From Chroococcus sp. FPU101 (GTDB lineage Bacteria > Cyanobacteriota > Cyanobacteriia > Cyanobacteriales > Microcystaceae), in assembly GCF_017312365.1 (NCBI RefSeq), contig NZ_BLJI01000014.1, positions 1 to 64,000 of the forward strand: a DNA stretch of 64,000 bases, in the 5' to 3' direction. Both the position numbers and the translations under genes were made by a program. Below the pieces are notes generated by a model that saw nothing but the letters and a program-made list of their open reading frames with translations, was not told the origin of the DNA and made no database searches. Below, in pieces: positions 1-64,000 of this stretch; the first letter of the stretch is position 1, and the number at the start of each line of letters is the position of its first letter.

Positions 1-135
1 GTTGTTGTTATGGGTGCCATTGCCCCAGAGTTTAGAGATGCTTTTCTCTCTCGACTAGCGACAATTACCCCTCAAGGTGTATTTACAGGTAATACACAAA
101 TTTTCTTCACCTCAAAAGTTTACAAGAAAACGTGA
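1..135 (+). CDS. C-terminal fragment of an unrecognised protein (cut by window edge)
   Basis: An open frame enters from the left edge and stops at TGA 133-135, leaving 44 codons. The residues include the stretch APEFRDAFLSRL and end in KVYKKT. I do not recognise the family. Its stop overlaps the GTG start of the next, decayed reading frame (GTGA), which suggests the two were translationally coupled. Since the downstream neighbour is a pseudogene, this gene may also be broken outside the window. Confidence 0.4.
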   Translation, partial: VVVMGAIAPEFRDAFLSRLATITPQGVFTGNTQIFFTSKVYKKT

Positions 136-991
136 TACAACTTCGACAAGCTTATAGAACTAACTCAGTACAGATTGATTATACAGCGAGTAATATTCAA
201 GCTGCTTATATGTTGGCTTATTTTCCTCAGTATGTAAATATGGCATATGAAATCTTTAAAAGTTTAGAGACTTTTCAAGATAGTAATACTACTGAAAATC
301 TAAAAGAGGTTATAACAAGAAAGTTATTGGAAAATAATGAAGGATTAACAGCTTGCTTTTTTGCAGCAGGCCCCGCACCTGAATCAGTAGCACTGAGCAT
401 TTTATTAATGATCAATCAAATTTATCAAACAAAATACAATTAAATACTTTTGATATAAATTGGCATAGTTGGTCATTAAGTAGATATTTGACTAGAAACT
501 ATGTGCTATTTGAATGTAATTAACAAATTACGGGTTTAATTCCTCATCAAATTAATTTATTGTCAGAGAGAGCATTTATTCAGTACGATCAGCAAATCAG
601 AAAAGCAGATATTTTATTTTTCCAAAATTGTTTGAATGAGTTAGTTTTATAACAAGAAGTTTTTTTAGACAATCTAAATTATTTATTTAGTGTTTTAAAA
701 AATGAAGCAATTTTAATTATTGGTGATTTTTGTAATTATCCATCAGTAATGACTCTATTTCAAAGCATAGAAAATCTTGTTAAACAAAATTTGTCTTTAA
801 GATTGCTTCGTTCTAGTAATATCGGAAATTTAAAAATACGTCATAATACTTGCTTACCTGAAATCATTAAAAATAATTTATTAACTGGTGTAAATAGCCT
901 TATTCCTAGAAAAAATGTTTCTTTCAACTATATTGTTTTGTATAAACCCTGCTTAGTAATTCAAGCCAATTATTACTTTACTATAACTTGA
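132..991 (+). pseudogene. Decayed methyltransferase-like gene
   Basis: The first part (from GTG 132) reads in one frame to TAA 441-443 and contains ACFFAAGPAPESVAL, which looks like the glycine-rich SAM-binding motif of class I methyltransferases. The protein then continues convincingly in another frame from about 440 (NTFDINWHSWSLSR, as expected after that motif). That frame is interrupted by TAA at 521-523 and TAA at 650-652 before it runs to its stop at 989-991, past IPRKNVSFNYIVLYKP. One frameshift and two stops make this a pseudogene. Both stops sit where a glutamine codon CAA would differ by a single C-to-T change. The methyltransferase assignment rests on the motif and general layout only. 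Confidence 0.55.
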
Positions 992-1455
992 GAAATCAAA
1001 AAATAAAAGAACTAAAGCACAAAGAAGCAATAGAAAATTTTACGAAAGTTCTTAGAATAAAGTCTGATTTTGCAGAGGCTTACAGCAAAAGAGGAATTGC
1101 TAAGTTGAAATTACAAGAAGAGTTATAAATAAGTGCAGAGTTTTTAGAATATCAAAGAATTGATGCTTATTATACTGATCTAGTTTTATATGCAGAAATA
1201 AATCAAGAGGCTTCCGAAGTGGATAAAAAAATTTTTGAATTAGCTCAAGAAGCATTAGAAGATTTTACTGAAGCTATTACTCTTAATCCTAATAATGTAG
1301 AGAATTATTACCTAAGAGGAAATATTAACTATGATTTAGGACATTATCAAGCAGCATTTCAAGATTTTACAAAAGCTATCAACATTAATCCAGATTTATC
1401 TATAGCTGATTACTATAGGGACTTAGCTTTAGATGAATTAAAACGCTCTCGCTAG
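988..1455 (+). pseudogene. Decayed TPR-repeat protein gene
   Basis: One frame encodes two recognisable tetratricopeptide units: EAIENFTKVLRIKSDFAEAY early on, and ALEDFTEAITLNPNN followed by AAFQDFTKAININPD later. The frame is split by a TAA at 1126-1128, again one base away from CAA. The intact downstream part could start at GTG 1219 and make 78 residues. TPRs mediate protein-protein contacts, but nothing here gives a specific partner. The gene follows the decayed methyltransferase-like gene directly, so the two probably belonged to one operon that has degenerated. The 5' limit is approximate. Confidence 0.55.
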
Positions 1456-1502
1456 GTATTGTAATAAATTTGCTCAAATTAACAAATTTTAAACTAAGTT
1501 TG

Positions 1503-1775
1503 TCATTGATCAGGTTTTGGAGTTAAACGATCGAGGATATCAGTAAGGCGATCGTCGATTCGATCTAAATGACTAAGATGATCTGCTTGCATTTCATAAA
1601 AATCAGCTTGTGCTGCTGCTAAACGCGCCATCCATTCAAAAACACGGCGACGATCCTGCGCCCATTCTTTGCGTTCTTGATTAAATGCTTCACAATCTCT
1701 TGCTACCGCATCACTCAACGCTTGTATCGATTTAGCATTAGACTCAACAAGTTTTTCTAATCTATCTTCTGACAT
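1503..1775 (-). CDS. Small coiled-coil hypothetical protein
   Basis: This is a 90-residue, highly charged protein without a signal peptide or membrane segment. Residues 1-85 are helical heptad-like sequence (LEKLVESNAKSIQALSDAV, then a Trp/Arg-rich QERKEWAQDRRRVFEWMARL, then a hydrophilic C-terminal helix), suggesting a coiled-coil oligomer. Short coiled-coil proteins of this composition are common in cyanobacteria and have no assigned function. It stands alone, facing away from ndhD, with about 240 bases of shared upstream region. Confidence 0.6.
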   Translation of the reverse strand: MSEDRLEKLVESNAKSIQALSDAVARDCEAFNQERKEWAQDRRRVFEWMARLAAAQADFYEMQADHLSHLDRIDDRLTDILDRLTPKPDQ

Positions 1776-2012
1776 TCTATTTACTCCTGAACGGCATTTA
1801 TACAGAATATTATCATTATCACTCTAAATCATTGCGATCGCCTATTCTTGGCTTTTGGATAGGGAAAAATAGCAATAGTAACCTGTAAATATAAATTGTT
1901 TAATTCATTGATAAAATACTATGGTTGTTTAGAGAAAAGAATATTTCACAAATGTTTACAAAGTTTAATACAATAGCAATATCCCAGATAGGTATTTATC
2001 CTCATTGTCATC

Positions 2013-3686
2013 ATGTTCGAGCAAATTCCCTGGTTAAGTATTATTGTACTGCTTCCCCTCGTTGCAGCCTTCGCTATTCCTGTATTACCTGATAAAGACG
2101 GCAAAACAGTACGCCTATTTTCTTTGGGCGTAGGTCTTGCGGATTTCGTCTTAATGTGCTTTGTATTTTGGAAAAATTACGACGTTAGTAATTCTAGTTT
2201 TCAACTAGCTGAAAAGTATGATTGGGTACCACAAATTGGCTTTAGTTGGTCGGTTTCGGTCGATGGCTTATCGATGCCTCTGGTACTCTTAGCAGGACTT
2301 GTAACCACGCTTTCGATCCTAGCATCGTGGCAAGTTGATCGCAAACCTCGTTTATTCTATTTCCTCATGTTATTGCTGTATGCGGCACAGATTGGGGTTT
2401 TTGTTGCCCAAGATGTTCTCTTACTGTTCATCATGTGGGAATTAGAACTGGTTCCTGTTTACTTACTGGTTTCCATTTGGGGCGGTCAAAAACGCCGTTA
2501 TGCTGCGACCAAATTCTTACTATATACTGCTGCTGCATCTATATTTATTTTAATCGCGGGTCTAGGGATGGCACTCTATGGTGGTGGACAACCGACCTTT
2601 GATATGTTTGAACTCAGACTAAAAGATTATCCCCTTGCTTTAGAATTATTCCTTTATGCTGGTTTATTGATTGCCTTTGGTGTCAAACTAGCGATTTTCC
2701 CTTTACATACTTGGTTACCCGATGCTCATGGTGAAGCTTCTGCACCAGTCTCGATGATTCTTGCGGGTGTATTACTAAAAATGGGTGGATATGGTTTAAT
2801 ACGCCTCAATTTAGGTTTATTGCCTGATGCTCATGTTTACTTTGCACCCGTCCTCGCAATGTTAGGTGTTATTAATATTATCTACGGTGGATTTAGTTCT
2901 TTTGGTCAGACGAACATGAAACGTCGTCTAGCTTATTCTTCAGTATCCCATATGGGTTTTGTTCTACTTGGTATTGCATCCTTTACAGATGTCGGTATCA
3001 GTGGTGCAATGTTACAAATGCTGTCTCATGGTTTAATTGCTGCTTTACTCTTCTTCCTCGCTGGTGTTACATATGATCGCACTCATACCCTCTGGATGGA
3101 TGAAATGGGTAGTATTGGTAAAGTAATGCCGAAAGTATTCGCTTTATTCACTGCTGGTGCAATGGCATCTTTAGCCCTTCCAGGAATGAGTGGGTTTGCG
3201 AGTGAATTAGCGGTATTTGTCGGAGTAACAACCAGTGATATCTATAGTTCACCGTTCCGTACTGTAACCGTTTTCCTCGCCGCAGTTGGTCTAATTCTAA
3301 CGCCAATTTATCTCCTTTCGATGCTCAGACAGGTCTTTTTTGAACCGGGTACAGCCCCCACCTGTGAGATTGAAGGAAAAAATCTTAGACTTGGTGAAGA
3401 TGAGGCGGTGTGTTTTGGAACTAACTGTGTATTACCGATGAATGCAGTTTACAGTGATGCAAGACCTCGTGAAGTGTTTATCGCGGTTTGCTTCTTGGTT
3501 CTCATTGTTGGAATTGGGTTCTATCCGAAACTAGCGACACAGATGTATGATACGACGACGGTAGCGGTTAATTCCCAAGTGCGTCATTCTTATACTGAAA
3601 TCGCTCAAACCAATTCTTATAAGTTTGCTCAAGGGATTTTATACCCCCACATGGTGGAGTCTGAAGTTGCATCTATTGTTGAATAA
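2013..3686 (+). CDS. ndhD: NAD(P)H-quinone oxidoreductase subunit 4 (NdhD)
   Basis: This 557-residue protein is an antiporter-like proton-pumping subunit of the thylakoid NDH-1 complex, which passes electrons from ferredoxin to plastoquinone in cyclic flow and respiration. It is hydrophobic throughout with about 14 predicted membrane spans. The conserved block [18 protein letters not shown] at 141-158 holds the membrane glutamate of the family (Glu143), and [20 protein letters not shown] supplies the conserved lysine and histidine. Length and N-terminus fit the NdhD1 type used in respiratory and cyclic complexes rather than the CO2-uptake NdhD3/D4 forms, but that subtype call is inference. 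It is monocistronic here and is followed by a stem-loop. Confidence 0.93.
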
Positions 3687-3697
3687 CAAAGGTGTAG

Positions 3698-3745
3698 AAC
3701 AGGCGATTGTTATAGAATGAGATAGATATAAGACGATCGCCTGTT
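3698..3745 (+). terminator. Stem-loop downstream of ndhD
   Basis: The 10-base arm AACAGGCGAT at 3698-3707 is exactly complementary to ATCGCCTGTT at 3736-3745, and further bases can pair inside with G-U wobbles. The hairpin starts 12 bases after the ndhD stop. There is no clear run of T after it, so it may serve as an mRNA 3' end stabiliser or weak terminator rather than a classical intrinsic terminator. Confidence 0.5.
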
Positions 3746-3829
3746 TAAGATTCAAAGTCAAATTCAGTTAAAGACAGTTTTGAGGTCGCCACAACATAAT
3801 TCAAATGTTCTATTACACTTTTTAACTGA

Positions 3830-4573
3830 TTACTGATTCAAGGCTTTTAAGATTCGTTGCATATTCCCTAATAATCCTGTTTTTCTTGGTTTCGGTGTTT
3901 CTGTAGTCGGATTAGGCTCTTTTTGAATCGCACGATTAACGATGATCTCTAAAGTATCACCTGCGGGTTTTTGCGTTTCTTCGGCAATTAGTTCATATGC
4001 TCCATCTTTTTCTAGCCACACTTGCCATAAAGACGGATAAGAACGCAAGACAATTACGTCTTCTAGGGGCCTAAAATAATAAGCAGAAGTCAGACTATTT
4101 AAAAAACGTTCTCGTAGCTGTCTAGCAGCAAATCCAATTCCAACAATGGAAACATCTTCTAATTGAGGAATTAGAAGAATAACAGGGCGATCTTCTGCTA
4201 AATTACACAATTTTTCGACGATTTGCACTTCTGTTGAAGAAGGACAAATTAGTAAAAAGATTTGGTCATCAGGTGAGATTTTTGTTTCTATCCCTGTAAA
4301 ACGACTTCCTAAATCAGTAACTTTAAACCACGTTTCACCCCAGTCACGACGTGCTAAGGCGGCGGCTCCCGTATCCGCGAAGATAACTTTTAATCCCGAT
4401 TGATAAGATTCAAATAAGGACGCAAATTCTAAGGCTAATGGTTGTGCTTCTAAAGCAATTTCTGGAATAACTAACTCAATTTGAATCCGTCTTAATCCGT
4501 CTTCTAAGGCGAGTTTTGTCGCTTCTTTTGCCTGATTAATTGTTTCTTCTAATGTATTAGGAACTTGTAGCAT
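3830..4573 (-). CDS. DUF1995 family protein
   Basis: This 247-residue soluble protein begins MLQVPNTLEETINQAKEAT, followed by GLRRIQIELVIPEIA, the usual opening of DUF1995 proteins in cyanobacteria and plastids. A central region (about 75-190) contains the repeated beta-alpha pattern IFADTGAAALARRDW and ILLIPQLEDVSIVGIG. The C-terminus is basic. The plant homologue LPA3 helps assemble photosystem II; whether the cyanobacterial protein does so is not shown by the sequence. It is convergent with ndhD and monocistronic. Confidence 0.8.
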   Translation of the reverse strand: MLQVPNTLEETINQAKEATKLALEDGLRRIQIELVIPEIALEAQPLALEFASLFESYQSGLKVIFADTGAAALARRDWGETWFKVTDLGSRFTGIETKISPDDQIFLLICPSSTEVQIVEKLCNLAEDRPVILLIPQLEDVSIVGIGFAARQLRERFLNSLTSAYYFRPLEDVIVLRSYPSLWQVWLEKDGAYELIAEETQKPAGDTLEIIVNRAIQKEPNPTTETPKPRKTGLLGNMQRILKALNQ

Positions 4574-4761
4574 TTTGATTAAGTTATTAGGTTTAATAGA
4601 TTAAGAATAAATCTTTAGATTATGTCTTTATTGTTTAATGTTACAAATTTTTATGGGTGTAGAACGTTATAGAATCGTCACAAATTTTTACTTTGCTAGA
4701 CCGTAATAATCAAAAATCATCAAATTTTAGCAATAAAGTTAACTCAAGTTTATCATTATAG

Positions 4762-4799
4762 TTGACATTTTGACTCAAAATGAATACTATAAGTATCAT
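4762..4799 (+). promoter_or_regulatory. Methyltransferase promoter with C-box operator over the -10
   Basis: TTGACA at 4762-4767 and TACTAT at 4785-4790 are separated by exactly 17 bases, a near-consensus sigma-70 promoter 33 bases before the methyltransferase start. The -10 is embedded in an operator-like sequence: ATACT-ATA-AGTAT (4785-4797) is a perfect inverted repeat, and ACTATAAGTATCAT at 4786-4799 is repeated identically upstream of the regulator gene at 6533-6546. A regulator bound here would cover the -10, so repression of the methyltransferase is the natural reading. Confidence 0.65.
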
Positions 4800-4823
4800 C
4801 TTGCTTGAATGATTTTCTAGAAA

Positions 4824-5765
4824 ATGAAAAAAGTTCCTTTAAATCAAATATTGCTTGGCGACTGCCGACAAGTCATGCAAACACTTCCAGAAAATTATGT
4901 TTCTGCGTGTATTACTGATCCTCCTTACAATTATGAATTTATTGGTCACAAGTGGGATAACTCAGAAATTAAAAGACGTATTGAAAGAATTAATAAGAAA
5001 AACAATAAAACTTTAGTTAAAAATATTCCTTATGGTAGTGGTTTAGCTGGCGGCGTAAGAAATAAAAAATGGTATCAAAGAAATCGTAATAATATACTGG
5101 ATTATGAAAAATGGTGTTTTGAATGGGGTGAACAGCTTTTTCGTATTTGTAAACCAGGTGCAACAGTTCTTGTTTTTAACAGCACACGTACTGTAGCCCA
5201 TGTACAAGTAGCACTTGAAAACGCTGGTTTTTATGCAAGAGATATGCTCGTTTACAGAAGATCAAGTGGTATTCCTAAAGGTATTAATATTAAAAAACAA
5301 TTAGAAAGAAAAGGCTGTGATAATCCTGAACAGTGGGAGGGTTGGCATAGCTGTCTTAGAAACGAGTGGGAATCAATTTGTGTATTGCAAAAACCTCTTG
5401 TTAATAATTATATAGAAACTTTACTAGACTATGGTACTGGTCTTTTTTATACTAAAACTCTAGACGGTGGTTTTCAATCTAATATTCTTGAAGGCATCCC
5501 ACGGGAAAAAGAAGAAGACTTTAATCTACACTGTACAGTTAAACCAATTGCTTTAATGAAAAAGCTTGTTGAAATATTTGTCCCTCCCTTAAAAGACTCA
5601 ATTATTATTGATCCTTTTGCTGGCTCAGGAACCACATTATTAGCAGCTAAAGAATTACAAATTAACTACATTGGTGTTGAAATAGTACCTGAATATGTAG
5701 AAATAATTAATAAGCGACTCGACAAATTTATCGGTTCACAGGGTATGCTACCGCTCTCGTACTAA
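4824..5765 (+). CDS. Type II DNA methyltransferase (N6-adenine or N4-cytosine)
   Basis: This 313-residue enzyme methylates an exocyclic amino group in DNA. The catalytic motif DPPY lies near the N-terminus (Asp32), while the SAM-binding motif DPFAGSGTT is at about 263-271. This order is that of the beta class. DPPY favours adenine as target, but cytosine N4 is possible. The C-terminal half has LHCTVKPIALMKKLVEIFVPP, the usual helix before the SAM motif. It converges with the endonuclease gene and their coding ends overlap by 38 bases (5728-5765). The region is visibly more AT-rich than ndhD, consistent with acquisition. Recognition sequence cannot be told from the protein. Confidence 0.88.
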   Translation: MKKVPLNQILLGDCRQVMQTLPENYVSACITDPPYNYEFIGHKWDNSEIKRRIERINKKNNKTLVKNIPYGSGLAGGVRNKKWYQRNRNNILDYEKWCFEWGEQLFRICKPGATVLVFNSTRTVAHVQVALENAGFYARDMLVYRRSSGIPKGINIKKQLERKGCDNPEQWEGWHSCLRNEWESICVLQKPLVNNYIETLLDYGTGLFYTKTLDGGFQSNILEGIPREKEEDFNLHCTVKPIALMKKLVEIFVPPLKDSIIIDPFAGSGTTLLAAKELQINYIGVEIVPEYVEIINKRLDKFIGSQGMLPLSY

Positions 5766-6279
5766 GAAATAATTTTAAATCAAAACCGCTAATTTGTTGA
5801 ATAAAATTGAATGAATCATCCCCAGTATAAACTGTCCACTTTCCAACTTTACACGCTTTAATAGCAGCAGGTAGATTATCTTCTCTAAGAATTAAAAGTA
5901 CTGGTTCATAGTTAAAATTTCTCAACAAAGAGCCATAAGATTTGATTGTTTTATGTTTTCCAGAGTCACCTGAGCCAATACGATATTTTGTATCTATTGC
6001 AAATTGACCTACAATAAGATCACAAGGTTCATCTTTGTCTACTCTCAATGCTGGTTGAAAATTTTGACAATATGTTTCACACGTTTTAATAACTAACTTC
6101 TGCCAACACATACCGAGTTGGCGTCCCCAATACTGTCCGTTTTCTCTTTTTAGTGCAGGAGGAATGCTAAATACATTCATCAATAAATCATCTTCTTCAT
6201 TTTCTGCGCCATAAACCTTTTCAATAAAAGAATTTTGATACTTTTCTAAAATATTTTCTAGTTCTCTTTCAGTCATCAT
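5728..6279 (-). CDS. Type II restriction endonuclease, PD-(D/E)xK type
   Basis: The 183-residue product has CDLIVGQFAIDTKYRIGSG, in which Asp87 followed by Asp96-Thr-Lys98 fits the metal-binding core of PD-(D/E)xK nucleases. No transmembrane or DNA-binding helix-turn-helix is seen. It is placed next to a DNA methyltransferase and directly after a small HTH regulator, whose coding end it overlaps by 11 bases, which is the standard C-R gene order. The start ATGATG at 6279 falls in that overlap, so translation is probably coupled. I do not assign a specificity; the family could resemble ApaLI-like enzymes but this needs a profile search. Confidence 0.75.
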   Translation of the reverse strand: MMTERELENILEKYQNSFIEKVYGAENEEDDLLMNVFSIPPALKRENGQYWGRQLGMCWQKLVIKTCETYCQNFQPALRVDKDEPCDLIVGQFAIDTKYRIGSGDSGKHKTIKSYGSLLRNFNYEPVLLILREDNLPAAIKACKVGKWTVYTGDDSFNFIQQISGFDLKLFLSTRAVAYPVNR

Positions 6280-6481
6280 TACTCACTAAATCAGCTAGAT
6301 TTACAGATAAAGCATTAGCTATCTTGTTTGCATTAATCAAAGTTATGTTTCTTTCACCACGTTCAACAGAGCCGATATATGTACGATGTAAATTGCATAA
6401 GTCTGCTAGTTCATCTTGTGAAAGTTTTTTAAGTTTTCTAAAGTATCTTACTCTCTCACCAAATTGTTTTGTAATGTCCAT
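6269..6481 (-). CDS. XRE-family HTH regulator of the restriction-modification system (C protein)
   Basis: This 70-residue protein is essentially one helix-turn-helix domain: FGERVRYFRKLKKLSQDELA, then LCNLHRTYIGSVERGERNI and ANALSVNLADLV. This size and pattern match controller (C) proteins of restriction-modification systems, which dimerise and bind C-boxes. It lies first in the operon with the endonuclease. The candidate operator 52-65 bases upstream matches the canonical C-box core very closely on this strand (ACTTATAGTC). It is likely an autoactivator that delays endonuclease expression and also represses the methyltransferase promoter. Confidence 0.82.
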   Translation of the reverse strand: MDITKQFGERVRYFRKLKKLSQDELADLCNLHRTYIGSVERGERNITLINANKIANALSVNLADLVSNDD

Positions 6482-6500
6482 ACGCTGGTTAAGTTAGAGT

Positions 6501-6546
6501 CTTATTTCTGAAAAATAAGTAAATGTCAACAGACTATAAGTATCAT
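6501..6546 (-). promoter_or_regulatory. C-gene promoter with upstream C-box
   Basis: Read on the minus strand, the order is C-box ATGATACTTATAGT (6546-6533), then TTGACA (6529-6524), 17 bases, and a weak -10 AATAAG (6506-6501). The operator abuts the upstream side of the -35, which is the position for an activator. The weak -10 agrees with a need for activation. The same 14-base operator covers the -10 of the divergent methyltransferase promoter near 4790, so a single protein could have opposite effects at the two sites. Confidence 0.6.
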
Positions 6547-6712
6547 AATTGGCTTTAATGAGCTTCATTTTCTAATAAAATACGATAGAAAACTTTAATT
6601 TTGCTAAAAATTATTTTTAAATTGTCCACGTTTGCGTTGTTCTTTGTTCGACAGATTGTTTAATTAAGTTGAATAAAATCATTACATCACAACTAAGAAC
6701 TTTACACAATAA

Positions 6713-7879
6713 CTATCTAATAACCGCCAAAGGGGGAATTAAGCGATCTAAAATTTGTTTTAAAACCATTGCTGTCCAGTCGATATCTTCTATGGTGGTT
6801 TCTCTGCCTAATGTTAAACGAATTCCACCTAGAGATTCTTTGGAGTTATAACCCATCGCTAATAAAATTGGACTGGGATTAAGTTTACCACTATGACACG
6901 CTGAACCCGAACTAATGCCGATTCCTGCGAGATTCAGTTGACGTACCATCGTTTTACCTGTAATCTGCTCAGACTCAGGTGCAACTACAATAAAACTGAC
7001 ATGATGAGGCAATCTATAAAGTCTGTCACCTGTGGGAATGAGATAGGGACAATCGGCGAGTAAATCGAATAGACGATCGCGTAAACTAATTAAACGTGGG
7101 GTTTCTGTTTCTAATTCTGTTGCTGCTAATTCTGCGGCGACTCCAAAAGCGGCTATAGTTGATACTGCTTGTGTACCTGATCTTAAATGATTTTCTTGTC
7201 CTCCACCCCCCAGTAAAGGCACTAATTCCACTCCTTCTCTAACATACAATGCACCTGCACCCTGTACACCATAAAGTTTATGACTGGATAGGGAAAGAAG
7301 ATCGACGTTTAATTGTTCTATATTAATGAGTAATCTTCCCGCGACTTGTACCGCGTCAACATGAAAAAGAATTCCACGCGAGCGGGCAATGTGGGATAAT
7401 TCTTCAATCGGTTGTAGGGTTCCGACTTCACTTTGTCCATAGATAATCGATACTAAAACGGTATTCGGTTGAATCGCATTTTTTAAATCAATGGGGTTAA
7501 TTCTACCAGTTCGGTTGACTTTTAACTGGGTGACTTCCCATCCCCATTCCTCTAAAAGTCGTGCAGGTTCAGAAATTGAAGAATGTTCTATACTCGAAAT
7601 AATAATGTGTTGGGGTGTTTTGTACTTTCTTGCTACTCCCATAATTGCTAGATTATTCGCTTCAGTTCCTCCAGAGGTAAAAATAATTGATTCTGGATCT
7701 ATTGCGTTAATTAGACTAGCGACTTGTATTCTAGCGGTTTCGACTACAGTTGCGGCGTTGTTTCCCCAAGTATGTAAACTTGAAGGGTTTCCCCAGTGTT
7801 GGGTTAAAACTGATTGTAATTTTTCTTTAACTTCTGGACGTGGTGGAGTGGTTGCACTGTAGTCTAAATAAATTTGCAT
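6713..7879 (-). CDS. Cysteine desulfurase (NifS/IscS family)
   Basis: This PLP enzyme removes sulfur from cysteine for Fe-S cluster and thio-cofactor synthesis. The 388 residues show DYSATTPPRPEV at the N-terminus, FTSGGTEANNLAI (about 67-79), IEHSS with the PLP-stacking His99, SSHKLYGVQGAG with the PLP Schiff-base lysine Lys201, and SSGSACHSG with the catalytic Cys328 in a short loop, as in group I desulfurases. The length is typical. It stands alone with no scaffold or suf genes nearby, so which pathway it feeds is unknown. The stop lies near a 230-base AT-rich spacer that separates it from the restriction-modification module. Confidence 0.92.
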   Translation of the reverse strand: MQIYLDYSATTPPRPEVKEKLQSVLTQHWGNPSSLHTWGNNAATVVETARIQVASLINAIDPESIIFTSGGTEANNLAIMGVARKYKTPQHIIISSIEHSSISEPARLLEEWGWEVTQLKVNRTGRINPIDLKNAIQPNTVLVSIIYGQSEVGTLQPIEELSHIARSRGILFHVDAVQVAGRLLINIEQLNVDLLSLSSHKLYGVQGAGALYVREGVELVPLLGGGGQENHLRSGTQAVSTIAAFGVAAELAATELETETPRLISLRDRLFDLLADCPYLIPTGDRLYRLPHHVSFIVVAPESEQITGKTMVRQLNLAGIGISSGSACHSGKLNPSPILLAMGYNSKESLGGIRLTLGRETTIEDIDWTAMVLKQILDRLIPPLAVIR

Positions 7880-7945
7880 ACGTTACCAGAGGTCAAATCA
7901 ATAGTTCACCATTTTCTATTGTACTATTTTCCATTTCGTCTTCTT

Positions 7946-8293
7946 TCATCCCCCAGGCTTACACACGTTATAATCCTCATGAGAGATTACAGAAACAGGA
8001 ACTAAAAACGTTCCATAATCACGACAAAGTAAACGATAATGACGTGTCACGGGAATACTAATAATAAAGCGATCGTGACGTAGACGTTTACCATGGTAAT
8101 CCCTATAATTTCTGTGATTTTCTAATCCCTCAATAATGTCTCTTGCTTTAAGAACAACATTTTTAGGTAGTGTTCTCAAATCAATTGGATCTTGAGCAAA
8201 AGTCGCTTCCCAAGAATTTTTTTGTTGTTGCCTATCTTCCCACGTGATCAGATTTTGATCACAAGTATACTTTTTCTTTCTTTTGGACATCAT
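7946..8293 (-). CDS. Small basic protein with a RelE/ParE-like C-terminal half
   Basis: This is a 115-residue soluble protein. Residues 1-35 are basic (MMSKRKKKYTCDQ...). From about 55 on, LENHRNYRDYHGKRLRHDRFIISIPVTRHYRLLC followed by VPVSVISHEDYNVC has the beta-strand and basic-residue pattern of RelE/ParE-type mRNA interferase folds. No antitoxin gene adjoins it, and the key catalytic residues cannot be confirmed by eye, so a toxin role is unproven. It is on the same strand as the desulfurase, 66 bases upstream of it. Confidence 0.5.
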   Translation of the reverse strand: MMSKRKKKYTCDQNLITWEDRQQQKNSWEATFAQDPIDLRTLPKNVVLKARDIIEGLENHRNYRDYHGKRLRHDRFIISIPVTRHYRLLCRDYGTFLVPVSVISHEDYNVCKPGG

Positions 8294-8548
8294 AATCTGA
8301 ATGAGGATTAGCGGTTACTTTAAGTGGGTAAAAAAAGTAAAGTTTATCCTTCAGTAGCTTTCCTTAGGACTAAAAGAAATATTTTCTTGACCCGCGATCG
8401 AAAGATATCTATACTCAGCATACAAGGTTCAATGACTCTAAATTCTTTAAAGTCTTAACCAAGATATAAATTAATATAACTCTGTATTTCTAAAATATTT
8501 GTAAAATTAGCTTCTAATCTAAACTTTTCTCTTCTTTTGTAACCTCTA

Positions 8549-9151
8549 TTACATAATTGGTTCGAGTAACGCTTCCTTAATTGCTTTGAGTACCCGTTGA
8601 TCTTTAACCATCCACGCATGAAGGATAACTGGTATCTGGATTTCTCGTCCAATGCCTAACAAAGTACTACTAGCAGGTACAATCATTAAATCGTAGGGTG
8701 TCCAGATAAAAGTACATTTGATTTGATTTAATCGATGTTGGCAATCTTGATTTAAGTCTTTGATAAAATCACTATCGGGACGCATTTGGACAATTCCAGG
8801 TAGGGGTAATGAATATGCGATCGTTGTTCCTCGATTAGGTGCTGAAATATTAATATAGCGTTGGACTTTTTTGATTCCTTCTAATCGTTGTAAATAATAT
8901 CTTGTAATTAAACCACCCATACTAAAGCCAATAATATCAATAGGTTGGTCTGCTGGAAAGGTATGAGTAATATATTCAGCCAGTTGTAAAGCTAAGATTT
9001 CGAGTTTAGCACTCCCATAATTAGGAATTAAATTAAGTGAATGAACTAACCAGCCTGATTGAGCTAAATCAGTCGATATTGTATCAAACACGGTGACTGT
9101 ATCATAAAGCCCATGAACGAGAACAACTGGATTTTTAGCAATTGTCATCAA
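8549..9151 (-). CDS. Lipase/esterase, alpha/beta hydrolase fold
   Basis: The 200-residue protein begins with the oxyanion-loop motif VVLVHGLYDT (9-18). It has the nucleophile elbow GFSMGG with Ser77, a likely catalytic Asp154 in TPYDLMIVP, and His178 in VILHAW. These are the triad elements of class 2-type triacylglycerol lipases, and the size is that of short cyanobacterial lipases. There is no signal peptide, so it acts inside the cell. The substrate is unknown. It is monocistronic, separated by about 280 bases from the divergent phytochrome operon. Confidence 0.83.
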   Translation of the reverse strand: MMTIAKNPVVLVHGLYDTVTVFDTISTDLAQSGWLVHSLNLIPNYGSAKLEILALQLAEYITHTFPADQPIDIIGFSMGGLITRYYLQRLEGIKKVQRYINISAPNRGTTIAYSLPLPGIVQMRPDSDFIKDLNQDCQHRLNQIKCTFIWTPYDLMIVPASSTLLGIGREIQIPVILHAWMVKDQRVLKAIKEALLEPIM

Positions 9152-9427
9152 GTTTTATAACGAAATAATAACAAATATGAATTTATTATATCATTCACAT
9201 CTTTTCCTTACAGTTGCTTGAAAAAACAACGCAATAGTTAATAGAAACTCAAAGAGGAATTAAAAATCTGTAAGCTATACTACTATATAGCCAATCCAAC
9301 CCTTAGATAAAAATAGTTATTATTACTCATTCCATTGATAGCTAAATTGGTTCATTTTTTTAGCTTAAACAGAGAAAACAAAACCCAAAAGGGTAGAGAA
9401 AAAAAGAATTTTTTAGGAGTAAAACTT

Positions 9428-11734
9428 ATGACTCAGGTAGACTTTTCCGCTCAAAATCCTGATCTAGCTCGTCTCGAAGAACCGATTCATTTATATCATC
9501 AAATTCAACCTCATGGTGTTGTTTTTGTTCTAGATGAACCCGATTTAAACATTGTCCAAGTAAGTAGTAATGCTCAACAGATTTTAGGTTTACAAATTGA
9601 CGAAATTTTAGACGCTAACTTAGAAGATATTTTTGATTCTTTCCAACTTGAACGCATCAAAGAAGGGATTCAAGACGACAATTTTGATTTTCTCAATCCG
9701 TCTAAAGTTTGGGCTAGAGTTCAAGGGGATGAATATGTAGTATTTGATGGCATTTTCCATCGTAATTCTCAAGGAATGCTCATCCTAGAATTAGAACCTG
9801 CGATCTCTTATGAAAATATTCCTTTTTTGAGTTTCTATCATCTAGCAAAAACTTCGATTAATAAACTTGAAGAAACATCCACACTTAATGATTTTTGTCA
9901 AGTGATTGTTCAAGAAATTCGCAAAATGACCGACTTTGATCGCGTCATGTTATATCGATTTGATGAAGATAATCACGGTGATGTGTTAGCAGAAGATAAA
10001 TTAGATGAATTAGAATCTTATTTAGGTTTACGTTTTCCTGAAACAGATATTCCTAAACCCGCAAGACAATTACTAAGTTCTAATTGGATTCGTTTGATTC
10101 CTGATGCGAAAGCTTCATCAGTTCAACTCATTCCTGCAATTAATCCTATTATTGAGCAACCGATTGATTTTACCCATTCGATCCTCAGAAGTGCCTCACC
10201 TTGCCATTTAGAATATCTTCATAACATGAATGTGGGGTCTTCTCTGACGATTTCTCTAATTAAAGATCAAAAACTTTGGGGAATTATTGCTTGTCATCAT
10301 CAAACCCCGAAATATGTATCCTATGAATTGCGTAAAGCTTGCGAATTCTTAGGACGTGTTGTATTTTCTGAAATTTCCTCCCGTGAAGAAACCGAAGATT
10401 ATGATTATCGGATGAGACTAAATTACACTCAATCGCTTTTGATTGATTATATGTCCCAAGATGATAATTTTATTAATGGTTTAGTCAAACATAACCCCAA
10501 TCTTTTAAGTGTTACCAGTTCCCAGGGTGCAGCGATTTGTATTAGTGGAAATTATACCTTAGTCGGTAGAACACCCGAAGAAGAAGAACTAAACTATCTC
10601 ATTCAATGGTTACAGAATAATGTAAATGATGAGATCTTTTATACAGATTCTTTACCGCAGATTTATCCAGATGCAATAAAGTACAAAGATATTGCCAGTG
10701 GACTTTTAGCCATTCCAATATCTAAACGAAATTATGTTCTGTGGTTCCGTCCCGAAGTCATTCAGACGGTAAACTGGGGAGGAGATCCCAATAAAGCGTT
10801 CTCTACGACTAATAATAATGGTAATCTCCGTTTGTGTCCGCGTAAATCTTTTGAATTGTGGAAAGAAACAGTACGTTTATCCTCGCTTCCTTGGAAACAA
10901 GTCGAAGTCAATGCAGCTTTAGAACTCAGAAAAGCGATCGTTAACATTGTACTGCGACAAGCGGATGAATTAGCCCAACTCGCACAAGATTTAGAACGGT
11001 CTAACGCTGAATTGAAAAAGTTTGCCTATGTTGCATCCCATGACTTACAAGAACCCCTTAACCAAGTCGCTAACTATGTACAATTGCTAGAAATGCGCTA
11101 TCAAGGGGAACTCGATGAAGATGCGAAAGAATTTATCAATTTCGCCGTCGAGGGTGTTAGTTTAATGCAAACTCTGATTGATGATGTTTTAGCTTATTCT
11201 AAAGTGGATATGCAGGGAGTAGAATATCAACTGACTAATGCTGAAACCGCTTTAGACAGAGCTTTAGCTAATCTACGGGGACGAATTGCCGAAACAGGTG
11301 CTAAGATTACTCATGATCCCCTACCGACGATTTTGGCCGATAGTACACAATTAATGCAATTGTTCCAAAATCTGATCGGAAATGCGATTAAATTCCGTAG
11401 CGAACAACCCCCAGAAATATCCATTAGCGCACAACGCTTAGAGGATGTCTGGTTATTTGCGGTACGTGATAATGGAATTGGAATCGAGCCTCAGTTTTCT
11501 GAACGAATCTTTGTCATTTTCCAACGTCTGCATACACGGGATGAATATCCAGGGACTGGAATGGGGTTAGCAATTTGTAAGAAAATTCTTGAGTGTCACA
11601 GAGGACGAGTTTGGGTAGAATCTGAACTCGGACAAGGAGCCACATTTTATTTTACCATTCCCATAGGAGGCCGTGAACGTGATCGCAGAAGAGGTCGCCA
11701 AGCACAAAATTATCTTGTTGGTGGAAGACAGTAA
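9428..11734 (+). CDS. cph1: Phytochrome photoreceptor histidine kinase (Cph1-like)
   Basis: This red/far-red receptor kinase starts at ATG 9428, preceded by AGGAG at 9416-9420; the open frame upstream (to 9335) lacks family sequence. The product is 768 residues: PAS (about 15-115), GAF (about 135-310) with FPETDIP and the bilin-attachment Cys259 in SPCHLEYL, PHY (about 320-510) with the tongue motif PRKSFELW, HisKA with SHDLQEPLNQ (His538) and HATPase with DNGIGIEP and GTGMGLAI. Cysteine and histidine numbers equal those recalled for Synechocystis Cph1, so it should bind phycocyanobilin covalently. It overlaps the following response regulator gene, which is probably its phosphotransfer partner. 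Confidence 0.93.
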   Translation: MTQVDFSAQNPDLARLEEPIHLYHQIQPHGVVFVLDEPDLNIVQVSSNAQQILGLQIDEILDANLEDIFDSFQLERIKEGIQDDNFDFLNPSKVWARVQGDEYVVFDGIFHRNSQGMLILELEPAISYENIPFLSFYHLAKTSINKLEETSTLNDFCQVIVQEIRKMTDFDRVMLYRFDEDNHGDVLAEDKLDELESYLGLRFPETDIPKPARQLLSSNWIRLIPDAKASSVQLIPAINPIIEQPIDFTHSILRSASPCHLEYLHNMNVGSSLTISLIKDQKLWGIIACHHQTPKYVSYELRKACEFLGRVVFSEISSREETEDYDYRMRLNYTQSLLIDYMSQDDNFINGLVKHNPNLLSVTSSQGAAICISGNYTLVGRTPEEEELNYLIQWLQNNVNDEIFYTDSLPQIYPDAIKYKDIASGLLAIPISKRNYVLWFRPEVIQTVNWGGDPNKAFSTTNNNGNLRLCPRKSFELWKETVRLSSLPWKQVEVNAALELRKAIVNIVLRQADELAQLAQDLERSNAELKKFAYVASHDLQEPLNQVANYVQLLEMRYQGELDEDAKEFINFAVEGVSLMQTLIDDVLAYSKVDMQGVEYQLTNAETALDRALANLRGRIAETGAKITHDPLPTILADSTQLMQLFQNLIGNAIKFRSEQPPEISISAQRLEDVWLFAVRDNGIGIEPQFSERIFVIFQRLHTRDEYPGTGMGLAICKKILECHRGRVWVESELGQGATFYFTIPIGGRERDRRRGRQAQNYLVGGRQ

Positions 11735-12125
11735 AGCTGATATCCGCTTAGTTCAAGAAGTGCTGAAAAGTAGTTCTGTCTCTCATGAACTGATTATCGT
11801 CAGGAATGGGATGGATGCAATGGCCTATTTGCGCAAAGAGGGAGAGTATAGTGATGCTCTCCGTCCTAACTTAATTCTGCTCGATCTTAATCTTCCCCGT
11901 AAAGATGGTCGAGAAGTGCTTGCTGAAATTAAATCTGATCCTGAATTGAAAAGAATTCCAGTTGTTGTTTTAACGACATCGCGCAACGAGGAGGACATTT
12001 ATTATAGTTATGAATTGCACGTCAATTGCTACATTACTAAATCTCGCAATCTCAATGAACTGTTTAAAATTGTCAAAGGGATAGAAGAATTTTGGTTAAG
12101 CACAGTCACCTTACCTTTTGAATAA
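11679..12125 (+). CDS. rcp1: Rcp1-like response regulator (single REC domain)
   Basis: The product is one receiver domain: acidic pair in LLVEDSKAD, phosphoacceptor about Asp69 in LILLDLNLPRKDG, VLTTSR switch threonine and the lysine in YITKS. There is no output domain, as in Rcp1, the partner of Cph1. The start could be GTG 11673 or GTG 11679; the latter is chosen because AGGAGG at 11665-11670 then has a spacing of 8 bases. The gene begins inside the end of the phytochrome gene in another frame, so translation is coupled. Confidence 0.9.
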   Translation: MIAEEVAKHKIILLVEDSKADIRLVQEVLKSSSVSHELIIVRNGMDAMAYLRKEGEYSDALRPNLILLDLNLPRKDGREVLAEIKSDPELKRIPVVVLTTSRNEEDIYYSYELHVNCYITKSRNLNELFKIVKGIEEFWLSTVTLPFE

Positions 12126-12162
12126 GCAAAAATAGTTAGAGGAGGAACAGGGATATATAACA

Positions 12163-13326
12163 ATGATTTCGTCTGATATCATCCGTGTTTTGCTAATCGA
12201 AGATAATATCGCTGAAGCAAGACTATTACAAGAAATCCTCAAAGGTTCCCAACCTAAACAGTTTAGTTGGTCTCATGTGCAACGTCTTAAAGATGGACTC
12301 AAACAACTAAAAAATCAATCTTTTGATGTTATTTTACTTGATTTAACTCTTCCCGATAGTCAAGGGTTAGATTCTGTTGTTTCCTTGGTGCAAACGGTTC
12401 CACAACTTCCGATCGTTGTTCTAACCAATACCAATGATGATCAGCTTGCCTTAGAATCGTTACGATGTGGAGCGCAAGATTATTTAGTAAAACGTCAGGT
12501 GAATTTAGATTTGTTAGTCCGTTCCTTGTGTTATGCAATTGAACGCAAACAAACCGAAGAAGCGTTACGAGAGACTAAAAAAGTACTAGAAGTACGAGTA
12601 CAAGAACGCACCGCAGAACTTATCAAAGCACAGGAACTTAATCTACTAAAAACTGAATTTGTTTCGATGTTGTCCCATGATTTTAGAAATCCTTTGAATA
12701 CGATTCTTTTATCAGCAGGATTGTTAGAAGACAGTCGCGATCGCCTAACCAAAGAGCAACAAATATCTTATTTTCGCATGATTCGTACCGCGATTAAAGA
12801 TATGGATCAATTATTAACCGAAGTTCTTTTAATTGGTCGTGCCGACTCAGGACGGTTACTGTGTCAGTTTGAAGCGATTGATTTAGAATATTTTTGTAAA
12901 AGAATAGTTGAAACTCTACAACTTAGTAGTAAAGGAAAACATCAAATTATTTTGACGACTCAAGGCAATTTACAAGAGGGGTTGTGGGATGAAACATTAC
13001 TACGGCATATTTTAACAAACTTGATTGGCAATGCGATTAAATATTCACCCGAAGGTGGAACGATTCATCTTACCGTGATTGCAGAAGCCGAACAAATGAT
13101 TTTTGAGATCCAAGATCAAGGAATGGGTATTCCTACTGAAGACCTCAACAATCTATTTAACCCCTTCTATCGTGGAAGTAACGTCGATCTCATACCAGGA
13201 ACAGGTTTAGGACTTGCGATCGTACAGCGATGTGTCGAAGCTCATCAAGGCACAATTAAAGTAGAAAGTCAAGTAGGACTCGGCACAAATTTTACACTGA
13301 TTTTTCCGATTATTTCCTTCGACTAA
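12163..13326 (+). CDS. Histidine kinase with N-terminal receiver domain
   Basis: The 387-residue protein has a receiver domain (1-125, phosphoacceptor Asp60 in VILLDLTLPDSQG), a short coiled coil (about 130-160), HisKA with SMLSHDFRNPLNTIL (His172) and HATPase with NLIGNAIKYSPEGG and GTGLGLAIVQRC. It has no sensor or membrane domain. Its input is therefore likely phosphate from another kinase, and the natural candidate is the phytochrome two genes upstream, perhaps through the Rcp1-like protein. It is preceded by a strong Shine-Dalgarno AGAGGAGG at 12137-12144. Confidence 0.88.
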   Translation: MISSDIIRVLLIEDNIAEARLLQEILKGSQPKQFSWSHVQRLKDGLKQLKNQSFDVILLDLTLPDSQGLDSVVSLVQTVPQLPIVVLTNTNDDQLALESLRCGAQDYLVKRQVNLDLLVRSLCYAIERKQTEEALRETKKVLEVRVQERTAELIKAQELNLLKTEFVSMLSHDFRNPLNTILLSAGLLEDSRDRLTKEQQISYFRMIRTAIKDMDQLLTEVLLIGRADSGRLLCQFEAIDLEYFCKRIVETLQLSSKGKHQIILTTQGNLQEGLWDETLLRHILTNLIGNAIKYSPEGGTIHLTVIAEAEQMIFEIQDQGMGIPTEDLNNLFNPFYRGSNVDLIPGTGLGLAIVQRCVEAHQGTIKVESQVGLGTNFTLIFPIISFD

Positions 13327-13564
13327 CTTTCCTATCAATAAAACTTTAGAAGCGTTGGACAAAGATAAAATTTCTTCGGTTAATCACTCTATAGATCGCA
13401 TAGCTTTTAGACTATCTCTTTGACTGTATTTTTAAGTGCACCTAAATTTATTCCTTTTGAAGATCCTCCATCTCCCCAGAGTGAAGCAGTTTTAAGTTAT
13501 ATTAAAATATAGAAACAAAAGTTTACATACATCGAGTTCCCGTTCACATCGCAGAGGGCTAGAC

Positions 13565-14992
13565 GTGACGCAAGATATCTTTAAGAACAACGGTAACCAA
13601 CCCCCAACTGAAATAGAACACGAATATCAATTCGATGCGACACCAACCAAAAAGCGTAATCAGTCATCTTTACTGTCGGGTAGTAAAGGTGTTCTAGTTG
13701 GAATTGGATTAGGTGCCTTATTAACCTTGGGCGGTACAAAATTTTTCGCTCAACCTAAACAAACTGAAGCCCCTCAAAGCGTTGCCCCCACAGCCCAAGC
13801 CCCTGCCCAAAGTGTGACGGTTTCAACCGTTCAACTATCCCCCATCAATCGTACACTTAAAGCAACAGGTACCGTTACGGCCGATGAATTGATTACCGTC
13901 AATGCTCAAGCCAATGGATTACAAATACAAGAAATCTATGTCGATGAAGGGGCATCGGTCAGCGCAGGACAACTTTTAGCCAGATTAGATGATTCTATTC
14001 TACAAGCCCAGTTAGCCCAAGCCCAAGCCAGTGTCGCCCAAGCCCAAGCCCGTTTAGCTGAACTGAAAGCAGGAACTCGAACCGAAGAAATAGCAAGAGC
14101 CAGAGAATCAGTCAGACAAACAGAAGCCGAACTAACTCAAGTAAAATCAGATTGGGACTTAGCGAAAAAAAGACTATCGAGAAACCAAACCCTAGAAGCA
14201 GAAGGAGCGATCGCACGAGATCGACTTGATGAAGCAATCAACGATGAACGTAGTAAACTCGCCCTAGTCCGCAGAACAGAAGCCGAACTCAGAGAAAATC
14301 AACAGCAACTAGCCGAATTACAAGCAGGGCCGCGTTCTGAAGTCATTGCTCAAGCAACAGCCCAACTCGCCCAAGCTAAAAGTCAAGTCCAAGTCATCAC
14401 CGCCCAACTAAAAAATACTCGTATTATCTCCCCAGTCAACGGCAAAATTACTCAACGCAATGCCAGAGTAGGAGATACCACTAATGCTTCATCACAAGGG
14501 GCTTTATTTGAAATTATCGAAGCAGAACGCTTAGAATTACACCTCAAAATCCCTGAAAATCAATTAACCGCCATTCGTATTGGTCAAAAAGTTGAAATTA
14601 CCTCCGATGCCGATTCAAGCCTAAAACTAATAGGTACCATCCGAGAAATTAACCCTGTAGTTGATATAGAATCGCGTCAGGCAACGGTGAAAGTTGATTT
14701 ACCCTTTTTCGGCTCCCTCAAACCTGGAATGTTTCTACGGGCTTCTATTGTGACAAATAGCGCAACAAGCATAACGGTGCCGATGGATGGAATTTTACCC
14801 CAGTCGGATGGAAAAGCAATTGCATACATTATCCAACCCAACAACACAGTCATTGCTCAAACCGTTAGCCTAGGCGAAATTCTACCCAATAATCAGATCG
14901 AAATCACCAACGGATTAAATGTAGGGGATCGCATTGTGATCAAAGGTGCAGCTTATCTTAATGATGGCGACAAAATTCAGATTAAATCCTAA
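13565..14992 (+). CDS. RND efflux periplasmic adaptor (HlyD/MFP family)
   Basis: This is the 475-residue membrane-fusion subunit linking an RND pump to an outer-membrane channel. It has a hydrophobic segment GVLVGIGLGALLTLGG near 45-60 as inner-membrane anchor, a biotinyl-lipoyl half motif (VNAQANGLQIQEIYVDEGASV), a long Ala/Gln-rich coiled-coil hairpin (about 140-280), the second lipoyl half (ARVGDTTNA) and C-terminal beta domains. The GTG start at 13565 is supported by AGAGGG just upstream. The pump gene follows after 8 bases, so the two form an operon. Substrate is unknown; the region faces the scytonemin regulators, so a link to pigment export is only a guess. Confidence 0.9.
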   Translation: MTQDIFKNNGNQPPTEIEHEYQFDATPTKKRNQSSLLSGSKGVLVGIGLGALLTLGGTKFFAQPKQTEAPQSVAPTAQAPAQSVTVSTVQLSPINRTLKATGTVTADELITVNAQANGLQIQEIYVDEGASVSAGQLLARLDDSILQAQLAQAQASVAQAQARLAELKAGTRTEEIARARESVRQTEAELTQVKSDWDLAKKRLSRNQTLEAEGAIARDRLDEAINDERSKLALVRRTEAELRENQQQLAELQAGPRSEVIAQATAQLAQAKSQVQVITAQLKNTRIISPVNGKITQRNARVGDTTNASSQGALFEIIEAERLELHLKIPENQLTAIRIGQKVEITSDADSSLKLIGTIREINPVVDIESRQATVKVDLPFFGSLKPGMFLRASIVTNSATSITVPMDGILPQSDGKAIAYIIQPNNTVIAQTVSLGEILPNNQIEITNGLNVGDRIVIKGAAYLNDGDKIQIKS

Positions 14993-15000
14993 CTTAAACT

Positions 15001-18000
15001 ATGTCCTTTAATCTATCCACTTGGTCAATTAAAAACCCGATCCCGATTTTAGTTAGTTTTCTTGTACTAGCGTTGGCGGGATGGTTTTCTTTTATTAGTT
15101 TAGGCATTGATCGTAATCCTAATATCGACGTACCCGCAGTGATTATTACTGTAACGCAACCGGGTGCGGGGCCAGTGGAACTCGAAACCCAAGTCACCAA
15201 AAAGATCGAAGATGCGGTGGCAGGTTTAGGGAATATCGATCAGATTAGCTCAAACGTTGCCGAAAGTTCAAGCACTACTACCGTTAATTTTGTCCTTGGA
15301 ACCGATAGCAACCAAGCAACCAATGATGTTCGTAATGCGGTTGCCCAAATTCGGCAAGATTTACCGCAAGATATCAATGAACCTATTGTTAAAAGATTAG
15401 AATTTTCTGGTGGCTCAGTCATTACCTATGCCGTATCATCAGATAAGCGCTCGGTAGAGGAACTAAGTGATTTAGTTGATCGCAGAATTAGCCGAGTTTT
15501 AGCCAATGTCCAAGGTGTAGCACAAATTGATCGCATTGGTGGAGTAGATCGAGAAATTAGAGTAGACTTAGATCCCAGTCGCTTGCTCGCATATGGTATT
15601 ACCGCGACACAAGTCAATGATCAGATCCGCAATTTTAATATTAATTTACCTGGGGGACGTTCTGAAGTTGGTGGCAGTGAACAAACCGTCAGAACCCTTG
15701 GCAGTGCGAAAACAGTAGCAGATTTAAGCAATTATCGCATCGTTTTACCCAATGGTGATAATGTTCCGCTTGGAAATTTAGGAAAGGTAGAAGATAGTTA
15801 TGCTGATCCGCGATCTTCGGCTTATCTTAATGGTAAATCAGTTGTTGGTTTCTCGGTTTTACGAAGTAGTGGTAGTACCTTAGTCACGGTTGAAGAAGCA
15901 GTTAGGGTTGCGATCGCTAATTTAGAACAAAGCTTACCTGATGATCTTAAATTTAATCTCGTTTTTACACGCGCCAAAGATATTAAAGAGTCTTATCAAG
16001 GAACCCTTAATGATTTAATTAGTGGTTGCATTTTAACCGTTATTGTGGTAGGGCTTTTCCTCAGAGATTGGCGGATGACGCTGATTACTGCGATCGCACT
16101 TCCCCTATCGATTATTCCCACATTTTGGGTGATGCAAGCATTTGGCTATACCCTTAACGGTATGACATTACTGGGTTTAGCCCTTGCTATTGGGAACTTA
16201 GTCGATGATGCGGTTTGTATGGTGGAAAATATCGATACTCACCTACAAGAAGGAAAAACACCCTATCAAGCTGCTGTCGATGCCTCTAGTGAAATTGGGT
16301 TAGCGGTTTTAGCATCTGCGGCGACTATTATCGCTGTATTTCTCCCCGTCGCATTTATGGGAGGTATACCTGGACAATTTTTTAAACCCTTCGGTGTCAC
16401 TGTATCTGTTTCTACGATCTTTTCCTCCCTCGTTGCCGTAACAATTACGCCGATGGTCAGTGCGTATGTACTGAAACCCAAAAGAGTCCAAAATTTAGAT
16501 CAAAATACATATACTTCGGGTTGGGGTATTTATCGTCGTTTACTCAAATGGGCGTTACATCATCGTATTACAACACTGATTATTGCGATCGTCTTTTTCA
16601 TTGGTAGCTTACAACTCATTCCCTTCATTCCTCAAGGTTTATTTAGTAGCCCCGATACAGGTTTAAGTACTGTTACTGTGGATCTTCCTCCTGGTTCAAC
16701 TCTTGCTGATACAACTAATGTCGTTCAAGAAACCACCCAGTTATTACGCAATAATTCTGAAGTGAGTAGCGTTTTAGCCAATATTGGGGGCAGTAAAGTT
16801 AACACCGCAACAGTATACGTTAATCTGATTCCCAAAGATGAAAGAAATATCTCTCAACAAGAATTTGAAGAGAAAATGCGCTTAGAATTTAGAGAAATAC
16901 CTGGGGCGCGGGTATCTTTTCGGAGTCAGGGCGCGGGAGGTGGTAGTAAAGACGTTTCTATCGTCTTAAAAAGCGAAAATGGCGAATTATTAGCACAAAC
17001 GGCGAACACCTTAGAACGACAAATGCGAAGTGTTCCAGGTTTAGTCGAAGTCACTTCGAGTATTAGCCTAGTTAAACCTGAAATTATTATTACACCCGAT
17101 CCCATACGGGCGGCGGATCAGAATGTCTCGGTACAAGCGATCGCACGTACAGCATCTCTCGCTTTGATTGGGGATAATGATTCTAACTTAGCTAAATTTA
17201 ATTTAAGCGATCGACAAATTCCCATTAGAGTTAAAATTGCTTCTATTGAACGGAGCGAAATTGACACGCTAAAAAACTTAAGAGTTCCCAGTTCTGATGG
17301 TACCCTAGTTCCGTTGAGTTCAGTTGCTAATATTAGTTTAGGAAGTGGCCCTGCTGAAATTGAACGCTTTAACCGCAGTCGTCGTGTGGAATTAGGGGCA
17401 AATTTAGAAGGATTATCATTAGGGCAAGCATTAACGAAAATTCGCGCTTTACCTGCAATGAACCCCTTACCCGCAGAAGTCACAGAAGAACCTTTTGGGG
17501 AAGCGAAAATCATGCGAGATATCTTTAGTCGCTTTCTAGCGGCTTTAGGTTTAGCGGTATTGGGAATTTATGGCGTTTTAGTGCTACTGTATAACAATTT
17601 CCTCTATCCTGTGGCAATTTTAACCGCTTTACCCCTTTCCATTGGTGGGGCATTTTTAGGGTTACTCATTGCCCAAAAAGAATTAGGATTATTTGCCTTA
17701 ATTGGTATTGTCTTATTAATGGGGTTAGTGACTAAAAATGCGATTCTTTTGGTCGATTTTGCCCTTGCTGCCTTACAAGAAGGAAAATCACAATACAAAG
17801 CCACTCTAGAAGCAGGTATTAGCCGTTTACGTCCGATTATGATGACTTCTGTTTCTACGATCATCGGTATGATCCCTATTGCTCTAGAATTGGGTGCAGA
17901 TGGCGAAACTCGTAGCCCAATGGCGATCGCAGTTATTGGTGGTTTTACAACATCGACGCTATTAACCTTAGTTGTTGTGCCTGTGATTTTTACCTATATT

Positions 18001-18096
18001 GATACTTTCTATCGTAGATTGCAAAAGATGTTTGTGAAAAAAGACAGAAAAAAGATTATACATTATTCACAAGACAACTTAGGTAACAAAAGTTAA
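15001..18096 (+). CDS. RND efflux pump, AcrB/MdtB type
   Basis: This 1031-residue inner-membrane proton/drug antiporter has the two-fold RND layout: a TM near 15-35, a periplasmic porter region, TM helices 2-7 (about 335-555), a second porter region and TM helices from about 860. The conserved proton-relay pair is visible in LALAIGNLVDDAVCMVENI, and the matching helix in the second half has LLMGLVTKNAILLVDFAL with its lysine. It follows its adaptor gene by 8 bases. No outer-membrane TolC gene is adjacent. Length fits the HAE1 family. Confidence 0.92.
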   Translation: MSFNLSTWSIKNPIPILVSFLVLALAGWFSFISLGIDRNPNIDVPAVIITVTQPGAGPVELETQVTKKIEDAVAGLGNIDQISSNVAESSSTTTVNFVLGTDSNQATNDVRNAVAQIRQDLPQDINEPIVKRLEFSGGSVITYAVSSDKRSVEELSDLVDRRISRVLANVQGVAQIDRIGGVDREIRVDLDPSRLLAYGITATQVNDQIRNFNINLPGGRSEVGGSEQTVRTLGSAKTVADLSNYRIVLPNGDNVPLGNLGKVEDSYADPRSSAYLNGKSVVGFSVLRSSGSTLVTVEEAVRVAIANLEQSLPDDLKFNLVFTRAKDIKESYQGTLNDLISGCILTVIVVGLFLRDWRMTLITAIALPLSIIPTFWVMQAFGYTLNGMTLLGLALAIGNLVDDAVCMVENIDTHLQEGKTPYQAAVDASSEIGLAVLASAATIIAVFLPVAFMGGIPGQFFKPFGVTVSVSTIFSSLVAVTITPMVSAYVLKPKRVQNLDQNTYTSGWGIYRRLLKWALHHRITTLIIAIVFFIGSLQLIPFIPQGLFSSPDTGLSTVTVDLPPGSTLADTTNVVQETTQLLRNNSEVSSVLANIGGSKVNTATVYVNLIPKDERNISQQEFEEKMRLEFREIPGARVSFRSQGAGGGSKDVSIVLKSENGELLAQTANTLERQMRSVPGLVEVTSSISLVKPEIIITPDPIRAADQNVSVQAIARTASLALIGDNDSNLAKFNLSDRQIPIRVKIASIERSEIDTLKNLRVPSSDGTLVPLSSVANISLGSGPAEIERFNRSRRVELGANLEGLSLGQALTKIRALPAMNPLPAEVTEEPFGEAKIMRDIFSRFLAALGLAVLGIYGVLVLLYNNFLYPVAILTALPLSIGGAFLGLLIAQKELGLFALIGIVLLMGLVTKNAILLVDFALAALQEGKSQYKATLEAGISRLRPIMMTSVSTIIGMIPIALELGADGETRSPMAIAVIGGFTTSTLLTLVVVPVIFTYIDTFYRRLQKMFVKKDRKKIIHYSQDNLGNKS

Positions 18097-18602
18097 AATC
18101 GATAAAATAATCAAGATTTTATTGCTAAAGATGAACATTTTTTTGATAGTGAAAATTCACTTTGTTTTCTAGATAACAATATTCAAAAAAAGTGTAATTT
18201 TTCTATAAATTAATCACCTTACCTCACCTGCGCCAGCCCTCACCAATCATAAAGAAGACTAGGTTGAGGGGTAAAAATAATCATGTTTTTAAAAGTGATT
18301 TGATCAAAATAAAATCTGTCTTTCCACAAGTGGAGAAGAGAAAAGAAAAAAGTAAAAATAATCATGTTTTTAAAAGTGATTTGATTAAAATAAAATCTAT
18401 CTTAAGATTGATTTATAAAAATTAACATACACATAAGATTACGAGTAGCCCGCTTATTACTCCTATTGAAAAACAAGATATTTTCTTGCTTGGAGAATAA
18501 CGGAAAAAATTTAATTTATCATAAGGCATCAGTTCACCTGATCTTCTTTAAGCCCCGCCACAATTTTTAGTTAATCGCTCAATCACTTAGGCTATAAAAT
18601 TT
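18097..18602. other. 506-base intergenic region before the AraC-type regulator
   Basis: The region is AT-rich and holds no plausible gene. It contains a 52-base direct repeat in two copies (listed separately) and a C-rich stretch near 18225-18245 that resembles the dispersed sequence found again downstream of the scy operon near 40665. It must carry the promoter of the response regulator starting at 18603. Confidence 0.6.
18271..18403. repeat. Two-copy 52-base direct repeat
   Basis: Copy 1 is 18271-18322 and copy 2 is 18352-18403, a period of 81 bases. They start GTAAAAATAATCATG and differ at only 2 of 52 positions (GATC/GATT and CTGT/CTAT). The 29-base spacer is unrelated. This is a recent partial duplication located about 200 bases upstream of the regulator gene at 18603, and it could double a regulatory site or be a neutral tandem duplication. 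Confidence 0.85.
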
Positions 18603-19409
18603 ATGGCAGATATATTGTTAATTGAGGACGACTCATTAAATCGTGATTTATTTCAAGAATTTTTAGAGTCTCAAGGATATAAAATCATTAGTGCCGAAAA
18701 TGGGATTAGCGGTATCAAGCAAGCCAGACAACATTTACCCGATCTGATCTTGTGTGATATTATTATGCCTGAATTAGATGGCTATGGTGTTCTTAATCAA
18801 CTGCGTCAAGATCCAACAACATCCTTAATCCCGCTAATTTTTCTGACGGCGAAAACAGCAAAAGTTGAATATCGTCAAGCGATGGAATTAGGAGCAGATG
18901 ATTATTTAACTAAACCCCTAATGCCTGAAGAATTATTAGCAGCCGTTTCGGCACGACTTCAACGAAAAGCCATTCTTGAACGCTGTTATTTAGCGCGGTG
19001 TCAAGACGTATTAAATGAAGTTCACAAAAACTCCATTGATTCGGCATCAAACTCAATTCCCACGCAACAAGAGATAACATCTATTTTTCCGACGGTTTCC
19101 CCTTTTAATGAGGTTTTTAACTTTATTGAGGCTAATTATCATCGAGAGATTTCTTTATCAGACGTAGCACAAGCAGTCGGCTATTCCCCTGCTTATTTGA
19201 CTAACCAAGTTAAACAAGAAACAGGACATACTGTCAATCGATGGATTATCGAACGCCGTTTAGTAGAAGCTTGTACATTACTCAGAAATACAACATGGTC
19301 AGTAGAACAAATTGCGACTACTGTGGGCTATTCTAATGCAAGCTATTTCTTTCGTCAGTTTCGCCAATATCGAGGAATTACACCCAAAGCTTGGAGAGAA
19401 GAAAAATAG
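18603..19409 (+). CDS. Response regulator with AraC-type DNA-binding domain (scytonemin-cluster regulator)
   Basis: The 268-residue protein has a receiver domain (1-125; phosphoacceptor Asp52 in LILCDIIMPELDG; KPLMPEEL with the conserved lysine) and a C-terminal AraC helix-turn-helix pair (about 165-268; ISLSDVAQAVGYSPAYLTNQ and VEQIATTVGYSNASYFFRQF). It is a transcription factor controlled by phosphorylation. It converges with the hybrid kinase gene with no bases between their stops. An AraC-type regulator beside a large hybrid kinase is also found next to the Nostoc scytonemin cluster, so it probably controls the trp/scy operons here. Target sites were not identified. Confidence 0.85.
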   Translation: MADILLIEDDSLNRDLFQEFLESQGYKIISAENGISGIKQARQHLPDLILCDIIMPELDGYGVLNQLRQDPTTSLIPLIFLTAKTAKVEYRQAMELGADDYLTKPLMPEELLAAVSARLQRKAILERCYLARCQDVLNEVHKNSIDSASNSIPTQQEITSIFPTVSPFNEVFNFIEANYHREISLSDVAQAVGYSPAYLTNQVKQETGHTVNRWIIERRLVEACTLLRNTTWSVEQIATTVGYSNASYFFRQFRQYRGITPKAWREEK

Positions 19410-22400
19410 TTACGTGACAAATAGGCTGCGTAGAGCCTTTAATAATTCGGTTTCCGTATAAGGTTTAGCTAAAAAAGTAGAAACCCCCAAATCGGTAATA
19501 TTATTGAGCTTACTACTCGATGCAAGCCCGCTAGTCACAATAAACTTGAGTTGAGGATTGATTTTTTGTAAAGCGCGAATCGCCGTGATTCCATCCATTT
19601 CAGGCATCATGAGATCGATTAAAACAACATCAATCTCATGCTGATATTGAGCATAAAGAGCGATCGCTTCAATTCCATCATTTGCAGTGAGCGTCCGATA
19701 ATTATGCTCCTCTAATGCCGATTGAGCGATTTCTCTGATCAGAGATTCATCATCAACAATTAAAATCATTTGTCCATTGCCATCAGATAATTCGATGAAA
19801 TCTGTCGGCTCACTGACTTGAGTCTCGACAGCTGGTAAATAGACTTTAAATTCACTACCTTGATTAAGAACACTTTTAACTTGAACAAAACCCCCATGAT
19901 TTTTGACAATACCCAAAACCGTAGAAAGACCTAATCCCGTTCCTTTTCCCTGTTCCTTCGTCGTAAAAAAAGGATCAAAAATTCGCTCTTTAATTTCGGG
20001 TGCAATACCCGTACCTGTATCAGCGATCGCAATAGACACATAAAGCCCTGAATGCGCTTCTAATTCCATCCGAGCATAAGTCTCATCAAGCAAAAAATTT
20101 TCCGCCGTAATCGTCAGATTACCGCCTTCTGGCATCGCATCACGAGCATTAACAATTAAATTCATAAATACTTGATGGAGTTGAGTTGCATCCGCATGAA
20201 CCGTCCATAACTCCTGTTTTGGGTAATTAAGTTGAATTCTGATCAATTTAGGAAAGGTTTTTTGAGCAACTTGGATCGTCTCCTTTAATAAATGCTTAAT
20301 TTGGACATAGCTACGCTTTCCTTCTTCACCATCTCCACAAGCAAAAGAAAGAATTTGAGCGACTAAAGAGGCACCCCGACGACTACTATCTTCTAACATC
20401 ATCAAACGTTCTTGAGTTTGCGTATCCAGAAGAGGGAATTTTTGTCGTAGTAAGTGAGCAATAAATAGAATCGGTTGCAGGATATTATTGAGGTCGTGAG
20501 CAATACCACTGGCTAGAGTTCCTAAACTTTCCAAACGTTGAGCGCGATAAAACTGAATTTCGAGGTGTTTCTTTTCTGTAATATTAGTATTGACAACAAG
20601 TATCGATTGTGGTGCGCCTGTCTCATTGCGTACCAATGTCCAACGACTCTCTACAATAATCCTCTGACGCTCTAAGGTCAGTTGTTCTAATTCCCCATAC
20701 CAGATACTTTTCTCGATCACAGTATTTAAGTCGGGTTCGGTCTCAGTCGCAGAGTTATTGTAGAAAAGTTCACAAGTTTTTTTTCCCAAAGTTTCCGAAG
20801 CAGACCAACCGTATAAACGTTCAGCCCCTTGGCTCCAAAATAAGATCCGATATTCCAAATCGCAAACAAAAATTGCGTCACTCGCAATATCAATCAATGC
20901 TGCTTGTTGTTGGATTTGCCGTTCTGCGTTTTTGCGTTCGCTGATATCGCGGAGGAGCCAACGTAGTCCTACTGGCTGTCCTTGCGGATTTTTCATGCAA
21001 GTCATCGCTAAAACTGCATAAAAAGGGGAGCGCGATCGCGGATGAAGGCACATTTCCCAATTCTGTACCGCCTGCAATCGAGTTAAGCGCATTCTAAAAG
21101 TATCGCGGTCAGATGCGGCAATAAACACCGCTAAAGGTTTACCGACTAGGCGGGTTTGCGGGACACCTAGCAAAGTAGCCGCCGCCCGATTCGCCTCTCG
21201 AATTTTGCCATAAATATCAGTCACTAAATAACCATCAGGAGCTTCTGAAAACAAATCTTGATAGCGTTGGCTTTCGGCTTCCGCTAATTCACGAGCAGCA
21301 AGTAGGGCTTCATTTTGCTGACGGAGTTCTTCTTGCGTCACTTGGAGTTCATCTAGGGTTGATAGCAATTCCTGATTAGCACTGGCGAGTTGAACGGTTC
21401 GTTGTGTCACTCGTTTTTCTAAGAAATCACGCGCTTGTCGCAGTTCTTCTTCAATTTGTTGACGCTCCACCAGTTCATCTTGCAATTGCTCATAGAGACA
21501 AGATTGTTGAATCGCAATACCAACCTGCATCGCTAGTTGTTGTAGCCATTTGATTTCTTCTTCTAGCCATTGACGCGGAGATTGACAATGATGGGCAACC
21601 AATAACCCCCAGAGATTATCTCTTTGCAAAATCGGTACAATTAAATTCGCTTTCACTTGAAATTGAGCGAGTAGTTCAACGTGACAAGGTTCAAGTCCTG
21701 CTGTATAAATATCTGAGATAGCCTGTACCCGTCCCCTGCGATAGCGTTCAACATAACTAGCTCCTTCTTGAGGTTTGTTAAAACAGGGATCATGAATCAA
21801 TGTTTCTCGAATAGATAACCATTGCTCACCAACGGATTCTACAGCTACTTGACCACTCCAGTCAGGGTTAAAGCGAAAAATCAACACTCGATCTGTATTC
21901 AAAAATTGTCGGACTTCCCTCGCGGTGGTGTTCAGGATTTCATCAAGTTGGAGAGATTGGCGAATTCGCTCGAGCATATCCATCACCAATCGTTGTCTAA
22001 TTAACTGTTGCTGTAATGCGGTTTCTGCTTGTCGGCGTGCGCTCACATCTCTTTCTTGTTGACGATTTAGCTGTTCTCGCTTAATAGTACGAAGAATCGC
22101 CTGTCGCAGTGTTTCGGCTGTGGTTTTGCTCTTAATTAAGTAGTCGGAAGCCTCCCCTTTAATCGTCGCCGCCGCTATTTCTTCATTTCTTTGATCGGCT
22201 AACCTGACGACAGGTAGATCATGAGTACCACGAAGAGAGCGCAACTCATTCAAGATCTCTAACCCATCAAGTTCCAAGTCATAATCTAAGATGATCGCAT
22301 CGGGAAATTGTTCACTACAGATCGACAGGGCTTGTTTTCTAGAACTCGCCTCTAAAATTGTGTAGGTATGATATTTGTCGTCTTGTAAATATTTACAATA

Positions 22401-22460
22401 CGTCTGTCGGGCTATTTGGTTTTCATTAATAAGCAGGATGGTCAAAGATTCTTGAGACAT
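19410..22460 (-). CDS. Hybrid sensor histidine kinase REC-GAF-PAS-PAS-HK-REC
   Basis: The 1016-residue soluble kinase has, in order, a receiver (1-125, Asp59 in AIILDYDLELDG), a GAF domain (about 160-320; FLNTDRVLIFRF and WGLLVAHHCQSPRQW, of the cyanobacteriochrome/phytochrome-related kind), a coiled coil, PAS (about 405-515), PAS (about 525-635), HisKA with ASGIAHDLNNILQPI (His655), HATPase with DTGTGIAPEIKE, and a second receiver (about 895-1016; VVLIDLMMPEMDG). The GAF lacks an obvious bilin cysteine next to the histidine of PCHVELL-type loops, although CHVELLAQF is present and could hold one. Paired with the AraC-type regulator, it is the presumed UV/light-stress sensor for scytonemin. 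Confidence 0.88.
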   Translation of the reverse strand: MSQESLTILLINENQIARQTYCKYLQDDKYHTYTILEASSRKQALSICSEQFPDAIILDYDLELDGLEILNELRSLRGTHDLPVVRLADQRNEEIAAATIKGEASDYLIKSKTTAETLRQAILRTIKREQLNRQQERDVSARRQAETALQQQLIRQRLVMDMLERIRQSLQLDEILNTTAREVRQFLNTDRVLIFRFNPDWSGQVAVESVGEQWLSIRETLIHDPCFNKPQEGASYVERYRRGRVQAISDIYTAGLEPCHVELLAQFQVKANLIVPILQRDNLWGLLVAHHCQSPRQWLEEEIKWLQQLAMQVGIAIQQSCLYEQLQDELVERQQIEEELRQARDFLEKRVTQRTVQLASANQELLSTLDELQVTQEELRQQNEALLAARELAEAESQRYQDLFSEAPDGYLVTDIYGKIREANRAAATLLGVPQTRLVGKPLAVFIAASDRDTFRMRLTRLQAVQNWEMCLHPRSRSPFYAVLAMTCMKNPQGQPVGLRWLLRDISERKNAERQIQQQAALIDIASDAIFVCDLEYRILFWSQGAERLYGWSASETLGKKTCELFYNNSATETEPDLNTVIEKSIWYGELEQLTLERQRIIVESRWTLVRNETGAPQSILVVNTNITEKKHLEIQFYRAQRLESLGTLASGIAHDLNNILQPILFIAHLLRQKFPLLDTQTQERLMMLEDSSRRGASLVAQILSFACGDGEEGKRSYVQIKHLLKETIQVAQKTFPKLIRIQLNYPKQELWTVHADATQLHQVFMNLIVNARDAMPEGGNLTITAENFLLDETYARMELEAHSGLYVSIAIADTGTGIAPEIKERIFDPFFTTKEQGKGTGLGLSTVLGIVKNHGGFVQVKSVLNQGSEFKVYLPAVETQVSEPTDFIELSDGNGQMILIVDDESLIREIAQSALEEHNYRTLTANDGIEAIALYAQYQHEIDVVLIDLMMPEMDGITAIRALQKINPQLKFIVTSGLASSSKLNNITDLGVSTFLAKPYTETELLKALRSLFVT

Positions 22461-22674
22461 GACTATTTTTTTGATGAGTAATGTTAGCTAAAAGTCAATC
22501 AGTCAGAAGATAAATATTTTGTCTTGGCTGACCATTCTTAAGTTGTACTTAAGCTAACAAAAGCTTCTCACTCCTAAAATCATCCTCAAAGTAGAAATCA
22601 TCCTGTTTAGGCATCAAATCAATAAATAATATATTGCTTCTAATTCCATTAAAAAAGAAAATGCAATCGTTTTT

Positions 22675-23328
22675 CTATACTTTTTTTCGGAAAATATTTC
22701 GTTTTAGGAAAGCTGCACTACCCAAACCTAAAATCGCTTCTAGTCCAACTATAGTAGAAGGCTCTGGAACGCTGGTCACAAAGTCTAGAGTGACTGTCAC
22801 AGGTCTTTCACCTCCTTGACGCAACCAGAATGAATATTGACCAGTAGGAAGGGGTGGTGTGAACCCAGTGGCACCAGGAGCGCTCGGACTTAAATTGGCT
22901 CGACCCATATCATCTAGAATATCTGTATTAAGCCTCTCTTGACCCACATCGATCCAGCCGAGTAAACCCGTAGCATTAGGCCCTGTAAAGACAAAATCGA
23001 AAACATTGCCTGTCTGAACCGCAAAAAAGGCCCCTTCATCTTCAGGAGTAAAAGATTTAAGGATAATTTGTTCTAGGGATAATTGCGACGGTACTTCAAA
23101 TGTAAAATAATCGGTATCAGGAATGGTTTGTCCAAGGGAAAATGTAGCTGTCAGGCTATTGTTTCCTCGCTGTAATTGTCCCAAATCAGTCGGAATTAAA
23201 CCATTATCCGACAAATCACCATTCACAGATTCATTCCAGACGGCGATCGCTTGTGCTGGTGCAGAAAAGCTTGATAAAACCCCCGTTAGCATTAACACTA
23301 AAGTAAATTGCAGTCGAGTAATGTTCAT
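22675..23328 (-). CDS. Exported PEP-CTERM protein at the end of the trp/tyr operon
   Basis: The 217-residue protein has a signal peptide (MNITRLQFTLVLMLTGVLSS, cleavage likely after PAQA at about 27). A beta-rich middle with SLGQTIPDTDYFTFEVPSQ, LLGWIDVGQERLNTD and FWLRQGGERPVTVTLDF resembles bacterial pre-peptidase C-like or sheath-associated beta domains. The tail VPEPSTIVGLEAILGLGSAAFLKR is a PEP-CTERM sorting signal. It starts 35 bases after tyrA and on the same strand, so it is probably the last gene of the scytonemin precursor operon. No function is known. Its location suggests a sheath or envelope role. Confidence 0.8.
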   Translation of the reverse strand: MNITRLQFTLVLMLTGVLSSFSAPAQAIAVWNESVNGDLSDNGLIPTDLGQLQRGNNSLTATFSLGQTIPDTDYFTFEVPSQLSLEQIILKSFTPEDEGAFFAVQTGNVFDFVFTGPNATGLLGWIDVGQERLNTDILDDMGRANLSPSAPGATGFTPPLPTGQYSFWLRQGGERPVTVTLDFVTSVPEPSTIVGLEAILGLGSAAFLKRNIFRKKV

Positions 23329-23363
23329 TCGCCAAAAACTCCTTAAATATTACATCCTAAAAC

Positions 23364-24413
23364 TCACGTTAATTCTGAATTATCCTGTGCGGCTAGAAAA
23401 ATACTGAGACGATCAATTAGATAATTACTTTCATGAATAGCGCGGTTAGCATCTGCTCTAAAAAAGCTATTTGATTGTTCAAACGCTTGTTCTAAGATGG
23501 TTTGATCTTTGGTTGTGATCGCTTGTGCTAGATGAGCAATTGTCTTTTCTAAACGAGCGATCGCGGCTTGATGTTCTGGAGACGCTAACATCAGCTTAAA
23601 GGATAAAGAACTATCTTGAGCAAATAAACGGCTCACGAGATCGAGTTGCAAGCGATAGAGAGGACTAGCAAAATTGAGCGTTTGAGCCAGATCAAGACCT
23701 TCTTGTGCAAGAAATACGCCAAGACTGAAGGTAATGAAATGACGGATCGCTTGAATATTAGCCATCATGCGATCGTGTTCTTCACTGGTACAAATACTCA
23801 GTTTTGCCCCACTATTTTCCATTAAGTCTAAAAACCACTGACAGGCCTCAATATTCCGCCCTGGGCAAACAATCACATTTTGTGCCATCAACGACTGAAC
23901 CCCCGGCCCAAACATCGGATGTAAACCCAGAACGGGGCCTGAATGATGTTCTAGCATGGCTGAAACAATTTGAGTTTTGATGCTAGTCAGATCCGCTAAA
24001 ACGGTTTTAGGTTCGAGATATTGACTCGCTTTTTCAATCACCGTTAAAGTTTCTTCTATAGGAACTGCAATCAAAACTAAGTCCGCTTGTCCCAAAAGTT
24101 GTGGAGCCTCTGACCAATTCTTTCGGCTTAGATTATTGACACAATGACCAAATTGTGCGATGAAATCTCCGAATAAACAGCCCATTTTCCCGCAACCGCC
24201 AATAATCGTAACCTGTTGGGGGGGATTAGAAAGTGGGGATTTTGGGTTAGTACGAGCCGCCGTACAATTTAGGATCAGACTTTTCCAGACAAATTCAGGT
24301 ACACCATTTTCCGCTAATAAATGGATCAGATCAGCGTCTGGCTCAGGGTTAGCTTTTGATGTAATTTTCTGGCCGAGTAGCGAAATCAGTTCTTTGTTGA
24401 TGGCTGGTAACAT
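23364..24413 (-). CDS. tyrA: Prephenate dehydrogenase, T-protein type (TyrA)
   Basis: This 349-residue enzyme oxidises prephenate to 4-hydroxyphenylpyruvate. The NAD-binding motif IIGGCGKMG is at about 70-78, VLGLHPMFGP with His165 at 161-170, and IQAIRHFITFSLGVFLA and SPLYRLQLDLVSRLFAQD follow. These match the enterobacterial bifunctional T-protein rather than the short arogenate dehydrogenase usual in cyanobacteria. The 1-60 region looks like a shortened chorismate mutase domain that has lost most catalytic residues. Its product is a precursor of the coupling partner used by ScyA. It starts 9 bases after the DAHP synthase stop. Confidence 0.88.
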   Translation of the reverse strand: MLPAINKELISLLGQKITSKANPEPDADLIHLLAENGVPEFVWKSLILNCTAARTNPKSPLSNPPQQVTIIGGCGKMGCLFGDFIAQFGHCVNNLSRKNWSEAPQLLGQADLVLIAVPIEETLTVIEKASQYLEPKTVLADLTSIKTQIVSAMLEHHSGPVLGLHPMFGPGVQSLMAQNVIVCPGRNIEACQWFLDLMENSGAKLSICTSEEHDRMMANIQAIRHFITFSLGVFLAQEGLDLAQTLNFASPLYRLQLDLVSRLFAQDSSLSFKLMLASPEHQAAIARLEKTIAHLAQAITTKDQTILEQAFEQSNSFFRADANRAIHESNYLIDRLSIFLAAQDNSELT

Positions 24414-24422
24414 AATTTTGTC

Positions 24423-25484
24423 CTAAATTAAAGCAGGTACAGGTTGCACCCTGTCATTAATGACTTGGTTAAGCAGTGCCATTTCTCGACTAAGATCGTC
24501 GAATTGTTCTGGAGTAAGGGATTGCGGCCCGTCCGATAAGGCTTGGGCGGGGTTGGGATGAACTTCGATCACTAGCGCATCTGCCCCTGCAACGAGTGAC
24601 GCTTTCGCCATCGTTGGTACAAATGCCGCTACTCCAGTACCGTGACTGGGATCGATCGCAATGGGGAGATGTGTTAGCGATCGTAATACTGGAATCGCTG
24701 CTAGATCCAAAGTATTACGAGTATATTGACAATCGAACGTCCGTATGCCTCGTTCGCAGAGAATAACATTCGGATTACCCGATGCTAGGATATATTCTGC
24801 CGCCATCAACCAATCATTCATTGTCGCGGCCATACCACGTTTCAGCAAAACGGGTTTAGATTGCAATCCTACTTTTTTAAGTAAGTTAAAATTCTGCATA
24901 TTACGCGCCCCAATTTGCAAAATATCGGCGACTTCGGCAACGGGTTCAATATCAACGGTATCCATTACCTCTGTGACAATGCCTAAACCAGTTGCTTGTC
25001 GGGCTTGCCATAACATTTCTAAGGCACTTTCCCCATGTCCTTGAAACGCATAGGGTGAGGTACGCGGTTTATAAGCCCCACCTCGTAAAAATTTCGCTCC
25101 TGCGGCTTTAACTCGTTTAGCGGTTCGGACGATCATTTCTTCATTTTCCACTGCACATGGCCCCGCAATGACCACGACGGGATGATGTTCACCAAAGCTA
25201 ACCTCGCCATTGGGTGTCGAGACAATAACCTCACTCGCTTGTCCGTGATAGTATTCTCGACTAGCGCGTTTAAAAGGTTTCTCTACTCTTAATACACGTT
25301 CGATCCAAGGGCTAATTTCTTGGAAGATCGAAGGGTCAATAGTCGCTGTATCACCAATTGCACCAATAATTGTATGATGTCGTCCCACAACGACTTCGGG
25401 TTTAATCTGCCAGTTTTCCTGTAATTCCTGAGAAATACGGGTAATTTCTTCGGCGGGTGTTCCTTTTTTGATGATGATAATCAT
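24423..25484 (-). CDS. aroG: 3-deoxy-7-phosphoheptulonate (DAHP) synthase, type I-beta
   Basis: This enzyme condenses PEP and erythrose 4-phosphate, the first step to chorismate. The 353-residue form has an N-terminal ferredoxin-like regulatory domain (1-70; MIIIIKKGTPAEEITRI) and a TIM-barrel with VVIAGPCAVENEEMIVRTA, FLRGGAYKPRTSPYAFQGHG, ILCERGIRTF and PIAIDPSHGTG. These are type I-beta hallmarks. It lies between trpD and tyrA in the same operon, which fits extra aromatic flux for scytonemin. In other scytonemin clusters the corresponding gene is called aroG; a dedicated feedback behaviour cannot be read from the sequence. Confidence 0.93.
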   Translation of the reverse strand: MIIIIKKGTPAEEITRISQELQENWQIKPEVVVGRHHTIIGAIGDTATIDPSIFQEISPWIERVLRVEKPFKRASREYYHGQASEVIVSTPNGEVSFGEHHPVVVIAGPCAVENEEMIVRTAKRVKAAGAKFLRGGAYKPRTSPYAFQGHGESALEMLWQARQATGLGIVTEVMDTVDIEPVAEVADILQIGARNMQNFNLLKKVGLQSKPVLLKRGMAATMNDWLMAAEYILASGNPNVILCERGIRTFDCQYTRNTLDLAAIPVLRSLTHLPIAIDPSHGTGVAAFVPTMAKASLVAGADALVIEVHPNPAQALSDGPQSLTPEQFDDLSREMALLNQVINDRVQPVPALI

Positions 25485-25499
25485 AGTTTTATTCCTTAT

Positions 25500-26585
25500 T
25501 TACTGTAGAAATTGGGATAATTGTTCTAATTTTCGCCAGGGTTCTCCACTAGAAAGAACTTCTCTGGCATTGGCTAAAGCTTTCGCAAACATATCTAGGT
25601 AATTCCCCTCCTCCTGAATGGCTTCTCCAACAAACAAAGCGAGGGCGGTATTGAGGGCGACTACATCTTGTTGCGCTTGCGTTCCTTTGCCTTGTAGGAC
25701 TTGGGCTAAGATTTCGGCATTTTCGGCAACATTTCCACCTTTTAGGGCAGTAGTCGTAACAGGTGTGATTCCTAATTCTTGAGGATCGAGAACTAAAGAT
25801 TGGATCTGACGATCGTCTATAATTGCTAAATCCGTTAGATCTCCTAACCCTGCTTCGTCAAGCCTTTCGCGTCCATGTAGAATGATGCCGCGTTTAATAC
25901 CCAGTTGGGAGAGAACATCGGCAAAAGGGGTGATTAAATTGCGATCGCTAACACCGATTACTTGTCCAGTAGGTTGAAATGGATTGATCAAAGGGCCAAG
26001 CAGATTGAAAATCGTCCGAATTTTGAGAGTTTTACGCAAAACAGACACTTTTTTGAGAGCAGGATGCCAATTTTGAGCAAAAAGAAAAGTTATTCCGATT
26101 TCCTCTACGGCTGCTTCAATTTTGTCCCTGTTAGCATTAAGATTAATTCCCAAGGCTTCGAGAACATCGGCTGAACCTGTCTTACTCGATGCGGAACGAT
26201 TGCCGTGTTTAGCGACTCTTATTCCTGCGGAGGCTGCGACAAAAGCGACGGCTGTTGAGATATTAAAAGTCGATGCAAGATCTCCTCCAGTGCCACAAGT
26301 ATCGATTAAGGGAGTTGTTCGGGAAGGGGGACAAGTCGGATAAACTGACTGAGCATATAAAACCTGTACCATCCCGAGTAACTCTTGACTGGTCACACCT
26401 TTGATATTGATTGCAGTTAGAATAGCTCCAGAAAGGGCAGGCGGTATAGTATCAGTGAGCCAAGCTTGCATTAAGTCAGCAGACTGGGGAACCGAAAGCG
26501 ATTGACCCGAGAGGAGTTGTTCTAGGAGATCTGACCAGAGTATCGTCGTTGTTGGTTGTTGTTCTAAGATCAATGTTTCAATCAT
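25500..26585 (-). CDS. trpD: Anthranilate phosphoribosyltransferase (TrpD)
   Basis: It transfers ribose phosphate from PRPP to anthranilate, step two of the tryptophan branch. ATG 26585 is chosen because it overlaps the trpB stop by 8 bases and leaves the usual N-terminus ([15 protein letters not shown]); a longer frame reaches 26633 inside trpB. The 361 residues include [24 protein letters not shown] (PRPP-binding), [21 protein letters not shown] and [14 protein letters not shown]. This is the operon's copy; another trpD may exist elsewhere in the genome. Confidence 0.94.
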
Positions 26586-27804
26586 GGAGTTTGGTAAATA
26601 ATTTAGCGACGGTTTGTACATCCTTGTCCCCACGTCCAGAACAACTAATCACTAAATGGGGACTTCCTTCTAACTGAGGGCATAGGGTTTCAAGATAAGC
26701 GAAAGCGTGTGCTGTTTCGAGGGCGGGTATAATACCCTCTAAACGAGACAGACGTTCAAATGCTTCTAGGGCTTGTTGATCGGTTACGCTATAGTATTCG
26801 GCGCGTTGGCATTCTTTTAAGTAGCTATGTTCAGGCCCCACACCGGGATAGTCTAGACCTGCACTAATAGAATGGGCTTCGATCACCTGTCCGTCTTCAT
26901 CTTGGAGTAGGTAACTCATCGCACCGTGTAGGATTCCAATTCGTCCCCGTGTTAAAGTAGCAGCGTGTTTGTCTGAGTCTATCCCTTCTCCACCTGCTTC
27001 GATGCCGATCATGCGTACTGTTGGCTCATCGATAAAGTCGTGGAATAATCCGATCGCATTCGATCCCCCACCCACACAAGCCAGTAAAATATCAGGTAAA
27101 CCGCCCCATTTTTCCAAAGCTTGAGCGCGAGTCTCTTGACCGATAATAGTATGGAAATTTCGGACAATGAGGGGATAGGGATGAGGGCCAGCAACTGAGC
27201 CTAAAATATAGTGAGTGGTTTCGACATTGGTCACCCAGTCACGTATTGCTTCAGAGGTAGCATCTTTGAGGGTACCTGTTCCTGATGCTACGGGATGAAC
27301 TTGCGCCCCCATTAATTTCATCCGAAACACATTGAGGGCTTGTCGTTCCATATCATGGACACCCATATAAATCACACAGTCTAGACCAAAACGAGCGCAA
27401 GCTGTAGCAGTAGCGACACCATGTTGTCCTGCACCTGTTTCGGCAATAATACGCTGTTTCCCCATGCGTTTAGCGAGCAAGACTTGAGCTAAAGCATTAT
27501 TGATTTTGTGCGCCCCAGTATGGTTTAAATCTTCTCGTTTGAGATAAATTTGCGCCCCTGTTCCATTACTACGGCGATAATGTTGAGTCAAACGTTCGGC
27601 AAAATATAGCGGACTCGGACGACCGACATAATCTCGCAAAAGTTCATTTAATTCGGACTGAAAGCTAGAATCGTCTTGATATTGTCTGAATGTTGTCTCA
27701 AGTTCTGCTAAAGCAGGCATTAGCGTTTCTGGAACGTATTTCCCGCCAAATTGACCAAACCGCCCTAAAGCATCGGGTCTTTGAGTTGTCTGTATGATTA
27801 CCAT
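26578..27804 (-). CDS. trpB: Tryptophan synthase beta subunit
   Basis: The 408-residue PLP enzyme joins indole and serine to make tryptophan. It shows [19 protein letters not shown] at the start, [15 protein letters not shown] with the PLP Lys100, [13 protein letters not shown] with the catalytic glutamate, and the phosphate-binding GGGSNAIG. The C-terminal [11 protein letters not shown] is also typical of TrpB1. It sits between trpA and trpD in the order known for scytonemin-linked trp operons, with trpA 28 bases upstream. Confidence 0.96.
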
Positions 27805-27832
27805 ATTTTTTACAAAAAGTCAATAAATGAAT

Positions 27833-28651
27833 TTAGACCAAACTAGCAATTTTTGGTTGATCGAGAGCCGTTTTTAATTCTCGGCAAAGATGACCGACGG
27901 CTTGTAACCCCTCTGTGGGGGTACCTGCGGCTAATCGTTGCACAAAGGCACTCCCCACAATAACGGCATCAGCCCCCCATTCTTGGACTTGTTGGGCTTG
28001 TTCTGGGCTAGAAATCCCAAAGCCAACGCCGATCGGTTTATCGGTTACCTCTCGCATTTGTCCTAACAACTCTTTTACCCGTCCTTGCAAATTAGAACGC
28101 ACCCCCGTTACTCCTGTAACACTTACGAGATAGATAAAACCGCTAGACTGATCAGCGATCGCCCTAATTCGTTCAGGTGAACTGGTGGGAGCAACCAATA
28201 AAGTTAGGTCAATTCCTACTTCAGCCGTCGTTTGTAATAAGAGTGTGGATTCTTCGAGTGGTAAATCTGGTACGATCAAGCCTTCTACTCCAATACGGGC
28301 AATCTGTTCAACAAAAGGACGAATTCCTCGGTTTAAAATCGGGTTGTAGTAAGTAAAAAGAACAATTGGAGCTTTTATACCAGAACTAACCGTTTGAATA
28401 ACTTCTAGAACTTCCTCTAAACGTGTTCCTCCTTTGAGGGCGCGTGTTGCTGCTGCATGAATCACAGGCCCATCAGCAAGCGGATCGGAATAAGGAAAAC
28501 CTAATTCAATTAAATCGGCTCCATTTTCGTCTAAAACCCGTAAAACTTGGGCGGTTGTCTCTAAGTCGGGATCGCCTGCGGTAATAAACGGAATTAACGC
28601 ACATCGTCCCTGTTGTCGTAATTTTTGAAAAGTATCAGTAATAATTGTCAT
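27833..28651 (-). CDS. trpA: Tryptophan synthase alpha subunit
   Basis: The 272-residue TIM-barrel cleaves indole-3-glycerol phosphate to indole, which passes to TrpB. The catalytic Glu49 and Asp60 lie in [15 protein letters not shown], and FITAGDPD and [15 protein letters not shown] (phosphate-binding) are present. It begins 3 bases after trpC and is followed by trpB, so translation is probably coupled along the operon. Confidence 0.96.
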
Positions 28652-28654
28652 GTT

Positions 28655-29536
28655 TTATATAGGGTTAACTAAGTCATACAAATTTTTGACCGCTCGTTCC
28701 AAATAAGATTGTTTCATCAAACTTTCTCCGACTAAAATCGCCGTCACACCCGCTCTCTGGACACGTCTTAAATCAGATGAAGTGTGTATCCCCGATTCAC
28801 TAACGACTGTAATTTCCTTTTGACCCAAAGACTGACCATATTCGCGCATCAATTGTTCAGTAGTGCTTAAATCAACGGTAAAATCTTCTAAATTGCGATT
28901 GTTAATGCCTAACATCTTCACGTCTTTTAGAGCTAAAACCCGTTCACATTCTTTCGCATTATGTACCTCGATCAGTGTTTCCATCCTTAAACGATGAGTG
29001 AGATCGATTAAGTTCTGTAAATCATGATCGCAAAGAATAGCCGCGATCAATAAAACGGCATCTGCACCCATCCTACGAGCAAGATAGATCTGATAGGGAT
29101 CGATGATAAACTCTTTACACAATAGGGGTAGGTTAACGTGTTCTCGAATCGCTTGTAAATACTCGAAACTACCGCCAAAGAAAACAGAATCACATAGAAC
29201 CGATAGACAAGTCGCACCACCAGTACAGTAAGCTAGAGCAATATCGATCGGATCGAAATTCGCTCGGATGATACCCTTGCTAGGTGAAGCGTGTTTAACC
29301 TCAGCAATTAAACTCGGTTTAAGATCACTTTGTTTAAGAGCAAGCAAAAAATCTCGGACTGGATAAGTTTCCTGTTTAAGTTGAGTTTGCAATTCAATTA
29401 AAGATAGTTGAGTTTTTCTTTTTGCGATTTCTTGTTCTTTGTGCCAAACAATTTTTTCTAAGATATGGCGTGGCTGCTCGGTCAAAGATGCAAGTGTATA
29501 ATCAGTAGTTTGAGTAAAACGGCGGCGGATCAGCAT
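28655..29536 (-). CDS. trpC: Indole-3-glycerol phosphate synthase
   Basis: The 293-residue protein carries out decarboxylating ring closure to indole-3-glycerol phosphate. Motifs in order are LIAEVKHASPSKGIIRANFDP with the catalytic lysine, VLCDSVFFGGSFEYL, PLLCKEFIIDPYQIYLARRMGADAVLLI, MLGINNRNLEDF and VVSESGI. The first 35 residues are an extra N-terminal stretch common in cyanobacterial TrpC. The gene follows trpE after 4 bases. In Nostoc, this trpC copy belongs to the scytonemin locus; by position the same applies here. Confidence 0.95.
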   Translation of the reverse strand: MLIRRRFTQTTDYTLASLTEQPRHILEKIVWHKEQEIAKRKTQLSLIELQTQLKQETYPVRDFLLALKQSDLKPSLIAEVKHASPSKGIIRANFDPIDIALAYCTGGATCLSVLCDSVFFGGSFEYLQAIREHVNLPLLCKEFIIDPYQIYLARRMGADAVLLIAAILCDHDLQNLIDLTHRLRMETLIEVHNAKECERVLALKDVKMLGINNRNLEDFTVDLSTTEQLMREYGQSLGQKEITVVSESGIHTSSDLRRVQRAGVTAILVGESLMKQSYLERAVKNLYDLVNPI

Positions 29537-29540
29537 AGCT

Positions 29541-31736
29541 TCAAAGTTTATTCGCTTTAAGTTGGGTTGATAAGGTTTTGGTGTAGCTAGTCATAACGTT
29601 TTTGATAATCGATAAACCGATATTGCCAGCTAGGGTCATAATAGATTCTGGGTGAAACTGCACAGCCGCAATGGGTAAAGTACGATGCTCGATCGCCATA
29701 ATCACATCATCTTCTGAAACTGCCGTCACCTTCAAGTCATCTGGAAGACGTTCAGGTATGGCATATAAAGAATGATAGCGACCAACTTCAAAAGAAATGG
29801 GTAAATGACGGAATAGAGAGGAGTTTGGATCATTGACAAAAATACGAGAGGTTTTGCCGTGTTGTGGATAATTCAGGACTCCGAGTTGTCCCCCAAAAGC
29901 CTCGACAATGCCTTGTAAACCCAAACAAACACCAAATAAAGGTATTTTTCTTTTAACGCAGGTTTGGACAGTAGCAGGTACTTCAAAATCATTTGGTCTA
30001 CCTGGACCTGGTGAAAGGACAATAAGATCCAATGCTTCTGGGTCTAAAAAAGACTCATCAAAACCATGACGCAAGGTAGTCACCATCGCACCCGTTTGAC
30101 GTAGATAGTTAGCTAGGGTGTGAACGAAAGAATCTTCATAGTCAATGAGTAACACGTGTTGCGGGGGATGCTCAGACTTTAACGTAGTTTGGGTAGAAAT
30201 AACTTTTTGTCTTGGCTCTTTGGTTTGATGTAAAGTTTGAAATAAGGCGGCAGCTTTAGTTAAGGTTTCTTGTTCTTCGGCTTCTGGTACGGAGTCAACC
30301 AAAATAGTAGCACCTACGCGCACTTCTGCAATCGAATTTTGAAGCCGAATGGTGCGTAAGATCAAGCCTGTATTAAGGTTGCCATTAAAAGCAAAATAAC
30401 CTACCGCCCCACCATACCAACGGCGTACACTTTTTTCGTGTTGTTCGATAAACTGGATGGCAGAGCGTTTCGGTGCGCCAGTCACAGTCACAGCCCAAGT
30501 ATGGGTCAAAAAGGCATCTAGGGCATCAAATTCGGGGCGTATAATTCCTTCAACATGATCGACAGTATGGATCAAATGGCTATAAAGTTCGATCTGACGA
30601 CGACCAATAACTTTGACTGAGCCTGGTTCACAGATGCGAGATTTGTCATTACGATCGACATCGGTACACATGGTCAACTCAGCTTCATCCTTATGGGAAT
30701 TCAGCAATAGTCGGATCTGTGCCGCATCAGAGATCGCATCTTCTCCCCGTCTGATCGTACCGCTAATAGGACAGGTTTCAACATATCTGTCTTCTACTCG
30801 TACGAACATTTCGGGAGAGGCACCGATTAAATATTCACCCCCTAAATTTAAAATAAATCCATAGGGACTCGGATTAATTTGCTGTAGGTTTTGAAAAAGT
30901 TGGGTAGGTGCTTCTTCACAGGTTTGGAAGAAACTTTGACTCGGAACAACTTCAAATAAGTCCCCACGACGGAAGTATTGAAAAGCTGTCTCGACTAAAT
31001 GTGTGTATTCATTGGGTGGACAGTCAGAGTGTTGATTTAGGGGAATAGGTTGACCTCGATAATTGATGGTTTCTCCAGTACGAGGCATTCCTTGAGTGTT
31101 GCCAAAGAGGGTTTCAAAATCATATTGTACCCGATAAGCCCGTTTGAGATAGTAGTCAACTACCATTAATTCATCGGGAAGATACAAGACTAAATCTCTT
31201 TGGTCATCGGGACGAGTACGATATTGAGTAATAGACTCAAATTGTAGTACAAGGTCATAGCCAAATGCTCCATAGAGTCCTAAATGCTCATCTTCTGGAC
31301 TAGCAAATATTTGACTTAAAACGCGGATGAGGGTAAAGACGGAGGGTTGTTTGCTTCTTTCTTCTTCGGAAAAAAGTTGCGTTGTTGGTTTGATTAAACC
31401 CGTAATGCGATCGTTTTGTACAATTACTTGTTCTAGTTGGGAATGATGACTAAGGCTTTGGGCAAGATATGATAAAAGTTGTTCACCTCGTTCATTATGT
31501 GCTGTCAGGGTAAATCTGCGATCGCGAGTTGCCAGTTCTAAGGGTGGATTAAGGAAACCAATAGCCCATCTTTTATAGCGTCCAGGGTATTCATAACTAC
31601 TCGATAATAAGCCGCCTCGTTGTGTATCAAGAGAAGATAAAATCGTTTCTAAAGCGGTAGTAATATTCACTTCTTGGGTCGAACGGCAAATTCTTACACC
31701 ACCACTGGTTATATAAGAATGAGATTGTATAGTCAT
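29541..31736 (-). CDS. trpE: Anthranilate synthase, fused TrpE-TrpG
   Basis: A 731-residue single-chain anthranilate synthase makes anthranilate from chorismate and glutamine. The TrpE part (1 to about 505) has PSQSFFQTCEEAPTQLF, NPSPYGFILNLGGEYLIGASPEMFV, PISGTIRRGEDAISD and VTGAPKRSAIQFIEQHE. The TrpG glutaminase part (about 530-731) has VLLIDYEDSFVHTLANYL, the nucleophilic cysteine in FGVCLGLQGIVEAFGG, and AVQFHPES. Fused forms of this kind are typical of scytonemin loci, distinct from the two-gene synthase used for protein tryptophan. It is the first gene of the leftward operon. The long 5' region could hold a leader control, but none was evident. Confidence 0.95.
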   Translation of the reverse strand: MTIQSHSYITSGGVRICRSTQEVNITTALETILSSLDTQRGGLLSSSYEYPGRYKRWAIGFLNPPLELATRDRRFTLTAHNERGEQLLSYLAQSLSHHSQLEQVIVQNDRITGLIKPTTQLFSEEERSKQPSVFTLIRVLSQIFASPEDEHLGLYGAFGYDLVLQFESITQYRTRPDDQRDLVLYLPDELMVVDYYLKRAYRVQYDFETLFGNTQGMPRTGETINYRGQPIPLNQHSDCPPNEYTHLVETAFQYFRRGDLFEVVPSQSFFQTCEEAPTQLFQNLQQINPSPYGFILNLGGEYLIGASPEMFVRVEDRYVETCPISGTIRRGEDAISDAAQIRLLLNSHKDEAELTMCTDVDRNDKSRICEPGSVKVIGRRQIELYSHLIHTVDHVEGIIRPEFDALDAFLTHTWAVTVTGAPKRSAIQFIEQHEKSVRRWYGGAVGYFAFNGNLNTGLILRTIRLQNSIAEVRVGATILVDSVPEAEEQETLTKAAALFQTLHQTKEPRQKVISTQTTLKSEHPPQHVLLIDYEDSFVHTLANYLRQTGAMVTTLRHGFDESFLDPEALDLIVLSPGPGRPNDFEVPATVQTCVKRKIPLFGVCLGLQGIVEAFGGQLGVLNYPQHGKTSRIFVNDPNSSLFRHLPISFEVGRYHSLYAIPERLPDDLKVTAVSEDDVIMAIEHRTLPIAAVQFHPESIMTLAGNIGLSIIKNVMTSYTKTLSTQLKANKL

Positions 31737-32099
31737 TAATTTCTTTCCTAGCCTGCTGATTAAAAAGTGCAGAACTATTAATATTTTTTGTAGATACTTA
31801 TTTGCAAGTTTAGTCAGATATTTTTAAGGTTACAATAGACAAAGTTTAGATTTGTGTTTAATATTTTTGTTCTTGTAAATTTGTTTTATACGATACATTT
31901 TTTTAAAATTATTAAAATCTTTTATGTCCAAAGATAGAGTTAATCCTTTAAAATTAAATTCTTAATTTTTTTCCAAATTAATTACATCAGACAGTAATTT
32001 AATCGCTATATCAATACTCATGCAATAGTGATCAATAGATAACAGTGATGCGTCATGGCTCGTCTCTACAATATAGATTATACCATGAAAAAATTATCT

Positions 32100-32294
32100 T
32101 TATTTCTGAAGATAGAGAATAATTGAATTATGATCTATGTCTTTAGAAAGAGGTAAACCGATAATCTGTTGTATCTTAGCTAACATTTTTAAATGATTAG
32201 GTTGAATGACTTGACTGTCTGATGAGGATTGATCAATTTAGTTTGAGACATCAAAAAAATTAACACTGCTACCGACAAAAAGTTGATTGCTTCT
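32100..32294 (-). pseudogene. Short decayed coding remnant in the trp-scy control region
   Basis: On the minus strand a 65-codon frame reads smoothly as protein apart from one TAA about 19 codons in. The part after the stop includes SDSQVIQPNHLKMLAKIQQI and ends IILYLQK before its own TAA. The composition looks coding rather than random and the internal stop is again one base from CAA. I do not recognise the family. It may be the last part of a gene that once separated the two operons, or chance. Confidence 0.25.
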
Positions 32295-32433
32295 CTAAAA
32301 TAAATTTAATAAGCTGCATTACATAACTACAAATTAGATTTTAACTCAATCCTATTTTCTCAAAACTTGAGTCAATTCATTTAGTTAATTCATCATTATC
32401 TTAATAAGCCCTTACTCTGGAAGTATAAGTTTA

Positions 32434-32465
32434 TTTATTAATTCTACTTTATTGTAGTTAATAAA
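32434..32465. promoter_or_regulatory. Inverted repeat upstream of the scy operon
   Basis: Arms TTTATTAA (32434-32441) plus CTAC (32444-32447) pair with GTAG (32454-32457) plus TTAATAAA (32458-32465), leaving a 6-base loop and a 2-base bulge. It lies about 60 bases before the first start codon of the scy operon. It may be an operator or a 5' leader hairpin; the sequence alone does not tell which. Confidence 0.4.
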
Positions 32466-32524
32466 TGTCCTTGTTTGGGCAGTAAGTATGATGTCTAAAA
32501 TTTGAGCAATCGATTAGAGGTTTT

Positions 32525-34095
32525 ATGTCTGGTGAGCAGGTCGGAAATTCATTAAATAATAATCCCGTTTTTGGCCCAGGCGATAGTAATTTTCCTGGCA
32601 ACCTACCGCCGTTTGCGGGTGGTGGTATTCCATCTTTTGTAGGTGATATACCGACAGATGTATCGGTTCTGGAGCAGACAACAACCAAACCACAGGTAAC
32701 GGGAACTGGTATTTTAATAGTTATAATCAAACGACGGGAAATGGTAACTGGTACTTTGGCAGTGGTAACCAAACCACAGGTAACGGAAATTGGTATTTAG
32801 GTGATGATAACGCCATAACAGGTAATGGTAACCGTCCTAGTGGAAATGATAATAAAATTACGGGGAATGGTAATCGTCCTGATGGAAATGATAATAGTCT
32901 GCTGGGTAATCGTCTTGGCATCAGTGACGAAAATCAAACCATTTTAGGCAATGGCGATCGCTATTTATCGACTGATAATAATGGTAATGTCACCATAGTC
33001 AATGATCCAACAGCCAGCGATAGCGATCGTACCTACGAGCTTAATTTTCCTGATGATAGTGGTCTTATAAACAACAATTCCTTCTCAACAACAATGGTTA
33101 CTAATAACGATACTGGAAATAATACAGGTGGCTCAGATAACTCCGAGTTATTAGAACTGCTTCGTCAAAGTCCCTTTGGACGTTTGTTCGATATCCCTGG
33201 TTTTGAAATTGACAGCCCAGAAGATATCTTTGGTCGTGGTGGTAGTGGTGGCGGCACTCCTCCGTTTGGTGGTGGTAGTGGTGGCGGCGGGATTGGTGGC
33301 AATCCTTGGCGCGATTGGAACCCTGTTACTGATGGTAATCCTTTTATTGATGGAGACGAACCAGAAATCAGCCCTAGCAGCACTTCTGTTAGTGATGATG
33401 ATCCCATAGGTAGCGGCGGAACACCTCCATTTGGTGGTGGTGGTAGTGGTGGAACCCCTCCATTTGGTGGCGGTGGTAGTGGTGGTGGAACCCCTCCATT
33501 TGGTGGTGGTGGTAGTGGCGGAACACCTCCGTTTGGTGGTGGTAATCCTTTCGCGGGTGGTAATCCTTTTGCTGGACAAGAAATCGTCATCTTTTTAGGA
33601 GAAGGCTATTTACTTAAAGATGAAGACGGCAAATGGTACTCAAGCGAAGACGGCGAATTTAGCGACGACGATGAATTACTCTGGGATAGCGGCAATTTTT
33701 TCAGTAGGATTGGTGAAATGTTTTCCGATGACAGTAGTGATTCTGTTGTCAGTAACGATCAAGCTTTGACGGTGAGTGACACTACAACAACCGTTGATGA
33801 TTATGTCTTTGATTTTGAATTTGAAGGCGATTATCCGACAGAGGATGACTATCAATATGATTTCGATGATTTGACCAATGGTGGTAGTACATCTAATGTT
33901 GCTGATGGCGATTTGCTCAATGGATATCCCACAGCAGCCAATTATACCTACGATTTTGATTTCTCTAACTATCCCACATCAGCCGATTATACTTACGATT
34001 TTTCAGCAATAGGTGATTTCTTTAATGGAGAAAATCCCTTCACTGGAGGGGGTGGTTTACCTTTCCCAATTGGAACAGACACTAACAGTATTTAA
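32525..34095 (+). pseudogene. Asn/Gly-rich repeat protein at the head of the scy operon, apparently frameshifted
   Basis: ATG 32525 follows a good AGAGG Shine-Dalgarno and opens a frame rich in Gly/Pro/Asn (PVFGPGDSNFPGNLPPFAGG). Beyond about 32665 the coherent protein is in another frame: four to five repeats of the type TGNGNWYFGSGNQ, then a linker, then about six TPPFGGGG/SGG units (33250-33580), an acidic stretch, and three repeats of the type YPTxADYTYDF (33830-34000), ending at 34095. The downstream frame is closed by TGA 32644-32646 and has no start before ATG 33094, which lacks a Shine-Dalgarno. So one gene of about 523 codons is split by an indel around 32650-32665. It lies 26 bases before scyA. 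There is no signal peptide or known domain; function unknown. Confidence 0.6.
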
Positions 34096-34121
34096 CTCAA
34101 AACTATACCAAGAGAACAATA

Positions 34122-35927
34122 ATGGCTAAACGCTCAGTATCTCAAAAAACGATACCAGCAAAAATAGATGGCAACGGTCATTATCCCAATGGCAGCAATT
34201 TAAGCTTTAACGGTAATGGGGATGTTTCTTTAACGGTTGCTCAAGCGCTCGTCAAAGTGTTAGAAGAAATAGGAGTGCGTCAAGCCTTTGGGGTATCAGG
34301 TGGGGCAATGGCTACTCTATGGGCGGCCTTATCAAATAGTCCTCTCATTCAAGTTATCCATTGTCGTCACGAGGGGGGTGCGGCGTTTGCGGCGGCAGAG
34401 GCTTACTTTACAAGTAACCGTCCCGTAGTCGTTTTTACAACGGCAGGGCCAGGGATTACCAATGCTTTAACAGGTCTATTTGCAGCGCGAGATGAAGGGG
34501 CTAAGGTCATTCATCTATCGGCTTGTACTTCGGCAGCACAACGCGGACGATGGGCGATTCAAGAAACCAGTAGCTATACTCTACCTCAAGAAAGTTTCTT
34601 TACTGCGGGTCAGTTGTTTCACGAAGCAACGGTTTTAGAATCACCTAAACAATTACCGCAAATTGCCCGTAGATTGGCTTTGGGCGTGGCAGGAACAGGG
34701 GGCTTTGTCGCACATATCAGCATCCCGACGGGAGTACAATCAACCCCCATCGAAACCCCATTACCACCTGCTCAATTAACGGCGTATCCTCCTTTACCCA
34801 GTCAAAAGACGATTCTCGAAGTCGCTAAATTACTGCAAGAAGGGCCATTTGCGATCTGGGTTGGTTTTGGGGCGCGTCATGCTACTCATTCGATTCGTCA
34901 ACTTGCCGAAAAAACAGGGGCGGCGGTGATGTGTTCGCCACGTGGTAAAGGGATTTTTCCCGAAACTCATCCCCAGTTTGTCGGGGTGACAGGTGTCGGG
35001 GGACATGAGTCAGTGATCCAGTATCTACAAGAGCGATCGCCATTACGCATCTTAGTCTTAGGAACACGCTTAGGGGAACCGACTTCGTTTTGGAGTGAGG
35101 CGATGATACCTGCTGAGGGCTTAATTCATGTCGATATCGATCCAAAAGTACCAGGGGTGGCTTATCCATTTGCTAAAACCTATCCTGTGATTGCGGATGC
35201 CGATATTTTTGTGAAAGCCTTGTTGGATGCGATGCCTGTCAGATCATCTCAGCAATTGCTCTTTCCCCAACCTGAAACCATTGAGATCGATGGAGAGGTA
35301 GAAAACCTAGTACGCCCCGAAGTGTTGATCAAAGCCATTCAAAGTATTGTCGTTGACGGTAGTGATGCTGTGGTTTTGGCAGAATCGGGAAACTCATTTA
35401 CTTGGTCAACTCATCTTTTGCGTTTCGATCAGGCTCATCGCTATCGCGTTAGTACAGGTGTAGGAGCGATGGGACATAACGTAACGGGCGTAGTTGGAGC
35501 CGCTTTGGGACGCGGTGGAAAAGCGGTGGCTATTGTGGGTGATGGGGCAATGCTCATGAATAGTGAAGTCAGTACGGCTGTTAAATACCAAGCTCCCGCC
35601 GTTTGGATCGTCCTCAATGATGGTCGATACAATATGTGCTATCAAGGAATGTTTTTACTCGGTTTAACGGGTGCCGATGCGACGATACCGCAAGCTGATT
35701 TTGTGGCGATCGCTCGCGGCATGGGTGCCGAGGGTATTCGAGTCGAACAAGAATCCGAGTTAGAAGCGGCTTTAAATCGAGCGATGTCTTTATCTGGGCC
35801 AGTCGTCGTCGATGTTTGCATCGATGCAATGCGTCTGGCTCCATCTAAAGGGCGCAATAAAAGTTTGAGCGTTCAAGGCGTTCAAGCAACGAAATCTGAA
35901 TCACAGATTTCTTTTCCCTTAGTGTAG
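34122..35927 (+). CDS. scyA: Scytonemin biosynthesis protein ScyA (thiamine diphosphate-dependent)
   Basis: ScyA is related to acetolactate synthase. It couples indole-3-pyruvate with 4-hydroxyphenylpyruvate to give a beta-keto acid. The 601-residue protein has a Pyr domain with FGVSGGAMATLW and the catalytic glutamate in HCRHEGGAAFAAAEAYF, a middle domain with VGFGARHATHSIRQL, and a PP domain with the Mg/ThDP motif GDGAMLMNSEVSTAVKYQ ending in LND. A Ser/Asn-rich 35-residue N-terminal extension precedes the fold. It is followed by scyB after 12 bases and scyC, which fixes the assignment better than homology alone would. Confidence 0.92.
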   Translation: MAKRSVSQKTIPAKIDGNGHYPNGSNLSFNGNGDVSLTVAQALVKVLEEIGVRQAFGVSGGAMATLWAALSNSPLIQVIHCRHEGGAAFAAAEAYFTSNRPVVVFTTAGPGITNALTGLFAARDEGAKVIHLSACTSAAQRGRWAIQETSSYTLPQESFFTAGQLFHEATVLESPKQLPQIARRLALGVAGTGGFVAHISIPTGVQSTPIETPLPPAQLTAYPPLPSQKTILEVAKLLQEGPFAIWVGFGARHATHSIRQLAEKTGAAVMCSPRGKGIFPETHPQFVGVTGVGGHESVIQYLQERSPLRILVLGTRLGEPTSFWSEAMIPAEGLIHVDIDPKVPGVAYPFAKTYPVIADADIFVKALLDAMPVRSSQQLLFPQPETIEIDGEVENLVRPEVLIKAIQSIVVDGSDAVVLAESGNSFTWSTHLLRFDQAHRYRVSTGVGAMGHNVTGVVGAALGRGGKAVAIVGDGAMLMNSEVSTAVKYQAPAVWIVLNDGRYNMCYQGMFLLGLTGADATIPQADFVAIARGMGAEGIRVEQESELEAALNRAMSLSGPVVVDVCIDAMRLAPSKGRNKSLSVQGVQATKSESQISFPLV

Positions 35928-35939
35928 GAGTGAATATAG

Positions 35940-37073
35940 GTGAAACTTTTTGAAACAGTTACAGGGATGGGACATGAGCAGGTGTTATTCTGCCATGACA
36001 GCGCAAGTCATCTAAGAGCGATTATTGCGATTCACGATACAAGTTTAGGAACGGCGATGGGTGCAACTCGTCTCTGGCCTTATGTGAGTGAGATCGATGC
36101 GCTTTCTGATGCACTGCGTCTAAGTCGTGGTATGACTTATAAGGCTGCTTGTGCCAATATTCCTGTAGGAGGGGCTAAGGCAGTGATTATTGCCCATCCT
36201 TCGGAGAAAAACCCAGAACTTTTACGGGCTTATGGGCGGTTTGTCCATCGCTTGCAGGGGCAATTTGTCACGGGTCAAGATGTCAATCTTACCCCAGATG
36301 ATGTACGCGAAATCTGTTGTGAGACTCAATATGTTGTCGGCCAAGAAGAAAAAGCAGGTGGGCCTGCCCCTGTGACGGCGATGGGAGTTTTACTAGGGAT
36401 TCAAGCTGCGATCGCTTATCGTTGGCAACAGGAAAATTTAGAGGGAATGAGAGTCGCGGTTCAAGGTTTAGGAAATGTGGGTCACCATCTCTGTCAATAC
36501 TTACACGAACGCGGGGCTAAACTGTATGTCTGCGATCTCGATCCAGCTAAAACCGAGGAGGTGAAACGCCGTTATCAGGCGACAGTCGTCGAACCTCAAG
36601 AGATTTATAGCCAAGATGTAGATCTGTTTTCTCCCTGTGCGTTAGGTAGTGTTCTTAATGATGCGACGATTCCCCAACTCAAAGCGCAAATCGTTGCGGG
36701 TGCAGCAAATAATCAACTCGAAAATGAATTGATTCATAGCTATCTCTTGCACGAAAAAAACATTCTCTATTGTCCAGATTATGTCATTAACGCAGGGGGA
36801 TTAATCAATGTTTATAACGAAATGATCGGTTATAAAGAAGCTAAAGTGTTTCAGCAATTAAACAATATTTCTGATGGACTTCTGCAAATTTTTGAGCGCT
36901 CTAATTTAAACAATATTTCCACCCATCAAGCAGCACAAAACCTAGCAGAAGATCGGCTGAAATCAGCTAGAGCTAAAACAGGCTCATTAAAAAGTTCTCA
37001 CAATAAACTTTTTCCACAAGTGAAAAGGGAGTTGTTTAATAATAGCCCAGTTGTTCGCCAACTTATTCCATAA
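35940..37073 (+). CDS. scyB: Scytonemin biosynthesis protein ScyB (tryptophan dehydrogenase)
   Basis: ScyB belongs to the Glu/Leu/Phe/Val dehydrogenases and deaminates tryptophan oxidatively to indole-3-pyruvate with NAD. The 377 residues show MGATRLWPYVSEIDALSDAL, MTYKAACANIPVGGAKAVI with the catalytic lysines, FVTGQDVNLTPDD with the catalytic aspartate, the Rossmann motif VQGLGNVGHHLCQYL, and NAGGLINVYNEM. The start is GTG 35940 with GGAG about 9 bases upstream. Length is slightly above Leu dehydrogenases because of a basic, Ser/Asn-rich tail. It stands between scyA and scyC in one operon. Confidence 0.92.
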   Translation: MKLFETVTGMGHEQVLFCHDSASHLRAIIAIHDTSLGTAMGATRLWPYVSEIDALSDALRLSRGMTYKAACANIPVGGAKAVIIAHPSEKNPELLRAYGRFVHRLQGQFVTGQDVNLTPDDVREICCETQYVVGQEEKAGGPAPVTAMGVLLGIQAAIAYRWQQENLEGMRVAVQGLGNVGHHLCQYLHERGAKLYVCDLDPAKTEEVKRRYQATVVEPQEIYSQDVDLFSPCALGSVLNDATIPQLKAQIVAGAANNQLENELIHSYLLHEKNILYCPDYVINAGGLINVYNEMIGYKEAKVFQQLNNISDGLLQIFERSNLNNISTHQAAQNLAEDRLKSARAKTGSLKSSHNKLFPQVKRELFNNSPVVRQLIP

Positions 37074-37088
37074 ATTTAGGAAAACTTC

Positions 37089-38066
37089 ATGGAAGAAAAT
37101 ACCTTTGCTACATCCGCTTATATTGCGTCCCCTTTGGAAACGACGCTTAATTATCTCTATAGTTTGGAAAATTTGAATGATTGGACACTCTATAGCCGTA
37201 TGCTCGAACAAATCGACGAGAATACATGGTTAGGGACTGCATCAGGATATCAAAATAATTTATACTACCACGTCCGAAAAATAGAAAATTGTTCTATACA
37301 GGGCATTGAATGGCATTGTGGTTTTGAATATCAAAAATATTTCCAAGTTTATCCCGTTTTATTATTTCCGCCCGATTATATCGATCCTCAAACGGCTGAA
37401 ACAGGAACATACCTGCATTGGCTAAGTTTTGTTGACCCAAAACGACGAACCCCGATGATCATGCAGGGAATTGAAACGGTGCATACATCCGAATGTCGTT
37501 CACTCAAAGCCATTTTAGAACGTCAAGCGGGTCATCAAGAAGCGGCTACAGGACGTTATCGCATCCTGACGGACACCATTTATATTGATGCACCTCTTGA
37601 ATTGGGTTTCGAGTATCTCCAAGATATGCGAAATATGGAAGAATGGGCGCATTTATTACGGGATAAAGGCAATATTACGGCTCATAGTGGCGAATTTCTC
37701 GATGAATACAATCAAAACGTGACGGTTACATTTACTCCTCATGATCTCAAGAATTATTACTTGATTGAACAGGATTATGTTTATCGCGATCGTCAATTTA
37801 TTCAACGTTGTCCCGTAATGATGATCCCTTGTTCCTATGCTTTTGGCGATCCCTCAGCGCGTGGCTTTATCCAACACCGTATTACATTTTGGCCTGTAGA
37901 TCGAGCGTTAAAACACGGAAAATTACAGATTCAAGACTTTGGAGCCGAAAGCATGAATATTAAGCGGGTTTTGGAAGCTAAAGCGGGTAATACATCTAGT
38001 TTTGCTCGTGGCATGAGCTATCAACTACCAACCTTAAACAGTGAACTGTTAACAGTAAACACTTAA
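37089..38066 (+). CDS. scyC: Scytonemin biosynthesis protein ScyC (cyclase)
   Basis: ScyC cyclises and decarboxylates the ScyA product to the tricyclic ketone that later dimerises to scytonemin. The 325-residue protein appears to contain two START-like halves: ATSAYIASPLETTLNYLYSLENLNDW at the start and RILTDTIYIDAPLELGFEYLQDMRNMEEW in the middle, which align as a duplication. There is no signal peptide, in agreement with the cytoplasmic early pathway. It follows scyB after 15 bases. Identity relies on order plus the duplicated helix-grip-like pattern. Confidence 0.9.
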   Translation: MEENTFATSAYIASPLETTLNYLYSLENLNDWTLYSRMLEQIDENTWLGTASGYQNNLYYHVRKIENCSIQGIEWHCGFEYQKYFQVYPVLLFPPDYIDPQTAETGTYLHWLSFVDPKRRTPMIMQGIETVHTSECRSLKAILERQAGHQEAATGRYRILTDTIYIDAPLELGFEYLQDMRNMEEWAHLLRDKGNITAHSGEFLDEYNQNVTVTFTPHDLKNYYLIEQDYVYRDRQFIQRCPVMMIPCSYAFGDPSARGFIQHRITFWPVDRALKHGKLQIQDFGAESMNIKRVLEAKAGNTSSFARGMSYQLPTLNSELLTVNT

Positions 38067-38125
38067 CTTTCTGTTTTTTGGTTCTAAAACAACCCTTCAA
38101 TTAACCTACTAATTCTATTACAGCA

Positions 38126-39508
38126 ATGAAACTCAAACAATTTACTTTTTCCTTTTTGACCTGTAGTGCTACCGTTGTTTTTGGCACAAATATCGCACAA
38201 GCGGTTACTCTCACTCCCATTATCCAGGGAATAAGTAATCCAAGGGGAATTTCCTTTGGCCCTGATGGTACCCTCTATGTCTCAGAACCAGGAGTTGGGG
38301 GGAATGGAAATTGTCAGCCCTCTCCGAGTACTCTTTTTCAGCCAATCTGTGCGGGTAATACAAGCTCTTACAGAACAGTTTCACCCAATGGTCAACAAGG
38401 AAGCATCTTTAATAACTTTCAGTCTCTAGCAGAGCAACCATCGGGGAATCAAGGTGCTGGTCTTCAAGATTTACAATTTGATGCCCTGGGTAATGCTTAT
38501 GTTCTAACAGGGTTTGCGGGTTATCCAGGAAACCGTGATCTCGAATTAAACACGCTAGGACAACAATATCCAATTCCGCCAGGGCAAATTACTACTTTTC
38601 CTCCTTCACCACCCGAAGAAGTTTTAAATACTTCTGATTTAGCAAAACTGTTTAAAGCTGATTTGAATACAGGAGAATTAACGGAAATTTTTGACTTTGG
38701 CAGGTACGAAATTATTAATAATCCTGACGGTGGGGATGTAGTTACTAATCCTTATGACTTAACCATTAGTGGTGATACTGCCTATGTCGTTGATGCAGGT
38801 GGAAACACCGCTTATAGTATCAAACTTGATGGTAGTGGCGTCGAGGCAATTGCCATCCCTGATAAGATTGTCAGTAGCACGCTACTTCCACCTCTCCCAC
38901 CTGGAGTAGAGATTCCACCAGGACTAGTCGAGTTTTTACCGCCAGAAGAACCAGGACAACCTTCTCGAATTGCTATTCAATCAGTACCCACAGGTAATAC
39001 GATCGGGCCAGATGGAGCGTTATATATTGGTGAGTATACTGGCTTTCCTTATCTCGAAGGTGCCGCTCGAATCTTCCGCATCGGTGAAAATGGTGTACCA
39101 GAAGTTTTTGCAGAGGGGTTTACTCACATTACTGATCTAACTTTTGATCAAAACGGTAATTTACTCGTCTTACAATTCAGCGATGAACCACAGCCATTAG
39201 ATAACATACGGTTCCTACCAGGTTCTTTAATTCAACTTGCTCCTGATGGGACTCGCACAACCCTTGTAGCTGCAGGTGAAGGTTTAGAGTCTTCTGCGGG
39301 AATTACGATCGGCCCTGATAACAAAATTTATGTCACAAAACGCGGTGTTGGCCCAAATTTGGGTGAAGTGGTGCGGCTCGATATAGAACCAGCAGCAAGT
39401 GTTCCCGAACCCTCATCAACAGTTGGTTTACTGGCTTTTAGTGTGTTAGGTGGAAGTTTCTTGCTAAAACGTCAAGGCAAACGGTCTAAAGATGATTCTA
39501 AAAATTGA
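38126..39508 (+). CDS. ScyD/ScyE-family exported beta-propeller protein with PEP-CTERM
   Basis: The 460-residue protein has a signal peptide (MKLKQFTFSFLTCSATVVFG, cleavage near AQA at about 27) and repeated blades of the NHL/SMP-30 type (ISNPRGISFGPDGTLYVSEPG, TIGPDGALYIGEYTG, LTFDQNGNLLVLQFS, ITIGPDNKIYVTKRG). A PEP-CTERM tail follows: VPEPSSTVGLLAFSVLGGSF, then KRQGKR. ScyD to ScyF are thought to act in the periplasm on the late steps of scytonemin assembly. Which of D or E this is cannot be decided by eye. Only one such gene is present here instead of two. It starts 60 bases after scyC. Confidence 0.85.
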   Translation: MKLKQFTFSFLTCSATVVFGTNIAQAVTLTPIIQGISNPRGISFGPDGTLYVSEPGVGGNGNCQPSPSTLFQPICAGNTSSYRTVSPNGQQGSIFNNFQSLAEQPSGNQGAGLQDLQFDALGNAYVLTGFAGYPGNRDLELNTLGQQYPIPPGQITTFPPSPPEEVLNTSDLAKLFKADLNTGELTEIFDFGRYEIINNPDGGDVVTNPYDLTISGDTAYVVDAGGNTAYSIKLDGSGVEAIAIPDKIVSSTLLPPLPPGVEIPPGLVEFLPPEEPGQPSRIAIQSVPTGNTIGPDGALYIGEYTGFPYLEGAARIFRIGENGVPEVFAEGFTHITDLTFDQNGNLLVLQFSDEPQPLDNIRFLPGSLIQLAPDGTRTTLVAAGEGLESSAGITIGPDNKIYVTKRGVGPNLGEVVRLDIEPAASVPEPSSTVGLLAFSVLGGSFLLKRQGKRSKDDSKN

Positions 39509-39527
39509 AATAAAGGGAGTGACTTAC

Positions 39528-40655
39528 ATGAAAATGATCGCGAAATTTTCTTTAGCGGTGGCTAGTGCTGGATTTATAGTTATGACAACAGCAACAGCAG
39601 CTAAGTCGGTGACTTTAAGCTATGAGGGATCAATTGGTAGACCTGCTAACCTAGCTGAAGGCGAGTTTCCTGGTGTTCCTGGAACGCTTGCCGTCCCCCA
39701 AGGAATAGCAGTACAGGAGACAACAGGACTGATTTATGTAGCGAATGGTCGTTTTATTGACCGCATCGACGTATTTGATAGCCAAGGTAACTATATCAAA
39801 GGAATTGGTGGCACTGGTAGCGGGCCAGGACAGTTCGATGAGCCAGCAGCGATCGCATTCGATCCAGATACGGGAAATCTGTATGCAGGCGATGTTTTTA
39901 ATGATCGCGTTAATGTGTTTGATGCGAATGGTAACTTTATCAACTCTTTTGGTGACTTTGGTTCTCTTGTACCTGGTAGAGCTTTCTTTGGGCCATCGAG
40001 TATTACATTTGATGCAGAGGGCTTTGTGTATGTGGGTGATTTCAGTAATGACAAGATCAATAAATATACTAAGGAGGGCGAGTTCATCAGTTCTATTGGT
40101 AGTTCTGGTACTGAGGCTGGACAGTTTCAAGGGCCCGCAGGCGTACAGATATCCCCAGTTAGTGGCAATTTCTTTGTAACTGACCAGTTTAATAACCGCG
40201 TTCAGGTACTCAGTCCGACAGGTGAACCTCTCCTAGTCTTCGGCGAACTTGGATCTGGGCCTGGACAGTTTATTCAGCCAATTGATATTGAAGTGGACGA
40301 GTATGAGAATATTTATGTGATGGACTCGATCAATAGCCGCGTCCAAGTATTCGATAAAAACGGAAACTTCCTCACTCAATTTGGCCGACCTTCTGGTGGA
40401 CGACCTCCTCAGCTAGGTGAACCATCACCCTATGGTAACCCCCTCGACCTCTCACCAGGCGTATTTAACTGGACTGCTGGATCGTACTATAGTAATAGTA
40501 CGCTTTATGTCGGTGATTTTTTCCAAGGTCGTGTTCAAGTTTTGGATGTTAGTGGACAAGATCCAGCAGCATCGACCCCCGAACCTTCTTCGGTACTCGG
40601 TTTAATTGCCTTAATGTTAGGTGTTACTGGAGTAGCGCGAGTTAGAAAAAGTTAA
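39528..40655 (+). CDS. scyF: Exported NHL-repeat protein, ScyF-like, with PEP-CTERM
   Basis: ATG 39528 is used because GGGAG lies 9 bases upstream and a signal peptide follows at once (MIAKFSLAVASAGFIVMTTA); an open frame also begins at 39492. The 375-residue protein has six NHL blades, each with the pattern GSGPGQFxxPxxIAxD...IYVxDxxNxRVQVFD, giving a beta-propeller. It ends with a PEP-CTERM signal (TPEPSSVLGLIALMLGVTGVA then RVRKS). The stop of the preceding gene lies 20 bases upstream. By homology and order it corresponds to ScyF, a presumed periplasmic late-stage protein; a catalytic role is not shown. Confidence 0.85.
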   Translation: MKMIAKFSLAVASAGFIVMTTATAAKSVTLSYEGSIGRPANLAEGEFPGVPGTLAVPQGIAVQETTGLIYVANGRFIDRIDVFDSQGNYIKGIGGTGSGPGQFDEPAAIAFDPDTGNLYAGDVFNDRVNVFDANGNFINSFGDFGSLVPGRAFFGPSSITFDAEGFVYVGDFSNDKINKYTKEGEFISSIGSSGTEAGQFQGPAGVQISPVSGNFFVTDQFNNRVQVLSPTGEPLLVFGELGSGPGQFIQPIDIEVDEYENIYVMDSINSRVQVFDKNGNFLTQFGRPSGGRPPQLGEPSPYGNPLDLSPGVFNWTAGSYYSNSTLYVGDFFQGRVQVLDVSGQDPAASTPEPSSVLGLIALMLGVTGVARVRKS

Positions 40656-40879
40656 TAATCTCACCCTAACCCCCTCCACCTCACCCTGGCCCTCTCCTAC
40701 AAGGAGAGGGAACGTTAGAGGAATTTGTTTATATATTGAGGGGGAACTGTAAGGAAGACTCTTTATACATTGGAAGGGACTAAAATTTGTCTCACTTCAG
40801 GTTAATTTAATGTTTAAGCGATAATTTTTTCATTTATTTGGGAACAATAAGAAAGATCAATTAAGCTAGTGCGCTTTTT
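40656..40879. repeat. Dispersed C-rich repeat with hairpin after the scy operon
   Basis: Starting about 10 bases after the scyF stop there is a run of CTCACCCTAACCCCCTC-type sequence ending in a perfect hairpin, CCCTCTCC (40690-40697), loop TACAA, GGAGAGGG (40703-40710). Such C-rich hairpin sequences are common dispersed repeats in cyanobacteria. It may act as a terminator for the operon but has no T-run. Confidence 0.6.
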
Positions 40880-43351
40880 ATGACTGATTTCACACAATGC
40901 GCGGATCTTTCCAAGAATGTTAATCATTTGCTTGAACTACTACAATCTGAACCTTCGTTACGTTCCCAACAAGACACGACAGCGATCGAAACTTCTTTAA
41001 AAAAAGCCATCTCGCCTAAATTTGAAATTGTTTTTGCGGGTGCTTTCAGTGCGGGTAAATCCATGCTGATTAATGCCCTGTTAGAGCGAGAATTATTATA
41101 CAGTGCAGAAGGTCACGCGACGGGTACAGAATGTCATATTGAATATGCCCAAAGCGAACAAGAAAAAGTCGTTTTGACATTTTTGAGTGAAGCAGAAATT
41201 TTGTCTCTAGTCGAGACTTTGTGTCAACGCTTGGAAATTAAAGCCCCCAGTAATCTTGACTCTACTGAAGTCACTACACTCCTGCAACAATATTGTGACA
41301 AGATTTTAGAACAAGAAGGCGGCGAAAGTAAGTCAGAACGAGCTAAACAAGCACAAGGTTTAAAGTTATTAGTCGATGGATTTATTCAAAACCGCGATCG
41401 TATTCATCCTGTCCATCACGCTACCTACTCGATGGAACAATTTAACTTTTCTAACTTGACAGAAGCGGCTAATTATGCTAAAAGAGGCAGTAATAGCGCA
41501 GTTCTCAAACGGTTAGAATACTACTGCAATCATCCCTTATTGCAGGATGGTAACGTCTTAGTTGATATGCCAGGTATTGATGCACCCGTAAAAAAAGATG
41601 CAGAATTAACCTACCAAAAAATCGAAGATTCAGATACATCGGCTGTGGTGTGTGTTCTTAAACCCGCTTCAGCAGGGGAGATGTCAACCGAAGAAACGGA
41701 ACTGTTGGAAAAAATGCGGGCTAATCCGAGTATACGGGATAGAGTTTTTTATGTCTTTAATCGCATTGATGAAACCTGGTACAATAGCCAACTGCGTCAA
41801 CGTTTAGATAATCTTATCCACACTCAGTTTAGAGACAGTAACCGAGTGTATAAAACCAGTGGGTTACTCGGATTTTATGGCAGTCAGATTAAAAAGCATA
41901 CAACTGGAATGGATCGTTATGGTTTAGATTCACTATTTGCCGAGAGTGTTAAGAGTTTAGGTGGAGAAGAAGAAACCCCACAATTTATTAGTGAGTTTAA
42001 TAATTATTGTGCTAATTCGGGTAAATTAACTCGCACTAATTTTAGAGTTACAGTAAATGGCTACGACAGCCCGAACGAAAACTACACGAGAATTTTAAGT
42101 GAATGGGGAACCCCTTTAATTGAGCAATTAATTATCGATAGTGGAATAGAAGATTTTCGGAACGCTATTACTCGTTATCTAATAGAAGAAAAACGCCCTC
42201 AACTGTTTTCTAATTTAGCCGATGACTTGCAACCTCTTTGTATTACCTTGAAAAAATATTATCTCGACAAATATCAAGAGGTAGACAGTCAACCTCGCGA
42301 AATAGAAGCCATGAAAACCCAAGAGTTAATTAAACTCAATCATGACTTACAAGACGTGGGGCAAGAATTTACGAAACATATCGCCGAAGAAATTAATAAA
42401 ATAGCCGTGAATGCCGATCCACTTTTTGAGGAAGATTTTCAAAAACTTAAGGCAAGAATGGTATCTCGTTTAGATGAATTGCTACAATCTTTCTCGGTAA
42501 CAAATGCCTATAGTCGTGCAACTTTCACTCATCCTCGTAATTCGACTGCCCCTCTTTTAGCCGTTTTAGTCGAAGCTTTGTATTATCTAGCTAATGAATT
42601 AGAAGATGTTTTAGTAGATCAATCTAAAGCTTTAGTCAACCGCTTCTGTCAAAGAATATTAGATCGAGTGCGTCAGTCAGATTATTATCGAAAATTATAT
42701 CGTTTATTGGGTGATGATGGAGGAATAGAAGTACAACTTAAACAGATGGAAGAAAAGTTAACTTATGCTTTAGTTTCAGAAGCTAAAACAGAATGCGATC
42801 GCTATGTAAGAGAAAGTCCGCGTTTTTATGATGAAGGAACATTTTCGATTTATCAATTTCGACAAACTTTACAACAAACCTCACAAGGCTATGACTGTGA
42901 GAGTATGGTACAAGCAGAACCCGCAATTCGTCAATTACTTAAACTAGATTTTGAACCGAAAGTATCAACAACCATCCGCAAGAACTTTCGACAAACTATT
43001 AATCAAACTCTGAAAACTCAGTTATTACCAATGACTGAAAAACAATCTGATGAAATTTTACAACAATATGATAGAGCCAGAGCTTATTTAGAACAAAATC
43101 TAGAACAAGAAGCGGCCGAAAAGATTGCTAAAAATGTTCGTCATCAAGGAGAGATTAAACAAAAAATTGAGCAATTTAATCAAGCTGTTTCAGGAATTAA
43201 TGCTTGTTTACAAGTGATGAGGTTGTATGAACATCAATTACCTTCAATTGCGGCCTCTGATTTAAGTTTGATTCCGCTTTCTGTAGAAAAGGAAGAATCA
43301 CATCAGGGCAATGGTTTTGTTATGGATGAGGAAATGATGAGTATTACATAA
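40880..43351 (+). CDS. Bacterial dynamin-like GTPase
   Basis: The 823-residue protein has a GTPase domain (about 45-370) with G1 GAFSAGKSMLINAL (54-67), a G2 threonine in GHATGTECHIEYA, G3 DMPGIDAPVKKDAE and G4 NRIDETW. Long helical regions follow (about 430-815) and could form the bundle and stalk of a dynamin-like protein. No transmembrane paddle is obvious; a moderately hydrophobic part near LLAVLVEALYYLANELEDVL may contact lipid. Family members remodel membranes in GTP-dependent fashion. It is followed 49 bases later by two KGK genes and an HNH gene in the same direction, which may form a functional set. Confidence 0.87.
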   Translation: MTDFTQCADLSKNVNHLLELLQSEPSLRSQQDTTAIETSLKKAISPKFEIVFAGAFSAGKSMLINALLERELLYSAEGHATGTECHIEYAQSEQEKVVLTFLSEAEILSLVETLCQRLEIKAPSNLDSTEVTTLLQQYCDKILEQEGGESKSERAKQAQGLKLLVDGFIQNRDRIHPVHHATYSMEQFNFSNLTEAANYAKRGSNSAVLKRLEYYCNHPLLQDGNVLVDMPGIDAPVKKDAELTYQKIEDSDTSAVVCVLKPASAGEMSTEETELLEKMRANPSIRDRVFYVFNRIDETWYNSQLRQRLDNLIHTQFRDSNRVYKTSGLLGFYGSQIKKHTTGMDRYGLDSLFAESVKSLGGEEETPQFISEFNNYCANSGKLTRTNFRVTVNGYDSPNENYTRILSEWGTPLIEQLIIDSGIEDFRNAITRYLIEEKRPQLFSNLADDLQPLCITLKKYYLDKYQEVDSQPREIEAMKTQELIKLNHDLQDVGQEFTKHIAEEINKIAVNADPLFEEDFQKLKARMVSRLDELLQSFSVTNAYSRATFTHPRNSTAPLLAVLVEALYYLANELEDVLVDQSKALVNRFCQRILDRVRQSDYYRKLYRLLGDDGGIEVQLKQMEEKLTYALVSEAKTECDRYVRESPRFYDEGTFSIYQFRQTLQQTSQGYDCESMVQAEPAIRQLLKLDFEPKVSTTIRKNFRQTINQTLKTQLLPMTEKQSDEILQQYDRARAYLEQNLEQEAAEKIAKNVRHQGEIKQKIEQFNQAVSGINACLQVMRLYEHQLPSIAASDLSLIPLSVEKEESHQGNGFVMDEEMMSIT

Positions 43352-43400
43352 ATTTTCTATTGAGCAATTCTCGCATATCACTTAATTAAAGGCTAATTCA

Positions 43401-43862
43401 ATGAAACCACATTCTTATTTGGCCAATCTTAACGATGATGATCTAATCGAATTTTCTAATAATAGTTTAATGAAAATTGGAAAGTTGCGAAAAGCATTAA
43501 AACAAGTTTTTAATAGGGACATAGAGGACTTTATAAAAAATTTTCTTAGAAACGAAGCAATAAAAATTTATCCAGCTACTCAAATTTATTACCCTGATGG
43601 AACTACAAAAATACATCAAAATAATTGGTTTAGTTCTGGAGTTGCTTGTAAACTTTTAAAATTAGGTAATAAATCTTGGAATCAAGGCACAATAAAAATT
43701 AGAGTAGAGGTAGAATTTTTTCCTAATGAAAAGTCTGACAAAACAATAAATATTAATGATGTGATTGATCTTAATCTGACTGATTTCAGCGATTCATTAA
43801 CTATTCAATCTATTGTAGATGATGAATTTGAGCAACTTCGTTGTCAATTAGAAGAGTTATAA
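43401..43862 (+). CDS. KGK-domain protein (first of two)
   Basis: The 153-residue soluble protein starts LNDDDLIEFSNNSLMKIGKL, followed by RKALKQVFNRDIEDF. The later stretch WFSSGVACKLLKLGNKSWNQ and GTIKIRVEVEFFPNE align with the second gene downstream. These are the features of the cyanobacterial KGK family, whose function is unknown. It has an acidic tail beyond the domain (about 120-153). Its neighbour upstream is the dynamin-like GTPase, suggesting a partner role. Confidence 0.7.
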   Translation: MKPHSYLANLNDDDLIEFSNNSLMKIGKLRKALKQVFNRDIEDFIKNFLRNEAIKIYPATQIYYPDGTTKIHQNNWFSSGVACKLLKLGNKSWNQGTIKIRVEVEFFPNEKSDKTININDVIDLNLTDFSDSLTIQSIVDDEFEQLRCQLEEL

Positions 43863-43877
43863 ATAATTCATATAGCA

Positions 43878-43977
43878 TAATAGCCAGTGGTTAAAACCGA
43901 CTATGTTGACTAAAAATTATTTAGTCCGTTTTAACGAACTTCCGCTATGAGACAGAGGATTTATTATCTGGCTTTAA
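43878..43977. repeat. Palindromic repeat element between the two KGK genes
   Basis: The 100-base intergenic segment is a nested inverted repeat. AGCCAG (43882-43887) pairs with CTGGCT (43968-43973); GTTAAAACCGAC (43890-43901) pairs with GTCCGTTTTAAC (43924-43935) at 11 of 12 positions; and GACTAAA (43908-43914) pairs with TTTAGTC (43920-43926), leaving a short loop. It has no coding capacity. It resembles a MITE-like or REP-type dispersed element rather than a simple terminator. The ends are approximate. Confidence 0.55.
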
Positions 43978-44002
43978 AACAATTAGTAAAATAAAACAAA
44001 TT

Positions 44003-44293
44003 ATGTCAGTAAAAATAATGCTATTAAAATCCGATGAAGTCATTTCACTTAATGATTTTAAAGATCGAGCAATTCTTTCTCACAAAACATTTAAAGCAGA
44101 AGAATTTATTTATGGATTATTAGAAAAAATGGATCATGATGCAGAAAAACGAATTAAATGGCGAGACGGTGTAGAATGCGAGATCCTAAGTCCTAATGCG
44201 GGTTGGAAAAAAGGAAAAATTCGAGTCACTTTAGAATTTATTCCAGATGAACCCGAATCAATATTAGATGATATTCGTCAAACCATTAGCTAA
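44003..44293 (+). CDS. KGK-domain protein (second of two)
   Basis: The 96-residue protein begins IMLLKSDEVISLNDFKDRAI and contains KAEEFIYGLLEKMD, followed by WRDGVECEILSPNAGWKKGK, then IRVTLEFIPDEPES, the classical C-terminal half of the KGK family, including the GWKKGK segment. It is a paralogue of the gene at 43401, sharing the GV-C-x-L spacing and IRVxxEFxP ending. It lies 5 bases before the HNH gene, so the two are very likely co-translated. Function unknown. Confidence 0.78.
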   Translation: MSVKIMLLKSDEVISLNDFKDRAILSHKTFKAEEFIYGLLEKMDHDAEKRIKWRDGVECEILSPNAGWKKGKIRVTLEFIPDEPESILDDIRQTIS

Positions 44294-44298
44294 TCAAG

Positions 44299-44544
44299 AT
44301 GTCAAAAACTCCTCGTATTCCAATTCCTTATTCAGTTCGAGAATATGTCTACAAAAGAGATAAATATCAGTGTCAAAGCTGTGGCAAGACAAAACAAGAA
44401 ATTACACTCAATATTGATCACATTATTCCTCTAGCATTGAGTGGAAGTAATGACATCAGTAATTTACAGACACTTTGTGTAACTTGTAATTCCAAGAAAA
44501 AACATTATCTTGATCCACGATTTAAACGTTACTATTCCAATTAA
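44299..44544 (+). CDS. HNH endonuclease
   Basis: The 81-residue protein is a minimal HNH nuclease. It has CQSC (Cys25, Cys28), the catalytic DHIIPLALSGSNDISNLQTLC (His41 and the conserved asparagine) and CVTCN (Cys60, Cys63), so the zinc site and HNH core are complete. Flanking residues are basic, fitting DNA contact. It begins 5 bases after the second KGK gene, and ends 2 bases from panB, which converges. Small solitary HNH genes are frequent in cyanobacteria; a link to the dynamin-KGK group is inferred from spacing only. Confidence 0.88.
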   Translation: MSKTPRIPIPYSVREYVYKRDKYQCQSCGKTKQEITLNIDHIIPLALSGSNDISNLQTLCVTCNSKKKHYLDPRFKRYYSN

Positions 44545-44546
44545 TA

Positions 44547-45326
44547 TTAATTGCTTGGAAATTTTTTTTCTTTAACTTCAATAGCATAATTGTGTACAGC
44601 TTGGTTAATGAGTTCACGTAAATTAACATAAGATTTTGCAAAAGGGGGTTGTTTTTTTGTTAATCCCAGTAAATCAGCCGTGACTAAAACCTGTCCATCA
44701 CATTGATTTCCCGCACCAATTCCAATCGTCGAAATGGGTAATTTATCAGTAATTGTAGCGGCTAAATCTGAGGGGATATGTTCTAAGACGATCGAAAAAA
44801 CCCCCGCTTGAGCAAGTGCGATCGCTTCATTTAAAATTCGATCCGCATCTTCATCGGTTTTCCCCTGTTGTTTATATCCTAAACGATGCACAGATTGAGG
44901 CGTTAAACCAATATGTCCCATCACAGGTATACCAATTGCTGTCAGTCGGGCGATCGTTTCTACCATTGCAGGATGTCCCCCTTCTAGTTTAACGGCTTGT
45001 ACCCCTGTTTCTTTTAAAACACGTCCTGCTGAGTGAATCGCTTGAGTGGTACTTTCTTGGTAACTCAAAAACGGTAAATCACACACCACCAAAGCACGTT
45101 TAACTCCACGATACACCGCAGCCGCATGATGAATCATATCGTCTAAAGTTACGGGTAAAGTGGTAGGATGACCTAAAATAGACATGGCTAGGGAGTCTCC
45201 CACCAAAATCATGTCTACTTCGGCCTCATCTAAAATTTGTGCGATCGCATAATCCCAAGCGGTTAAGACAATAATTGAGCGTTTGTCTTGCTTCCATTGT
45301 CTGAGTTGTCCAGTTGTAACTGCCAT
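44547..45326 (-). CDS. panB: 3-methyl-2-oxobutanoate hydroxymethyltransferase
   Basis: The first enzyme of pantothenate synthesis transfers a hydroxymethyl group from methylene-tetrahydrofolate to ketoisovalerate. The 259 residues show [48 protein letters not shown] (metal-binding aspartates), [27 protein letters not shown] and [15 protein letters not shown], all characteristic. Length is standard. It lies 15 bases after chlM on the same strand, and the pair may share a transcript despite unrelated roles. Confidence 0.95.
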
Positions 45327-45341
45327 TGGGTTTAACTGTTT

Positions 45342-46028
45342 TTAACGAACAGCTTCTAAGATTCTTGAAAAATAAAATCGTGTACTGGTCATGCTAGTAC
45401 GTTTGATGGTAAAACCATTGTCTTGTAAAGCTTTGATAATATCTGCTTCTTTATGTTGATAAGCACGAGTCGCTTTACTGGGGCCAGGAAAAAATTCACC
45501 CACTTTTTTTAGGATAGACAATAAAACGGTTTTTGGAGCAAAACTCAAAATTAAGCGAGAATCAGCCAAAGATGCAAGATGAGCAATCATTTTAGCGGCT
45601 TCTGATGCGGGATAATGAATTAAGACATCTAAACAAATAACGGTGTGATATTTGCCCGATAAACTTTCTAAATCCTGTACAGAAAAAGCAATCGAGTTAG
45701 AATAGCCTAAAGCTTCTTTGGCACGTTGGGCAGCTTCTGTGACCATTTTCTCAGAAATATCACTAGCATAGACTTTTGCTCCTGCTTGGGCGAGTGGAAT
45801 GGCTAAACTCCCCACCCCACAACCTGCATCACAAATTGTCAGATTCATTAAATTTTGATCGTCTTCTAGCCATCCAATCACAGTATCAATAGTTTGCTGA
45901 TGTCCAACTCGTATATCACGTTGAACTTTATTCACTTCTCCATCACCATAAATTCTACGCCATCGATCAAAACCTGTAGCGTTAAAATAATCTTTCACAA
46001 TGGCTTTATCGTCTACTGTCTTAACCAT
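45342..46028 (-). CDS. chlM: Magnesium protoporphyrin IX methyltransferase
   Basis: ChlM methylates the propionate of Mg-protoporphyrin IX in chlorophyll synthesis. The protein starts VKDYFNATGFDRWRRIYG, followed by EVNKVQRDIRVGHQQTID, the hallmark N-terminus, then the SAM motif ICDAGCGVGSLAIPLAQ, and HLASLADSRLILSFAPKT. ATG 46028 is preferred over the TTG five codons upstream (46043) because known ChlM proteins begin at about this point; the product is 228 residues. It is followed by panB. Confidence 0.93.
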   Translation of the reverse strand: MVKTVDDKAIVKDYFNATGFDRWRRIYGDGEVNKVQRDIRVGHQQTIDTVIGWLEDDQNLMNLTICDAGCGVGSLAIPLAQAGAKVYASDISEKMVTEAAQRAKEALGYSNSIAFSVQDLESLSGKYHTVICLDVLIHYPASEAAKMIAHLASLADSRLILSFAPKTVLLSILKKVGEFFPGPSKATRAYQHKEADIIKALQDNGFTIKRTSMTSTRFYFSRILEAVR

Positions 46029-46093
46029 ATTTTTAGGAGTCAATATATAAGGACAATTTATTACTGTAGCTTATTTTAGATAGCCTACGTTAG

Positions 46094-46117
46094 AAAAAGG
46101 GTTTGGAGACCAAACCC
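46094..46117 (-). terminator. Intrinsic terminator of the reductase gene
   Basis: Reading leftward, GGGTTTGG-TCT-CCAAACCC forms a perfect 8-base stem (46117-46099) followed by five T residues (46098-46094). It lies 14 bases after the stop of the OYE-family gene at 46131, in the right orientation to end that transcript. Confidence 0.85.
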
Positions 46118-46130
46118 CAACACAAGACTC

Positions 46131-47237
46131 TTAAGCTGCTGTTTTTTCTAGAAAAGGATAATCGACATAACCCTTTGCATCCCCCCCATAGAAGGTGTTA
46201 CGATCGTATGGATTGAGTGGCGCATTACGGGCAAAACGTTCGGGTAAGTCTGGATTTGCAATAAATAAGCGACCATATGCAATTAAATCAGCTTCTCCTG
46301 TTTCTAACACTTCTTCACCCAATTCACGAGTATAACCCCCCGCAGCAATAATAATCCCTTGATAGATGGGGCGAAAATGTTTACTTCCTAAACCAGTACC
46401 ATCATCTTCGATAGTTACATTTCCCTGTACTCTCGGTTCGACTAAGTGCAGATAAGCGAGATTAAAACGATTTAATTCTGCAACAACGTAATCAAACAAT
46501 GCTTGTAAATTCGAGTCATACATAGTACCAAAAGTACCACTCGGTGATAGACGTACACCCACTTTATCGGCACCCCAAACACTCGTAACTGCTTCGGTGA
46601 CTTCCATCAAAAGACGGGCGCGGTTTTCGATAGAACCTCCATATTGATCCGTCCGTTGGTTTGAGCCATCATGTAAGAATTGATCCAGTAAGTAACCGTT
46701 TGCGCTGTGAATTTCTACACCATCAAATCCTGCTTCTAAGGCATTTTTAGCCCCTTGTCGGTATTGTTCGACGATTTGCGGAATTTCTGCGGTTTCTAAG
46801 GCTCTGGGGACGACGTAGGGCTGTTCCCCTGTAAATGTAGAAGCCATACCATCGGGCGCGATCGCACTCGGAGCAACGGGTAATTCTCCATTTGGTTGCA
46901 GGGAGGGATGAGAAATTCGTCCGACGTGCCACAGTTGCATGAAGATGCGTCCCCCTTGTTGATGTACGGCATCTGTAACCCGTTTCCATCCTTCGATTTG
47001 TTCGGGTGAATGGATACCCGGTGTATTGGGGTAACCAAGTCCTTGCGGTGAGACTTGGGTTGCTTCTGTAATAATTAAGCCAGCCGATGCTCTTTGGGTA
47101 TAATACAAGGCGTTTAATTCGTGGGGAACGTTGCCTTGGGCGGCTCGATTTCGGGTTAGGGGTGCCATGACGATTCGATTAGGTAATTCGTAGGCACCTA
47201 CTTTGACGGGGGTAAAAAGTTTTAAAGGTGTGTTCAT
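46131..47237 (-). CDS. nemA: Old yellow enzyme family alkene reductase (NemA-like)
   Basis: This FMN-dependent NADPH oxidoreductase reduces activated C=C bonds, such as maleimides and other electrophiles. The 368-residue TIM barrel has LFTPVKVGAYELPNRIVMAP and LTRNRA at the start, FMQLWHVGRISH, the substrate-binding HSANGYLLDQFLHDGSNQR and DQYGGSIENRARLLMEV, and IAYGRLFIANPDLPERF at the end. It lies 27 bases after a thioredoxin gene with a TetR regulator upstream. This resembles the nemRA electrophile-response arrangement. It ends at a strong terminator. Confidence 0.92.
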   Translation of the reverse strand: MNTPLKLFTPVKVGAYELPNRIVMAPLTRNRAAQGNVPHELNALYYTQRASAGLIITEATQVSPQGLGYPNTPGIHSPEQIEGWKRVTDAVHQQGGRIFMQLWHVGRISHPSLQPNGELPVAPSAIAPDGMASTFTGEQPYVVPRALETAEIPQIVEQYRQGAKNALEAGFDGVEIHSANGYLLDQFLHDGSNQRTDQYGGSIENRARLLMEVTEAVTSVWGADKVGVRLSPSGTFGTMYDSNLQALFDYVVAELNRFNLAYLHLVEPRVQGNVTIEDDGTGLGSKHFRPIYQGIIIAAGGYTRELGEEVLETGEADLIAYGRLFIANPDLPERFARNAPLNPYDRNTFYGGDAKGYVDYPFLEKTAA

Positions 47238-47264
47238 TTGATTTATCTCCTAGTTAGATGAGGA

Positions 47265-47600
47265 TTAGGCGTAAATTGACTGGGTAAATGCTTGGACTCG
47301 TTCAAATAAGGCTGTTTTGGAAATTAATCCCGCAATACGATCGATTTCTTTTCTTTGTTCAAAGATCATCAGGGTCGGAATCGCAGTAATCTGATGTTGG
47401 CTGGCGAGTTCAGGATAATCGTCAATGTTCACTTTTCCCACCGTAACGACACCTGCAAAAGTTTCGGCAAGTTCTTCTATGATGGGGTTCATGACTCGAC
47501 ACGGGCCACACCAAGCCGCCCAAAAGTCTACAACAACAAGGGTTTTACTTTCTAATACTTCACTGACAAAGTTGTTATTGTCTAGGGTTATAGTTGTCAT
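47265..47600 (-). CDS. Thioredoxin
   Basis: The 111-residue protein is a single thioredoxin domain with the active site WAAWCGPCRVMNP (Cys31, Cys34), buried aspartate in VVVDFW, and the cis-proline in TAIPTLMIF. It is a disulfide reductase in the cytoplasm. It shares an operon with the OYE reductase and is preceded, 20-38 bases upstream, by an imperfect palindrome that may be a TetR operator, so it is probably an inducible stress thioredoxin rather than the housekeeping one. Confidence 0.93.
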   Translation of the reverse strand: MTTITLDNNNFVSEVLESKTLVVVDFWAAWCGPCRVMNPIIEELAETFAGVVTVGKVNIDDYPELASQHQITAIPTLMIFEQRKEIDRIAGLISKTALFERVQAFTQSIYA

Positions 47601-47619
47601 TGTTCGTTTGCTCCTAATT

Positions 47620-47638
47620 TTTGAACAATCGTTCCAAA
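47620..47638. promoter_or_regulatory. Candidate TetR operator upstream of the thioredoxin-reductase operon
   Basis: TTTGAACAATCGTTCCAAA is a near-palindrome lying 20 bases before the thioredoxin start. Its reverse complement matches 14 of 19 positions of the site at 48278-48296, upstream of the TetR gene, with the identical core TGGAACGAT. Two such related sites on either side of a TetR gene are what autoregulation plus operon control would require. Confidence 0.5.
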
Positions 47639-47660
47639 TAAGACAAAAAAAAGAAGATGT

Positions 47661-48239
47661 TTAATTAAGGATGGATAAGCCGACTTGAACGATGTTGTTT
47701 AAAACGTCTCGTTGTGGGCTGACTTTCGCCGTCACCCGTAAACCTTGTAATAGACACGTCAAATAGTGCGCTAAGGCTTGAGGATTTTTTGATTTAATCT
47801 CTCCTTTAATGGCGGCGCGTTGTAAGGCTTGATAGAAGGCGTTTTCAATCCGTTGTAGGTTGGTTTGAATGCGTTGAGCAGCTTCGGTATCGTGTGGACA
47901 CAATTCGACTGCTGCATTAGTCATAAAACAACCACAACTGGTTTGATCGTTTAAGGCACGTTCGACCAATTCATTAAAATAGTCGATAATTGCCTGTTTA
48001 GACGCATGAGGAGCTTCTAGCCGATTGACGATCTTTTGTACGATCGTTTCATCATAATGTGCGATCGCCGCTAGATATAAAGAGTGCTTGTCGCCAAAGG
48101 TATCATAAAGACTACCTCGGTTAATCCCCATGCTCTTGACGAGATCTTGAATCGAAGTTCCTTCATAGCCATGTTGCCAGAAGGTTTCCATTGCTTTCTC
48201 TAGAGCTTCTTGTTGATTAAACTCTTTTTGTCTTGCCAT
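47661..48239 (-). CDS. TetR/AcrR-family transcriptional regulator
   Basis: The 192-residue repressor has an N-terminal helix-turn-helix (about 10-55; MGINRGSLYDTFGDKHSLYL) and a helical ligand domain. Cysteines cluster at 102, 104 and 114 (TSCGCFMTNAAVELC). These might respond to electrophiles or oxidants, as in E. coli NemR, a relative that controls an OYE reductase; that parallel is inference. The gene lies 60 bases upstream of the thioredoxin-reductase pair and has a related operator candidate about 40 bases before its own start. Confidence 0.88.
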   Translation of the reverse strand: MARQKEFNQQEALEKAMETFWQHGYEGTSIQDLVKSMGINRGSLYDTFGDKHSLYLAAIAHYDETIVQKIVNRLEAPHASKQAIIDYFNELVERALNDQTSCGCFMTNAAVELCPHDTEAAQRIQTNLQRIENAFYQALQRAAIKGEIKSKNPQALAHYLTCLLQGLRVTAKVSPQRDVLNNIVQVGLSILN

Positions 48240-48277
48240 TACTCCAGATGTTCTATCTAAAAATTTAGTCTAACAAT

Positions 48278-48296
48278 TCTGGAACGATCAGTCAAG
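48278..48296. promoter_or_regulatory. Candidate TetR operator upstream of the TetR gene
   Basis: TCTGGAACGATCAGTCAAG matches the reverse complement of the site at 47620-47638 at 14 of 19 positions, including the core TGGAACGAT and the TCAA half. It lies 39-57 bases before the TetR start and overlaps the end of the ABC transporter gene. It suggests that the regulator controls its own promoter. Confidence 0.5.
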
Positions 48297-50042
48297 AATA
48301 ATAGCTTCACTCGGAGTCGAACCATTACCATTGTTAGAAGTGCCATCAATTTTATAATCACTCGCGGGATATGAATGCCATTTTCCATCACCGAGAAACT
48401 CGATAATCGTCTCATGATAAGGAACGATCGTCGGTCGATGTCCAACGCTAATATAAGTAGTATGGGAATCTTTGAGCATTTGATAGAGATGGCGTTCATT
48501 TTTAACATCTAGTGCGCTAGTCGATTCATCGAGAACGGCATATTTTGGATTGAGTAAAAAAAGACGTGCAAAGGCTAATCGTTGTTGTTCTCCTAGGGAT
48601 AAAACATCAGCCCAATTGAGTATTACATCAAATCCGCCGACTCTGGGGGCTAAACTTGAAAGATTAACTTTTTCGAGAACTGCTTGTAATTGTTCATCAC
48701 TAACATCAAGATCAATATGAGGATAGATGATTTGACTCCGCAGTGAACCTAAAGTCATGTAGGGACGTTGGGGAATAAAAAGCATTTCTGTCTCTTTAGG
48801 GCGATAAATATAACCTTTACCACTATTCCAAAGACCAGCAACAGCACGTAATACCGAACTTTTGCCGACTCCCGACGCACCCATGATTAAAAGACCTGTA
48901 CTGGGAACAACTTCTAAAGATAAATTTTCGATTAATATTTTTTCGTGATTGGGGGTTTCTAGCGTAACGTGAGAGAGGGCTAAACGAGGTTCGATAATGT
49001 TGTGGATGGTGTGTTCTGGTTCAATGGGTGTATTGACTTGATCTAAAAATTCGGCAAAGGTTCCCAGTCGTTTAGTCACCGCAGCGAATAAAGTTAGGTC
49101 TTGAAAAGAAGTTGCAAACCAACTAAAGACAAAAAGAACCGTCATAAACGCATGAGTCGAACGACTAATATCGCCAAAGGGAATTTGACCAGAAAAATAT
49201 TGAGGGGCTAAAATCCAGTAAGAAAGGACAAAAGTAATAAACGTTAAACCAAAGCTAAAAGCGGATAAAGCACTCTGAGGCAAAATCATTCTATGAAGGA
49301 TGAACAATAGACGACTAAATCGTTCTTGTAGCATTTGATCTTCTTGGGCTTCACCTTGATAAAAAGCGATCGATTCACTATTATTGCGAACATGGACTAA
49401 CCCATAACGAAAATCGGCCTGATATTGGAGATTTTTAAAATTTAAAGGGGTTAGAATTCTACCAATCCAAAAACTGATGAGAGTTTGAATAATAGCTGTG
49501 ACTAGAGCAACCCAAACTAGGGTACTATTGAGCGACCAGAGAACGCCGACAAATAAAAAGCCTCTAAGTAGATTACTACCAAAATCTAAAGTATATTCGA
49601 TGGTTTTATTGGTGAATCCATCAATATCATCAGCAATTCGTTGATCTGGATTATCAATTAATGAGTAATTGTTGACTTTATAAAAAGATTGATTTGTAAA
49701 ATATTGAGCAATAAAATTATTAGTGAGCCATTCTCGCCAATACAAAACGAGTTTTTGCTGAAGAAAAGATTGAGTTAATGTCAGTACAAGTAAGCTCATC
49801 AAAATGCCAAGAAAATTTATCAGATTTTGCTCAAATTCATCTACTTTTTTTTCAGTTAAAGCCGTGACAAAATCACCCTGAACTTGATTGAGAGTGACAT
49901 TTATTTTATTAACAGCAACAATTAAAATCACAACTGAGACAAGAAATGCAAGTGCTTTCCATTTTTCAGTAGATATCCAATAGGGTTTAGCAACTCGCCA
50001 AAACCACGCCAAAAATTGTTTGAGTTGTTTAATTCTTTCCAT
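48288..50042 (-). CDS. ABC exporter, fused permease-ATPase of the SbmA/YddA (ABCD-like) type
   Basis: The 584-residue half-transporter has a membrane domain with about six spans (residues 25-330; KPYWISTEKWKALAFLVSVV at the start) containing QRIADDIDGFTNKTIEYTLD, the EAA-like loop of the ABCD/SbmA group. The ATPase domain (about 360-555) has Walker A GASGVGKSS, signature LSLGEQQRLAFARLFLLNP and Walker B YAVLDESTSALD, all intact. Substrates in this group range from peptides to acyl-CoA and cobalamin, so none is assigned. A 10-base inverted repeat overlaps its start codon. Confidence 0.9.
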   Translation of the reverse strand: MERIKQLKQFLAWFWRVAKPYWISTEKWKALAFLVSVVILIVAVNKINVTLNQVQGDFVTALTEKKVDEFEQNLINFLGILMSLLVLTLTQSFLQQKLVLYWREWLTNNFIAQYFTNQSFYKVNNYSLIDNPDQRIADDIDGFTNKTIEYTLDFGSNLLRGFLFVGVLWSLNSTLVWVALVTAIIQTLISFWIGRILTPLNFKNLQYQADFRYGLVHVRNNSESIAFYQGEAQEDQMLQERFSRLLFILHRMILPQSALSAFSFGLTFITFVLSYWILAPQYFSGQIPFGDISRSTHAFMTVLFVFSWFATSFQDLTLFAAVTKRLGTFAEFLDQVNTPIEPEHTIHNIIEPRLALSHVTLETPNHEKILIENLSLEVVPSTGLLIMGASGVGKSSVLRAVAGLWNSGKGYIYRPKETEMLFIPQRPYMTLGSLRSQIIYPHIDLDVSDEQLQAVLEKVNLSSLAPRVGGFDVILNWADVLSLGEQQRLAFARLFLLNPKYAVLDESTSALDVKNERHLYQMLKDSHTTYISVGHRPTIVPYHETIIEFLGDGKWHSYPASDYKIDGTSNNGNGSTPSEAIILD

Positions 50043-50076
50043 TGATTTAAAAACTATAATTTGCTCTTAAATCAAT
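50041..50076 (-). promoter_or_regulatory. Inverted repeat at the start of the ABC transporter gene
   Basis: ATTGATTTAA (50041-50050) and TTAAATCAAT (50067-50076) are perfect complements with a 16-base spacer. The start codon (50042-50040) overlaps one arm. As RNA, the 10-pair stem would cover the initiation codon; as DNA, it could be an operator. Either role would restrict expression of the exporter. Confidence 0.45.
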
Positions 50077-50090
50077 AATAACAAGAAGCA

Positions 50091-50139
50091 GAAAAAACAA
50101 AAAATAATGCTCAGTGAGAGATTGAACTCAAAGAGCATT
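50091..50139 (-). terminator. Probable terminator of the multidomain glycosidase gene
   Basis: On the minus strand, AATGCTC (50139-50133) pairs with GAGCATT (50112-50106) across a 20-base loop that can pair further, and the stem is followed by a T-rich tract (50105-50091). It starts 27 bases after the stop of the gene at 50166. Confidence 0.55.
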
Positions 50140-50165
50140 GACAGATAATTCACCAAAATCAGTAA

Positions 50166-52754
50166 TTAGTTAGTTGCACCCTGAAGAGATTGAATAACGT
50201 CCATCAAAGCATCATATTTCGGTGAACCATTTTGCCCAACATATTCGAGACTGCCCCAACTACCCCATTTAGTGAAGTTTCCAATATCAGAGTAATTCAT
50301 GAAGCTACCTCCCCCCAACTCGTACCATTTATTAAGATATTGTCTATAAATCTCACCCATGCGCGGGTCGCGGTTAGCGGCAGTGAATAGATTAGTCAGG
50401 GTTTGATTATTTTCAGCACCCCCATAACCGACAAGATGCTGTCCACCCTCATAGGCAAGCAGTTGAAGCCCTTTTTGTTGAGCTAAATTGGCATAGTTAC
50501 TCATCCATGAGAAACTTTGTTGTAAGGCACCACCCGCAGGGCTTGTACTCAAAATACCGCCTCTGGTTATTTCGTCAAAGAGACTGTTTAAACCGCCATC
50601 TGGTTGTGTAGCCCAACTAGCGACTTGATTAGCGGTATTGGGGTCTCCTAAATAATTGCCAAAATAAGGGGCAATGGCGATCGCATCAATGCCATAATAG
50701 TCGTTAGATTTGGCTCCAGTCGTATCCCAAGCATAAGACAATTCACGTTGTCCTAACCAGACATTAGCCGCTTGAGTGGCCATCACACCAATCACGCGGT
50801 CTTTGTCGGTTCCCCACACCGAGTCCCAAATACGAGTAATTTCTGTGGTACGTTTACTGTACCAGTCAGCATAATGTGATAATCCAGCCGCAAGCGCTTG
50901 TTGATTAACCCATGAGGTCTGTTGAAACTGCCAGTTCCAAACTTCGTTAGAATATTCGACATAAACCTGGCGTTCGGGTTCTAAATTGTTTTTGACGTAT
51001 TGAGCAAAATTCGTCACATATTCATTGGTCGCTTGATGGGGCATACAGAACCACGGGTCGATATCGAGTTGATTGGCTAATTGCACCATCACTTCGACGG
51101 GTGCGCCAGAGGTTGCCCAACTGGCCTTATTTAGGGTCGGACGATTACTCCATTGGCTTTGTGTCGAGTTGTTAATTTGCATCCAGTCCATCAAACGAAC
51201 TGCACCATAAGGGCTTGTTTTGTCGAGAAATGCTCGATTAAAGATTTGTTGAGTGTAGCTGCTTTCGCTGGCTTCTGGTATAACTCGTATGTTGCGAAGA
51301 TAGTTCCCTGTTTGATTGGGGTCGGTGGCAGTGATTGAAAGATAAATGCCTGCGTTTGATGGGGTGACATTAATCACGTCGCGTCCTTTTGTGGAGGCGG
51401 TTGTATCTTTGAGTGCATCAAAGCTATAGTTGATGGTGCCTTCGCCGTCGTAGAGAACAAGATATCGACCACTGGGATATCTACCTTGTAGTTCTCGATA
51501 CAATAAGGTGCCGACTGATGTATATTGTGTGGTGCCGCCAGTGGATAGGGATTTGACGTAACCATTGACATCAAGATTTAATAAATTGCCTTCATTGGTG
51601 TTCCAGACTCCTGTTTTTTGGGTAATCCACGATCTTGAGGTGCGGAAGCCATCGATAAAAGGGAGTTGTGTTGAGTAGTCGGCTAATCCCGATAAGTTTG
51701 TTCCTAGTTTGACTGATGTATTTGAGGTATTACTTGCATCTACAGTGATATTAGCTGTAGCAGTTGATATTCCTCCTCTAGAGTCACTAACTGTATATTT
51801 AAAACTGGCCTGACCATTAAAATTAGAATTGGGTGTAAAAGTTATATTAGTTCCATTAATTTGAATGCTGCCGTTTACTGCTTGATTAATTGCCGTTACG
51901 GTTAGTAGATTATTCTCAACATCGCTATCATTACTAAGTAGTTGTGCATAAGAAAGGGAAACAGGCGTATTTTGCTGAGTTGAAAAGCTGTCATTTACTA
52001 GAGTGGGCGCATCGTTAACGGCATTAACTCTAATATTAACTGTTGCAGTTGATGTTTTACCATTACGATCAGTAGCCCTATATTTAAAAGATGCGTTTCC
52101 AAAAAAATTAGCAAACGGATTAAAAAAGATATTATCGTTAACTAGGGTAACCGTTCCATTCATGGGTCTTTCAACACTCGTTACTCTTAAAGATGTTCCC
52201 ACGTCATTACTCAAGAGTTGACTCGCTGCAATTGTAATTGGGGTATCTTCAAGTATACTAAAATTATCCCGATTTAATGTAAGTCTTTCAGTCAGATAAA
52301 TATTATTAAACCAGCTTTCTGCTGTTGGATTAGTAATATCTTGGTCATTAATAAATGTTAAATAACTAATATTACCTCTTAAATAATTTCCTAATGAAAT
52401 TGTATATTTGCGCCAACTACCAGGGTTAGCTGTTGAGTAATTATTATTATTTAATATTCCAGAATTTTCTGTTCCAAAGAGATTAAAATATTGCTGAGAA
52501 CTAATATCATTATCACTGTCTACACCAATTCCCTGAATTTCGCCTTGAGCAGAACTTTTATAAGAAAATTCTAAGATTGTATTTGCTGTTACTTCGTATG
52601 TAGGGATCTCAAATTTTTTCCAGCCATTACCTGTAATTTTAAGTGTTTGATTATTAACAATAGTAGCTGTAGATTGCAAATCTTCATTAATTCCATATGA
52701 TGTTAATAAATTTTTATTATCAAATAATACAAGACCGCTAGATGTTAAAGCCAT
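50166..52754 (-). CDS. Multidomain putative glycoside hydrolase with tandem cadherin-like repeats
   Basis: From ATG 52754 (preferred over a longer frame to 52826 because MALTSSGLVLFDNKN is a usual start) the protein is 862 residues. An N-terminal beta domain (1 to about 150; ITGNGWKKFEIPTYEVTANT) looks carbohydrate-binding. Two tandem Ig/cadherin-like repeats follow (about 160-345; VNAVNDAPTLVNDSFSTQQN), then another beta region and a C-terminal catalytic-like domain (about 500-862) with VYVEYSNEVWNW and LLAYEGGQHLVGYG, the two glutamates expected of a clan GH-A glycosidase. There is no signal peptide and no RTX repeats. Probably an extracellular polysaccharide enzyme exported by a leaderless route; substrate unknown. 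Confidence 0.65.
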   Translation of the reverse strand: MALTSSGLVLFDNKNLLTSYGINEDLQSTATIVNNQTLKITGNGWKKFEIPTYEVTANTILEFSYKSSAQGEIQGIGVDSDNDISSQQYFNLFGTENSGILNNNNYSTANPGSWRKYTISLGNYLRGNISYLTFINDQDITNPTAESWFNNIYLTERLTLNRDNFSILEDTPITIAASQLLSNDVGTSLRVTSVERPMNGTVTLVNDNIFFNPFANFFGNASFKYRATDRNGKTSTATVNIRVNAVNDAPTLVNDSFSTQQNTPVSLSYAQLLSNDSDVENNLLTVTAINQAVNGSIQINGTNITFTPNSNFNGQASFKYTVSDSRGGISTATANITVDASNTSNTSVKLGTNLSGLADYSTQLPFIDGFRTSRSWITQKTGVWNTNEGNLLNLDVNGYVKSLSTGGTTQYTSVGTLLYRELQGRYPSGRYLVLYDGEGTINYSFDALKDTTASTKGRDVINVTPSNAGIYLSITATDPNQTGNYLRNIRVIPEASESSYTQQIFNRAFLDKTSPYGAVRLMDWMQINNSTQSQWSNRPTLNKASWATSGAPVEVMVQLANQLDIDPWFCMPHQATNEYVTNFAQYVKNNLEPERQVYVEYSNEVWNWQFQQTSWVNQQALAAGLSHYADWYSKRTTEITRIWDSVWGTDKDRVIGVMATQAANVWLGQRELSYAWDTTGAKSNDYYGIDAIAIAPYFGNYLGDPNTANQVASWATQPDGGLNSLFDEITRGGILSTSPAGGALQQSFSWMSNYANLAQQKGLQLLAYEGGQHLVGYGGAENNQTLTNLFTAANRDPRMGEIYRQYLNKWYELGGGSFMNYSDIGNFTKWGSWGSLEYVGQNGSPKYDALMDVIQSLQGATN

Positions 52755-53268
52755 ATTTCTCTCGCTGTTATTGTGATCCTTGTGCTTCAATTTAAACAAT
52801 GAATTGTTAAGATTTAAACTGCACAAAAATCTAGATTACTTTTATAAGATATGAGGTATATTCAGAGAAAAGGAACTGAAAAAATACGGAAGATAGTAAG
52901 TGACTTAACTCTAGATCATTAAAATTACTAGAGTGGTTAAATTACTGATAAATAATTATTAATTCGGTATTTATCTAAGTAATTTTTAATAATTAACTAA
53001 ATTTTGAATGAGGATTCTACTGAGGCAGTCTGGAAACAAGGATCAGTAAAAATTCGTGAAAGTTTACCCTAGAACATAGTCAATAATTTTTAGCTTTAAT
53101 TAACTCTTTAAGATTAAAGTCAGGGAAACTACGAAATTAAGTAAAAAGTATTGAGTATAATTACTGGTTAGCAAAGTTATGAGCGGTACGGGAAAAGCAG
53201 CATCGCCTCATTAACCTTCTTAACAATTTTTAATACTTTAAGTGAATTGAATAATACAAAAACATTAT
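52755..53268. other. 514-base intergenic region
   Basis: AT-rich DNA between two minus-strand genes. I see no open frame with coding character, no strong hairpin and no repeat. It should hold the promoter of the glycosidase gene on its left. Confidence 0.6.
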
Positions 53269-53916
53269 TTAAGCGAGAAAAGATAAGTTAAGTAACTCGC
53301 AAACTTCTTGATCGGTGGTTTGCTCAAAGTTTTCGTACCAAAGACTGATCGACTGAAGTGGAGAAGGTGAAAACAGATAAACTAATTGATCAACTGCTGA
53401 CTGAAGTGTTTTTATTGCTTCTTCTGAAATGATCGGAATCGCGACAATGATCACTTTAGGACACTGCTGTTTAATGGCACCGATCGCAGCTTGTAGGGTA
53501 GCACCAGTAGCCGCACCATCATCGACTAAAATGATCGTCTGATCTTTAATAACAAGGGCTGGGCGATGACCTTTATACAAAAGTTCTCGTCTTTGTAGTT
53601 CTTGTTTTTCGCTCTGTACTACCTTAGAAATCGCCTCCTCAGAGATTTCCATAGATGCTACCACTGATTGATTAATCACCATGACATTATTTGTACTAAT
53701 CGCCCCCATTGCTAACTCTTGACGTTGAGGGACACCTAATTTACGCACCAAGCAGATATCTAAAGGAAGATTCAGTTTTTGTGCGATTTGAAACGCAACT
53801 GGAACACCTCCACGAGGCAGGGCTAAAATTAAGCTATTAGAGGAGTTAGCATATTTAATTAACTTACTTCCTAATAATTGTCCTGCTTCTTTACGATTTT
53901 TTAAGAGGAATTTCAT
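53269..53916 (-). CDS. Phosphoribosyltransferase-fold protein
   Basis: The 215-residue protein has the PRPP loop VILVDDG-type motif IILVDDGAATGATLQAAI (about 128-145), LALPRGGVPVAFQIAQ near the start and CLVRKLGVPQRQELAMGAIS. These mark the group of type I phosphoribosyltransferases often annotated as regulatory or of unknown substrate. It is a single-gene unit. No base- or nucleoside-specific motif was recognised. Confidence 0.88.
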   Translation of the reverse strand: MKFLLKNRKEAGQLLGSKLIKYANSSNSLILALPRGGVPVAFQIAQKLNLPLDICLVRKLGVPQRQELAMGAISTNNVMVINQSVVASMEISEEAISKVVQSEKQELQRRELLYKGHRPALVIKDQTIILVDDGAATGATLQAAIGAIKQQCPKVIIVAIPIISEEAIKTLQSAVDQLVYLFSPSPLQSISLWYENFEQTTDQEVCELLNLSFLA

Positions 53917-54172
53917 TTTTTTTTACATCTAGGACTCTGTATGAATGTTTGTCCAGCTTATGTTTCTTACTTTAGTTCTAGCTTTTTAGAAAAGACAAAA
54001 CTATTTTTTTCAAATAAATAATTAAATTCAATGCTAAAACCTTAATATTAGACAAATTTCGTCCTCTATTGTATTAATTATTGCACTCATTAATTGTTTT
54101 TATCACCTTAATCATGTAGATTTGTAAAGAAAAATCAACATGATTTAATTTATTACCAGAGGAAAACCTGAA

Positions 54173-54655
54173 ATGTCGGACTTACGAGGATATTTAGAAC
54201 CGATTGCAAACTGGTTCAGTAGTTTAGGAACACCTGAACCTATTGTACATTGGGGACATCCTGCCATGATGGGTATTGTTGTTTTTGTCATGGGTAGTTA
54301 TGTGGCTTATAGTGGATGGCGTAGCAGAATCACTCTTGATGGAGAAATTGCGAATAAAAGCCGTATTGAACATCGTAAACTAGCGCCTTGGATGTATTTA
54401 TTCATCACTTTGGGTTATACAGGTGGAATTTTATCTCTTGTCATGCAAAATCAACCCATTTTTGAAAGTGCTCATTTTTGGACAGGCTCTTTAATTATTA
54501 TTTTATTGGGAATCAATGCTTTTATTGCATTAACTGGATTTGGTGGAGACAATAAACAGACGATGCGAACCATCCATGCTTATTTAGGTAGCACAGTGAT
54601 TATTTTATTCGTCATTCATGCAATTTTTGGTTTAAATTTAGGTTTTTCCATTTAG
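54173..54655 (+). CDS. DUF4079 membrane protein
   Basis: The 160-residue protein has about four membrane helices (MMGIVVFVMGSYVAYSGW; MYLFITLGYTGGILSLVM; GSLIIILLGINAFIAL; YLGSTVIILFVIHAIFGLNLG) with conserved histidines in VHWGHPAMM, EHRKLAPWM and IHAYLGS. This is the pattern of DUF4079, a cyanobacterial and plastid family; the histidines might hold heme, but that is inference. A good AGAGG Shine-Dalgarno precedes the start. It ends at a clear terminator. Confidence 0.85.
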   Translation: MSDLRGYLEPIANWFSSLGTPEPIVHWGHPAMMGIVVFVMGSYVAYSGWRSRITLDGEIANKSRIEHRKLAPWMYLFITLGYTGGILSLVMQNQPIFESAHFWTGSLIIILLGINAFIALTGFGGDNKQTMRTIHAYLGSTVIILFVIHAIFGLNLGFSI

Positions 54656-54693
54656 ATAAATTTACTTGAGTAATTTCTTTTAGTTAGAAATAC

Positions 54694-54716
54694 AAGTGGG
54701 TCAGACCCACTTTTTT
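54694..54716 (+). terminator. Intrinsic terminator after the DUF4079 gene
   Basis: AAGTGGGT (54694-54701), loop CAG, ACCCACTT (54705-54712) is a perfect 8-base stem followed by four T residues. It lies 38 bases after the stop and is oriented to end that transcript. Confidence 0.88.
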
Positions 54717-54857
54717 ATATTCCCTAAATACTTAGTTTTAAATACAGAGATTAGATTAATAAGAAGATTCGTAAAAATACGGTTATTTTTTTAAGAACAT
54801 CAGCGTATTTTAGTTAAAATAAATATTTCAAAATTTTAAAAATTACTAAAGACTTGA

Positions 54858-57032
54858 ATGACACGAAACTTAGGATTAGCAATCTGTTTGTCTTATTGTA
54901 TTGGTTTACTTTCTACGGGATTTTTTGGACTTTATAATCCTCATCCTTCTTGGCAACAATGGTTAATTGTTACTTTTGGGTTATTTTTCCTTTATTTCGT
55001 AGTTTGCAACATTATCAAACGACTAAATTACGGGAAATTTAATCAATATTTCTGGTTTTCATCAGTAATAGTGGCATTACTTGGAGTTATTTATTTACAA
55101 ATTCGCATTCCACAGCCGAGTTTAACTGATATTAGTCATCTCATTTCGACTAATGCTAAAACTCAAATAATTACTATTACGGGAAAAGCGTTGAGTGAAA
55201 GTAGACAAACTACCAATCAAAAAATACAATTTTGGTTAGCACCCCAAGAGGTAACAAGTTCACATTTGATTAATCAGTCAGTTAGCGGCAAATTATACGT
55301 TACCCTTGGCTTATCAGAGAAATTAGTCATTCACACTAATCAAGTTATCACAATCCAAGGTCTTTTATATTTACCCAAGTCTAGCTCTAATCCAAATTCC
55401 TTTGATTTTAAAGCTTATTTACATCGTCAGGGAGCTTTTGCAGGATTAAAAGGACTAAAATTAATTGAATTACAAGAACCACCTTGGGGTTTATGGTTAA
55501 TTAGACAAAGAATTGTTAATGCTTTACAAAAAGGGTTAGGTGAATCATATGGTTCTATATTAGGCTCTATTGTAATTGGTAGACAAGCTGTTGATTTACC
55601 GATAGAAGTGCGTGAAGCCTTTATTAAGGCAGGTTTAGCTCATGTGTTTGCAGCTTCGGGTTTTCAAGTTGCTTTACTACTTGGTATTGTCATCAGATTA
55701 ACTCGTGCTTTGACACCCCGTAAGCAATTAATGATTGGTATTTTTGTCTTAGTTTTTTATGTTGGTTTAACTGGTTTACAACCTTCGATACTAAGAGCTA
55801 GTTTAATGGGTGCTGGTGCCTTAATTGGTATGATTTTAAATCGAAAAACCTATCCTTTAGGTTCTTTACTCTTAGCGGGAACTATTTTATTATTATTTAA
55901 CCCTTTATGGATTTGGGATTTAGGATTTCAGTTAAGTTTTTTAGCAACATTTGGTTTAATTGTTACTTTACCTATTTTATTACGTTGGTTTGATTGGTTA
56001 CCTCCGACAATTGCTACTATTATTACTCTGCCTTTAGCTGCTTCTATCTGGACTTTTCCACTCTTAATATATACGTTTAGTAGTGTTGTAACTTATGGTG
56101 TTTTGGTTAATATTATTACCGCTCCATTGATTACTATTATTAGTTTTGGAGGAATGTTCAGTGCAGCAATGAGCTTAATTTATCCAGCTTTGGGAAGTGC
56201 GATCGCATTTTTATTTTACTATCTAATTCATTTTTTATTACAAACTGTCTTATTTTTTAATCATCTCCCTGCAAGTGCTTATGCAATTGGTAAACTTCCC
56301 CTAAGTTTAATGCTTTTTATTTATCTAATTATGATTTTAGTTTGGTTAAATTCTTGGTTTAGACGGTACTGGATTTTGATTTGTCTATTTCTTTTAACAA
56401 TAACTATCATTACAGTTAGTTACTCTCGTTTATCTTTAGAACAAATAACAGTTTTAAGTTCGAGTTCTGAACCAATAATCATTATCCAAAATCGAGGACA
56501 AGTCATTGTAATTAATGGAGAGGAAGCAGAAGCAGTTAAATATACTTTAATTCCTTTTTTAACACAACAGGGAATCAATCAAATTGATTATGTTATTTCT
56601 GTAAACTCTGACGCTAATTGGTCAATTATGTCTAAAAGTATACTTTTGAAAAACAAAATAAATGTTTCACAAAATAATTCATTCAATCTAGACAATTTAA
56701 AGTTAAGTTTTCCAACTCCTAATTTATTTCAACTACAGTTTAAAGACCAAACTTGGTTATGGATTAAATCCAATGCAATCTCTCAAAAAATGCTGAAGCA
56801 GAATTTAAAATTGTATCCAGAGGTTTTATTATGGTCTAGTAAAACTTTAAATAAAAATTGGTTAAATATTATTCAACCAAAAGTAGCAATATTCTTTAAT
56901 TATTATCCGAGTCAAACGATTAAAAATTTATTAACAAATCAACAAATTCAATTTTTTTCAACTGGTAAAGATAGCACGACTCAATGGAATACTAAGCAAG
57001 GATTTCAAACCTATGTTCCTGAAACGAATTAA
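54858..57032 (+). CDS. ComEC/Rec2-family competence membrane protein, degenerate hydrolase domain
   Basis: The 724-residue protein has several N-terminal helices, an OB-like soluble part (about 85-210; SSNPNSFDFKAYLHRQGAFA), and the competence channel domain (about 230-520) with HVFAASGFQVALLLGI and LQPSILRASLMGAGALIG, the family core. ComEC forms the inner-membrane channel for DNA uptake. The C-terminal region (about 535-724) is in the place of the metallo-beta-lactamase domain but lacks the HxHxDH metal motif, so hydrolase activity is doubtful. This short form occurs in cyanobacteria. It converges with the CHAD gene, 5 bases apart. Confidence 0.87.
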   Translation: MTRNLGLAICLSYCIGLLSTGFFGLYNPHPSWQQWLIVTFGLFFLYFVVCNIIKRLNYGKFNQYFWFSSVIVALLGVIYLQIRIPQPSLTDISHLISTNAKTQIITITGKALSESRQTTNQKIQFWLAPQEVTSSHLINQSVSGKLYVTLGLSEKLVIHTNQVITIQGLLYLPKSSSNPNSFDFKAYLHRQGAFAGLKGLKLIELQEPPWGLWLIRQRIVNALQKGLGESYGSILGSIVIGRQAVDLPIEVREAFIKAGLAHVFAASGFQVALLLGIVIRLTRALTPRKQLMIGIFVLVFYVGLTGLQPSILRASLMGAGALIGMILNRKTYPLGSLLLAGTILLLFNPLWIWDLGFQLSFLATFGLIVTLPILLRWFDWLPPTIATIITLPLAASIWTFPLLIYTFSSVVTYGVLVNIITAPLITIISFGGMFSAAMSLIYPALGSAIAFLFYYLIHFLLQTVLFFNHLPASAYAIGKLPLSLMLFIYLIMILVWLNSWFRRYWILICLFLLTITIITVSYSRLSLEQITVLSSSSEPIIIIQNRGQVIVINGEEAEAVKYTLIPFLTQQGINQIDYVISVNSDANWSIMSKSILLKNKINVSQNNSFNLDNLKLSFPTPNLFQLQFKDQTWLWIKSNAISQKMLKQNLKLYPEVLLWSSKTLNKNWLNIIQPKVAIFFNYYPSQTIKNLLTNQQIQFFSTGKDSTTQWNTKQGFQTYVPETN

Positions 57033-57037
57033 AATCA

Positions 57038-58042
57038 TTAAGCATGATTTGAACCATTTTCCGAAACTAATTCAGTAGATTTAGATTTTAGAATGGTTAA
57101 ATGAAAATCTTTTCGAGTTTCAGCATTTAAGAATTTATGTTGTAATGCTTGCCATTCCAGCCATTTTTGATATCTTGTTTCCTGTAATTGTTTTAATAAA
57201 GTTGGAATTTCCTTATCGATATTTTTGCCAAACACTTCAGACAAAAAAGTAGCTAAAACAAAACAGTCTTGAATTTCTCCTAAAACAGCTTGAATGGCTT
57301 TAACATCGTCTAAATAGTGTTGATAAAGTTCATCATAAAATTGAGTAAATAACTCCATATTGTAACGAGTTCGTTTAGCTTCTTTTCGCAAATCGTGTAA
57401 AATATGACCTTGTTGATGTAATAAATCTTCTACCTCTTGCTGTGTCCAAGATTGATTGAATTCAATTCGCTCTTTAATCACACTACCCATTAACCATGCT
57501 GGATGTAAAAGAAAATTACTCACTTGAGGAAGTAATAAATCAGGTAATACCGTCTGAATTTGTAAATAGCCCATCTCTTGATATACTGGTTGCTCTAACC
57601 ATTTTTGAAAACCATCTTTTAAATCAAAATATAGATCATCATTTAAGATATCTTTAACCTTTTTAAAAGATTTTTTTCTTTCATTTGATAAAGCTTTAAT
57701 AGCTTGATTTAAAGCCTTTTGTTCTTGAGAAGGTAACAAGGGTTGGTAATGTTTTTCAAACGCTTCTTCTAAAACATCAATATCTCTCAATTCTCCTAAA
57801 ATTCTGGCGACTTTACCAACATTTTTTTGATTAGCTGATTTAGGTAAAGCTAAAGCATAGGAGAATCCAGCGATCGCACTTCTTAAACGTCTCATTCCTA
57901 CACGCATTTGATGTAATTCTTCTGGCTCTTTGTCTTGTATTACTTCTGCTTCGTGCTTTAAAATCTTGTTAAAATGCTTATCAATCGCTATATAAGCCCA
58001 ATCCGCAAGTGTTTTAGCTTTTTGCTTAACGATTTTTGTCAT
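57038..58042 (-). CDS. CHAD-domain protein
   Basis: The 334-residue protein is an all-helical CHAD domain. It contains HQMRVGMRRLRSAIAGFSYA with the histidine-arginine cluster, RILGELRDIDVLEEAF, and HDLRKEAKRTRYNMELFTQFY as the second repeat, and LGEIQDCFVLATFL. CHAD domains bind polyphosphate, and this one probably localises to polyphosphate granules. No triphosphatase (CYTH) domain is fused or adjacent. Confidence 0.9.
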   Translation of the reverse strand: MTKIVKQKAKTLADWAYIAIDKHFNKILKHEAEVIQDKEPEELHQMRVGMRRLRSAIAGFSYALALPKSANQKNVGKVARILGELRDIDVLEEAFEKHYQPLLPSQEQKALNQAIKALSNERKKSFKKVKDILNDDLYFDLKDGFQKWLEQPVYQEMGYLQIQTVLPDLLLPQVSNFLLHPAWLMGSVIKERIEFNQSWTQQEVEDLLHQQGHILHDLRKEAKRTRYNMELFTQFYDELYQHYLDDVKAIQAVLGEIQDCFVLATFLSEVFGKNIDKEIPTLLKQLQETRYQKWLEWQALQHKFLNAETRKDFHLTILKSKSTELVSENGSNHA

Positions 58043-58443
58043 TCCCTCTATTCCTCGGATCGCATCGACTGTAACGATTTTTTGAATCTGATTTTTATAT
58101 TGTAGCGAATCTTAGATTTAAGTTAACTCAACATTAAGAAGTATTTAAAGTGAATGCTTTGCAATCAACTCAATTTTTAATTTTTTAACTGAATTATAAA
58201 ACATTTTTAATTTTTTATAAATATATAAATAGGCTTAAATACAAAATAAAAATCATCCACTTGACATTTAACCATTTACTTATATTAAAAGTTAGACTTC
58301 AAAATCAATAAATTTTCATCAAAAAGAATTAGAGAACAATCAAACTCAAGTAGGAGTAAAAAAAGAAAAGAATAGCAGACACTGATTTGTGGGTACTAAA
58401 AACAGACTTGTAAAAGCAAATTCACAGATCGGGTAAACTAACC
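58043..58443. other. 401-base intergenic region upstream of the WGxxGxxG protein
   Basis: Very AT-rich and without a gene. TTGACA at 58261-58266, followed 16 bases later by TATTAA, is a possible promoter for the rightward gene at 58444, leaving a leader of about 150 bases. No repeat or stable hairpin was noticed. Confidence 0.45.
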
Positions 58444-59100
58444 ATGAAAACTTTAAAATCATCTAAAGCTTGGCGTGTCGGCTTGGTTGCGACTGCTGTT
58501 TCAACTTTAGCAATAACAATCCCAGTTTCTGCACAAGTTTCTCCGAGTGGTACAACTTCTGGTTCTAGTACATCAGGCACAACTGGTACTACAGGAACTA
58601 CTGGTACAAGCACTACCGATCCAGCAGGAGCAACAAGAAGCACTGGAACCACGGGCAGCACTGGTTTAACAGGTACTTCTTCTACCGATACGACTGGAAC
58701 CACTGGAACTACAGGTACTACAGGTACCACTGATACGATGGGAACCACAGGTACAGGTACTACCGATCCATCTGGAGCGACAAGAAGCACTGGAACATCT
58801 GGCAGCACTGGTTTAACAGGTACTTCTTCTACCGATACGACTGGAACTACAGGTACGACTGATTCCACTGGAACTACAGGTACGACTGACTCCACTGGAA
58901 CAGGAACCACTGGAACGACAAACACAACAGATCCTACGGTTGTAAATCGTTATGAAGATAATAATAACTGGGGTTGGCTTGGTTTACTTGGTTTGTTAGG
59001 TTTATTTGGATTAAAACGTCGCAAACATGAGACAGTATATCGCAGCGACGTTAATACCGATCCAACAACAACCCGTTCTGGATCTGATTATTACAAATAA
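58444..59100 (+). CDS. Exported Thr/Gly-repeat protein with WGxxGxxG C-terminus
   Basis: The 218-residue protein has a signal peptide (basic start, then [20 protein letters not shown]). About 125 residues of low-complexity TGTTGTTGT-type repeats follow, including two copies of a longer block containing GATRSTG and [14 protein letters not shown]. The end carries [20 protein letters not shown], the WGxxGxxG-type membrane or sorting tail, plus a short hydrophilic end. It is likely anchored on the cell surface or in the periplasm. The repeats are prone to length change. Function unknown; the next gene also encodes a small exported protein. Confidence 0.75.
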
Positions 59101-59168
59101 AGTTTTGAAGACCTACAAAACCCCCAAAACCATCCATTCTTAATATTGAAAAAATCAGGAGTAAACAA

Positions 59169-59552
59169 ATGAGTTTTGTCAAAAATATTTTTAAAGGTTT
59201 AAGTTTATTTGTCCTTAGCCTTAGCTTAGTCACTTTATTTATGATAAGCAATGCTCAAGCAGCGACAATAAATCCAAATAAAGTTGATCACTCCATTGAA
59301 CCCGAAACCGCAGCATTTGAAAATGCTTCTAAAAGTGCTGATCATAGAGGTTTAGAACGCGCTCAAAACCAACTCAAAAAAACTGAGAACGATAATCGTG
59401 CTAGTTTTAATGAGCCATCACCCAGAGGACGTGACCTAAGAGCGTATGATGAAGATGCTAGTATCGGCGAAAAATTTAGCGATACTGTAGGAAATGCAAG
59501 CAGAACGTTTAAAGAAGCAACTGAGTCTGTTCTAGAAAATAATCAATCATAA
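59169..59552 (+). CDS. Small exported hydrophilic protein
   Basis: The 127-residue protein has a signal peptide (LSLFVLSLSLVTLFMISNAQ, cleavage after AQA at about 33). The mature part is charged and likely disordered (SADHRGLERAQNQLKKTEND) with a C-terminal amphipathic stretch FSDTVGNASRTFKEATESVL. AGGAG lies 8 bases before the start. No family is recognised. It follows the WGxxGxxG gene by 68 bases and may be co-expressed with it. Confidence 0.68.
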   Translation: MSFVKNIFKGLSLFVLSLSLVTLFMISNAQAATINPNKVDHSIEPETAAFENASKSADHRGLERAQNQLKKTENDNRASFNEPSPRGRDLRAYDEDASIGEKFSDTVGNASRTFKEATESVLENNQS

Positions 59553-59601
59553 TAGATAGGATCGGGGCAAGCTAAAGTGATATCACTCATGAATTGAGCA
59601 A

Positions 59602-60645
59602 TTAAGGAGCTTCTATCTTAAAGATACTGCTTTTAAGTTGAACTTCTTCTTGAGGTAAATCATCTAGCTTGTCCCAAACTAATTGTAAGAGTTCCTCTAA
59701 TCCAGTCCGCGATACAGCAGAAATCATAACGATCGGATCACGGGTTATTTGACTAAATTCGGTTCTTAAAAGTTCTATATCCTCTGGTAACACTGCATCG
59801 ACTTTATTCAAGGCTAGAACTTGTGGACGATCGATTAAACCTTTCCCGTAAGCTTCTAATTCTTGTTGAATAATCTGATAATCTTGCAAAGGATCTTCAG
59901 CCGTCAGATCAACTAAATGTAATAGTACGCGAGTTCGTTCGATATGACGCAAAAACTCATAGCCTAGACCAACTCCAGTATGCGCCCCCTCAATTAAACC
60001 AGGGATATCTGCAAACACGGTTCCATCCCCTGTCGGTTTACGAACAACACCCAAATTAGGAACCAAAGTCGTAAAAGGATAATCAGCAATTTTGGGACGG
60101 GCTGCCGATAAAGCAGAAATTAAAGTGGATTTGCCCGCATTCGGTAAACCAATAATACCCACCTCAGCGAGTAATTTTAATTCCAGCCGTAAGTACTTAT
60201 GTTCTCCTTCTAAACCAGGTAAAGCGTATTCAGGGGCGCGGTTACTGTTGCTTAAAAAATGCTTATTTCCCAGTCCACCTTTACCACCTTTGGCAACACA
60301 AAACCTTTGACCATGTGTCACTAAATCCCCTATCAGTTCCTCACTTTCAATATCATAAATAACTGTCCCGCAAGGAACTTCTACAATTAAATCTTTTCCA
60401 TTAGCACCAGTACGATTATTTGGCCCACCTCGCTTTCCATCATCCGCTTTAAACAGACGACTATATTTAAAATCAAGCAGAGTTTGTAAATTTTCCTGTG
60501 CAACGAAAATAACCGAACCGCCATAACCGCCATTACCTCCAGACGGGCCGCCTGCGGGTACATATTTTTCTCTAAGGAAGGCAACTAAACCATCTCCCCC
60601 TTTACCACCAATAACTTCTATTTCTGAAAGATCAATAAACTGCAT
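59602..60645 (-). CDS. obgE: GTPase Obg/CgtA
   Basis: This essential GTPase acts in 50S ribosome maturation and stress control. The 347 residues include the glycine-rich Obg fold (1-158; [34 protein letters not shown]) and the G domain with [17 protein letters not shown], the switch threonine in [29 protein letters not shown] and ALNKVDAV. No C-terminal OCT domain is present, in line with other cyanobacterial forms. The next gene, 9 bases upstream on the same strand, encodes a TerB-like protein. Confidence 0.95.
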
Positions 60646-60654
60646 GAATAGTAC

Positions 60655-61344
60655 CTATATATATTCGGAAATGTCTTCCTTGCAATCATCAGCTAAGTAG
60701 GATAACGCCCGAAAACGTAAGCCAACTAATTGTTCATACAAGGGATTAAGTTTACATAGCGGGGGAATATGAACAATTTTGTGTCCAAACAACTTGACAT
60801 CCCGTTCAAAAGGACATTGAGGGGGAACCATTTTACAGATGAAACGGGCGACGCGAGGATCTTGTACATCCATCTCGTCTAACCAGTCTTTCATCGGATG
60901 TAATACATCAGGGTGTGCATGAGGAGGGCTAACTAAATTTTCACGTTTGTATTCGGTTTCCTGTGTGTCTTGTGGAACTTCACACAGGGTATGTTGTAGG
61001 GCTTCCAATGCTTCTACTTTTACTCCCAACGCATCTCGAAACTTCAAGATAATCTCTGCTTCTTGACTAGAATATACGCCATCAGCAAGGGAAACTAGAA
61101 CCGCCGTTCGTAAAAAGTTTTCGGCTGTGTGTTCGTCTTGTCCCAATTTTTCGGCTAAATCTTGTGGGGTGATGGATTGAAAAAATACATTTTCTTGACT
61201 GACTTCTAAATCTTTTGTGACTTGAGCAATCATATCCTGTTCTTCTGGATCAAAATGCCCATCCGCCCAAGCAATGGTTAATAAACCCCGTAACCAAGCC
61301 GAAATTTGTTCATCGCTGTAACGATATTGAGTAGCAGTCACCAT
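60655..61344 (-). CDS. TerB-like protein with Mo-dependent nitrogenase C-terminal domain
   Basis: The 229-residue soluble protein has a TerB-like helical domain (about 10-120; LRGLLTIAWADGHFDPEEQD and AVLVSLADGVYSSQEAEIIL) with the acidic metal-binding helices of that family. The second part (about 148-225; LDEMDVQDPRVARFICKMVP, then CPFERDVKLFGHKIVHIPPLCKLNP) matches the so-called Mo-dependent nitrogenase C-terminal domain, common in cyanobacteria that may not fix nitrogen. No nif gene is in this window. It probably shares a transcript with obgE. Confidence 0.85.
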   Translation of the reverse strand: MVTATQYRYSDEQISAWLRGLLTIAWADGHFDPEEQDMIAQVTKDLEVSQENVFFQSITPQDLAEKLGQDEHTAENFLRTAVLVSLADGVYSSQEAEIILKFRDALGVKVEALEALQHTLCEVPQDTQETEYKRENLVSPPHAHPDVLHPMKDWLDEMDVQDPRVARFICKMVPPQCPFERDVKLFGHKIVHIPPLCKLNPLYEQLVGLRFRALSYLADDCKEDISEYI

Positions 61345-61425
61345 AACAATTGATGATTAAGATTAACTTTTAGTTTGATCTTAGCTCTTTTTCACCCCCT
61401 CTTTAGTGAGAGATTCCTCTACTCT

Positions 61426-62016
61426 TCACTGATGCTGCACAATGACAGGGGTTCCGACTTTAACCAGTTCAAACATAGCAATCACATCTTTATTGAGCAT
61501 TCTGACACATCCATGCGATGCAGCTTGGCCAATACTGTTAATCGTTGGGGTGCCATGAAAGCCAATGTGGTTTTTACCATCTGTCCAAAAACCGATCCAA
61601 CGTTCGCCAATGGGATTTTTTGGCCCTGCAGGAATCACTTTACCCGTCCAAGGATTTTGCCAAGTGGGGTTTCTCACCATTTGGATGATTTTAAAATTAC
61701 CTGTTGGGGTTTCCCATCCTTTTTTCCCAACTGCTACAGGAAAACTTGCAACCTGTTTATCTCCTTTGAAAACAAAGACACGACGCTGTTTTAATTTCAA
61801 AACTAAGCGGGTTTCAATCAGTTCAGGGGGTTTAGTCGTCGGAGTCGAATTCGTCGGTAAGCTACCAGGGGGCGGAGTAATGGGGGTAACTGGGGTCTGA
61901 TTTGGCTCTAAGGGAATGGTAGGAGTGACTGGGGTTTCTTGGGCGTTTAAAAAAGTATTGTTAAAGGATAATACAGCGAGTAGGGATAATAAAAAGCTAA
62001 GTTTTTGCATATCCAA
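61426..62016 (-). CDS. L,D-transpeptidase (YkuD/ErfK type)
   Basis: The 196-residue enzyme cross-links or anchors to peptidoglycan in the periplasm. It has a signal peptide (LSFLLSLLAVLSFNNTFLNA, ending near residue 26), a Pro/Thr-rich linker (about 27-70), and the catalytic domain (about 70-196) with NPIGERWIGFW, IGFHGTP and the active-site SHGCVRMLNKD, where the cysteine is the nucleophile. The start could be two codons later (ATG at 62010). It is monocistronic. Confidence 0.92.
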   Translation of the reverse strand: MDMQKLSFLLSLLAVLSFNNTFLNAQETPVTPTIPLEPNQTPVTPITPPPGSLPTNSTPTTKPPELIETRLVLKLKQRRVFVFKGDKQVASFPVAVGKKGWETPTGNFKIIQMVRNPTWQNPWTGKVIPAGPKNPIGERWIGFWTDGKNHIGFHGTPTINSIGQAASHGCVRMLNKDVIAMFELVKVGTPVIVQHQ

Positions 62017-62063
62017 TGATTTTTTATTTTTATTAATAGCACTTTTCCCAAATTATATAAAGA

Positions 62064-62705
62064 TTAAATTTGTTTAGTCGTGGCCAGTGTTGCAATTCCG
62101 ATAACTGGTATATGATGCGATCGCAAACATTTGACCGCCTCTTTTGCTGTTGTTCCAGTAGTATAAATATCATCGATTAATAGTACATTAGTTTTAGATT
62201 GATTTAATTTTCCAATTTTAAAGGCATTTTTAAGATTTTCTTCCCGTTCTTTGGGTTTTAAGCTATACATTGCCTTCGTTTCTTTACTTCGGATTAAAGC
62301 CTGTGGCTGTATCGGATAACCTGTGACTTGACTAAATCCTTTAGCAATTAATTCTGCTTGATTGAAACCTCTTTCTTTTAATTTTTGGGCATGAATCGGA
62401 ATTGGAATCAAAATTAATTGTTTTCGCGCCAAGGATTTAAGCCAAGCTTGAGCGATCCATTGTCCCATCATTTCACCTAATTCAGCATGACGCTCGTATT
62501 TTAATGCGGCGATCGCTTGTTTTAATTTCCCTTCATAGTTTCCCCACACAAATAAGGGGAGTTCATCCGACCAAAACTGAGCAGTATTTTTAAATTGCTG
62601 ACTGTGGATTTGTTTTAAACAGTCTTGACAAATTTTTTGTTCTGTGATTCTTTCGCAAAGAGGACAATTTTGTTGTAAGAAAAGGGAGAGAAAAGATTTT
62701 AACAT
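62064..62705 (-). CDS. comF: ComF-family phosphoribosyltransferase-like protein
   Basis: The 213-residue protein has an N-terminal zinc-finger-like CPLCERITEQKICQDC (about 15-30) and a type I phosphoribosyltransferase domain with the PRPP loop VLLIDDIYTTGTTAKEAVKCL. PIPIHAQKLKERGFNQAELIAKGF and SKETKAMYSLKPKEREENLKNAF are the usual ComF motifs. In competent bacteria ComF is needed for DNA uptake; a ComEC-like gene lies about 5 kb away, not in the same operon. Confidence 0.92.
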   Translation of the reverse strand: MLKSFLSLFLQQNCPLCERITEQKICQDCLKQIHSQQFKNTAQFWSDELPLFVWGNYEGKLKQAIAALKYERHAELGEMMGQWIAQAWLKSLARKQLILIPIPIHAQKLKERGFNQAELIAKGFSQVTGYPIQPQALIRSKETKAMYSLKPKEREENLKNAFKIGKLNQSKTNVLLIDDIYTTGTTAKEAVKCLRSHHIPVIGIATLATTKQI

Positions 62706-62775
62706 TACGGCAGGATAATTCTAAAATTAAGGTTATTGGAACTTAGATTAAGCATCCAACAACCTAAGATCTAAT

Positions 62776-63054
62776 TTAGAGAATACCCGCATTAGACAAA
62801 CCTAATATCACTCCCGCTCCCAAAATATGCCCGAAACTAGCAGTAGCTAAAAGTTCGGGAACACCAAAAGGTTTACGTGAAGCTAACTGAGGAATGGGTA
62901 AACGAGGGCCTTTACTAGGGTTTTGAATTGCATAATAGCCAATGATGATCGCTAAGAGATTACAAAAAATCATGACTAATGCAGTTGAAGGACTCCAAGC
63001 GACAGTATGGGGTGTTGTAGGTTGTGCCGCTAAGATTAAGCTAGAAGTAAACAT
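62776..63054 (-). CDS. psaK: Photosystem I subunit PsaK
   Basis: The 92-residue membrane protein has a short N-terminal presequence-like part (to about residue 8, SSLILAAQ), two membrane helices (VMIFCNLLAIIIGYYAI; ELLATASFGHILGAGVIL) and the stromal loop GPRLPIPQLASRKPFGVPEL. It is a peripheral chlorophyll-binding subunit at the edge of photosystem I and docks IsiA or phycobilisome energy. A second psaK begins on the same strand 795 bases to the right, past trpF. Confidence 0.93.
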   Translation of the reverse strand: MFTSSLILAAQPTTPHTVAWSPSTALVMIFCNLLAIIIGYYAIQNPSKGPRLPIPQLASRKPFGVPELLATASFGHILGAGVILGLSNAGIL

Positions 63055-63192
63055 TTGATTAACTCCTTAGTTAATAAATTTTTAGGTAATAATAATAACA
63101 AAAGGCATTATAGGAAGCTCTCAGCCCTAAAATAGATTTTGTTTGAATACTTAATGGTTTTTATTACGTTTTGCTACATCAATTAAGGATAA

Positions 63193-63819
63193 ATGAGAAT
63201 TAAAATTTGTGGAATCACTGAGCTTGAACAGGGAAAAGCGATCGCTCAATATGGCGCAACGGCTTTAGGATTTATGTGTGTGCCAACCTCACCCCGTTAT
63301 GTCTCACCTTCTGTGCTTAAAAGCCTAACAGAAAGCCTTTCAACAAAGATCGATTGCATTGGAGTGTTTGCTAATACAGAAACGGATTTAATTATTCAAA
63401 TGGTTTCAGAGACAAGTTTAACAGGAATACAATTACATGGTGATGAATCTCCCGAATTTTGCTTTCATCTTAAACAGACTTTACCCCAAATTGAAATTAT
63501 TAAAGCACTCAGAATTAAAACGACAGACGCTTTAGTTGAGTCCGAAGCATATTTTAATAGTGTTGATACGTTGCTGTTAGATGCTTATCATCCAAATTTA
63601 CTCGGTGGGACGGGCAAAACCTTAGATTGGGACAAATTAGCCAGTTTTACGCCGCCTCTTCCCTGGTTACTGGCTGGCGGACTAACACCCGATAACATTA
63701 ATGATGCACTAAGTTTAACTTCTCCCAATGGCATTGATCTATCAAGTGGAGTAGAGCGATCGCCGGGGGATAAAGATTTAGCCAAAGTGAAAAAACTGTT
63801 TCAACAGTTAGAGACGTAG
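63193..63819 (+). CDS. trpF: Phosphoribosylanthranilate isomerase
   Basis: The 208-residue TIM barrel catalyses the Amadori step between TrpD and TrpC. It shows KICGITELEQGKAIAQ with the catalytic cysteine at the N-terminus, ALGFMCVPTSPRYVS, IQLHGDESPEF, LLLDAYHP with the catalytic aspartate, LGGTGKTLDW, LAGGLTPDNI and GIDLSSGVERSPGDKD. This is the one tryptophan gene missing from the trp operon at 23-32 kb, so this stand-alone copy may serve both general and scytonemin-linked tryptophan synthesis. Confidence 0.95.
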   Translation: MRIKICGITELEQGKAIAQYGATALGFMCVPTSPRYVSPSVLKSLTESLSTKIDCIGVFANTETDLIIQMVSETSLTGIQLHGDESPEFCFHLKQTLPQIEIIKALRIKTTDALVESEAYFNSVDTLLLDAYHPNLLGGTGKTLDWDKLASFTPPLPWLLAGGLTPDNINDALSLTSPNGIDLSSGVERSPGDKDLAKVKKLFQQLET

Positions 63820-63848
63820 CATTTAGACTACGCCTCGATTGATTAATC

Positions 63849-64000
63849 TTAGAGTACGCCGAGTCTGGATAGACCTAGAATCGCACCTACTCCTAAGATA
63901 TGACCAAAGCTAGTAGTACCGAGTAAAGCACCTAAGCTCAAACCACCAAATAATTCAGGGGAGGGTAACTGAGGCCCGTCTTTTTGTCTTTGGATGGTAG
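63849..64000 (-). CDS. psaK: Second PsaK, C-terminal part (cut by window edge)
   Basis: The minus strand encodes 49 residues to TAA 63851-63849, including QRQKDGPQLPSPELFGGLSL, followed by GTTSFGHILGVGAILGLS. This aligns with the second helix and loop of the complete PsaK at 62776, especially SFGHILG and ILGLS. The N-terminal half is beyond the right edge. The paralogue differs at many positions, so it is an old duplication and perhaps a light-regulated PsaK2 form. Confidence 0.9.
   Translation of the reverse strand, partial: TIQRQKDGPQLPSPELFGGLSLGALLGTTSFGHILGVGAILGLSRLGVL

Follow-up and report, generated by a model that had tools for sequence, protein, structure and literature searches.

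A predicted Esp1396I-type controller switch without a recognizable proximal C/R operator in a restriction-modification module of Chroococcus sp. FPU101

One 14-base word occurs twice in a restriction-modification module of Chroococcus sp. FPU101, at the promoter of a methyltransferase gene (M) and at that of a regulator gene (C) that is followed by an endonuclease gene (R). The module lies in a stretch of 64,000 nucleotides, which was analyzed as a whole and is referred to below as the window. The locus raises the question of whether a single C protein could repress M and activate itself plus the endonuclease, as the initial annotation had proposed. We conclude that the module is very probably an Esp1396I-type C-regulated type II restriction-modification system in which C represses M and activates C and R. 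We infer this binding and regulation from the identities of the genes, the co-occurrence of the motif with C, the conserved positions of the sites, and the published logic of Esp1396I, which together support the proposal as a prediction. That logic is already known (PMC11736437, PMC4041747), and the idea was thus right without being new; the unusual feature is that the proximal operator at the C/R promoter (OR) is missing.

Table 1. Coordinates of genes, promoter elements, and predicted operators of the module (positions in the window)
Feature	Position	Strand	Description	Score or match
M promoter	4762-4790	+	-35 TTGACA 4762-4767, 17-nt spacer, -10 TACTAT 4785-4790	
OM	4780-4800	-	Operator, predicted repression site over the M -10; core 4786-4794; holds 14-mer 4786-4799	21-bp PWM score 18.7
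M	4824-5765	+	N6/N4 DNA methyltransferase, 313 aa	Pfam N6_N4_Mtase 1.6e-34; PADLOC MTase_II 2.6e-42
R	5728-6279	-	Putative restriction endonuclease, 183 aa; D87, D96-x-K98; EcoO109I-like model	PADLOC REase_II 6.2e-6 (weak)
C	6269-6481	-	Controller protein, 70 aa, Cro/C1-type HTH	PADLOC Control_protein 2.7e-23; PDB matches
C/R promoter	6501-6529	-	-35 TTGACA 6529-6524, 17-nt spacer, -10 AATAAG 6506-6501 (4/6 matches)	
OR register	6512-6532	-	Register of the proximal operator in relatives; not recognizable in Chroococcus sp. FPU101	-13.5
OL	6527-6547	-	Operator, predicted activation site just upstream of the C/R -35; core 6533-6541; holds 14-mer 6533-6546	PWM score 22.4

The description of the module as one with a regulator, an endonuclease, and a methyltransferase held up, C, R, and M each being identified by profile or fold. 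It is a three-gene type II system in which the C>R operon is convergent with M, the 3' end of R overlapping M tail to tail by 38 bp and its 5' end overlapping C by 11 bp. All three reading frames are open and full length, and we found no terminator-like site between the module genes. C has the features of a C.PvuII/C.Esp1396I controller, being a small Cro/C1-type HTH protein that matches controller-protein models; its matches in the PDB were C.BclI (6.1e-16), C.AhdI (1y7y; 1.1e-13), and C.Esp1396I (1.8e-5). Mutation of T36, Y37, or R46 of C.Esp1396I weakens or abolishes DNA binding (PMC4041747). These residues, among them the base-contacting T36 and R46, are conserved, aligning to T34, Y35, and R44 of C, and they are invariant in 48 homologs; S52 of C.Esp1396I corresponds to N50. 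No second C homolog was found in the Chroococcus sp. FPU101 genome.

The sequence of R matched nothing credible in the PDB or Pfam, and its fold was needed for an assignment. The predicted structure (pLDDT 82; the prediction was run without one plasmid-derived row) aligned to EcoO109I over 160 residues with a Z score of 9.7 and an rmsd of 3.7, although identity is 7% and R has 183 residues to the 272 of EcoO109I. Foldseek also matched the model to Ecl18kI and PspGI with weak E-values. The catalytic candidates D87 and D96-T97-K98, which form a D...(D/E)xK motif, are conserved in homologs. R thus resembles a PD-(D/E)XK type II restriction endonuclease with a fold like those of EcoO109I, PspGI, and Ecl18kI, and its nuclease activity is putative.

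Is the repeated word more than coincidence? There is no copy of ACTATAAGTATCAT in the 5.29-Mb genome besides the two at 4786-4799 and 6533-6546, and its reversed control pattern has 0 copies. Identity between the two ends at exactly 14 bases on either side. On the minus strand, the C-side copy reads ATGATACTTATAGT and lies 52 to 65 bp before gene C. When the two 110-bp upstream regions were shuffled with dinucleotides preserved, a shared word of at least 14 bases arose in 3 of 3,000 shuffles. Taken alone, the repeat is therefore moderately unlikely (about 1 in 1,000 shuffles), and chance is not negligible. These shuffles are what speaks for the word being a chance AT-rich string or general promoter debris that no regulator uses. 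The doubt is removed by conservation in relatives: both positions are kept across phyla and the motif co-occurs with C, so that the comparative data already contradict a chance origin, which we consider extremely improbable.

Both copies are where the initial annotation had placed them; its description of one identical C-box is slightly too strong, in that the operators of about 21 bp differ beside the 14-mer. The adjoining base is A at the M site (AGTA) and C at the C site (AGTC), and this difference falls in the GTC triplet that T36 and R46 touch in structures of C.Esp1396I. Across the family, the half-sites of M operators are mostly TAC...GTA, those of distal C operators are TAC...GTC, and those of proximal C operators are GAC...GTC. 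The two sites are of the GACT-TAT-AGTC type (TACTTATAGTC at C and TACTTATAGTA at M), with one or both outer bases unlike GAC/GTC. Compared by eye, OL and the Esp1396I site ATGTGACTTATAGTC agree at 13 of 15 bases. The genome shows no enrichment of the 10-bp core ACTNATAGTC, which has 24 copies versus 74 for its reversed control. Because the core is not rare, operator specificity must come from the flanks. A genome-wide C regulon was considered and rejected, these counts giving no sign of more targets.

The conservation of the sites was assessed in relatives of the module. A search of genome contigs with R as the query returned no relative, and M was used in its place; M homologs led to 70 loci, and genome searches added further loci with R homologs. 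Wherever C was present, the genes had the same order, with C>R convergent with M as in Chroococcus sp. FPU101. We then used a PWM built only from the C promoters of other loci and genomes. In the window, it ranked OL first (22.4) and OM second (18.7), and the next hit scored 6.3, a gap of 12 bits. Hits of at least 8 bits numbered 114 across 45 C-bearing loci, and 108 of them lay within 150 bp of the start of M or C. After dereplication, M-promoter hits of at least 10 bits were present in 16 of 26 C-bearing loci versus none of 16 C-less loci (Fisher test, ~3e-5). Relatives from Cyanobacteria, Proteobacteria, Chloroflexota, and Acidobacteriota keep both operator positions. On these comparisons, the motif is the predicted operator of C, traveling with the C gene, and both of its positions appear to be old.

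The arrangement varies within the family. At Microcoleus-type loci, C is preceded by two or three operators in tandem, and OM is mostly not recognizable. In these and in L030, L028, L043, and L115, the tandem operators lie 30 to 67 bp upstream of C in a 17-bp or 32-bp register (the usual pair has 15 bp), and many loci of this group have no recognizable M operator. Geminocystis-type relatives (L046, L047, and L121) have a C operator at the M promoter only, and none was found in the 400 bp preceding C in L046 or L047. Given these two types, both halves of the switch are dispensable within the family, and each can be lost separately. L037 has an additional strong C operator (28 bits) at position 3831, some 170 bp upstream of M, and L103 has a similar one at position 424. 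A viral-labeled contig from IMG/VR (L122) carries M and R homologs with 72% and 61% identity and a C operator at the M promoter. R and M occur without a detectable C in L006, L041, L042, L093, L094 to L097, and others, including cyanobacteria of the same family.

At the M promoter, the elements and the 17-nt spacer are located as the initial annotation had described them, with the motif covering the -10. The M transcript is predicted to start near 4797. The -10 of an alternative, overlapping promoter, TTGACT-18-TATCAT (4770-4799), likewise lies within the 14-mer. In relatives with an M-side site, a -35 with 0 to 2 mismatches at a spacer of 16 to 18 was present in 18 of 27 distinct contexts, versus ~14% expected at random. 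A site over TACTAT, preceded by a -35 at a distance of about 17 nt, also occurs in Methylobacter, Aeromonas, Azonexus, Chloroflexota, and others. By sequence and conservation, a predicted C operator thus overlaps the M promoter, as it does in Esp1396I-type systems.

The C/R promoter likewise agrees with the earlier description, in which the motif stood just upstream of the -35 and was followed by a 17-base spacer and a weak -10: TTGACA-17-AATAAG is found on the minus strand. It was absent from the list of our promoter scanner, which demands T at position 6 of the -10. A distal operator beside the C/R -35, as expected of an Esp1396I-type system, is thus present. The C/R start is predicted near 6494 (minus strand), and the center of OL lies ~43 to 44 bp before it; in relatives with the usual pair, the OL center lies 43 to 45 bp before the ATG. 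Leaderless C transcripts are a common property of C operons (PMC4824078), and if the C transcripts of the relatives are leaderless, the geometry of OL in Chroococcus sp. FPU101 would be the same as theirs.

This geometry bears on a different role for C, namely, that it serves mainly to repress, either at both promoters or chiefly at M, with C/R transcribed constitutively through TTGACA and OL left as a relic or a roadblock. A perfect -35 at the C promoter, the absence of OR, and the Geminocystis-type relatives that retain OM without a C operator would all fit such a role, as would the example of C.Kpn2I, which represses M and uses a roadblock to control its own gene (PMC6237814). However, OL is intact (22.4 bits) and lies at the same distance from the predicted start as the activating OL sites of relatives, the -10 is weak, and a site that serves only repression should cover the -10 or the spacer rather than lie upstream of the -35. 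We therefore regard this role as unlikely and retain activation from OL as the predicted function of the C-side site.

OR, the proximal operator that confers self-repression in Esp1396I-type systems, was not recognizable. The score in its register, -13.5, is within the range of random maxima (median, -18.3; 95%, -6.9; 99%, -0.7), and testing registers 12 to 19 in the C promoter revealed no hidden OR. Including that of Chroococcus sp. FPU101, 44 distinct C promoters have a distal site; in 42 of them, a second site scored 2.7 to 31.1 at registers of 15, 17, or 32 bp, and the two lowest scores were the weak -4.5 of L091 and the -13.5 of Chroococcus sp. FPU101. The place of OR beside OL is taken by the consensus -35 TTGACA, which L043 and L115 share while retaining further operators. 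Because the sisters in the M tree keep at least two operators at C, OR appears to have been lost on the Chroococcus sp. FPU101 lineage. A weak, cryptic OR, bound only cooperatively, could still be present. As it stands, the absence of OR predicts a C/R promoter that is activated without self-repression.

The order of events that we infer for the switch would be as follows. On entry into a new cell, in which there is no C, M would be transcribed from its good promoter and the host DNA would be methylated. The C/R promoter, with its consensus -35 and weak -10, would be nearly silent at this stage, slow leakage yielding C. A C dimer on OL would then recruit RNA polymerase, so that first C and then R would rise by positive feedback, while a dimer on OM would cover the M -10 and lower M. 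In the relatives, C and R would then be held in check by a second dimer at OR; in Chroococcus sp. FPU101, they would be limited only by dilution, C dimerization, and the weak promoter elements.

A weak R may have made the loss of OR tolerable; alternatively, the module may be in decay. Four columns that at least 90% of 70 R homologs conserve are changed in R (E54Q, T108K, L109H, and F112I), and because of these changes, the module may be partly decayed. In the predicted structure, E54 is in the long helix preceding the catalytic strands and may be an active-site glutamate. A natural system that has exchanged OR for a consensus -35 and in which C still represses M and activates itself would latch restriction by positive feedback alone, a state that an attenuated R (E54Q) might make tolerable; we put this forward tentatively, as a possibility that is less than probable. 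A somewhat more doubtful account is decay proper, in which restriction is no longer selected, OR has been lost, R has been altered, and M and C are left over. The four substitutions, an OR register at chance level, an M branch of 0.18 (about twice that of the nearest sister, L030), and the absence of the module from the same site in a sister species fit decay. Against it, the three frames remain open and full length, R retains D87, D96, and K98, the OM and OL sites are strong, and residues 108 to 112 of R vary in the intact relative L006 as well.

The genomic site itself could be compared in the nearest same-genus genome (G393), in which the flanking DUF1995 and class V aminotransferase (nifS-like) genes are neighbors, separated by a 577-bp spacer that takes the place of the restriction-modification genes. 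The insertion site is a variable one, and the module appears to have been acquired. At the corresponding spot in that genome (contig C114:41040-41616; L130), the spacer holds a reading frame that we named AbrB-like by eye, and a similar frame adjoins R in L042. In Chroococcus sp. FPU101, a protein with a ParE-like toxin domain (Pfam PF24732, 6.7e-28; 7946-8293, minus strand) is encoded beside the aminotransferase gene.

The 45 C-bearing loci span at least five phyla, and in them the C and M operators vary independently: OM with two C-side operators, three successive C-side operators, an operator site at M alone or at C alone, and, in Chroococcus sp. FPU101, OM with OL and without OR. Such a set permits direct tests of the share of each operator in timing and toxicity, for which information has so far come mostly from engineered promoters.

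Among known systems, the closest parallel is Esp1396I, which has three operators: C at OM represses M, a dimer on OL activates C/R, and a second dimer on OR represses it (PMC4041747, PMC3758141, PMC11736437). Chroococcus sp. FPU101 shares with it a C/R operon convergent with M, a single M operator and a C/R operator for one C protein, the core ACTTATAGTC, the same DNA-contact residues, and, as predicted, repression of M and activation of C/R by C. It differs in lacking a recognizable OR, in the consensus -35 of its C/R promoter, in that its C transcript has a predicted leader of ~12 nt rather than being leaderless, in the TAC/GTA half-sites of OM, and in that its C is distantly related (PDB E-value, 1.8e-5). 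The module would thus work like Esp1396I at M and OL, a likeness that does not extend to strict identity of the C/R promoter. C.AhdI belongs to the same family and AhdI likewise uses activation from a distal site, but there M represses its own promoter (PMC11736437), a task predicted to fall to C in Chroococcus sp. FPU101. In PvuII, a non-repressing promoter variant was made in the laboratory by altering the proximal C-box (2B), which removed self-repression (PMC3695507). The Chroococcus sp. FPU101 system is a natural counterpart of that engineered promoter: the state without self-repression seems to have arisen naturally here and is combined with predicted C repression of M.
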